This document shows positions 1 through 37,161 of a stretch of DNA of 37,161 nucleotides, in pieces. The position numbers and the translations under genes were made by a program. How positions within the stretch are numbered: position 1 is the first letter of the stretch; every line of letters begins with the position of its first letter. The stretch covers positions 1-37,161 of the forward strand of contig JARYMC010000002.1 of the NCBI GenBank assembly GCA_029907305.1, given 5' to 3'. The DNA is from Candidatus Thermoplasmatota archaeon (lineage in GTDB: Archaea > Thermoplasmatota > E2 > DHVEG-1). Under the pieces are notes generated by a model. That model searched no databases. It worked only from the letters and a program-made list of their open reading frames with translations, and was not told the DNA's origin.

Positions 1-104
1 CCTTTTCTTGGCACATCCCATCTAATAGGAAAAAAATGAATGTTTTTTTCTTTAATTATTTATTTCGGGATGAAGCCCTTTTTTAGATAAATTTATAAGA
101 TAGC

Positions 105-115
105 TTTATATATAA
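105..115 (+). promoter_or_regulatory. TATA box of the winged-helix gene
   Basis: An AT-only TTTATATATAA element is centred about 28 nt before the GTG at 138. Archaeal transcription normally starts about 25-27 nt downstream of the TATA centre, so the transcript would begin at or next to the start codon and be leaderless or nearly so. The preceding 100 bases hold only T-rich sequence and no gene I can support. Confidence 0.5.
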
Positions 116-137
116 CTTTTTTATCCTGGGGATATTT

Positions 138-542
138 GTGAGGAATTTGGTTGGCGATATTGATTATAATGCAGGAAAGGTGTGGAGAGCATTAAATGAA
201 AAGGGTTCTCTGCAAAAGGAAACGATATTAGAGCTTACAAATCTTAGTGAGGATGAGTTTTACAGTGCTATTGGTTGGCTTGCGAGAGAAAACAAAATAT
301 TCCTAGATAATCAGAATTTCTTTAAATTAGGTGAAACTAACCTTACTCCAGAGATTGGCAGTAATGCTGGCAAGGTTTGGAGAGTAATGAAGGTTTGGGG
401 AGAGGTTGATGTCTCTCTTATAAAGAGACTGGCTTTGATAGATGAGAAACATGTCTACTCTGCTCTAGGTTGGTTGGCTAGGGAAGATAAGATATGTTTT
501 GATGAAAACTTAATGAAATACAGTTTGAAGAATAAGGGTTAA
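138..542 (+). CDS. Tandem winged-helix protein (two DUF2582-like repeats)
   Basis: This 134-residue protein consists of two copies of one ~60-residue winged helix-turn-helix unit, residues about 8-67 and 74-133. Both copies carry NAGKVWR near the start and GWLARE followed by a KI wing near the end, the pattern of the DUF2582 winged-helix family (PF10771). It has no membrane segment or enzymatic domain, so it is probably a small cytoplasmic DNA-binding protein. The GTG start fits the TATA box about 28 nt upstream. It lies 106 nt before the first glycogen gene on the same strand, so it could regulate that cluster; this is inferred from position only. The two repeats could act as an internal dimer. 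Confidence 0.75.
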   Translation: MRNLVGDIDYNAGKVWRALNEKGSLQKETILELTNLSEDEFYSAIGWLARENKIFLDNQNFFKLGETNLTPEIGSNAGKVWRVMKVWGEVDVSLIKRLALIDEKHVYSALGWLAREDKICFDENLMKYSLKNKG

Positions 543-648
543 ACATTACTCATAAAAAATGGTGTGGTAAACTTAAAATATGATGTGCATTCGCAAAGAT
601 TTGAGACAGTGTACACTAAACATAAATAGAAAATATGAGGCATAGTAG

Positions 649-1761
649 ATGAAAGTGGCGATGATTGGCTGGGAATACCCGCCGTTCAAGGCGGGAGGAC
701 TTGGTACCCATTGTTATGGGCTTACTCGTAGTCTTGCTGATAAAGGCGTAGTGGTAGATTTCTACATGCCTAAGACTAAACATGGTGCTAGTAGTGATAA
801 AAAGAATCTTGTTATAAAAGAGGTTGGTGAAACAGAGATATTCCCTTATGATAGACCTAATGATAAGAGTTTGGGTGGGAAGTTTTTTGAGGCTGTTTAT
901 AAGTACAATGATTTAGTTGTTAAAAGAGTTCGTGGTAAATATGATCTTATTCATTCTCATGATTGGCTTACGATGAAGGCTGCTGTTGCTTTAAAAGAAA
1001 AAATGGGTGTACCACTAGTTGTTACTATTCACTCTACTGAGTATGATCGAAGTGGTTGGCTTTACCCAAACCAATGGTTCATTGACATCGAGAAGGAGGG
1101 AATGCAAAAGGCTGACCGTATCATCGCAGTCAGTGAATTTACCAAACGAATCATTGTTGAGAAATATGGTATAAACCCTGATAAAGTTGTTGTCGTCCAT
1201 AATGCTGTCTACCCTATTGGTGAGGGGGAAAAACAGAAGATGGTTTTGTTCCTTGGTAGACTTACTATCCAGAAGGGGCCAGAGTTTTTCCTGCGTGCTG
1301 CTAAAAAAGTTTTGGAATATGAGAAGGATTGTCGTTTCATTGTTGCTGGTACTGGTGACATGCTACCTCGTCTTATCAACCAAGCTGTTGACATGGGTAT
1401 AGCACAGAATGTTATATTCACAGGCTTGTTAACTGATGAGGAAGTAAAACATATCTACAAGATTGCTAACATTTACGTTATGCCCTCTGTAAGTGAACCT
1501 TTTGGTATAACAGCACTTGAAGCCATGTCTGCAGGTACCCCTATCATAGTTTCAAAGACAGCTGGTGTAGCCGAGGCATTGCGTAACTCTTTAAGGGTTG
1601 ATTTCTGGGATACAGATGATATGGCAAACAAAATTATATCCCTTCTTAGATATGATCCTCTACGTAGAACAATGGTTGAACACGGGAAACGTGAACTAGA
1701 GTTGTTCACATGGGATCGCGTAGCTGAGAGAACAATCGATGTCTACAAGGGGGTATTGTAA
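649..1761 (+). CDS. Glycogen synthase-like GT-B glycosyltransferase
   Basis: This 370-residue retaining GT-B transferase (GT4/GT5-like) probably extends an alpha-glucan from a nucleotide sugar in the cytoplasm. Visible landmarks are the N-terminal GWEYPP and KAGGLGTH motif (residues 7-21) that binds the acceptor and nucleotide diphosphate, HSHDW (102-106), the FLGRL strand starting the C-terminal Rossmann domain (201-205), and the EPFGITALE segment (283-291) giving the E-x7-E donor motif. It is about 40 residues shorter than the second such enzyme at 2982. A GAGG ribosome-binding site lies 8 nt before ATG, and a TATA-like run is at about 619-630. It sits 3 nt before the GH57 gene, so the two are co-transcribed. 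Its exact donor (ADP- or UDP-glucose) cannot be read from the sequence; a trehalose- or sucrose-type GT4 is less likely in this context. Confidence 0.8.
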   Translation: MKVAMIGWEYPPFKAGGLGTHCYGLTRSLADKGVVVDFYMPKTKHGASSDKKNLVIKEVGETEIFPYDRPNDKSLGGKFFEAVYKYNDLVVKRVRGKYDLIHSHDWLTMKAAVALKEKMGVPLVVTIHSTEYDRSGWLYPNQWFIDIEKEGMQKADRIIAVSEFTKRIIVEKYGINPDKVVVVHNAVYPIGEGEKQKMVLFLGRLTIQKGPEFFLRAAKKVLEYEKDCRFIVAGTGDMLPRLINQAVDMGIAQNVIFTGLLTDEEVKHIYKIANIYVMPSVSEPFGITALEAMSAGTPIIVSKTAGVAEALRNSLRVDFWDTDDMANKIISLLRYDPLRRTMVEHGKRELELFTWDRVAERTIDVYKGVL

Positions 1762-1764
1762 AAC

Positions 1765-2952
1765 ATGACGTCAGTATGTTTATACTTCGAGGTACATCAA
1801 CCTGTTAGACTAAATCGTTTTTCAGTTTTCAACATAGGCAAAAACGTTGATGCTTTTTCAACATATTTCAACCACGAGCTTAACCGATGGGTATTTGAGA
1901 AGGTTGCTAGAAAATGTTATCTCCCAACAAACAACCTTTTACTGGACCTCATAAATGAGCACCAGGGAAAATTTAGAATTTCTTTTAGCATAACAGGCAC
2001 GTTCGTGGAATACTGCCAGCGTTACATGCCTGAGCTTTTAGATAGTTTCAAAAAACTTTTTGCCACAGGCGCAGTTGACCTTATAAACGAAACATATTTT
2101 CATTCACTGTCAAGTTTATATGATGAGTTAGATGAATTTGAAGAACAGGTCATTATGCACCAGCAGATGATAAAAAAAATTTTCAACTATAAACCCTCTG
2201 TTTTTAGAAACACTGAAACAATATATGACAATCGCATAGCAAAAAAAGTCGCGGACATGGGATACAAAAACATTCTCACAGAGGGAACCGAAAAAATTCT
2301 AGGCTGGCGTTCACCAAACTACATCTACAAACCAGTTAATGCAGACATAAAAGTGTTGCTTAGAAATTATACGCTTAGTGATGACATCGGCTTCCGTTTC
2401 TCAGCCCGTGAATGGCCAGGTTTCCCTTTAACCGCTGATAAATATGCTAAATGGATTTCCAACTGCGAAGGCGATATTGTAAACTTGTTTATTGACTATG
2501 AAACCTTTGGTGAACACCAATGGATAGAAACCGGTATATTTGATTTCCTAAAACACTTACCAGGTGAGGTGTTGAAACATAAACACCTGGACTTTGTCAC
2601 AGTAACTGAGGCAGCAAACAGATATAATGTTGTTGGTGAAATCGATGTACCATGGGCAATTTCTTGGGCTGATGCAGACCGCGATGTCTCAACATGGCTT
2701 GGTAACAACATGCAGATAGCATGTTTCAACGAGCTTAAGGACATAGGTAAAAAACTTAAACAAATCGGTGACAAAGAATTGTTATATGTGTGGCGTCTTC
2801 TACAAACATCAGACCACCTCTATTATATCTCAACAAAGGGTGCACAGGATGGAGACGTTCATGCTTACTTCAGCCCCTATGATGCTCCCTACGAGGGATT
2901 TATCAACTATATGAATATCCTCCAGGATCTTAAACAAAAAGCTAATCAATAA
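1765..2952 (+). CDS. GH57 family glycoside hydrolase (alpha-amylase/glucanotransferase type)
   Basis: This 395-residue retaining alpha-glucan-active enzyme belongs to family GH57. The five family signatures are visible: HQP at 11-13, NETYFHS at 108-114, RNTETIY at 148-154 with Glu151 as the expected nucleophile, FIDYETFGEH at 242-251 with Asp244 as the expected acid/base, and a C-terminal DADRDVSTWLGN segment. There is no signal peptide, so it acts inside the cell. A GGGGG ribosome-binding site lies within the end of the preceding gene, 3 nt away, which indicates translational coupling. Flanked by two glycogen-synthase-like genes and a debranching gene, it should shape or trim stored glucan. 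GH57 includes amylases, 4-alpha-glucanotransferases and branching enzymes; at ~400 residues it is shorter than typical GH57 branching enzymes, so an amylase or transferase is the better guess. Confidence 0.85.
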   Translation: MTSVCLYFEVHQPVRLNRFSVFNIGKNVDAFSTYFNHELNRWVFEKVARKCYLPTNNLLLDLINEHQGKFRISFSITGTFVEYCQRYMPELLDSFKKLFATGAVDLINETYFHSLSSLYDELDEFEEQVIMHQQMIKKIFNYKPSVFRNTETIYDNRIAKKVADMGYKNILTEGTEKILGWRSPNYIYKPVNADIKVLLRNYTLSDDIGFRFSAREWPGFPLTADKYAKWISNCEGDIVNLFIDYETFGEHQWIETGIFDFLKHLPGEVLKHKHLDFVTVTEAANRYNVVGEIDVPWAISWADADRDVSTWLGNNMQIACFNELKDIGKKLKQIGDKELLYVWRLLQTSDHLYYISTKGAQDGDVHAYFSPYDAPYEGFINYMNILQDLKQKANQ

Positions 2953-2981
2953 AAAAAAATTTCGGTGAGGAGAAAACAAGG

Positions 2982-4226
2982 ATGAACATAGTACATTTCT
3001 CATGGGAGTTTCCACCAGTTATATACGGTGGGCTGGGTACTTTTGTTACAGAAGTTTCTCATAGACAAGCTGCTCTTGGTCACAACGTCACTGTTTTTTC
3101 ACTTAACCGCGGTAACACCCTTCATTTATACGAAAAACTAGATGGTGTTGAGGTTTATAGACCAAAGACACCCGACCTATCATCAGTTTTTTATCTCTGC
3201 GCAGACCATGAACTACGCGCATGGGGCCAGTATTTCAAGTTTTTTGCTGACGTTCTCAGCTACAATGTTATCTCCGCGTCACAGGTTGTTAACACGATTG
3301 TGAAAAAAGAAGGTAAACATTTTGATATAGTTGATGCACACGACTGGCTTGGCATCATGGCTGGGATGGTAACAAAAAAAGAACTAGGCTTACCACTGGT
3401 TTTTCATGTTCATTCAACTGAGGTTGGTAGATCAATCGGTAGAGGATCACACACAATAAAAGACATTGAGTTTGAGGGTGGCCAGACTGCGGATTGTGTT
3501 ATAACCGTGTCTAATGCTATGAGTGATGAGCTTCAGAAACTAGGTTTCCCACCAAATAAAATAAGGGTTTGTTGGAATGGTGTTGACACTAAAAAATATG
3601 ACCCAGATCGTGTGAACCAAGACGCAAAAAACCAGCTTAGACGAAAATATGGTATAAATGATAATGATCATATGATATTTTTTATAGGTCGTCTGGTCAG
3701 CGTTAAAGGCGTTGACAACTTAATAAAAGCAATGCCAAATGTTCTAAACGATTTCCCTAACTCTAAGCTTGTTATACTTGGTGTGGGTGACATGGAAAAC
3801 ACCATTAGAGGACTTATAAATGATTACAGACTTCAAGAAAAAGTTGTTTTAAGAAACGAGTTTGTTAGCGAAGAGGAACGTATACTGCATTATGCTGCAG
3901 CTGATGTTGTCGTCCTACCATCATTATATGAACCATTTGGTATAGTATGCACCGAGGCTATGTCTATGGCAAAACCAGTTGTAGTAGGTGCGCGGGGAAC
4001 TAATGGTATGCGAGAACAGATAACACCAGATGGTGAAAAAAAATGCGGCATACACATAAACCCCTATGAACCAAATGATATAGCATGGGGTATCAAAACA
4101 GTTCTAGGATCAAAAGATGAAGCCCGATTGATGGGGGAAAATGCTAGAGAGCGAGCAGTTAATAATTTCAGTTTAGATATCGTTACAAATAAAACCCTTG
4201 AAATATATAAAGAACTTATTAGATAA
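2982..4226 (+). CDS. Archaeal glycogen synthase (GT-B family)
   Basis: This 414-residue GT-B transferase resembles archaeal glycogen synthases. It shows FSWEFPP and YGGLGTF at residues 6-21, the DAHDW motif at 118-122, HVHSTE at 142-147, GRLVSVKG at 236-243 with the donor-binding Arg and Lys, and YEPFGIVCTE at 316-325 containing the E-x7-E pair. It is cytoplasmic, with no signal peptide. A GGTGAGG ribosome-binding site precedes ATG by about 11 nt, and only 29 nt separate it from the GH57 gene. It is a clear paralogue of the enzyme at 649, so the cluster has two synthase-like enzymes. One may prime or make a different linkage, but nothing in the sequence decides which. Donor nucleotide is unknown. 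Confidence 0.85.
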   Translation: MNIVHFSWEFPPVIYGGLGTFVTEVSHRQAALGHNVTVFSLNRGNTLHLYEKLDGVEVYRPKTPDLSSVFYLCADHELRAWGQYFKFFADVLSYNVISASQVVNTIVKKEGKHFDIVDAHDWLGIMAGMVTKKELGLPLVFHVHSTEVGRSIGRGSHTIKDIEFEGGQTADCVITVSNAMSDELQKLGFPPNKIRVCWNGVDTKKYDPDRVNQDAKNQLRRKYGINDNDHMIFFIGRLVSVKGVDNLIKAMPNVLNDFPNSKLVILGVGDMENTIRGLINDYRLQEKVVLRNEFVSEEERILHYAAADVVVLPSLYEPFGIVCTEAMSMAKPVVVGARGTNGMREQITPDGEKKCGIHINPYEPNDIAWGIKTVLGSKDEARLMGENARERAVNNFSLDIVTNKTLEIYKELIR

Positions 4227-4259
4227 CATGTTTGTTTAAAATAGGAGTGTTGAAATATT

Positions 4260-6128
4260 ATGAGGGAGTGGATTGTTACAAACGGTCTCGGCGGTTACGC
4301 TTCATTAACGCACTCTAATACCAACACAAGGAAATTCCATGGATTGCTAGTAGCAAGTCTTGAGCCACCAGCAAAAAGATGGGTTTTTGTTACAAACGTC
4401 TACGATAAATTAATGATAGACGACAGGACATATGATCTTAGAAACATAAAAGGTAAATTTGTTTTTGAAACATTCCCATCAATCCTGTATGATATAGAGA
4501 ACGTACATATCAAAAAAACTTTTTTTATGGAACATGGGAAAAACACGTCTATTGTTAGATATAGTATAATCACAGAAAAACCAGTTGTCATGATTCACAA
4601 CCCTGTTCTGAATTCTAGGCATTTCTATGATACAACCAAACCAGGAGATGTATCATTTAAACAAGAGGCTATAGAGGATGGTGTTTGCATAAAACCAAGT
4701 AACATAGACAGAGAGTTAAAGATGATATTGCATGACTCGCTTTATGAACCAGATGAATACTGGGAGGAGTTTTATTACAAAACAGACCATGAGCGAAAAG
4801 ACTCATGGATAGACCATAACATTCACATAGGTGATTTTTACAAAGAAATAAAAAGCCCATTTGAGTACTATCTTATTTTCACCCTAGAAGATGAAATACA
4901 TAGTAAACCACTAGCTACATACGCTGGGGAGGTACAGAGGAAAAAAAATTTGTTGGAAAAAGCTGCTTTGAACCAAAAATTTGAGAAACTAGTTTTGTCA
5001 GCCGATAACTTTATTGTAAAAAAAGATGATGAGAAATCAGTTATAGCTGGTTATCACTGGTTCGGCGACTGGGGTAGAGACACACTAATATCCTTACCAG
5101 GTTTGACTCTTGTTACAAAAAGATACGATGATGCAAAACAGATACTACTTAATTTCGCTAGATACTGTAAAAAAGGTCTCATACCAAACAATTTTGTTGA
5201 CCGTGACTCGACACCAGCTTATAATACAGTTGATGCATCCCTATGGTACATAGATCGAGTCTACCAGTACATGAAATATACAGATGACCAAGAGTTTCTA
5301 CAAAAAATATGGGACACCCTTCAGTCCATTATTGAAAACTATCGTATAGGAACAGAGTATGGTATTCATATGGATAAAGATTTTTTGATAAGTCATTGGC
5401 CTGGTCTTACATGGATGGATGTAAAAATTGGTGATAACTATATTACGCCACGTTCAAAAAAAGCAGTAGAGGTACAAGCTCTATGGTACAATGCGTTGAT
5501 GGTAATGGGTGCTTTATCAAAAGCATGTGGTAAACCAGATAACTACAGTTATCTTGCTGGGTTAGTTAAAGAAAGTTTTAACAATCAATATGATAAACAA
5601 TATGATGTTATTGACACCAGGGATTTATCATGTAGACCAAACAAGATATTCCTTGCATCACTTGATTTTTCCATGATCAGCAAAGATAAAGAGAAATGGA
5701 TCTTAGATGATGTTGAAAACAGGTTGCTTACGATTTTTGGTTTGAGAACCTTAGCTGTTGATGACCCGAGATACATTGGTGGTTACATCGGTGATTTCAA
5801 CAGAGATTTAGCCTACCATAATGGTTGTGTGTGGCCCTGGTTACTAGGCCCGTTTATAAAAGCTTTTGTTAAAACCAAAAACTATGAGAGAACTTGGAGG
5901 GAATATGCTTATCAGAATTTTTTGAAGCCTATGTTTGATGTTTTTGGTGAAAACTGGGATGGCTCTATTTATGAGATATTTGATGGTGACCCACCTTTTG
6001 TTCCACAGGGTTGCATAACGCAGGCTTGGAGTGTAGCAGAAATACTTAGGGCATGGGTTGAGGACATTGAACAAATAAAACCAAAGTATGATTATAATTT
6101 TTTTTTATTACATGAAATAAGCATTTAG
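4260..6128 (+). CDS. Glycogen debranching enzyme (GH133, amylo-alpha-1,6-glucosidase)
   Basis: This 622-residue enzyme removes alpha-1,6 branch stubs from glycogen. The N-terminal region (about 1-225) begins with the EWIVTNGLGGYAS motif typical of the GDE N-terminal domain. The C-terminal (alpha/alpha)6 catalytic domain contains HWFGDWGRDT (266-275), PAYNTVDASLWY (319-330), a tryptophan-rich WPGLTWMD segment and GGYIGDFNRDLAYHNGCVWPW, all characteristic of this family and including the acidic residues expected at the active site. It is cytoplasmic. An AGGAGTG ribosome-binding site precedes ATG. It is the fourth gene of the glycogen operon and its last 21 nt overlap the end of the converging phosphorylase gene. 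Debranching plus phosphorylase would allow full breakdown of branched glucan. Confidence 0.9.
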   Translation: MREWIVTNGLGGYASLTHSNTNTRKFHGLLVASLEPPAKRWVFVTNVYDKLMIDDRTYDLRNIKGKFVFETFPSILYDIENVHIKKTFFMEHGKNTSIVRYSIITEKPVVMIHNPVLNSRHFYDTTKPGDVSFKQEAIEDGVCIKPSNIDRELKMILHDSLYEPDEYWEEFYYKTDHERKDSWIDHNIHIGDFYKEIKSPFEYYLIFTLEDEIHSKPLATYAGEVQRKKNLLEKAALNQKFEKLVLSADNFIVKKDDEKSVIAGYHWFGDWGRDTLISLPGLTLVTKRYDDAKQILLNFARYCKKGLIPNNFVDRDSTPAYNTVDASLWYIDRVYQYMKYTDDQEFLQKIWDTLQSIIENYRIGTEYGIHMDKDFLISHWPGLTWMDVKIGDNYITPRSKKAVEVQALWYNALMVMGALSKACGKPDNYSYLAGLVKESFNNQYDKQYDVIDTRDLSCRPNKIFLASLDFSMISKDKEKWILDDVENRLLTIFGLRTLAVDDPRYIGGYIGDFNRDLAYHNGCVWPWLLGPFIKAFVKTKNYERTWREYAYQNFLKPMFDVFGENWDGSIYEIFDGDPPFVPQGCITQAWSVAEILRAWVEDIEQIKPKYDYNFFLLHEISI

Positions 6129-7820
6129 CACATATTGTTGTATCATCCTGTTTGTGTTGAAGAATGATGCGTTGATTGCTATGCAACTTCTCATTGTTCG
6201 TATCCAGTTGTCTCTATCATTGTAAAATTTTGGTATGATCCATGTCTCAAGTTTGCTGTAGAGATCATTTCGATCAGCTTCATCATCTGATTCTCTTTCG
6301 TTGGATTTTCTTGAACCAATCGCCCAGCCTGTGATGTTTTCGATGCGTCCTTCTATCCACCAGCCATCCAGGGTGCTTAGTTGTGGTACACCGTTGTGTG
6401 CTGCTTTCATACCTGATGTACCTGATGCCTCTTGTGGTCTTCTTGGTGTGTTAAGCCATAGGTCAACACCTGCTGTCATCAATTTACTTATCGCCATATC
6501 ATAGTTGTGGATGTATGCTATTTTAATTTTACCACTTAGTTTTTTCATAACCTGAAAAATATTCTTTATTGCCTCTCTACCACTATCATCTTTCGGGTGG
6601 GCTTTACCAGAGTATATTATTTGGAATGGCCCTGCTTTTTCAGCTATTTTAACTAGTTGATCCGGTTTTGATATAAGAAGCTCAGGTCTTTTGTAAGCTG
6701 TTTGTCTACGCGCAAACCCTATTGTAAAATGATCGTAGTTTAAACCAGTGTTGTACCTATTGTTAACAAAATCTATAAGCTTTTTTTTTGCCTCCATATG
6801 AGCAGCCCATATCTCATATTTATCTATGCTAAAAGCTCCCCTTAGCAGATAAGGGTCTGAGCGCCAACCAGGCATATATTTGTCGAACAGTCGCTGAAAA
6901 GGCTCAGATACCCAAGTAGGTGTGTGAACACCATTTGTTATAGACTCAATTGCGTAACCAGGGAACATCATCCGCGAAACCTCACCATGTTTTTTTGCTA
7001 CACCATTAACATAATGGCTAAAAAACAAGGCAAGTCTCGTCATATTCAGTTTGTTCTCAAAAGTGATTTCGTTGAGGAGATGATCCGGAAGCATATCCCC
7101 AAGCATGGATTTAGCAAGTGATAGATCAAACTGGTCGTGCCCAGCAGCAACAGGTGTATGGGTAGTAAAAACACATTGCTGTCTAACTTTTTCGATATCC
7201 TTAAAATGGTTATATAACTCGAGTGTACTGAGTGCAGCATGCCCCTCATTCATATGATATTTATCAATTGTCTTGTACCCCAATGCTTGCAAGGCACGAA
7301 CGCCACCGATACCTAGAACAATCTCTTGCGCAAGACGATATTTACTGTCACCACCGTACAAATACTTTGTTATTTCCCTATCATAATCAGAGTTTTCTGC
7401 TAGATTTGTGTCAAGGAAAAAAACTGGGACAATATATCCACCTAAGCCTTGTATCGGATAATACCATATACGTATGTAAACAGTCCTATCCTCAATTTTT
7501 ACACTCGTTCTAGTTGGTAGAAAATTAAGAAAATAATCTATGTTGAAGTTATGTGGTAACTCAATCTGATTCCCATCAGAGTCTATTTTTTGGTAGAAAT
7601 ATCCTTTTTCAGATAGTAACGTTACTCCAACAATTGGTACGTTCAGATCCGCGCATGATTTCAGTGTGTCACCAGCTAGTATACCTAGTCCACCGCTGTA
7701 TGTTGGTATATGCTCGTTTATACCCATCTCCATAGAAAAATATGCTATCTTTGGTTTACCTGAACTCCTTAAATCGTTGTTGTTAGAATCTTTTTTTGTT
7801 TCTGTGTTGGGTGTTTCCAT
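6108..7820 (-). CDS. glgP: Alpha-glucan (glycogen) phosphorylase, short type
   Basis: This 570-residue PLP enzyme (GT35, TIGR02094-like) releases glucose-1-phosphate from alpha-glucan. Landmarks are the N-terminal YFSMEMGINEHIPTYSGGLG (27-46), HMNEGHAALSTLE (189-201), TTHTPVAAGHDQF (219-231), AYIHNYDMAISK (435-446) and PRRPQEASGTSGMKAAHNG (459-477), where Lys472 is the expected PLP-binding lysine. Long members of this subfamily carry an extra N-terminal DUF3417 domain and exceed 700 residues. Here the catalytic domain starts almost at once, so that domain is absent. An AAGGAGAG site sits just before ATG. The gene converges on the debranching gene with a 21-nt overlap of coding ends, and is read from its own promoter region at about 7821-7880. 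Confidence 0.9.
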   Translation of the reverse strand: METPNTETKKDSNNNDLRSSGKPKIAYFSMEMGINEHIPTYSGGLGILAGDTLKSCADLNVPIVGVTLLSEKGYFYQKIDSDGNQIELPHNFNIDYFLNFLPTRTSVKIEDRTVYIRIWYYPIQGLGGYIVPVFFLDTNLAENSDYDREITKYLYGGDSKYRLAQEIVLGIGGVRALQALGYKTIDKYHMNEGHAALSTLELYNHFKDIEKVRQQCVFTTHTPVAAGHDQFDLSLAKSMLGDMLPDHLLNEITFENKLNMTRLALFFSHYVNGVAKKHGEVSRMMFPGYAIESITNGVHTPTWVSEPFQRLFDKYMPGWRSDPYLLRGAFSIDKYEIWAAHMEAKKKLIDFVNNRYNTGLNYDHFTIGFARRQTAYKRPELLISKPDQLVKIAEKAGPFQIIYSGKAHPKDDSGREAIKNIFQVMKKLSGKIKIAYIHNYDMAISKLMTAGVDLWLNTPRRPQEASGTSGMKAAHNGVPQLSTLDGWWIEGRIENITGWAIGSRKSNERESDDEADRNDLYSKLETWIIPKFYNDRDNWIRTMRSCIAINASFFNTNRMIQQYVLNAYFM

Positions 7821-7907
7821 TGCTCTCCTTCCACCTAATTTGAGCGATGTAATGTAATATGTTTGTTATAAAATGTTTTACGGATTTTTCATATTTTTGT
7901 CTAAAAT

Positions 7908-7916
7908 TATATAAAG
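7908..7916 (+). promoter_or_regulatory. TATA box for the small four-cysteine gene
   Basis: TTATATAAA lies in the 127-nt divergent gap between the phosphorylase gene (minus) and the small cysteine-rich gene (plus). It is about 36 nt before the GTG at 7948, which leaves room for a leader of roughly ten bases carrying a GGGG stretch. A TTATAAAA run near 7866-7873 could serve the opposite gene. Confidence 0.4.
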
Positions 7917-7947
7917 AAATCATCATATACCATTATAGATTTGTGGG

Positions 7948-8199
7948 GTGGTGTCCTTTACGGCAGAAAAAACATGTAGTTTATGTAGTCGTAAGATGAA
8001 TTTAAAAGAAAACCTATCTGGTTTGGTGTTCAGGGATGATTATTTTTTATGTGAGGAATGCCGCTCCAGTCACTCGGAGGAATACATTGAGAATTGGACA
8101 AAAACTGTTATGAATATTTCAGAGAACGGTATGCCTATAGCACTATGGTTAATTCATGAGCAAAACAAACAAAAAGAAATGATGGTAAGAAAAAGATAA
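7948..8199 (+). CDS. Small zinc-finger-like protein, two CxxC knuckles
   Basis: This 83-residue protein has two CxxC pairs (C10/C13 and C35/C38), which would bind one zinc ion, followed by an acidic and then basic helical tail with no recognisable domain. I cannot name its function; treble-clef or rubredoxin-like knuckles of this spacing occur in nucleic-acid and protein-binding proteins. Start choice is ambiguous because two consecutive GTG codons occur (7948 and 7951), both preceded by GGGG. The same frame stays open after the TAA stop to about 8424, but what follows does not look like this protein's continuation. It lies between the glycogen and isoprenoid clusters and shows no clear link to either. 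Confidence 0.6.
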   Translation: MVSFTAEKTCSLCSRKMNLKENLSGLVFRDDYFLCEECRSSHSEEYIENWTKTVMNISENGMPIALWLIHEQNKQKEMMVRKR

Positions 8200-8517
8200 A
8201 ATAAATGGCTCTTCCCCACGAATTATCGGACTAACAGATATGAACAGCATGAAGGATTCCTCAAATCAAGATTCAAGGATATGAGCCAAATAAATTATAA
8301 AGCTGCAGCAGGTTATCCAAATCAAGCCTTTATCGTTCGCAGGAAAATACATTGTGCTATTAATCGGATTAGTAACTATAATAGTATTACTAGTAATAGC
8401 TTTTTCACTCGGGAGAAAACCTAAAAAATAACTAAAATTTTTCATTTTTACTTTATTTTCAAAAATCAAAGTTTTTTTATGAAAACACTTTTTAGATTAT
8501 AGTGGATTATGTAGATT
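8200..8517. other. 318-nt intergenic stretch with a possible decayed small membrane gene
   Basis: No complete gene is supported here. On the plus strand, frame 8294-8431 is open for 45 codons and encodes a convincing single membrane helix (about 20 hydrophobic residues after SFAGKY) followed by a basic tail GRKPKK and TAA. It has no ATG, GTG or TTG before the helix, and stops at 8282 and 8291 cut it off from an upstream ATG in the same frame at 8240. It may be a frameshifted remnant, or a small tail-anchored protein with a non-standard start. The last ~60 nt are AT-rich and must contain the promoter of the isoprenoid operon. Confidence 0.35.
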
Positions 8518-9294
8518 ATGATAATTCTAAAACTTGGTGGAAGTGTAATAACAAATAAGGGTAAACAATGTTCTTTCAGACAAAGGGTAATGGGTAACCT
8601 AGCTAAGGAGATTAAAAAGGCAAACAAAGAAATCATTCTTATCCACGGTGCAGGATCCTTTGGTCATATCCTTGCTAAACAGTACAGATTAAACGAAGGA
8701 TATCTAAGAGAAGATCAACTAGAAGGTTTTTCTATTACACATGCAACTGTCCAAAAATTAAATTCTCTTGTTCTAAAAACTCTGCATGATAACAAGATTC
8801 CTGCTGTTTCTATACCTCCACATTCAATATTGAGGTTTAATAATCACAAATTGATGCAGATCGATTACAATATTTTCGAAGAATACCTAGATAGGTATTT
8901 TATTCCAGTAACATTTGGTGACGTAGTTCTTGATAAAAAACTTGTTTTTTCAATTTGCTCTGGTGACCTGCTTGTTGATGCTCTTGCTAGATATTTTAAA
9001 CCAGAAAAAGTTGTTTTTGTTATCGACGAGGATGGTTTGTATACATCTAACCCTAAGATAAATAAAAATGCAAGGTTCTTAGATAAGATTCCATTGAGAG
9101 ATTTAGAGAGGTTGACAACTGCTGCAGATAGTCATGCTGATGTCACTAGAGGTATGGAGGGTAAAATTGATATAATAAAGAATGTTGCCAGGTTTGGAAT
9201 TGATACTGTTCTGCTAAACGGTAATAAACCTGGTAGGTTATATAATGTACTGGTTGGTAAGGAAACTAAATGCACTATTGTTATGGGTCTGTGA
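8518..9294 (+). CDS. ipk: Isopentenyl phosphate kinase
   Basis: This 258-residue amino-acid-kinase-fold enzyme phosphorylates isopentenyl phosphate to isopentenyl diphosphate with ATP, the last step of the archaeal mevalonate route. It shows KLGGSVITNK at 5-14 (phosphate-binding lysine and glycine loop), LIHGAGSFGH at 41-50 with His50 as the family's substrate-binding and catalytic histidine, a CSGDLLVD segment and a DEDGLYTSNP segment near the nucleotide site. Length matches the family (about 250-260). The amino-acid kinase HGAGSFGH signature with His separates it from glutamate or uridylate kinases. No Shine-Dalgarno is evident. It starts the operon and ends 3 nt before the IPP isomerase gene. 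Confidence 0.93.
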   Translation: MIILKLGGSVITNKGKQCSFRQRVMGNLAKEIKKANKEIILIHGAGSFGHILAKQYRLNEGYLREDQLEGFSITHATVQKLNSLVLKTLHDNKIPAVSIPPHSILRFNNHKLMQIDYNIFEEYLDRYFIPVTFGDVVLDKKLVFSICSGDLLVDALARYFKPEKVVFVIDEDGLYTSNPKINKNARFLDKIPLRDLERLTTAADSHADVTRGMEGKIDIIKNVARFGIDTVLLNGNKPGRLYNVLVGKETKCTIVMGL

Positions 9295-9297
9295 AAA

Positions 9298-10338
9298 ATG
9301 AATCAAACTGAGAGTAGAAAAGATGAACATGTGAAGATTTCTTTGGCTAAAGATGTTTCAGCTCATCATAACTTTTGGGATGACGTTAAACTAACTCATA
9401 ATGCTCTGCCAGAGATAAACAAGGATGAGGTTGATCTTTCTACTAAATTATTTAAAAAGAAGCTCGGAGCCCCAATAGTTATTTCTGGTATGACTGGTGG
9501 TTACAGACGTGCTAAACAGATAAACGAGAACCTTGCTGTTGCTGCTGAAAAATTTCAGATAGGTATGGGTGTTGGTTCTCAGAGGTCTGCTTTGGAAAAC
9601 AAGGATTTAAGGGATACTTATAGTGTAATAAAAAACTATGATATCCCTCTACGTTTCGCAAATATTGGTGCTTCGCAGCTTGTTTTGTGGGGTCATAAAA
9701 AAACTTTAGAAAATGTTCATAAAATGATTGATATGATTGATGCTAATGTTTTTGTTGTTTGCCTTAATTTTTTACAGGAGGTTGTTCAGTTTGAGGGTGA
9801 GGCTAACGCAAAAGGTTGCCTCAACGCGATAAAAAGTTTGGCTGAGAATTTGGATTTACCTGTTGTGGTCAAGGAGTCTGGTGCTGGTATCTCATTTGAT
9901 GTTGCTAAACGCCTCTCGAAAACTAGGATAGCTGGTATCGATGTAGGTGGTATGGGTGGTACGTCTTTTGCTGCTATCGAGCATTACAGGGCTAAGATGA
10001 TAAATGACGTTCTTCATGAGCGGGGTGGTAAAACTTTCTGGGATTGGGGTATACCAACTCCTTTGTCTATTTTGGATGTTGGAGCAGCAACAAACTGGAA
10101 GCTGCCTATTATCGCCACTGGGGGTATAAGAAATGGTTTGGATGCAGCCAAAGCATTAGCGCTTGGTGCAGACTGCGCTGGTGTCGCTCATGCTTTTTTG
10201 AAACCAGCAACTATTAGTAAAAAATCTACTGTTTTTGAGGTTGAACTGATGATCAAGGAGTTACGTGCTGCAATGTTTTTGGTTGGTGCTGATAAGGTTT
10301 CTAAGATGCCTGATGTTGGTGCTGAGGTATGGATCTAA
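9298..10338 (+). CDS. fni: Type 2 isopentenyl-diphosphate delta-isomerase
   Basis: This 346-residue FMN- and NADPH-dependent TIM-barrel enzyme interconverts IPP and DMAPP. Recognised by the N-terminal RKDEHVKI motif (residues 7-14), the SGMTGGYRRA loop, VGSQRSAL, the FLQE segment that contains the family's catalytic glutamine, and two C-terminal phosphate/FMN loops, VGGMGGTSF and TGGIRNGLDAAKALALGA. Length is normal for the family (330-360). It follows isopentenyl phosphate kinase by 3 nt, and its last 10 nt overlap the start of the prenyltransferase gene, so translation is likely coupled along the operon. It supplies DMAPP as the starter for GGPP synthesis. Confidence 0.94.
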   Translation: MNQTESRKDEHVKISLAKDVSAHHNFWDDVKLTHNALPEINKDEVDLSTKLFKKKLGAPIVISGMTGGYRRAKQINENLAVAAEKFQIGMGVGSQRSALENKDLRDTYSVIKNYDIPLRFANIGASQLVLWGHKKTLENVHKMIDMIDANVFVVCLNFLQEVVQFEGEANAKGCLNAIKSLAENLDLPVVVKESGAGISFDVAKRLSKTRIAGIDVGGMGGTSFAAIEHYRAKMINDVLHERGGKTFWDWGIPTPLSILDVGAATNWKLPIIATGGIRNGLDAAKALALGADCAGVAHAFLKPATISKKSTVFEVELMIKELRAAMFLVGADKVSKMPDVGAEVWI

Positions 10339-11309
10339 AAGCTGAGCTTGAGAGAAGAAAAAACCTTTTTAATGTGGAGTTACGAAATTTTTTGAGAGAT
10401 GGCAAACCAGAGGTTCTTTATGACGCAGCTAGGCATCTTCCAATAGCTGGTGGTAAGAGACTCCGCCCCTGTATATCTATGCTAGCTGGTGAGGCTGTAT
10501 CTGGTGACTCAGAAAAGGTTATGCCTTTTGCTATCGCTATTGAGCTTATTCACAATTTCACTCTAGTCCATGATGATATCATGGATAAGTCGCATCTCAG
10601 AAGGAGTTTACCTACTGTTCACATAAAGTTTGGTGAACCAACTGCTATTATGGCAGGCGATTTACTTTTTGCTAAAGCGTTTGAGGTGGTTCATAACATA
10701 GAAGATATCCATGTTTTCAAAAAACTGGATTATGGGCTTGTAAAATGTGTTGAGGAAATATGTGAAGGACAGCAGCTTGATATGGAGTTTGAAAAAAGAG
10801 AGATAGTTTCAGAAAAAGAATATCTTGAGATGATAATGAAGAAAACCGCTTTTTTGTTCATGTTTGCCGCGGAGGGTGGTGCTATAGCTGCTGGTGGAGC
10901 CAAAGAAGAAGTCGGTGCTCTTAAAGAGTATGGCAAGTTTCTTGGTTTAGCTTTTCAGATATGGGATGATTATCTTGATATCAGCAGCAGAGAGGAAACA
11001 CTTGGCAAAGATATTGGTAACGACATTAGAAATGGTAAAAAAACGCTCATAGCTGTTTATACACTGAACAATGTTAGTGGTAATGATAAGAAACTTTTAG
11101 GGAAAATATTTGGTAACAAAGATGCATCTGAGGAAGAGGTTAGAATGGTTTTTGATCTTTTCAAAAAAACAAAAGCAATAGATTACGCTAGAGAAACTGC
11201 TGTTGAGTATTGTAATAAAGCCAAGGAAGCTCTTGGCGTTTTAAAAGAATCTGATGCTAAACAGGTTTTGTTGGATCTTGTTGACTATTCGATTAGTAGA
11301 GAGAAATAG
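10329..11309 (+). CDS. idsA: Geranylgeranyl diphosphate synthase (short-chain prenyltransferase)
   Basis: This 326-residue trans-prenyltransferase condenses IPP onto allylic diphosphates to make the C20 precursor of archaeal ether lipids. The first aspartate-rich motif DDIMD is at 82-86 and the second, DDYLD, at 213-217; GGKRLRP at 41-47 and the GKDIGNDIRNGKKT segment bind diphosphate. Phe77, five residues before the first motif, is the bulky residue known in archaeal (type I) GGPP synthases to stop elongation at C20. The ATG lies inside the preceding gene (10-nt overlap). It ends 7 nt before gltX. A longer-chain product cannot be excluded from sequence alone. Confidence 0.92.
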   Translation: MDLKAELERRKNLFNVELRNFLRDGKPEVLYDAARHLPIAGGKRLRPCISMLAGEAVSGDSEKVMPFAIAIELIHNFTLVHDDIMDKSHLRRSLPTVHIKFGEPTAIMAGDLLFAKAFEVVHNIEDIHVFKKLDYGLVKCVEEICEGQQLDMEFEKREIVSEKEYLEMIMKKTAFLFMFAAEGGAIAAGGAKEEVGALKEYGKFLGLAFQIWDDYLDISSREETLGKDIGNDIRNGKKTLIAVYTLNNVSGNDKKLLGKIFGNKDASEEEVRMVFDLFKKTKAIDYARETAVEYCNKAKEALGVLKESDAKQVLLDLVDYSISREK

Positions 11310-11316
11310 AAGTTTT

Positions 11317-13029
11317 ATGTCGGTTGATAAGATAAAGCAGACTGCTCGTAAATATGCTCTTCAAAATGCTGTGCAGTTTAATGGCAAGGCTAATGAGAAA
11401 GCGGTTGCTGGTAAGGTTATAGCTGATCTCCGGAAAGATGGTTTTAATCCTAAGGATATAATACCTGTTGTTAATCAGGTTGTAAAAGAAGTGAATATGC
11501 TTTCTTTGGATGAGCAGGTTTCTGAGTTGGAGAAAACAGCGCCTGAGCTTCTCCAAAAAGAGAAGAAGGAGAGGGATTTTTCTCTCCCTGAGTTACCATA
11601 TGCTGTTAGGGGTAAGGTTGTTACTCGTTTCCCGCCTGAGCCTAATGGTTACCTTCATATTGGTCATGCTAAGGCAGCTATCATAGATTATGAGTATGCT
11701 AGGATGTATGATGGTAGGTTCATTTTGCGTTTTGATGATACTAACCCTGAGAATGAGCAGATTGAGTTTTATGATGCTCAGAGAGAGGATCTTCGTTGGC
11801 TTGGTATAGATTGGGATGAGGAGTACAATACTTCTGATCATCTTGAAAAACATTACAGGTTTGCTGAGCAGCTGATAGAACAGGGTGATGCATATGTTTG
11901 TAGGTGTGCACCAGATAAGATAAAAGAATGTCGTTTTCATGGTAGGGAATGTGAGTGTAGGGGTGTCTCATCTGGTGAGAACATGGATGCTTGGAGGGGG
12001 ATGCTTTTTTCCTCTTTAGATGATGTTATTCTTCGTTTGCGTGGTGACATGTGTTGTTCTAATACTGCTATGCGTGATCCTACTTTGTTTCGTATCATTG
12101 AAAAACCACATCCGATTCATGGTGATAAGTACCGTGTTTGGCCTACGTATGATTTTGCTGGTGCTGTTGAGGATAGCATTAGTGGTGTAACTCATCCTTT
12201 TAGGACCAAGGAATATGAGCTTCGTGATGAATGTTATTTTAAACTCCTTAATCTTCTTAAGCTTAGGAAACCCTATTTGATGGAGTTTGCGCGTCTATCC
12301 ATAGAGGGTATGCCTGTTTCAAAACGTAAAATAAAACCACTCATTGAAAAAGGGTTGGTTTCTGGTTACGATGATATAAGACTGCCTACTCTTCGGGGGC
12401 TTAAAAAACGGGGGATTTTACCTGAGGCTATAAAACAATTTGTTTTATCACAGGGTACGTCTAAGGTTGAGTCGACTGCGTCTTTTGGTATTGTTGAATC
12501 ATTCAATAGAAAACTGTTGGATCCTAAGGCGAAGCGATATTTCTTTGTTAAAAACCCGATCAAGCTTGTTGTTGAGAATGCTCCATCAGTAAAAAAGACT
12601 ATTAATTTACATCCGACTGAGAAACTTGGTAGTAGAACAATAGAAATTGGTAAAACATTTTTTGTTCCTAAGGAGGATGTGAATAAAATAAAAGCTGGTG
12701 ATGTTTTTAGGTTAAAAGATCTTTTTAATGTGAAGATAAAAAGAAAAAACAAAGAGGTTTTTGCTGAGTATGTTGGTGATGAGTTGATAACCGATACTCC
12801 TAAGATTCAGTGGACGACAGATGCTTATGTTAAAATGAAGGTTTTTGTTCCCCAGCTTCTTTTTGTGGGTGAGGAATATAACCCTAAAAGTTTAGAGGAA
12901 ATAGATGGTTTTGCTGAGGAGGCTGTTTCAAACCTTAAAACCGGTGAGATTGTCCAGTTTGAGCGTTTTGGTTTTGTTAGAATTGAAAATGAGAAGGGTC
13001 GTCTAATAGGTTTTTTTGCTCATAAGTAA
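11317..13029 (+). CDS. gltX: Glutamyl-tRNA synthetase, archaeal type
   Basis: This 570-residue class I synthetase charges tRNA-Glu (and probably tRNA-Gln, as in archaea that use the transamidation route). An archaeal N-terminal extension (1-100) precedes the Rossmann domain with PPEPNGYLHIGHAKAA at 106-121 (HIGH motif 114-117), a cysteine-rich insert with CRC and CEC pairs, and the VSKRK form of KMSKS at 334-338. The C-terminal part is the GlnRS-like beta-barrel anticodon domain. The open frame extends upstream to 11254, but the extra 21 residues would lie inside the prenyltransferase gene and look non-native. ATG 11317 gives the normal length and a 7-nt gap. Clustering of isoprenoid genes with gltX is seen in other Euryarchaeota. 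Confidence 0.93.
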   Translation: MSVDKIKQTARKYALQNAVQFNGKANEKAVAGKVIADLRKDGFNPKDIIPVVNQVVKEVNMLSLDEQVSELEKTAPELLQKEKKERDFSLPELPYAVRGKVVTRFPPEPNGYLHIGHAKAAIIDYEYARMYDGRFILRFDDTNPENEQIEFYDAQREDLRWLGIDWDEEYNTSDHLEKHYRFAEQLIEQGDAYVCRCAPDKIKECRFHGRECECRGVSSGENMDAWRGMLFSSLDDVILRLRGDMCCSNTAMRDPTLFRIIEKPHPIHGDKYRVWPTYDFAGAVEDSISGVTHPFRTKEYELRDECYFKLLNLLKLRKPYLMEFARLSIEGMPVSKRKIKPLIEKGLVSGYDDIRLPTLRGLKKRGILPEAIKQFVLSQGTSKVESTASFGIVESFNRKLLDPKAKRYFFVKNPIKLVVENAPSVKKTINLHPTEKLGSRTIEIGKTFFVPKEDVNKIKAGDVFRLKDLFNVKIKRKNKEVFAEYVGDELITDTPKIQWTTDAYVKMKVFVPQLLFVGEEYNPKSLEEIDGFAEEAVSNLKTGEIVQFERFGFVRIENEKGRLIGFFAHK

Positions 13030-13104
13030 ACTTTTTAAGTTATCACTTGTTTTCTTATCTTGCCTTTAAGATATGCTTAAGGGTGTTTGAGGATGGGATG
13101 AAAG

Positions 13105-13794
13105 ATGCAACTCCGTAAGAAGATGATGATAGTTTCACCTGTTTTTATATTGTTTTTGTTTGTTTTAACTGATAGTGTTGCTGCTGTTAGTATCAAACCT
13201 GATTTTACTAGTGTTGGAATTTCTATTGCTGTTCTTGTTGCTGCGATAGCTACCATTATTGCTGTTCTCACTGCTGCTGGCGTAAAATATGTTACACCTG
13301 AGAACGTCCTCAACACTGAGATTAGGAAGAATCTTTATCATTACATAGATGAGTACCCTGGGTCTCATCTTCGTGAGATCGCTAGGGAGCTTGATTTGAA
13401 GCCTAGTAACGTAGCATGGCATCTACGTAAACTTGAGCAAACCAATCTTGTGAGAAGTAGAACTATTGGTGGTAAAAGGGTTTACTATTTGGTTGAGGGT
13501 GGTATTGATGCTAGGAAAGAGGCTGTTGCTGAAGCTGTTTTAAGAAACAAGAACGCCCGTAATATTATGCGTTATTTAAATGATAACCCTGGTAAACATC
13601 TCCTCGAGATAGCTCATGCTCTTGGTCTTAACCATCATACTGTTAAATGGCATATTAAAAAGATGTATATGGCTGAGCTCATAGAGGGGGATACAACTAA
13701 TTCTGCTTACCCTGTTTATTATCCTACTGAGATCGGCAAAAATGCTTTGTCTAATATGTCAGATCATTTCAGAAGACCTGGTCATGCATCCTAA
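13105..13794 (+). CDS. Membrane-anchored protein with two winged-helix domains
   Basis: This 229-residue protein has two N-terminal hydrophobic segments (about 7-27 and 34-58) followed by two winged helix-turn-helix domains (about 68-130 and 148-212). Both carry the same pattern: a helix, a PG turn, HLREIA or HLLEIA, then VAWHLRKL or VKWHIKKM as recognition helix. Such two-domain ArsR/MarR-like modules attached to membrane segments occur in archaeal transcription regulators. The first segment could instead be a cleaved signal peptide (AVA region near 27), leaving one membrane helix with a cytoplasmic regulator. A GAGGATGGG stretch precedes ATG. Its stop overlaps a dyad shared with the converging aEF-1beta gene. 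Targets and signal are unknown. Confidence 0.8.
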   Translation: MQLRKKMMIVSPVFILFLFVLTDSVAAVSIKPDFTSVGISIAVLVAAIATIIAVLTAAGVKYVTPENVLNTEIRKNLYHYIDEYPGSHLREIARELDLKPSNVAWHLRKLEQTNLVRSRTIGGKRVYYLVEGGIDARKEAVAEAVLRNKNARNIMRYLNDNPGKHLLEIAHALGLNHHTVKWHIKKMYMAELIEGDTTNSAYPVYYPTEIGKNALSNMSDHFRRPGHAS

Positions 13795-13808
13795 AAAAAC
13801 TTTTTTAG
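13791..13808. terminator. Bidirectional terminator-like dyad between converging genes
   Basis: CTAAAAAAACTTTTTTAG is an almost perfect palindrome containing an A-run and a T-run. It overlaps the stop codons of both the regulator gene (plus) and the aEF-1beta gene (minus), which are only 10 nt apart. Each strand therefore reads a T-run just at or after its stop codon, as expected for archaeal intrinsic termination. Confidence 0.5.
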
Positions 13809-14077
13809 AGTCTACCGACGTCTGTTACCTCTGCGCTATCAACATTTTTAATTTTTAAAATAGCCTCAGCTATAGGATCAAGCCCACCAGCACCATCAGG
13901 AACCAAAACAGTTACGTTCAAACCTTTCAAACCAAAAGCAACATTCTTAATCTCTATCCTACCAACTCTGGCAGGTGGTTTAATTAACGCTTTAATATCC
14001 TCTATCATTTTCTCTAGTTTTTTGTCCTCCAAAACATCTGCTGGCATAACCCTGATAAGACCAATTACTTCACCCAT
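13805..14077 (-). CDS. ef1b: Translation elongation factor 1-beta (aEF-1beta)
   Basis: This 90-residue protein is the archaeal nucleotide exchange factor that regenerates GTP-bound EF-1alpha during elongation. It consists only of the ferredoxin-like EF1B guanine-exchange domain: an N-terminal VIGLIRVMPA strand, a helix with DIKALI, then the conserved FGLKGLNVTVLVPD segment and a C-terminal VDSAEVTDVGRL. Length matches archaeal members (about 88-90). An AGAGGGA ribosome-binding site overlaps the stop of the upstream zinc-ribbon gene, 12 nt away, so the two form an operon. This gene pair is a common archaeal arrangement. Confidence 0.93.
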   Translation of the reverse strand: MGEVIGLIRVMPADVLEDKKLEKMIEDIKALIKPPARVGRIEIKNVAFGLKGLNVTVLVPDGAGGLDPIAEAILKIKNVDSAEVTDVGRL

Positions 14078-14089
14078 AAAAAAATCCCT

Positions 14090-14254
14090 CTACGGTCCTG
14101 TGAAACCACATTTTGGACACACATATTTTATGCTTTGTTCTCTACAGTTATTGCATCTACCGATTATTACATCGCATGTTGGGCATGGAAACGTTGTAGA
14201 CCCCTGTGCAAGGAGTCCTCTTCCACATGATATACACTTGTCAGCCTTTTTCAT
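14090..14254 (-). CDS. Small zinc-ribbon protein (COG2888-like), upstream of aEF-1beta
   Basis: This 54-residue protein contains four CxxC pairs (CISC, CPTC, CNNC, CPKC), enough for two zinc ribbons, and ends CGFTGP. It matches the small archaeal zinc-ribbon family (HVO_2753/COG2888 type, often described as RNA-binding) that regularly precedes aEF-1beta. The frame can start at 14272 (MYTSNP), adding six residues. I prefer ATG 14254 (MKKADK) because a TTTTAATATTAG element lies about 26-30 nt before it, consistent with leaderless transcription, and because the first cysteine then falls near the usual position. Its role in translation is inferred from context. Confidence 0.85.
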   Translation of the reverse strand: MKKADKCISCGRGLLAQGSTTFPCPTCDVIIGRCNNCREQSIKYVCPKCGFTGP

Positions 14255-14313
14255 AGGATTGGACGTATACATATCTAATATTAAAATCTGACGGAGTTGT
14301 GTTGTAGAGGGTA

Positions 14314-15444
14314 TTATTTTTTTTCTCCTCTTTTTATTTTATCTATAGAAAACGATGCTACCGATTTAAATATTCTATACTGGAAAATTGCACCAGCTAT
14401 CAGGTTCATATGGTAACTTATAAATCTGAATAACAATACGAAAACCCCTACAATTGTGAAAAGTGTTTGGTCAAAACTAGAGTAACTAAGCAATGGATGC
14501 CCATATACAATCAACGATTCTCTTATCAACACAGTATATAAACCAGCCATCCCAAGTTCTGTAATCCCTGAACTGCCCGGAGTCGTAGGCATCATAACAA
14601 TCAGCAATAATAGTATTTGTGCAGCAAAAGACTCGATAAAAAATGGTTTCAAACCTAAACCAAGTAGTATCATCGAGGGGATCATAAAACCCATTGACCA
14701 CATCAAAACAGTTAGTATACCACCAATGACCAAACCTTTTCTACCCTCTGTTACAAACAGGACCATGCTGTTGTGGAAATTATCAACCTCCCTGTTGATA
14801 CGATCCACTATACCTGTTTTCCCTCTTTGTTTATGTTTCTTGGAAATCTTACTTATCTTGCCATCGAGCCATACAAGAAAACCTTTGATTCTTTCAGGGT
14901 TTTTGATAACCCATATAAAAATGATTATGCCTATTATAAAAACAAAAATCCCTATTGTTAACCCTATGTTCAACCACCGTATATCAACCTTGTCTTTGAA
15001 TATAAAAAAGGCGAAAGGAACAGTAACAAGGATAAAAATAGCATCAAGCAACCGCTCACCAAGCACAGAGGCTGTTGCGCCACCAATACTCATACCATCC
15101 TTGTTTAAAAGATGAATCCTGATAGGCTCCCCACCAGCCATAGAAGGAGTGATACCAGCTAGGAAGAGGTTAGCTATGATTATCTTTGTGGACTCCCAGA
15201 GACCAATTCTCAGGTTCTTGTCTATTGATTTGCTAACTACCATCAAACGTGCGCCCCACACCGCCCAAAACAATACGTTAAAAAACATTGTAGCAAAGAA
15301 AAACTCATAACGTATGTTTACAGTAGATAAACGATCAAACGTTGAGGGATCAACAGTGAAATACAATATACCAATGATGAAACCAACACTGAGAAGAATA
15401 CTAATAGTTATAGAGATTTTTGTTTTATTAAATTTTTTTTCCAC
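14314..15444 (-). CDS. Flippase-like integral membrane protein (LPG synthase TM / UPF0104 family)
   Basis: This 376-residue polytopic membrane protein has about eight hydrophobic helices. The GITPSMAGGEPIRIHLL segment and the MMPTTPGSSGITELGM segment are the two signatures of the lysylphosphatidylglycerol-synthase transmembrane (COG0392) family, whose members are flippase-like lipid or lipid-linked-sugar transport proteins. There is no C-terminal aminoacyltransferase domain, so it should not itself make lysyl-lipid. Translation starts at GTG; a GTTATATCT element (TATA on this strand, 15465-15473) lies about 26 nt upstream, suggesting leaderless transcription. It is divergent from the four-helix protein at 15536 and close to several glycosyltransferases, fitting a role in moving a glycolipid or polyprenyl-linked glycan. 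Confidence 0.85.
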   Translation of the reverse strand: MEKKFNKTKISITISILLSVGFIIGILYFTVDPSTFDRLSTVNIRYEFFFATMFFNVLFWAVWGARLMVVSKSIDKNLRIGLWESTKIIIANLFLAGITPSMAGGEPIRIHLLNKDGMSIGGATASVLGERLLDAIFILVTVPFAFFIFKDKVDIRWLNIGLTIGIFVFIIGIIIFIWVIKNPERIKGFLVWLDGKISKISKKHKQRGKTGIVDRINREVDNFHNSMVLFVTEGRKGLVIGGILTVLMWSMGFMIPSMILLGLGLKPFFIESFAAQILLLLIVMMPTTPGSSGITELGMAGLYTVLIRESLIVYGHPLLSYSSFDQTLFTIVGVFVLLFRFISYHMNLIAGAIFQYRIFKSVASFSIDKIKRGEKK

Positions 15445-15464
15445 ACCAACGATATTCTAACATA

Positions 15465-15511
15465 GTTATATCTCTCTTATGGTTATTTTTTCATATATCT
15501 AATATTTTAAT
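15465..15511. promoter_or_regulatory. Divergent TATA boxes
   Basis: Within the 91-nt gap between the flippase-like gene (minus) and the four-helix gene (plus) are two TATA-like elements: GTTATATCT at 15465-15473 read on the minus strand, about 26 nt before the GTG at 15444, and ATATTTTAAT at 15502-15511 on the plus strand, about 30 nt before ATG 15536. Both spacings predict transcripts with no or very short leaders. Confidence 0.5.
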
Positions 15512-15535
15512 ACCCCATATCAGATTATTCATTTC

Positions 15536-16219
15536 ATGCAAGAAAAACAACCTGAGCAAAACACGGTAGACAACAAAATACAAGGACTTATAAAAGAAAA
15601 AGAAAAAACAAAAGAAAAACTAACTGAAGAAGACGTCTCAGAAATCAAAAAATACTACTCATTAGAGGCTATGATCATAGTGCTTTTAACAACCATAGCA
15701 GTATCCACTTTCCTATATCTAATAGATGCAGTTGTTCTCACAGACATGGACCTATTATACTATATGTTTTCTATGCTCATATGCCCATCAGCATTCTTCC
15801 TACTGTTTTTGCATGCATGGGCGTTATTCAGGAGCATAACAACAGGAAAAGAATCAAAACCTTTTATCTTGGATTCTATTTATCTCATATTCGTCCCACT
15901 AGCATTTCTTTTGATGTACACACTTAATTACGTCTATCAGATATTTGACGTTAAAGCAAATTTCTTAACACCCGGTTGGGTAGTAGCAGCAATCCTATTG
16001 TTTGTAGAAGTAATAATAGCATTTTTCTTATCAGCACATATAATCGCAAGAAAACTATCAGAGATATTCCCACTCATTTTCCCAGAGGATAAAACAAAGA
16101 AAAAAACAGAAATTAAAATAAGAAAAGAGAAACCAAAAAAACGTATAAGCTTAAGAAGTAAACCAGATTACTCTATATGGGAAAACGAAAAATTTTTTGT
16201 TAAATACAGTAATAAATAA
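15536..16219 (+). CDS. Four-helix membrane protein with charged ends
   Basis: This 227-residue protein is of no family I recognise. Residues 1-40 are Lys/Glu-rich and probably helical or coiled, residues about 43-66, 73-98, 110-136 and 145-171 are four membrane helices, and the tail (175-227) is strongly basic (KKKTEIKIRKEKPKKR). With four helices both charged ends would face the cytoplasm. The ATG lies about 30 nt after a TATA-like element and has no Shine-Dalgarno. Its end overlaps the longest open frame of the radical SAM gene, so the two are probably co-transcribed. A scaffold or transporter accessory role is possible but unproven. Confidence 0.65.
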   Translation: MQEKQPEQNTVDNKIQGLIKEKEKTKEKLTEEDVSEIKKYYSLEAMIIVLLTTIAVSTFLYLIDAVVLTDMDLLYYMFSMLICPSAFFLLFLHAWALFRSITTGKESKPFILDSIYLIFVPLAFLLMYTLNYVYQIFDVKANFLTPGWVVAAILLFVEVIIAFFLSAHIIARKLSEIFPLIFPEDKTKKKTEIKIRKEKPKKRISLRSKPDYSIWENEKFFVKYSNK

Positions 16220-16244
16220 ACCAAAAAAACGTCTTTGTGAACAT

Positions 16245-17195
16245 ATGAAGAAACTACCTTTAGGTAAATACATAAAAACCATGGGTTATGCTCTCTCAAA
16301 CTATGTTTCGAGAGAATGCATATACCCTTTCTATGCCTCATTTAAGGTTACACATAAATGTGGGTTAAGATGTAGTTTTTGTAACGTTTGGATGGAGAAA
16401 ACACCGGATCTGAAAAAAGATGATGTTTTCAAGGTTATAGATAACATAGCGAATTCAAGCATAATAGTTCTAAGCCTAGAGGGGGGAGACCCTCTTATAA
16501 GAAAAGACCTTGGGGAGATACTTGAATATGCACATCAAAAACCTTTCTACCTTTTTTTTACAACAAACGGTCATCTATTGGATAAAAGACCTATGAAGGA
16601 GTATGGTAAACACATAGATTACCTACACATAAGCATAGATGAAGGGCATGGTAATTTGGAATTTTTTGATAGACTAGAAGAATTTCAGAGCTATGGCCCA
16701 GAGATTTGTATACAGATAGTTGTAACAAAAGAAACATTATCAGCTCTTGAAGAAAAAGTAAAAAAAGTCCATGAAGTAAATGCTAGAACTGTTGTTATGC
16801 CAGCATGCCACCTAGATGGAACAGATGATTACTATCCTGATCCAAAGGATTTCAAAAAAGAGGTAATCAGACTTAAAAAGAAATACAAAAACACTATAAC
16901 CACACCAAAAGGTTTCCTAGAAAACATAAATAAACCACATGGCTGTTCAACATCATCAATAATAATAGACTCAGACGGTGGTTTATTTTACCCGTGTAGA
17001 ACAGTTGGACAAAGACTCTATAACTTTACAGATGGATCATTCATGGATTTCCTAAAAACAGAGGAAGCAAAAAAAGCAAGAAAGGATATGAAAAACTGTT
17101 CCAGAAGCTGTGGGTGGTACCAATATTTTGCAACAGATGTGTTCGCATCACCATGGTCGCTAATCTCATCACTCAGCCCGTACATTTTTAAATAA
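16245..17195 (+). CDS. Radical SAM enzyme with C-terminal cysteine cluster
   Basis: This 316-residue enzyme (from ATG 16245) has the CGLRCSFC motif, CxxxCxxC at residues 39, 43 and 46, which binds the [4Fe-4S] cluster that cleaves S-adenosylmethionine, followed by LSLEGGDPLIRKD (the GGEP-like SAM-binding strand) and TTNGHLL. The C-terminal ~90 residues add four cysteines (HGCS, YPCR, NCSRSCGW), resembling a SPASM or twitch domain holding another cluster. The frame stays open to 16197, which would overlap the preceding gene by 23 nt; I favour the internal ATG because the extra 16 residues are not conserved-looking. Substrate is unknown. Neighbours (flippase-like protein, glycosyltransferases) hint at lipid or glycan modification; peptide maturation cannot be excluded. 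Confidence 0.82.
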   Translation: MKKLPLGKYIKTMGYALSNYVSRECIYPFYASFKVTHKCGLRCSFCNVWMEKTPDLKKDDVFKVIDNIANSSIIVLSLEGGDPLIRKDLGEILEYAHQKPFYLFFTTNGHLLDKRPMKEYGKHIDYLHISIDEGHGNLEFFDRLEEFQSYGPEICIQIVVTKETLSALEEKVKKVHEVNARTVVMPACHLDGTDDYYPDPKDFKKEVIRLKKKYKNTITTPKGFLENINKPHGCSTSSIIIDSDGGLFYPCRTVGQRLYNFTDGSFMDFLKTEEAKKARKDMKNCSRSCGWYQYFATDVFASPWSLISSLSPYIFK

Positions 17196-17258
17196 AAAAA
17201 CTGTTTATCAACAATAAGTAATTTTTGACAAAGAAACACTTAAGGTGGATAAATAAAA

Positions 17259-18476
17259 ATGAAGATACTATTCACAACAGAGTCGTATTACCCGATCATA
17301 GATGGTGGAGCGATAGCGCAACACAGGATTGTACATGAGCTAGTGAAAAAAGGACATGATGTTCGAGTTATAGCACCAGGGTTCTCATACAAAAACACAG
17401 TTGAGGAAGATAACGGATCAAAAATCTACCGGGCAAAAGGCGTCAAGTTACCATTTTACATGAACGGCAAATACCATTTTTCACCATTCCCTATTTTTTA
17501 TGTTAAAAAAATTATTGAGTCATTCAAACCAGATATAATAAACATCTGCTCAGCCTACCCGATCAGCATGAGTGCTATTGTTTGCGCAAAAAAATACAAA
17601 ATCCCGCTAGTGGGCTCTATTCATATGCTTCCTGAAAACATGCTCGCCCCGTTTTCAAAAACAAGGTTTTACAAAACAATGTGCAAATACTCTTGGTCAT
17701 ACCTGGTTTATCTTTACAACTTGGTTGACTGGGCTACGATACCAACACAGACAGGCGCAGACATGTACAAAGCAAAAGGACTAAAAACCAAAATAACACC
17801 TATATCAAACGGTGTGGACACAGGGACCTTCAAACCAAACAATGATGGCGAATATCTTAGGAAAAAAATTGGTTTACCAAAAGAAAATATCGTCCTCTAC
17901 ACTGGTAGAATAAACCAAGAAAAAAACCTTGATGTCCTTATAAAAGCAATACCGATAGTTGTCAAAGAAATTAATGCACATTTCCTTTTCTGCGGCTCAG
18001 GCGGCTACAAAAATGATATAATAAAAATGACAAAAGACCTAAGCGTTTATAATAATACGACGTTCATAGATTTCCTTGACTGGAAAGACTACCCAAATGT
18101 GTATTCACTTGCTGATGTTTTCGTCATGCCAGCTGAATCTGAACTACAAAGCATAGTGACACTTGAGGCAATATCCTCTGGGTTACCAGCTGTTGTTGTA
18201 AACAAAGGTGCTGTACCAGAACTAGTAAGTTACAACAACGGTTTATTATTCGAACCAGGTGACAGCAAACAACTAGCAAAAAACATCATCAAAATATTAT
18301 CTGATAAAAAACTCTATGAAACTATGAGCAAGAATAGTTTAGAATTAAGTAAAAAACATTCGATCAAAAACGTAGGATATGAGTACGAAAAAGTATACAA
18401 ACAACTACTGGAACAATACAAAAAAATAAATGATTTTAAGAACTCTCAAGATACTTTTCTATATACGTCCAATTAA
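17259..18476 (+). CDS. GT4 family glycosyltransferase
   Basis: This 405-residue retaining GT-B transferase has an N-terminal FTTESYYPIIDGGAIAQH motif (acceptor domain with the GG loop at 16-17), SNGVDT linking the domains, YTGRINQEKNLD (donor domain Arg and Lys) and the AESELQSIVTLE segment (292-303) with the E-x7-E pair Glu295/Glu303. It resembles archaeal and bacterial PimB/GPI-anchor-type mannosyl- or glucosyltransferases acting on lipid acceptors at the inner face of the membrane. An AAGGTGG ribosome-binding site precedes ATG. Its last 41 nt overlap the end of the converging GT-C gene, and the C-terminal tail encoded there (after about residue 392) is low in conservation-like features. 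Confidence 0.85.
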   Translation: MKILFTTESYYPIIDGGAIAQHRIVHELVKKGHDVRVIAPGFSYKNTVEEDNGSKIYRAKGVKLPFYMNGKYHFSPFPIFYVKKIIESFKPDIINICSAYPISMSAIVCAKKYKIPLVGSIHMLPENMLAPFSKTRFYKTMCKYSWSYLVYLYNLVDWATIPTQTGADMYKAKGLKTKITPISNGVDTGTFKPNNDGEYLRKKIGLPKENIVLYTGRINQEKNLDVLIKAIPIVVKEINAHFLFCGSGGYKNDIIKMTKDLSVYNNTTFIDFLDWKDYPNVYSLADVFVMPAESELQSIVTLEAISSGLPAVVVNKGAVPELVSYNNGLLFEPGDSKQLAKNIIKILSDKKLYETMSKNSLELSKKHSIKNVGYEYEKVYKQLLEQYKKINDFKNSQDTFLYTSN

Positions 18477-20289
18477 CAAAATAAACCTCAGTCCAATGAA
18501 CCTCTTCCATATCTTCATTAAGAGTAGCATTTCTATACAAAAGTTCAAAAGGCTCATAAGAAAATTTTTCATAAGACTCGTTGGTCATATAAACTATATC
18601 CCAAAGCCCAACCCATACAACATCTTCCTTCATTATATCATCAATTAAAACATGAGAAATTTTACTATAGTTTTTTCCAACACCATACAATTCACTTGAA
18701 TAATCAGTGAAGTTCTCTGCAACCCAAATATCCCGCGCTTCATCCAATGTCGTGTTAAAACCCGAAGCCTCAACAAGCCTAGACAGACGATGATCAGACG
18801 CAATCACACTACCGTTTCTATCGATGTTTTCTTCTAACCAGGTTATAACAACGAGATTCTCACGTGTAATTGACTCGTCCTGGATATTTAACGCCTGGTT
18901 TGATGGATACACTGATGAGCCAACAGCTGCAGTGAGTAATAACACAACCGCGATATAGAGAAACTGAGATCTTTTGAGTACGCTATATTTTTTAAAAAAG
19001 TAGAAAGATGGTTTTATTGTTTGTTCTATTTTTTCTTTTGAACCGGAGATTTTTTCTGATACAATTGTGGAGATTGTTTGAATTCCATAAACAGCAAAAA
19101 TGCTTATTGGTGCCATCAGATATTCAAGATGCCTATCTGGGAATAGGAAACCATTTGTTACCAATGCATATAAGAATGAGAGGAAAATTCCAAAAAACCA
19201 TCCTCTTATAAAATCACCGTTCTGAATAACTTTTATGTATCCAAGACCAGCAGCTGCAAATCCACAGATTAGAATAAAAGGAATCGAATATAGTACTGAT
19301 AGGGGTGTGAAACTGAAATTAGTCCATGGAAGTTTTTCAAAAATAAAAAAACAGGCCGATGCAAATAAAGTTATTGTAAAAACTAAAAAAACAAGTAGAG
19401 ATTTTTTTGCTGTAGGAGGTTTTTTAACAGCAAAAAATCCAAGTTTTCGTTTAAACCAAATCAACATAAACATTGCAAATAAAACCAAATAAAACAATAT
19501 GATTACATAAATGGATCCTATGTAAAAACCTCCTATGTTTAGACCCTTTGACATAAAATCTTCGTAAACAGGTTTAGCGATAATGACCCAGTAAGAAAAT
19601 ACAAGAAAACTAGTTAGTAGTATATATGTAACATCTTTTTTTAATGAGCTAGTCCAATTTTTAACACCGATGTTTTCAAAGAATACAATTGATATTATCG
19701 AAATAATGTAGAAGTATGTGGTGAAATGATGAGACATGATCAATAGGATCGTGGAGATAAATAATGGTAATATGAACCATGTTTTTTGTCTGAATCTGAG
19801 GAAAAGATACAGTGATAGCATCATGAAAAAATGACCCATGGTTAGTGGTGCAGCATGACTAGTCTGATAAACATGGAATGGTAAAACTGAGAATAAGAGA
19901 CTTGTTAGAAGCGCTTTTTTTCTGTCACCAACAAGGTGGTATACTATGAAATAAAAAATGAATATTGAAAGGCCGCCAAAGATTGGTGCGATTTTAGGTA
20001 GAATTGTGATGACATCCAAACCTGTTATCCAATGTGTAATACCTGTGATTGCATACAGTACAGGGAAATACTGATATGACCCACCCCAGCCGTTATATGA
20101 GTTAAATACTTCTTTTGTTTCCACAAACGATTTTGAGAGACCATAGTAAATCCCAAAGTCACCACCCCAAGCAGCATTAGTCCAAGCTGGTATAGAACGC
20201 AAAATTATTGCAACCACTAGAATTATCATTAACCAAAAAAACCAACTTTTTGCAACTATTTTTATCTTTGATGTACTATCTAAGGTCAT
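18436..20289 (-). CDS. GT-C-like membrane glycosyltransferase with extracytoplasmic C-terminal domain
   Basis: This 617-residue membrane protein has about twelve hydrophobic helices over residues 17-465 followed by a ~150-residue soluble domain (about 475-617) expected outside the cell. The first loop, after helix 1, contains WGGDFGIYYGLSKSF with Asp44, the place where GT-C enzymes keep their catalytic or metal-binding acidic motif. A second loop has GWGGSYQYFPV. This layout fits GT-C transferases that use polyprenyl-phosphate sugars or glycans (Stt3/AglB, PMT or ArnT-like), but the WWDYG motif of AglB is not seen, so it is not the standard oligosaccharyltransferase. A GAGGAG stretch abuts ATG. 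It converges on the GT4 gene with a 41-nt overlap and follows the MJ1255-like transferase gene on the same strand. Confidence 0.7.
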   Translation of the reverse strand: MTLDSTSKIKIVAKSWFFWLMIILVVAIILRSIPAWTNAAWGGDFGIYYGLSKSFVETKEVFNSYNGWGGSYQYFPVLYAITGITHWITGLDVITILPKIAPIFGGLSIFIFYFIVYHLVGDRKKALLTSLLFSVLPFHVYQTSHAAPLTMGHFFMMLSLYLFLRFRQKTWFILPLFISTILLIMSHHFTTYFYIISIISIVFFENIGVKNWTSSLKKDVTYILLTSFLVFSYWVIIAKPVYEDFMSKGLNIGGFYIGSIYVIILFYLVLFAMFMLIWFKRKLGFFAVKKPPTAKKSLLVFLVFTITLFASACFFIFEKLPWTNFSFTPLSVLYSIPFILICGFAAAGLGYIKVIQNGDFIRGWFFGIFLSFLYALVTNGFLFPDRHLEYLMAPISIFAVYGIQTISTIVSEKISGSKEKIEQTIKPSFYFFKKYSVLKRSQFLYIAVVLLLTAAVGSSVYPSNQALNIQDESITRENLVVITWLEENIDRNGSVIASDHRLSRLVEASGFNTTLDEARDIWVAENFTDYSSELYGVGKNYSKISHVLIDDIMKEDVVWVGLWDIVYMTNESYEKFSYEPFELLYRNATLNEDMEEVHWTEVYFVNWTYIEKYLESS

Positions 20290-20361
20290 CTCCTCACGGT
20301 ATAAACTAATCTTATATATCTTTTGCCTTAATAAAACTGATTACAAAAAAAGAGAAACCCT

Positions 20362-21450
20362 CTATTGGAAAGGACTTTTGTCAACAGAGTTGATAATCCT
20401 AATTATGTTTTCAACAGACTTATCAACATCGCATTTCCTTGTTATACCAGTTGTCTTTTTTGCAGTGATTGTATCCCTTTTCAGATCTATCTTGTCTTGG
20501 CTAACAGAATAAAAACTACCTTTCTTGTTATGATACTCAGCTAGATATTCTTGCTCTATCTGACCAGGCGTAGGAGTCATCAAAGCCTTCGTACCAATAA
20601 CAGCTAAATCCAAAATCGTGGAATAACCACTACGTGAAACAACAAGCTTAGCACGATTCAAAAAATCTTCACGTTTATCTTTTGTCAAAAAAGAATAAAT
20701 CTCAACGTTTTTACCAACATCATTATCCTTTTTCTCGGTTTTACCAAGTGTTACAACAATTTTTCCATCCAGCTGATTTATTTGTGACAAAAGCTTTTTT
20801 TCCAACAGGGTTCTCTGTGGCTCAGGACCAGATATAGAAATAAGATAATCAATATCCTTTTTCACATCGGTTTTTTTGAAATCAGAGAGTACACCAACAT
20901 AATGTAATTTATCCTCATCTATCTTTTTAAGGTTATGCGACAAATCACCCGAGAGGTTATCATCTTTGTAGTCAGGTACAATAACACCACAGTATCTTCT
21001 AAAAAAGAATAAATTAAAAATCTCGCTACCTGACTCCAGCATTTTAATACGAAGAGGATTCATTATTCTCATCTGATGAGATATAAAAAAAGACGGGATT
21101 TTCCTACTATAAATCTCATAACGTGCATCAGATATAATACGATCACATTTTCTAGTCTCCAACATCTTGGTGAGTTGTCTCAGACCTTTTCTCATCCCAC
21201 TAATAAACTTAGGCCAATAAATCATGCTCTTTGCCATGAACTGCCGTGCATTCTCAGAGAGTAGCATCGGGTAATCTGGCATGTCAATATATTCTATGTC
21301 TTCCCCGAGTTCCTTTTTTAGCAACTCAAGAGACCTACCACTGGATATGATTGTCAAATCGTTATCCTCATCAATCAGTTTACGGATAACCGGTAAGGAT
21401 CTCGTTGCATGACCAAGACCCCAGGAACAGACTCCATAAATTATTTTCAT
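20362..21450 (-). CDS. MJ1255/MurG-like GT-B glycosyltransferase
   Basis: This 362-residue protein starts YGVCSWGLGHATRSLPVI, the GLGHATR motif (residues 11-17) of the MJ1255/TIGR00661 family and related MurG-like (GT28-type) transferases. The C-terminal donor domain shows VSRSGYSTILDLAV and TPGQIEQEYLAEY, matching the donor-binding loop and helix of that fold. No membrane helix is present; such enzymes are peripheral and transfer a sugar from a nucleotide donor to a lipid or glycan. The ATG has no evident Shine-Dalgarno; a TATA-like element lies about 30 nt upstream at 21475-21484. It is 72 nt upstream of the GT-C gene on the same strand and probably in one unit with it. Specific sugar unknown. 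Confidence 0.78.
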   Translation of the reverse strand: MKIIYGVCSWGLGHATRSLPVIRKLIDEDNDLTIISSGRSLELLKKELGEDIEYIDMPDYPMLLSENARQFMAKSMIYWPKFISGMRKGLRQLTKMLETRKCDRIISDARYEIYSRKIPSFFISHQMRIMNPLRIKMLESGSEIFNLFFFRRYCGVIVPDYKDDNLSGDLSHNLKKIDEDKLHYVGVLSDFKKTDVKKDIDYLISISGPEPQRTLLEKKLLSQINQLDGKIVVTLGKTEKKDNDVGKNVEIYSFLTKDKREDFLNRAKLVVSRSGYSTILDLAVIGTKALMTPTPGQIEQEYLAEYHNKKGSFYSVSQDKIDLKRDTITAKKTTGITRKCDVDKSVENIIRIINSVDKSPFQ

Positions 21451-21542
21451 CTAGTTTGCTGTATTCTGTTTTCCTCATATATACCTAACTAGTTGATAGC
21501 ATCTTTTATATTCGATATTCCATACAGTTTTAGTGAGGTCTT

Positions 21543-22355
21543 ATGGGCTTCAAAGAAAAACTATTGAATATTGTTCATGAGAATGATAGCTTGGTCTGTG
21601 TTGGTCTTGACATTGATCAAGAAAAAATGCCAAAGTTTCTTTTTGATACAAGTAAGGATCCTTTTTTTGATTTCAACAAATCAATAATTGATGAGACCAA
21701 AGACCTTGTTTGTGCTTACAAACTAAATATGGCTTTCTACGAAATCCTAGGTTTAGAGGGTTTTAAACTTCTTGAGAAAACAGTGAAACATATACCTAGA
21801 AACGTTGTTGTTATACTTGATGGAAAAAGAAATGATATAGGTAACACAGCTAAGAAATATGCTAAGTCTCTTTTTGAAACCTATAAAGCAGATGCTGTAA
21901 CTGTAAACCCATATCTTGGGATAGATGGTGTTAAACCATTTTTAGAATACAAAGATAAATGCAGTTTTATTTTGTGCAGAACATCCAATCCATCTGCTGT
22001 TGACTTCCAAGATCTTAAAACCCAGGGTAAACCTTTGTATCAGATGGTTGCTGAGAAGATAAAAGAATGGAATAAAATTGGATATTGCGGCGCGGTTGTT
22101 GGTGCAACGTATCAAGATGAACTAAAGATTATACGTGGTATACTCGGTGATAATATACCTCTGCTTATACCAGGTATAGGTAAACAAGGTGGGGATGTAG
22201 AGAAAACAGTCAGATACGGTGCAAACAGAGACGGCGAGATGGCAGTTATCAACTCGTCTAGGGAAATAATTTTTGCTGGGGATAAAGAAGATTTTGCAGA
22301 AAAATCAAGGGATAGAGCATCTTCTCTTAGAAAGGAAATCAACAAATATCGTTAA
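21543..22355 (+). CDS. pyrF: Orotidine 5'-phosphate decarboxylase, subfamily 2
   Basis: This 270-residue TIM-barrel enzyme decarboxylates OMP to UMP in pyrimidine synthesis. Active-site landmarks are GLDID (21-25), AYKLNMAFYE (58-67) with the phosphate-side lysine, and LDGKRNDIGNT (92-102) supplying the Asp-x-Lys-x-x-Asp catalytic array (Asp93, Lys95, Asp98), followed by VNPYLG and a C-terminal PGIGKQGGD phosphate loop. The length and the DIGNT pattern fit the long subfamily 2 (TIGR02127-like), typical of many bacteria and some archaea, rather than the ~220-residue type of most archaea. A GTGAGGT site precedes ATG. No other pyrimidine gene is nearby. Confidence 0.92.
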   Translation: MGFKEKLLNIVHENDSLVCVGLDIDQEKMPKFLFDTSKDPFFDFNKSIIDETKDLVCAYKLNMAFYEILGLEGFKLLEKTVKHIPRNVVVILDGKRNDIGNTAKKYAKSLFETYKADAVTVNPYLGIDGVKPFLEYKDKCSFILCRTSNPSAVDFQDLKTQGKPLYQMVAEKIKEWNKIGYCGAVVGATYQDELKIIRGILGDNIPLLIPGIGKQGGDVEKTVRYGANRDGEMAVINSSREIIFAGDKEDFAEKSRDRASSLRKEINKYR

Positions 22356-22610
22356 ATCATCCCACCAAAACCTTAATTACCAACTTTTTTTATAGCAATA
22401 TTTGCCTTGATTCGAAGAGTTCCATGATAAAGTGATTGGAACAGCAAGTTCAAGGCGACAAGAAATCTATACCAATTTGGGTCCCTCTTTGATCATTCAG
22501 ACGTGACGTCAAGAGATGAATAAGAGGACAACCTTGGTATCGTACATATGTCGCGAATTTGCTTACATATCTTGTCCATCTGCTGCATACTAATGGGGGA
22601 TATGTGGCAA

Positions 22611-22647
22611 CACCCAACAGCCTGTATAATGTGAGGTTTGTTGGGTG
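22611..22647. promoter_or_regulatory. 9-bp inverted repeat upstream of the promoter
   Basis: CACCCAACA (22611-22619) and TGTTGGGTG (22639-22647) are exact reverse complements separated by 19 nt. The right arm ends 30 nt before the TATA block of the giant gene. It could be an operator for a dimeric regulator or an RNA hairpin ending upstream transcription. The lack of a following T-run argues against a simple terminator. Confidence 0.35.
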
Positions 22648-22676
22648 ACAGCGACAAAATTGTTTCCATAAGTTAA

Positions 22677-22701
22677 TTTTATGTAATAAATTATATATAC
22701 T
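22677..22701 (+). promoter_or_regulatory. TATA promoter block of giant gene 1
   Basis: A 25-nt AT-rich block containing AAATTATATATA matches the block at 27972-27996 upstream of the second giant gene, with only four differences by eye. It lies 60 nt before ATG, predicting a leader of roughly 35-45 nt that includes the AAGGAG ribosome-binding site. Confidence 0.45.
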
Positions 22702-22760
22702 CTATCTTATATGATAAACAATTTCTCTTTGAAAAAATCTCCAAAAAGGAGTAATACAAA

Positions 22761-25700
22761 ATGGGGGAATACCACTTCAAAGGAGGAGCATTAAAAAATA
22801 ACTCTCTCAATATTCATCATATATCAAAAAGGATTATTTGTATCCTAGTGGTATTAATTTTATTTTCAACAATTTTTTCATCAACGGTATTCGCAGAGAA
22901 ACCGGTGGATAAAATAAAAGAAAAAGTCACAGAGATAATAGGTAAAATCTCTGATAAAGCTAAGGAGTTGGTTCAAGAAATTACTGATAGAGGATCAGAT
23001 AACCCTCTCATGGGTAGTGTTTTTAGAGAAATGTCTCTGTTTAAACGTGAGTCTATTCTGTCTCTTGTTACTAACTATAATGGTACCGTTAAGTCTACGC
23101 GTTTTAGATTGTTTTTACCTACTGTGTTGGATGTGGATGGTGATGGTAAGAAGGATGTTCGCGTCTGGGTTTTCCGTAGGCCTGGTGTTGATTTTAGTCC
23201 GCCTGCTGTTTGTCTTAAGACGACTTTAGTGGTTCGTCGTCTTAATGATGATATTAAGAGTGGTCCTTTTGAGATATATCTGGAGTATAAACCGAAGATT
23301 ATATCAAAAATTGTTGGTGGTGCACTCGATCGTATTAGAATAGGTTATCAGACCCCTATGGGTGCAGAGATACCTGATTTTTTAAAGTTGACACACACAT
23401 ACGTTCCACGTTTAATATACCCGCGGCTGAAACCTATGCATAAGCTGATGATGGACCCTGGCTCAGCAGCTGGCAAAACAGATTTGAATCTATTATTCTC
23501 AGTTGCTGACATGAATGGTGATAATGTATCATCACAGCAAATGTTTAACATAAACTATAACCCTGTTGTTAAAACACAGGTATCTTTCGGCAGACTGAAA
23601 AAACATTTAGGTTTCGATCTGGAAATAAGCTCTTCAAATGAATCAAAAACTACGATTTTTTATACAAAAGAAGAAACAGGTAACAACATGGATATTGGTC
23701 TAGTAATAGACAAATTATCAAGTTTTAATTTCCTGTTAGATTTAATCAAATCTTCAAAAGGTAATAGCACAATTGAGTATGAACGCCTTAGTTCAAACAA
23801 GGTTAATGTTACTCTTTTCAAGAAAAATTCTGATAACTTCTATTTCTACATAAAACCCCTGCCAAAACAAATAGTCGCTACTTTCCTCCCAGAATCAGTT
23901 GGTTGGATGAACATTGATACCTTTGGTGAATATGTAAATGAAATAGGTTTTTGCAATGATCTAGTAGATCCATCTTGGAGGCTTTATTTCTCGGATTTAC
24001 CCTCTGTAGCAAAACTCAATTGGACTCTATCAAAAAAGAAGAGTTTAGAGGCTGGTAGCCTAAAAATGTATGGTGATACAAACTGCTCCGTGCACCTAAA
24101 CGCGTCGTTGAACGACATCTTGAGCACAAATTCAAATGCAGATGTAAAAATAGATGTTTTCGCTCAAAACAATATTGACATGTCGTTTTCATGGGATTTC
24201 GAAAAACAGTATCTTCAACTAGATCAAAGTAAAACAGATCTGAACCTGTCTTTATCAATACATGATGATAAAGGTAACACATTTGATGGCTCTTGTACCA
24301 TAAAAAACCTAAGCAGTGGTCCTTTCACAGTTTTTTATGACGAGTTATCAGACGAAAAAGTGAATTTATCCTTCTCTGGCAAATCGTTTGATGTCTATAA
24401 TTTACATGCAGAAACAAACCTGGAAAAGTTTGGTAACTTCACAGTGATCACAGGCCATATCCTAAAGAATAAAAATGGGAACCTAAACATTAGCATGTAT
24501 GCAACAAAAAACGGTTCATATATAGACTGCAACTGCACCTTTATAGTAACTGGTGGAATAGAAATATATGATTTACTTTTAGGTTACAATGGCGTCTGGC
24601 ACAATAGATCCTATATAATCGTGGATGACAACGACATTTTATACTTCCAATTCGGTGGAACATTCGACGTTGTTTTCAACATCGCCGACGACCTATCATG
24701 GGGATATATAGCCTTACGTGGCAGCGTCTACATTGATGTGGATTTCAAATTCATTTCAAACAAAACATCAGGAATCATAAAAGGAAAGATACATTTCAAC
24801 TCAAACGGTGGGCTGTTTAATATCTCATGGGTCACTGTCTCTGGCGAGAGGCAATTTACCTTTGATGGCAGCGCCATAGTTAGCCTATCAAATTTCATTT
24901 TTAAACTCGGCGATATCATAAATATCTCCATTCCAGTGCTCTCAGGTAAACTCAAGCTGGAGAATGTGTCAAAAGTAAACGGTGCATTTAAGCTTGAATT
25001 CCAAGGCAAAGGCTCACTCTATCTGATCACATCTTTTAAATCCTCAAATAACTCCAACCAGTCAGATGTACAACTCAATGTTTCAATTGATGCATATATC
25101 AAAACCGGTGAAACACCTGGTGTCATCGCTGTTTCATGGGATAACTACAATGTTACAAGCTTTGAAACTGATTTAAGAAACAGTGGAGTTCTCACCATAA
25201 ATGATTTAGACATCAAAAAAACAGTTGATGGCAACAAAACAGTAAAAATTGAAAACCTGAGTGCTAAACTATCTGGTTACCTTCACATAGATATTACCCA
25301 CACAAATACTGCTAGAAACACGTTTGTCGCTGTCTCAGAGGATGCAGATATAGATATCCACATAGGCTGTTTTAACACCAGCTACCTGTTAAACAACAGT
25401 ATTCAATGGTTGGATTTAGGCTCAATAAACATTTCCATCAACTCAACTGGTAGAACAGTTTTTTCTCTCCTAAATTTCACAAACGAAAGCTTCATCGAAC
25501 CAATATATGCCCAGGAGCTTAACTGGTATAATCTAACAATGAGTATAAACGCAAATAATAGCATATTCATCCTAAGGGATTTTTACATAGAACACTTTGC
25601 AAATTATAGTACAATCATCCTAAGAAACTTCAGCGTTGCAGATGGATACTCTAAGATAAAATTCTCAGCCGCCCTTAATCTATCATTCATGGTTGCACGT

Positions 25701-27410
25701 TTCGCCAACCTATTTTTCAACAACAGCCAGAACATCAATATTTTACTTGACAATTTTTCTTTAAACGTGGTTCTCGCTGATTTCCCACCCGTGCCTACCA
25801 CTATTTACTCAGGGAAACTTACTGGTGGCATACTCGACATTAGAAGCAGATTTTTTGGCATCGCAGCTGTAGAAATAACTAACGGTAGCGCCATAGACCA
25901 TCTAGGCATAGACATTATACCATTCCAGGGAACACCAAGTTTTCATTTCAACACCTATATCTGCGCGCCTGTTGATTATCTCTTTTTTGAGGTAAACGAC
26001 ATGGAAATTGAAAAAGAGTACATACTAATAGATACACACAACACTAGCACAAAAATGAACCTGACATTTTTAGTCCCCACACAACAAACCCTTCCAGGTT
26101 CTAAAATCTTTAACACCGCAGGGTTCCGCATCGATAACGTAACAATACAAGCTGACAAATTCATTGTAAACACACCAAACCTTTTCTCATATCCAGAAAA
26201 CGCTAGCATCTATGATTTCAGCGTATCAGGGTATATACACCTAGAGGGCGGGGGCAACATATGGTTTTTAGTAAACGGTGTATGGCACCCGCTATACCAA
26301 TACAATGGTTCCTTAACTGTTACACCAGGTCATCTAAAACTTGAGATAGATGGTGATATGTCAGTCGACCGAATAATACCCTTATCAGATAACAGTATAC
26401 TTACAGTCAAAGGCAATTTCACCGCAGACAACTGCATATTTGAAATCTGGTGGGAGAGAACCATTGACAATAGCATACCAGATATGATAAAAATCGAATT
26501 CAACGGAGATATAAACATAAAAGGATTTTTGTTCAAAGTTGAATACAACGATAAAAATGGTTTAGACAAAATCGCTGTTTCATGGCAGGAACTCGATGTT
26601 CTAGGACCAGCATATTTTAACATTAGCTCAAAAAACGAGCCATCATTCAACATAAACTGCTCAGCCAAGTCATTTGATTTGACAAACTTTGAGTTTACCA
26701 ACATCAATAAAACAATGCAGCTTGGCTCAACTAGTTTTTCAGGTGAGTTCTCGATTTCAACTTTACCTGAGCATACCAACTCTTTCTACTATATAGGTTT
26801 CTGTGTTGAAAAAATAAATGGGGTTTTTGAGATAGAAAATATAACTATGCCATCTTATTCATTAGATAAAATTGATAGGTTCTATTTCGATGGGTATGGT
26901 GATATAAGTTTTGAGAACTGGGTGGATTTAAACGACTATGATACACATGTTGTTGTGGAAATACAAAACAGCCTAAATATTAATTGTTTTGAGGTAGACT
27001 TTGATAACGGTGCATCGTTCAAGATAGAGCATTTAAGCTCAGGAGCTGGGTACATAACCTCTGGTTACATCCATGCAGCTTGGAACATTTATCTTGATGC
27101 AGATGGCATGGTTTTCCTTGACAGCGGACCTGAAAACAATCCTATTTCTTTTCATAACCTAAGATTCTCTTATAATAGACCTCGTCAGCTTGGTTGGGGT
27201 ATACGCCTAAGATTCCCAAATCATTATTTTGATGCTGACCTGTGGTGCATACAATGGGATCCTCTATGGTACAACCCAAACACAGGTGTGTTTATAATCA
27301 GACCACTTTCCATACATATAGATGGCGTGATTCAAATTGGTAGAGTTGACCTTGAGATATATGATGGTAACTATTGGTATTATCTTGGTAGATGGCCGAT
27401 TCTACCATAA
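22761..27410 (+). CDS. Giant secreted beta-rich surface protein, 1549 aa
   Basis: The N-terminus is basic, then a hydrophobic segment (about 25-42) ends STVFA before Glu46, a plausible signal-peptide cleavage after Ala45. Residues 39-172 are encoded by the DNA cassette shared with the second giant gene and include a lysine-rich helical stretch and a DVDGDGKKDV loop (124-133) of calcium-binding type. Similarity to the paralogue continues more weakly to about 250. The rest is a long array of short beta strands with degenerate units such as GxGSLxL, GSVYIDV and (L)LGYNGVWH. About fifty N-x-S/T sequons by eye indicate a heavily glycosylated cell-surface protein. No C-terminal membrane anchor or PGF-CTERM is visible; it ends WYYLGRWPILP. 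No catalytic motif is seen and the function is unknown. Confidence 0.8.
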   Translation: MGEYHFKGGALKNNSLNIHHISKRIICILVVLILFSTIFSSTVFAEKPVDKIKEKVTEIIGKISDKAKELVQEITDRGSDNPLMGSVFREMSLFKRESILSLVTNYNGTVKSTRFRLFLPTVLDVDGDGKKDVRVWVFRRPGVDFSPPAVCLKTTLVVRRLNDDIKSGPFEIYLEYKPKIISKIVGGALDRIRIGYQTPMGAEIPDFLKLTHTYVPRLIYPRLKPMHKLMMDPGSAAGKTDLNLLFSVADMNGDNVSSQQMFNINYNPVVKTQVSFGRLKKHLGFDLEISSSNESKTTIFYTKEETGNNMDIGLVIDKLSSFNFLLDLIKSSKGNSTIEYERLSSNKVNVTLFKKNSDNFYFYIKPLPKQIVATFLPESVGWMNIDTFGEYVNEIGFCNDLVDPSWRLYFSDLPSVAKLNWTLSKKKSLEAGSLKMYGDTNCSVHLNASLNDILSTNSNADVKIDVFAQNNIDMSFSWDFEKQYLQLDQSKTDLNLSLSIHDDKGNTFDGSCTIKNLSSGPFTVFYDELSDEKVNLSFSGKSFDVYNLHAETNLEKFGNFTVITGHILKNKNGNLNISMYATKNGSYIDCNCTFIVTGGIEIYDLLLGYNGVWHNRSYIIVDDNDILYFQFGGTFDVVFNIADDLSWGYIALRGSVYIDVDFKFISNKTSGIIKGKIHFNSNGGLFNISWVTVSGERQFTFDGSAIVSLSNFIFKLGDIINISIPVLSGKLKLENVSKVNGAFKLEFQGKGSLYLITSFKSSNNSNQSDVQLNVSIDAYIKTGETPGVIAVSWDNYNVTSFETDLRNSGVLTINDLDIKKTVDGNKTVKIENLSAKLSGYLHIDITHTNTARNTFVAVSEDADIDIHIGCFNTSYLLNNSIQWLDLGSINISINSTGRTVFSLLNFTNESFIEPIYAQELNWYNLTMSINANNSIFILRDFYIEHFANYSTIILRNFSVADGYSKIKFSAALNLSFMVARFANLFFNNSQNINILLDNFSLNVVLADFPPVPTTIYSGKLTGGILDIRSRFFGIAAVEITNGSAIDHLGIDIIPFQGTPSFHFNTYICAPVDYLFFEVNDMEIEKEYILIDTHNTSTKMNLTFLVPTQQTLPGSKIFNTAGFRIDNVTIQADKFIVNTPNLFSYPENASIYDFSVSGYIHLEGGGNIWFLVNGVWHPLYQYNGSLTVTPGHLKLEIDGDMSVDRIIPLSDNSILTVKGNFTADNCIFEIWWERTIDNSIPDMIKIEFNGDINIKGFLFKVEYNDKNGLDKIAVSWQELDVLGPAYFNISSKNEPSFNINCSAKSFDLTNFEFTNINKTMQLGSTSFSGEFSISTLPEHTNSFYYIGFCVEKINGVFEIENITMPSYSLDKIDRFYFDGYGDISFENWVDLNDYDTHVVVEIQNSLNINCFEVDFDNGASFKIEHLSSGAGYITSGYIHAAWNIYLDADGMVFLDSGPENNPISFHNLRFSYNRPRQLGWGIRLRFPNHYFDADLWCIQWDPLWYNPNTGVFIIRPLSIHIDGVIQIGRVDLEIYDGNYWYYLGRWPILP
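22873..23278 (+). repeat. 406-bp direct repeat, copy 1
   Basis: By direct reading this segment is base-for-base identical to 28170-28575. It starts in the codons at the end of the signal peptide and stops abruptly within a conserved glutamate-isoleucine-tyrosine run, after which the two genes differ at many positions. It encodes residues 39-172 of this protein. Its third codon positions favour T and G (GTT, GAT, GGT, AAG), unlike the A- and C-ending codons of most of the rest of this gene. Confidence 0.9.
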
Positions 27411-27436
27411 AAAAAATTTGGGAGAAGATGATAAAT

Positions 27437-27967
27437 ATGAAAATAAATAAGATGAAAAAAACAGTTGCTCTTATCATGATATTAGGATTTTTTGTGGCTA
27501 CAATAGCTTCAGCTAATGCTGGTGTATATGGTAACAGGCCGCCTAATAATCCACAGACGCCAGAGGGGCCAACAGGTGGTGGCATGATATTTAACCGTGT
27601 TGTTGCTGGAAACAGCTACACCTATACTACAATTACAAATGATCCTGATGGTGATAGTGTATATTATAAATGGGATTGGGGTGATGGAACAAATAGTGAT
27701 TGGGATGGACCATGGAGTTCTGGTGTGGGTGTTGAGGGGAGCCATACCTGGGCTGAGGCAGGTGTTTATCAAGTGAAGGTAAAAGCTAAAGACTCTCATA
27801 ATGCTTCTAGCGGGTGGTCTCAGCCACTTAATGTTACTGTTAGCAACAGACTATCCAGTGTTTATACAGGGTCAATGTCTATAGGAAGTAGTGGAATGTG
27901 TTCTAATTCAGTTTTGCTTAAAAAAACTGCTAAAATAGAGTTTTACACAGGTATTTTATTAATCTGA
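27437..27967 (+). CDS. Small secreted PKD-domain protein
   Basis: From ATG 27437 the product is 176 residues: a basic start, a hydrophobic signal peptide (TVALIMILGFFVATIASANA), then a proline-rich link (RPPNNPQTPEG) and one PKD domain containing DPDGDSVYYKWDWGDG, SHTWAEAGVYQVKVKAKD and LNVTVS. I chose this ATG because a GGGAGAAG site lies about 9 nt upstream; the open frame runs up to 27392 inside the preceding gene. PKD domains mediate binding at archaeal cell surfaces. After the domain only about 35 residues follow, ending FYTGILLI with no anchor, so the gene may be truncated or frameshifted from a longer multi-domain protein. It lies 26 nt after giant gene 1 and is probably co-transcribed. 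Confidence 0.7.
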   Translation: MKINKMKKTVALIMILGFFVATIASANAGVYGNRPPNNPQTPEGPTGGGMIFNRVVAGNSYTYTTITNDPDGDSVYYKWDWGDGTNSDWDGPWSSGVGVEGSHTWAEAGVYQVKVKAKDSHNASSGWSQPLNVTVSNRLSSVYTGSMSIGSSGMCSNSVLLKKTAKIEFYTGILLI

Positions 27968-27971
27968 TAAC

Positions 27972-27996
27972 TTTTATATAGTAAATTATATATAGT
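27972..27996 (+). promoter_or_regulatory. TATA promoter block of giant gene 2
   Basis: AT-rich block containing AAATTATATATA, nearly matching the block at 22677-22701. It sits immediately after the PKD gene's stop and 68 nt before ATG 28064. The similarity implies the two giant genes share promoter ancestry as well as coding ancestry. Confidence 0.45.
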
Positions 27997-28063
27997 AGGT
28001 AGGATAAGTATTAAATAGAAATAAATATATATTCCTCAATAAAAATATATGAAGGGATATTAA

Positions 28064-31000
28064 ATGGGGAAAAATACAACCATAAACATGAGATTAGGAT
28101 ATATAATAAACAAGCATACACCAGCTAAGTTCATCAGCATATTAATGGTATTTCTAATGGTTTCAACTGTTTTTTCATCAACGGTATTCGCAGAGAAACC
28201 GGTGGATAAAATAAAAGAAAAAGTCACAGAGATAATAGGTAAAATCTCTGATAAAGCTAAGGAGTTGGTTCAAGAAATTACTGATAGAGGATCAGATAAC
28301 CCTCTCATGGGTAGTGTTTTTAGAGAAATGTCTCTGTTTAAACGTGAGTCTATTCTGTCTCTTGTTACTAACTATAATGGTACCGTTAAGTCTACGCGTT
28401 TTAGATTGTTTTTACCTACTGTGTTGGATGTGGATGGTGATGGTAAGAAGGATGTTCGCGTCTGGGTTTTCCGTAGGCCTGGTGTTGATTTTAGTCCGCC
28501 TGCTGTTTGTCTTAAGACGACTTTAGTGGTTCGTCGTCTTAATGATGATATTAAGAGTGGTCCTTTTGAGATATACCTTGATTACACACCGAAGATAGTA
28601 TCAAAACTTTTAAAAACTTCACTACCTAACTTTAGAATAGGTTATCAGACTCCAGATGGTAAAGAAGTACCTAAAACTTGTATAGTTACTCATAAGAGTA
28701 TTCCCCATTTGATATATCCGAGGCTACAAACTACTCATAGGGTAGGTATAAACCCAGTTTCTATAGTTGGAAAGAGTGACAGTCAGTTGAATCTTTTGTT
28801 CTCTATTGTAAATGAAACAGATGAATCCAAATTAACAATACAGGTTAATCATAGTCCTGCTGTTAAAAATGAGATATCCTTTAGTTTAAAAAAGGAACAT
28901 TTTGTTAGACTAAGAGGAAGAACAATAGATATCATTAGGCAAAATGTTGTAGACTCAAATGTTACGCTTCTTATAAAAGATATAATAGGAAATGATGAAG
29001 GTTCTTTAAGCATAAAAAATATTCCTAAGCAAATTTCTTTATCTTGGCTTCTTGGTATAAGAAATGGATACATAGATATTAATACATATGGATATGGAAC
29101 AGGCAATGTTGAGGCCACAGTTAATAATGCTTTAAAAGTTGGTTTCATACCTGAAACAGGTTTAGATTTTCACCTTGGATGGAGAACCCCTGGTATCAGA
29201 AAAATAAAGAAAGGCGTAGATTCTGATATCACCTTTAATACCTACGGTTCTGCCGTTCTGTCAAATCTGTATATGTTTGTGCCTGACTCAATTAATTTAA
29301 CTGCATCCTTACTTTCATTAAAACTAGGAGTTAAAAGTGAAGTAGGCGGGTTTGTGTTAAAACCATTTGGTGCAGATAATTTACTAGTTAATGTAACAAA
29401 TGCTGAGGTTACACTTAAGGATTGTAACGTCGATTTTAAAATACCTGAGACGCCTGATAAACCCAAAGTTTCAATTGTTAATCCAAAAGATGGCGATGAA
29501 GTTGAAAAAACTATCATAATAAGTGGTATTACTGTTCCTGCTGATAAAAAAATTAAGATGGTTCAAATATGGATAGATGATGGCGAAAAGATTAATCTAT
29601 CAGTTGACGCAGATGGTAACTGGTCTTATGGTTGGAATACCCTTGGGTTAGTTCCTAATGGTGAACATACAATCAGTGCAATAAGTATTGATGAAGGTGG
29701 AAAAGTATCTGACGAGGACAAAGTTACTATTACAGTAAATAACGAAGGTGGAAACTGGTATCCGACCGTGGATATAAAATCTCCTTATAACCTTCAACTA
29801 GTATCTGGAGTTGTTTACGTTAATGGTACAGCTAGTGATAAGAACAATGACCCTCTAAAAGTATACTTGGATATAAAAAATATTTTAGACAAAAGCGTAA
29901 TCGGTGGTGAAATTGAGTTAGCTGTTGACAAATCAGGTCGTTGGTCATACAAATGGGATACAAGCAAATTAACAGCTGGCCTACACACCATAAGCGTAAA
30001 AAGCTATGATGGAAAAGACTATACAGTAAACCCAGTATCAATATATGTTTGGGTTAAAATTAAGAGTGCACTAGATTTCACTCTGGCAGATGCATCAATT
30101 AATGTCACTAATTTTGCTTTGAAATTGGATATAACTGGCAAGGATATATCTCAAGTGGAGGTATCTTCTCTCAAAGCATCTGGCAATGGATACTTAAGTA
30201 CAGGCGAAACTTTTTCCGTTGGTGGCTTAGGAGTTTTAGATGTTAAAGATGCATATATATCATTGATAAACAAAACAGGGGTAACCACAAAGCCTTTGGA
30301 TAATTTATCAGTGTATTTCGATGGCCAAGGTTCTTTAGAATTATCAAAAGAAGAAATATCTCTAGGATTCGATGCATCGATCTATTTACACGTGGATGAA
30401 GCCTTTGGTATAGAAAACTCAACACTCGGTTTAAAAGGGCGAGCATCTGCAAAAATAAAATTTGATAAATCTGGTTGTACAATTGGTGATGAAGATAATT
30501 TCGATGTAAACATCACAGACCTAGTCTTCAAAGTCGATAAAAAAATTGATATCAGTGCGAAAAGGATAAGTGCAAATGGAACAGGGGATATTTCAATAAC
30601 AGGCAAAAAAATAACCTTATCCAGTAGCTCAATTAAAAGCGATGTAGATGAATTATCTGTTTACACAGATCTTGGTGTTTTCTCAGTAAGTGGAAAATTA
30701 AATCAAAACAAATATGGGGAGATAACATTTGAATTCATAGATTTATTTAACTTTAAAATGTCATATAATGGTTATGCAGATATGGTTATAACAGATTTTA
30801 AGTTCAAGGTTAATTCCTCAAAAGGTAATGCCACTGTTAGCGCAAAAAGTGTAAATGTTGAACCAGAGGGTCATGCTGAGTTTTCCTATTATAAGGATGA
30901 ATTAGATATTATCTCTTGCATAGATGTGATTGGTATAACTCTTGATGATTTGTTACTTGGCTTCAATGACTCATTCTATGGTCCCTTTGATTTAAGGTGG

Positions 31001-34000
31001 GATGGTAGCGCTTGTTTCACACTAACATCTGATGTTTTGATAGAACATGGTTCTGATTGGATACGTATAACAATCGGTGGAAAAGGCAGAGCAAGTTTCA
31101 ATTTACATACTACTATAAAAATCAACGAATACAAGGGTTATCTAAACGCTGATATGAGTCTCACAAACGGTAATGAAAAATTTGTTGTCTATCTATATAA
31201 TCTAAAAAGCAACAACAAAGGTTTCAATATCTATGGTTCAGCGGTTCTAAACCTAGAGTTATTTGAACTATATCTTGAAAACAGTACAACAAATGAAACA
31301 CTAGTAAACATCTCCATTGTAAACCTAAAAGCTAGTTTTGATATGAACTCATCTGGTGGTAAGAACGGTGATGAAGGCAGAATTTTATTTAATTTAAAAG
31401 AGGCGGGGGTAGCTTTAGAAAATGGTCATATATTCATTAATATAGCTGGTCAATATTGTTTTTCGCTAGCTGGCTTAGTAAGTATCTCTACATCTGTTGG
31501 GACCTCAGGAGCTATAGAAGTCATCTGGAACGAATCTGGCCTGAAAATCTTTGAGGTAGATTTTGATTCGTATACTAATGTTAGTATCGAAAACCTGCGA
31601 TTTAGATATATAAAGTACATAAAAGGATCTTCAGCTGAGCCATCAGAGGTAAAAACAGATATCAAATTATCTGCAGAAAAAATACTAATTAACAAAAATA
31701 GTAAATTTGTTATAACATCAGATTATATAAATATAAAAATTAATCCATCTGACTACAACACATTACCTACCAAAGAAAATCCAGATACTAAAGAATTTAC
31801 AGGCGTTTTATTAGAGGATTTCTATCTGAATGCCACTTTATCAAATTATACTGGTGCTGAGATAGATATCGGCTCACTTAAAATAACAAGCAGCATAGAT
31901 ATCTATTATGATGGTAATATTTCGATTAAAGGATCCGGTCATATTACCGGTGATGATATTTTCATTTGCGCTGGCGTAAAATACGATGTCAACTTTTTGT
32001 TCATATCAGTTGATATAGATTCATTGGATGTTTATGCTCAAGGTACCGCAGAAGTCACTGTCAAAGACAAAAACATCAGCCTCTATGGTTACGGCGATCA
32101 CACAGACATTTCTCTTGTTAATGCAGATGTAAATCTTATCTTTTCTGAATTATACATGTTTTTGACATTGAAAGAACTCAACATTCAATATACAGGTAGT
32201 GCAGAAATTAACGTTAAACTTGATAATTCCGGTCTAGTTGCTAAGGCAACACTATTTGATGATAATGCATATATCACAATTAAGACACTATGGGCGTACA
32301 TTAGTTTCGTCGGTGCTGAAATACGACTAGATGACGTTTTAATCTATGGAGATACAACCATCACATTAGATCTTACAAGTGAAGTGTTTGTTACTATACA
32401 TACTGATGAGACTATAACGATCCGAGCTGTTTTAATTTCACTTTATTTTATTGATGGGCCCTTAAATATTAGATTATATGGTGTTAGTAATAATGCAGTT
32501 GCTGGTGGATCTTCGTTTTCAATTGGGGTAGACGCCTTATCTAATCTCCTAATTGGGATTAATGGTTCATGGCACATAAACGGATTATGTATTAATAAGA
32601 TAGGTCCCGTTAAAAACATAGATGTTGCTGGTGAAATATCCCCACTTATAATAGGATTCGAACCTAGTTTCACATTTATAAGATTTGAAGGCACTGTTAT
32701 AAGACCAACTAGTTTGTACTTAGAACTAACAACATTTGGTGGTATCAGTTTTGATTTAAACCCCGGAATTTTTTCAGTTGCTTTTGATCTGGGTGAGTCT
32801 TTTGGTATACTCGCGTATTCTGAATCATATTTAACAGTTAATTTGATTCATCCTTTGCTAACTTGTGTTCCAATTAAATTGAAGGGACTAGTTGAGATAT
32901 ATGGGTTCACTGTCTCAATTTCAGAAAATGAAGATGAGGTAGATGAAATACTCTCGATAGTATATTTAAAGCTAAATGGCGAACTTGAGATAGCAAACAG
33001 ATGGAACATTAATGGAAGTTGTACTGTATCCTCCTTATCAATTGAATATACAGGTAACTATTTCACTGATATGCTCTTAAGAAGTAATATCGACTGTTAT
33101 GGAACTTTATATATTACTCGTTGGAACCATTGGAGAATTGCAATAGATGGAGAATTACATTTGTCGCCTCGCTCATTCATCTTTGATGATAGTTCAAATG
33201 AAGTAATTATAGAATCTTCAGAGGCTCTTGTTACAATAAACCAAATAACACAACAAATTAACATTAACACGATAAACGGAGAAAATATCGAAATATATGC
33301 AAATGGACAAATTGTAATCAACGGAAATCAAGTTCCGGCAATGGGTGCTACTCAAAATCAAGAAGTACAACAACAAGCTCAACAACAGGTTCAACAGATT
33401 TTAGAAAATATACTACCTGGCATATTATGGATCTGGATATGGCGGCCATTCCAACAGGATTGGATGCGGGTATGGCCGATAAATCCACAAAACGATCCAC
33501 CTCTAATAAAAGGCGTAGTAACTCTACTTACTAGACATGACCTTGATAACGCATTAGACAATATTAAAATAATACCAGGCGACAAAGTTAATTTTACTGC
33601 ATGGTTACTACCAGGCCAGGAAAAAAACGAATCATCTGATCATTACACTTTTTCGTTTGACTTCGGGGAAGGAAATACTTCAGTTGTTAACATAAGTAAA
33701 TCAGTAAAACTAATAAGGGTACATCCTAGTCTTGAACCCAAATATTTAGTTCCAGGTACATATACTGCAACTGTTACTGTGACCGATGGTTCTCTTGAAA
33801 TTGCTTCTCCTACCACAATAATAAATGTTGTGGAAGAATATTTAGATGTAGAAGAAACCCTTAATGAATTCGACTACGAGAAAATAAGAAACCAAACAGT
33901 TGTACATGGATATTTCACTGTTAAAAACATCGCAAACGAATCATGTTCAAATTATATGCTCCATTGGAATATGAGCATACCGGAAATACCATTTGGCTCA

Positions 34001-34945
34001 AATTGGAACTTTGAACCCAAGGAAGGCATCTTGGGACCTAATAAAAGCCAGATAGTTAACTTCTCATTCACACTCACATCACAAGATACACCTGGGGACT
34101 ACGATACTCCTGGAATAATTTTCTATGATAGAAATAATACTGATGTAAAAGATGTTGTAAAAATTCATATTTATTACGGCTTAGTAGAGCTTTTCCCAGT
34201 ATATGATACAGTTTACTTTATTAAAAAAGACTCCAACACAACATTAGATGATGTATTTTGGGTAATTAGCAACCGCTTTGAAACATTAGACTGGGAAATC
34301 AAGAGTGTTTCAATTACAGAAGGTAATCAATCTGACTTCGAATATGGGTTCAAACCCTCAAGCGGAACTTTACCTCCAAACAATTCCTTCGCTGGTGTTG
34401 ACCTATGGATAAATGCTAACGAACAATTTACAGGGTGCACAATGAAAGTAAAAGTTCAGAGGAAAAACGATGTTTATGATTATGATAACGTCACAATTAT
34501 AATAAAAGCAGTAAAACCTGACAAATTACAAAATTATATCTCACCAGATAGTCACGATGAATCAGACTGGATTAGAGAGGATTATGCATACGATGAAATG
34601 CCAATTTTAACATGGGCTGTATACAAAGAACTAGGTGTGAATGGATGGTCTGATCCTCTAACTCTAAAAAAGAATGCACCGATAAATATCGACGGTTTTA
34701 AAATCCGTGCACGAAAAGAAACACATCTTGATCAGATGGAAATAAAATTCTATAACGGTGCTAACCAAGTTGGGTCTACATTAACTTACACCGATTGGCT
34801 AAATAGAGATTGGAAAGACGTTGAACTCAACAGTCCATTACTTGTCGATAAAGTAGTTATAAGATTCCATGAGGACGCCCCTCTAACAGGATTCTGGGTA
34901 CACCGAGCATTTGTATACGAGTTTTATTTCATACAAGAACCATAA
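28064..34945 (+). CDS. Giant secreted multi-domain surface protein, 2293 aa
   Basis: A signal peptide is predicted to end at Ala43 (STVFA). Residues 37-170 come from the DNA cassette shared with giant gene 1, including the DVDGDGKKDV calcium-type loop; weaker similarity runs to about 260. Two bacterial Ig-like domains follow (about 465-560 and 564-666; IVNPKDGDEV, GEHTISAISIDEGG, LHTISVKSYDG). Residues 670-1760 are a long degenerate beta-strand array with units such as KGRASFNL, GSAEINVKL and LLIGINGSWH. A glutamine-rich linker (1762-1780) leads to a PKD-like domain (1830-1925), an Ig/CARDB-like region (1927-2150) and a C-terminal beta domain (2151-2293) resembling a carbohydrate-binding jelly roll. 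Sequons are abundant. No membrane anchor is visible. An AAGGGA site precedes ATG. Function unknown; structural or adhesive role inferred. Confidence 0.8.
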   Translation: MGKNTTINMRLGYIINKHTPAKFISILMVFLMVSTVFSSTVFAEKPVDKIKEKVTEIIGKISDKAKELVQEITDRGSDNPLMGSVFREMSLFKRESILSLVTNYNGTVKSTRFRLFLPTVLDVDGDGKKDVRVWVFRRPGVDFSPPAVCLKTTLVVRRLNDDIKSGPFEIYLDYTPKIVSKLLKTSLPNFRIGYQTPDGKEVPKTCIVTHKSIPHLIYPRLQTTHRVGINPVSIVGKSDSQLNLLFSIVNETDESKLTIQVNHSPAVKNEISFSLKKEHFVRLRGRTIDIIRQNVVDSNVTLLIKDIIGNDEGSLSIKNIPKQISLSWLLGIRNGYIDINTYGYGTGNVEATVNNALKVGFIPETGLDFHLGWRTPGIRKIKKGVDSDITFNTYGSAVLSNLYMFVPDSINLTASLLSLKLGVKSEVGGFVLKPFGADNLLVNVTNAEVTLKDCNVDFKIPETPDKPKVSIVNPKDGDEVEKTIIISGITVPADKKIKMVQIWIDDGEKINLSVDADGNWSYGWNTLGLVPNGEHTISAISIDEGGKVSDEDKVTITVNNEGGNWYPTVDIKSPYNLQLVSGVVYVNGTASDKNNDPLKVYLDIKNILDKSVIGGEIELAVDKSGRWSYKWDTSKLTAGLHTISVKSYDGKDYTVNPVSIYVWVKIKSALDFTLADASINVTNFALKLDITGKDISQVEVSSLKASGNGYLSTGETFSVGGLGVLDVKDAYISLINKTGVTTKPLDNLSVYFDGQGSLELSKEEISLGFDASIYLHVDEAFGIENSTLGLKGRASAKIKFDKSGCTIGDEDNFDVNITDLVFKVDKKIDISAKRISANGTGDISITGKKITLSSSSIKSDVDELSVYTDLGVFSVSGKLNQNKYGEITFEFIDLFNFKMSYNGYADMVITDFKFKVNSSKGNATVSAKSVNVEPEGHAEFSYYKDELDIISCIDVIGITLDDLLLGFNDSFYGPFDLRWDGSACFTLTSDVLIEHGSDWIRITIGGKGRASFNLHTTIKINEYKGYLNADMSLTNGNEKFVVYLYNLKSNNKGFNIYGSAVLNLELFELYLENSTTNETLVNISIVNLKASFDMNSSGGKNGDEGRILFNLKEAGVALENGHIFINIAGQYCFSLAGLVSISTSVGTSGAIEVIWNESGLKIFEVDFDSYTNVSIENLRFRYIKYIKGSSAEPSEVKTDIKLSAEKILINKNSKFVITSDYINIKINPSDYNTLPTKENPDTKEFTGVLLEDFYLNATLSNYTGAEIDIGSLKITSSIDIYYDGNISIKGSGHITGDDIFICAGVKYDVNFLFISVDIDSLDVYAQGTAEVTVKDKNISLYGYGDHTDISLVNADVNLIFSELYMFLTLKELNIQYTGSAEINVKLDNSGLVAKATLFDDNAYITIKTLWAYISFVGAEIRLDDVLIYGDTTITLDLTSEVFVTIHTDETITIRAVLISLYFIDGPLNIRLYGVSNNAVAGGSSFSIGVDALSNLLIGINGSWHINGLCINKIGPVKNIDVAGEISPLIIGFEPSFTFIRFEGTVIRPTSLYLELTTFGGISFDLNPGIFSVAFDLGESFGILAYSESYLTVNLIHPLLTCVPIKLKGLVEIYGFTVSISENEDEVDEILSIVYLKLNGELEIANRWNINGSCTVSSLSIEYTGNYFTDMLLRSNIDCYGTLYITRWNHWRIAIDGELHLSPRSFIFDDSSNEVIIESSEALVTINQITQQININTINGENIEIYANGQIVINGNQVPAMGATQNQEVQQQAQQQVQQILENILPGILWIWIWRPFQQDWMRVWPINPQNDPPLIKGVVTLLTRHDLDNALDNIKIIPGDKVNFTAWLLPGQEKNESSDHYTFSFDFGEGNTSVVNISKSVKLIRVHPSLEPKYLVPGTYTATVTVTDGSLEIASPTTIINVVEEYLDVEETLNEFDYEKIRNQTVVHGYFTVKNIANESCSNYMLHWNMSIPEIPFGSNWNFEPKEGILGPNKSQIVNFSFTLTSQDTPGDYDTPGIIFYDRNNTDVKDVVKIHIYYGLVELFPVYDTVYFIKKDSNTTLDDVFWVISNRFETLDWEIKSVSITEGNQSDFEYGFKPSSGTLPPNNSFAGVDLWINANEQFTGCTMKVKVQRKNDVYDYDNVTIIIKAVKPDKLQNYISPDSHDESDWIREDYAYDEMPILTWAVYKELGVNGWSDPLTLKKNAPINIDGFKIRARKETHLDQMEIKFYNGANQVGSTLTYTDWLNRDWKDVELNSPLLVDKVVIRFHEDAPLTGFWVHRAFVYEFYFIQEP
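28170..28575 (+). repeat. 406-bp direct repeat, copy 2
   Basis: Identical by reading to 22873-23278, offset 5297 bp, same strand and same reading frame. It encodes residues 37-170 of giant protein 2. Flanking bases differ immediately on both sides (A versus G before, T versus C after). Recombination between copies would delete 5297 bp and fuse the start of giant gene 1 to the body of giant gene 2 in frame. Confidence 0.9.
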
Positions 34946-34991
34946 TGTGATACCATATTACTATAACCAAAAAAATAAAACCTAATCAACC

Positions 34992-35005
34992 TCTTTTATT
35001 TTTTC
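34992..35005 (+). terminator. T-rich terminator-like tract after giant gene 2
   Basis: A tract of mostly T (TCTTTTATTTTTTCC region) begins about 47 nt after the TAA of giant gene 2. Archaeal RNA polymerase often stops at such tracts without a hairpin. No stem is evident before it. Confidence 0.35.
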
Positions 35006-35059
35006 CATAATTTGAGAAAAAACATTATTAACCACATAATTCTATCTGCAAACCATGGT

Positions 35060-35128
35060 TGATAAAAAGAAAAAAAAGAAAGAAACAAAAAAGAAATACT
35101 ATTACTACAGCAAAAAAGAAAAAAAAGT
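35060..35128 (-). terminator. T-rich terminator-like tract after the primase gene
   Basis: On the minus strand this segment is a series of T-runs (A-runs on the plus strand) starting about 10 nt after the primase stop codon. It is the likely termination zone for that gene. The plus-strand frame across it (35055-35135) would encode a 26-residue lysine/tyrosine peptide, best explained as a by-product of the A-runs. Confidence 0.45.
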
Positions 35129-35136
35129 ACAATAAA

Positions 35137-35922
35137 CTAAAAATACCTAGGCAGAGCATCAACACTGGGATCAAAACCATAAACCTCAGATTTCTTAAGC
35201 GGCGTAACAACCCTACTAGAAACACCATTCAAACTAAAAGGCAAACGAATAAGCCGCATCTCACCACTAGTAACAAAACTATCAATACCAAAACCCTTAT
35301 ACTTCTCAGCAATACGCTTACGTTTCTCACGAGAAAACTTTATAGTATCCCTATCAAAAACATGAATATGAAAACCACGACCAGAAAAAACAATACGAAC
35401 ATCACTATAATTCTCGCATAAGATATCATACATTTTTAGTACATTCTCACGTGTAATCTCAAAAGCTTTTTCACAAAAAGAAAGACCCGAACCTTTTTTC
35501 ATCCTTTTTTCAAGCGAACCATGAATAGGGCAGTCAACGTTCTCTGGATCAAAATCAAAAGCTAGCTCCTGACCAATAAAATTACTCCAACCCCAATACT
35601 TCCTGAGATTAAAAGAGTGACACAAAGAAAAATCTTTGTAATAGTTACGATCATAATAAATTCCCTCAGGTAAAAACTTGTTAATCCAATGCATAACATC
35701 ATTTAAATTCCTATATTTATCAATAATCAAAGGCTCGTTCCTATCACTTTTATATTCTGCAGGATAAATGTTTGAATGACGACCTATAACAACAGCATAA
35801 ACAAGTTTCCTACCAACCCAGTCACGTGCTTTCCTTAGATTAAAATCGCTGTAAAACTTTTTTCGTTCCTCCAAAGTAGAGGGTTGCATACCATATGGTA
35901 GATCCATAAGCAAATAAAACAT
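35137..35922 (-). CDS. Compact PriS-like archaeo-eukaryotic primase
   Basis: This 261-residue protein shows the core motifs of the DNA primase small subunit: TLEERKKFY near the start (16-24), QELAFDFDPEN (118-128) with the metal-binding Asp123/Asp125 pair, VFSGRGFHIHV (178-188) and MRLIRLPFSLNG (222-233), ending with FDPSVDALPRYF like the FNPFKHAVPKF of Pyrococcus PriS. Cys131, His134 and Cys150 could be part of a zinc site. Standard archaeal PriS is about 350-400 residues; the ~100-residue helical insertion between the last two motifs is absent, so this is a minimal form. It may be a PriS-like paralogue rather than the replicative subunit. ATG 35922 lies about 35 nt after a TATA box; ATG 35889 (MQPSTLEER) is an alternative start. 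Confidence 0.8.
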   Translation of the reverse strand: MFYLLMDLPYGMQPSTLEERKKFYSDFNLRKARDWVGRKLVYAVVIGRHSNIYPAEYKSDRNEPLIIDKYRNLNDVMHWINKFLPEGIYYDRNYYKDFSLCHSFNLRKYWGWSNFIGQELAFDFDPENVDCPIHGSLEKRMKKGSGLSFCEKAFEITRENVLKMYDILCENYSDVRIVFSGRGFHIHVFDRDTIKFSREKRKRIAEKYKGFGIDSFVTSGEMRLIRLPFSLNGVSSRVVTPLKKSEVYGFDPSVDALPRYF

Positions 35923-35953
35923 GCTTAGCTTTTTAATTGTTCGCTTAATAGTA

Positions 35954-35961
35954 TTATATAA
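35954..35961 (-). promoter_or_regulatory. TATA box of the primase gene
   Basis: TTATATAA, symmetrical on both strands, lies about 35 nt before ATG 35922 when read on the minus strand, predicting a leader of only about 8-10 nt. It supports the longer start over the internal ATG at 35889. Confidence 0.45.
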
Positions 35962-36055
35962 TAATATACACTGCTATTTACAAAAAAAAAGCTATTGCTT
36001 TTTAATTTTTATTTTTCAAACAAAAACCAACTTCTGGCGAAAAATATTTGTATAA

Positions 36056-36070
36056 CCTTTATATATAAGT
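36056..36070 (+). promoter_or_regulatory. rRNA promoter TATA box
   Basis: A TTTATATATAAGT element about 250 nt before the 16S rRNA start is the strongest TATA box in the spacer. It predicts transcription from about 36088-36095, which coincides with the first arm of the leader stem. The ~130 nt between the primase gene and this box is AT-rich and shows nothing else. Confidence 0.5.
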
Positions 36071-36089
36071 ATTATATACCTTCTAAAAT

Positions 36090-36316
36090 CTCAAAACCCA
36101 GACATTTCCGGTCTGACCCATGAGAATAGGTTATCTTACTATCTATGACTGGGTCGTTTCAGATCTGGGTTACAAAAAAAAATGGATGTGGAGGTTCAAG
36201 AAAAAGCAACACACCCCTTAGGGGGACTTGCGCTCTCTTGAATCTGACGATCGACGTATGTTGGTGTAATTTTTGATCTACCCACCAATTCCTAAAAAAA
36301 ATTTAAGTGTGCATTG
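36090..36316 (+). other. Structured 5' leader of the rRNA transcript
   Basis: The leader holds nested inverted repeats: AACCCAGA (36095-36102) with TCTGGGTT (36164-36171) and GACCCA (36115-36120) with TGGGTC (36150-36155). A competing small hairpin is CAGAC (36099-36103) with GTCTG (36111-36115). Further on, AGGTTCAAGA (36192-36201) pairs with TCTTGAATCT (36236-36245) around a CCCC-TTA-GGGG tip. The long pre-16S processing stem would need the region after 16S, which is outside the window. Confidence 0.5.
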
Positions 36317-37161
36317 ATTCTGGTTGATCCTGCCAGAGGTCACCGCTATTGGGATTCGATTAAGCCATGCGAGTCGTGAGGGTTCGGCCCTCGGCTGACG
36401 GCTCAGTAACACGTGGATAATCTGCCCTTAGGTGGAGGATAACCTCGGGAAACTGAGAATAAAACTCCATAGATCTAGGAGGCTGGAATGCACCTAGATC
36501 AAAAGCTTCGGCGCCTAAGGATGAGTCTGCGGACTATCAGGTTGTAGTCAGGGTAACGACCTGACTAGCCTACGACGGATACGGGTTGTGAGAGCAATAA
36601 CCCGGAGATGATATCTGAGACACGATATCAGGCCCTACGGGGCGCAGCAGGCGCGAAAACTTCGCAATGTGCGAAAGCACGACGAGGGAATCCCAAGTGC
36701 TGGCTCGTTAGAGTCAGCTGTTTCTATGTCTAAAAAGCATAGAGAGTAAGGGCTGGGTAAGACGGGTGCCAGCCGCCGCGGTAATACCTGCAGCTCGAGT
36801 GGTGGCCGCTATTATTGGGCCTAAAACGTCCGTAGCCGGTTTACTAAATGCCTAGGTAAATTGTATGGCTTAACCATACGAATTCTGGGTAGACTGGTAA
36901 ACTCGAGACCGGGAGAAGCTAGAGGTACTCCTGGGGTAGAGGTGAAATTCTGTAATCCTAGGGGGACCACCAGTGGCGAAGGCGTCTAGCTAGAACGGGT
37001 TTGACGGTAAGGGACGAAGCCCTGGGGCGCAAACGGGATTAGATACCCCGGTAGTCCAGGGTGTAAACGCTGCTTGCTTGATGTTGGTTGAGCTCCGAGC
37101 CCAATCAGTGTCGGAGAGAAGTTGTTAAGCAAGCTGCCTGGGAAGTACGGTCGCAAGACTG
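36317..37161 (+). rRNA. 16S ribosomal RNA, 5' part (cut by window end)
   Basis: The archaeal 16S 5' end ATTCTGGTTGATCCTGCC begins at about 36317. Universal landmarks follow in order: GGCTGACGGCTCAGTAACACGTGG, ACGGGGCGCAGCAGGCGCGA (archaeal 340 region), GGTGCCAGCCGCCGCGGTAA (515 region), GAGGTGAAATTCT and GGATTAGATACCC (787 region). The window ends near E. coli position ~895, so roughly the first 845 nt are present. The 340 and 515 region sequences are archaeal rather than bacterial. Linkage to 23S cannot be judged. Confidence 0.97.

Follow-up and report, generated by a model that had tools for sequence, protein, structure and literature searches.

For the mtrA-1 and mtrA-2 genes of Methanococcales and Methanomicrobiales, gene conversion between diverged paralogues was shown to have occurred repeatedly and to be limited to one domain (PMC4632066; the case is also contained in PMC6053082). 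In bacteria, two independent conversions between the diverged paralogues RF1 and RF2 were identified for domain 3 of these proteins (PMC4530459). Recurrent concerted evolution was reported for 26 prokaryotic genes, and such cases were called rare; all seven archaeal genes in this list are from methanogens (PMC6053082). Gene conversion is also known from the vlsE cassettes, where it serves antigenic variation (PMC9604149). This paper will focus on a pair of giant tandem genes from a Thermoplasmatota archaeon, in which one part of the N-terminal region has very probably been homogenised by the same kind of process.

The window, which is the whole stretch of DNA that was analysed, comprises 37,161 nucleotides. 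Two neighbouring genes on the same strand, designated A and B, are located downstream of pyrF. The features of the locus are the following:

21543..22355, forward strand: pyrF, coding for orotidine 5'-phosphate decarboxylase, the conserved neighbour upstream of A which anchors the synteny of A
22761..27410, forward strand: gene A, 1549 aa, with a signal-like N-terminal segment, the shared N-terminal domain and a long predicted all-beta body
22873..23278, forward strand: block copy 1, in A, starting where the signal segment ends and reaching residue 173 of A
23031..23630, forward strand: N-terminal domain of A, 200 aa, its first part covered by the putative conversion tract
27392..27967, forward strand: small open reading frame with a PKD domain, 191 aa, between A and B
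28064..34945, forward strand: gene B, 2293 aa, with an N-terminus of the same kind as that of A and a body different from that of A
28170..28575, forward strand: block copy 2, in B
28328..28921, forward strand: N-terminal domain of B, homologous to the domain of A

B is a tandem paralogue of A. In the body of B, Big_7 Ig-like and PKD-like domains were identified, and these domains together with the signal-like N-terminus predict an exported or surface role for A and B. The similarity between the two proteins ends at about residue 282, and not at about residue 250 as the initial annotation had placed it; beyond this point, no resemblance between the long bodies can be recognised any more. The open reading frame with the PKD domain overlaps the 3' end of A by 19 bp. 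An archaeal origin is suggested by the gene content of the genome, which includes a primase small subunit.

The initial annotation had described an identical block of 406 bp in both genes, which covers the signal-peptide end. The identity was confirmed: the two copies are identical at 406 of 406 positions, third codon positions included, and the match is maximal on both sides, stopping at either end. Each copy is in frame with its gene and close to the gene start; the two are in direct orientation, 5297 bp apart. Inside the block, none of the 402 in-frame nucleotides differ (dN = dS = 0). However, in the 5' flank 33 of 81 nucleotides differ (dS about 1.8), and in the 3' flank 128 of 321 (dS about 1.4). 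The identity ends sharply at both edges, but the flanks do not become unrelated there; they are clearly homologous and in register, with about 57-60% nucleotide identity. When the aligned sites of A and B were shuffled 3000 times, the longest identical run obtained was 69, compared to the 406 observed. Where A and B encode the same amino acid, the same triplet is used at 131 of 132 codons inside the block versus 26 of 58 outside (p=3e-19). A third copy is not present in the whole assembly (1.41 Mb, 141 contigs), which contains two copies only; likewise, no DNA match to the block was identified among 59 relatives, and no copies were found in viral contigs.

An orthologous pair, designated A' and B', was identified in G016, which represents another genus of the same family as the source genome. 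G016 keeps the order pyrF-A-B with full-length orthologues of both genes, A and A' being collinear over the whole length (36.7% over 1499 columns), as are B and B' (35.9% over 2384 columns). As both full-length orthologues are present, with gene order and the pyrF neighbour conserved, the tandem pair must have existed before the two genera separated. The small open reading frame with the PKD domain is missing between A' and B', where the gap is about 100 bp.

A' and B' also share a near-identical tract, of about 130 bp, with exact runs of 38 and 86 bp and 7 differences in 135 nucleotides. Its position within the domain corresponds to that of the block of A and B, and the 3' edges agree within a few codons; it is shorter and contains some mismatches. 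Inside the tracts, dS is 0 for A/B and 0.16 for A'/B', compared to 1.4-2.1 outside, and codons for the same amino acid in A' and B' are the same triplet at 39 of 42 positions inside the tract versus 33 of 59 outside (p=4e-5). Sliding identity in the tract reaches 100% for A/B and up to 98% for A'/B', while A/A' and B/B' show just 49-64%. Downstream of the tract, B/B' reaches up to 74% and exceeds A/B with about 57%. In the block region, positions at which the orthologues have the same residue show the same codon in only about 40% of cases (20-23 of 51-52).

The trees were found to conflict in the same way. In the tree of the block, A pairs with the identical B, and A'+B' is supported by 96/95. 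Just downstream of the block, B+B' is supported by 99/95, and A+A' is recovered with weaker support (73/69), the bodies of A and A' being clearly orthologous; the AU test on this downstream tree rejected A+B (p=0.029) and A'+B' (p=0.004). A pairing within the genome inside the tracts and a pairing of orthologues outside is the textbook sign of gene conversion, here seen twice. The features of concerted evolution are also present at the sequence level, with paralogues more similar than orthologues in a limited tract, homogenised synonymous sites, an orthology tree restored outside, and recurrence in two lineages. The tract in A'/B' is independent of the one in A/B, so that conversion is lineage-specific and recurrent. 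The recurrence refers to two cases, A'/B' of G016 being the sole other tandem pair found.

We are highly confident that the block results from ectopic gene conversion between the old tandem paralogues A and B, which is recent and recurs at this locus, the pair in G016 included. A and B are old tandem paralogues which have retained a homologous N-terminus up to about residue 282, while their bodies diverged. The N-terminus is the only part still recognisably common to A and B, which leaves no other place for recombination between them. By a non-crossover homologous recombination between the copies, a stretch of about 406 bp in one gene would recently have been replaced by the sequence of the other, and the same domain was converted separately in the orthologous pair of G016. 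Such a recombination may have proceeded by break repair with strand exchange of the RadA type. The unconverted 5' part was compared with A', B' and C, a third paralogue described below, and gave scores of 58, 63 and 44; there is at most a faint hint of a conversion from B to A. A selective benefit may be involved, for example if an identical export or anchoring module is kept for one common partner. In a stronger form, the domain would be a docking or export module which needs to be identical in both giant exported proteins, and conversion would be promoted there either by selection or by a local recombination hotspot whose 3' limit is almost fixed, instead of following passively from the tandem homology; this version is regarded as unlikely.

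Of the two readings offered by the initial annotation, gene conversion is thus strongly upheld by a dS of 0 inside and above 1.3 outside, by trees that disagree inside and outside the block, and by the independent tract which A' and B' carry. The other one, a mobile cassette inserted in frame in both genes, would account for the sharp edges and the in-frame position. However, with just two copies in the genome and none in the 59 relatives or in viral contigs, with homologous flanks in register, and with a domain that is vertically present in all orthologues without the identical sequence, this reading is scarcely credible. The composition of the block is also not foreign; its GC content of 0.386 and GC3 of 0.291 are normal for the genome, and a foreign origin was rejected on these values. 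An antigenic-variation cassette system was rejected as well, because further DNA copies were not found in the genome and both copies are part of open full-length genes. Purifying selection alone, which would have held the block identical since the duplication, is in agreement with the domain core being its best-conserved part, but the identity extends to the synonymous sites, while the codon agreement of the orthologues in this region is only about 40%, so that its probability is practically nil.

The quality of the assembly also has to be considered, since a mis-join or a repeat collapse might have put one sequence at both sites. The assembly is fragmented into 141 contigs, a perfect identity over 406 bp exceeds typical short-read k-mers, and bubble merging may mask a difference of a few percent. 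However, the collinearity of A and B with the orthologues in G016 throughout their length, together with the same order and the same pyrF neighbour, shows that the joins are correct, and the comparable tract in G016 contains several mismatches, whereas a collapse would have removed them. An artefact is therefore very unlikely. The identity of the block might be 100% or, say, 97-99%, as an assembler consensus could merge near-identical copies; the explanation is unchanged either way. If each genus had undergone its own recent, partial tandem duplication, instead of conversion between old paralogues, this would fit to the observation that the second near-identical pair is also a tandem pair. Against this, full-length one-to-one orthologues of A and B are present in both genera and B and B' group together downstream, which implies that both genes predate the split of the genera, and hardly any likelihood is left for such duplications.

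Ectopic conversion also agrees with the distribution of similarity among the other family members. Long shared DNA words within the domain were found for the tandem pairs only, with 254 bp for A/B and 86 bp for A'/B'. For 15 other within-genome pairs, including those with C on contig 86 and with one gene on contig 4, the longest exact shared word is at most 13 bp, and a tandem arrangement thus appears to be needed for conversion. The synteny of pyrF and A is kept across several genera, and several other genera contain a single A-like gene at the pyrF locus; B beside A was seen in G000 and G016 only, with several contigs of other genera ending next to the A-like gene.

The third paralogue, C (L031, 1197-5784; G000:C86), codes for 1094 aa and is 43-44% identical in the domain. 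It is closer to B than to A and has no long DNA word in common with either. Downstream of C, an overlapping open reading frame in another frame contains a PKD-like part. In L032 (3599-9067; G007:C3), a gene for 1823 aa is A-like in its first part and B-like in its later part, and is possibly a fusion of the A and B types. A short form of 546 aa is present at the pyrF locus in L091 (2472-4109; G031:C150), where it replaces the gene for 1500-2900 aa, showing that gene length varies greatly within the family.

The domain profile found matches in 46 of 80 class genomes; a sample of 390 genomes from across the phylum gave 45 matches, all of them within the class. A scan of GTDB r220 contigs for the family revealed one weak locus, L028 (JAMOAF010000240.1), in a MAG labelled Planctomycetota; for a domain otherwise restricted to the class, this represents either contamination or transfer. 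No relative of the domain was found among Pfam, NCBIfam and PDB sequences. The AlphaFold2 model of the domain is confident and all-beta (pLDDT 84, pTM 0.82), and it has no match at E<=0.001 to PDB and viral structures. A 696-aa model (pLDDT 74) shows a long all-beta protein, in which a long all-beta body follows the domain, and gave no significant structural match. A family which is present throughout the class without a relative in these databases merits structural work. For this giant exported family, N-terminal sequences would yield misleading trees.

The A/B pair is a case of a known process, domain-limited conversion, in an unstudied protein family. It provides a clean two-genus case between tandem genes outside the methanogens, in a group known here from assemblies alone. 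In antigenic variation, silent cassettes diversify one expressed gene. Like vlsE, A and B show conversion between related sequences of surface proteins, a role which is predicted for A and B; unlike vlsE, they are two intact genes which conversion has brought closer to each other, and silent copies were not found. With RF1 and RF2, the pair shares two independent conversions confined to one functionally common domain of diverged paralogues. However, RF1 and RF2 are core translation factors, and their events were inferred from phylogeny and not from identical DNA. In comparison to mtrA, which is a methanogenesis gene with recurrence in many species, A and B are giant genes with recurrence in two genera. 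Like mtrA-1 and mtrA-2, they are neighbouring archaeal paralogues from an old duplication; one common domain was homogenised more than once, in separate lineages, and another part remained different.
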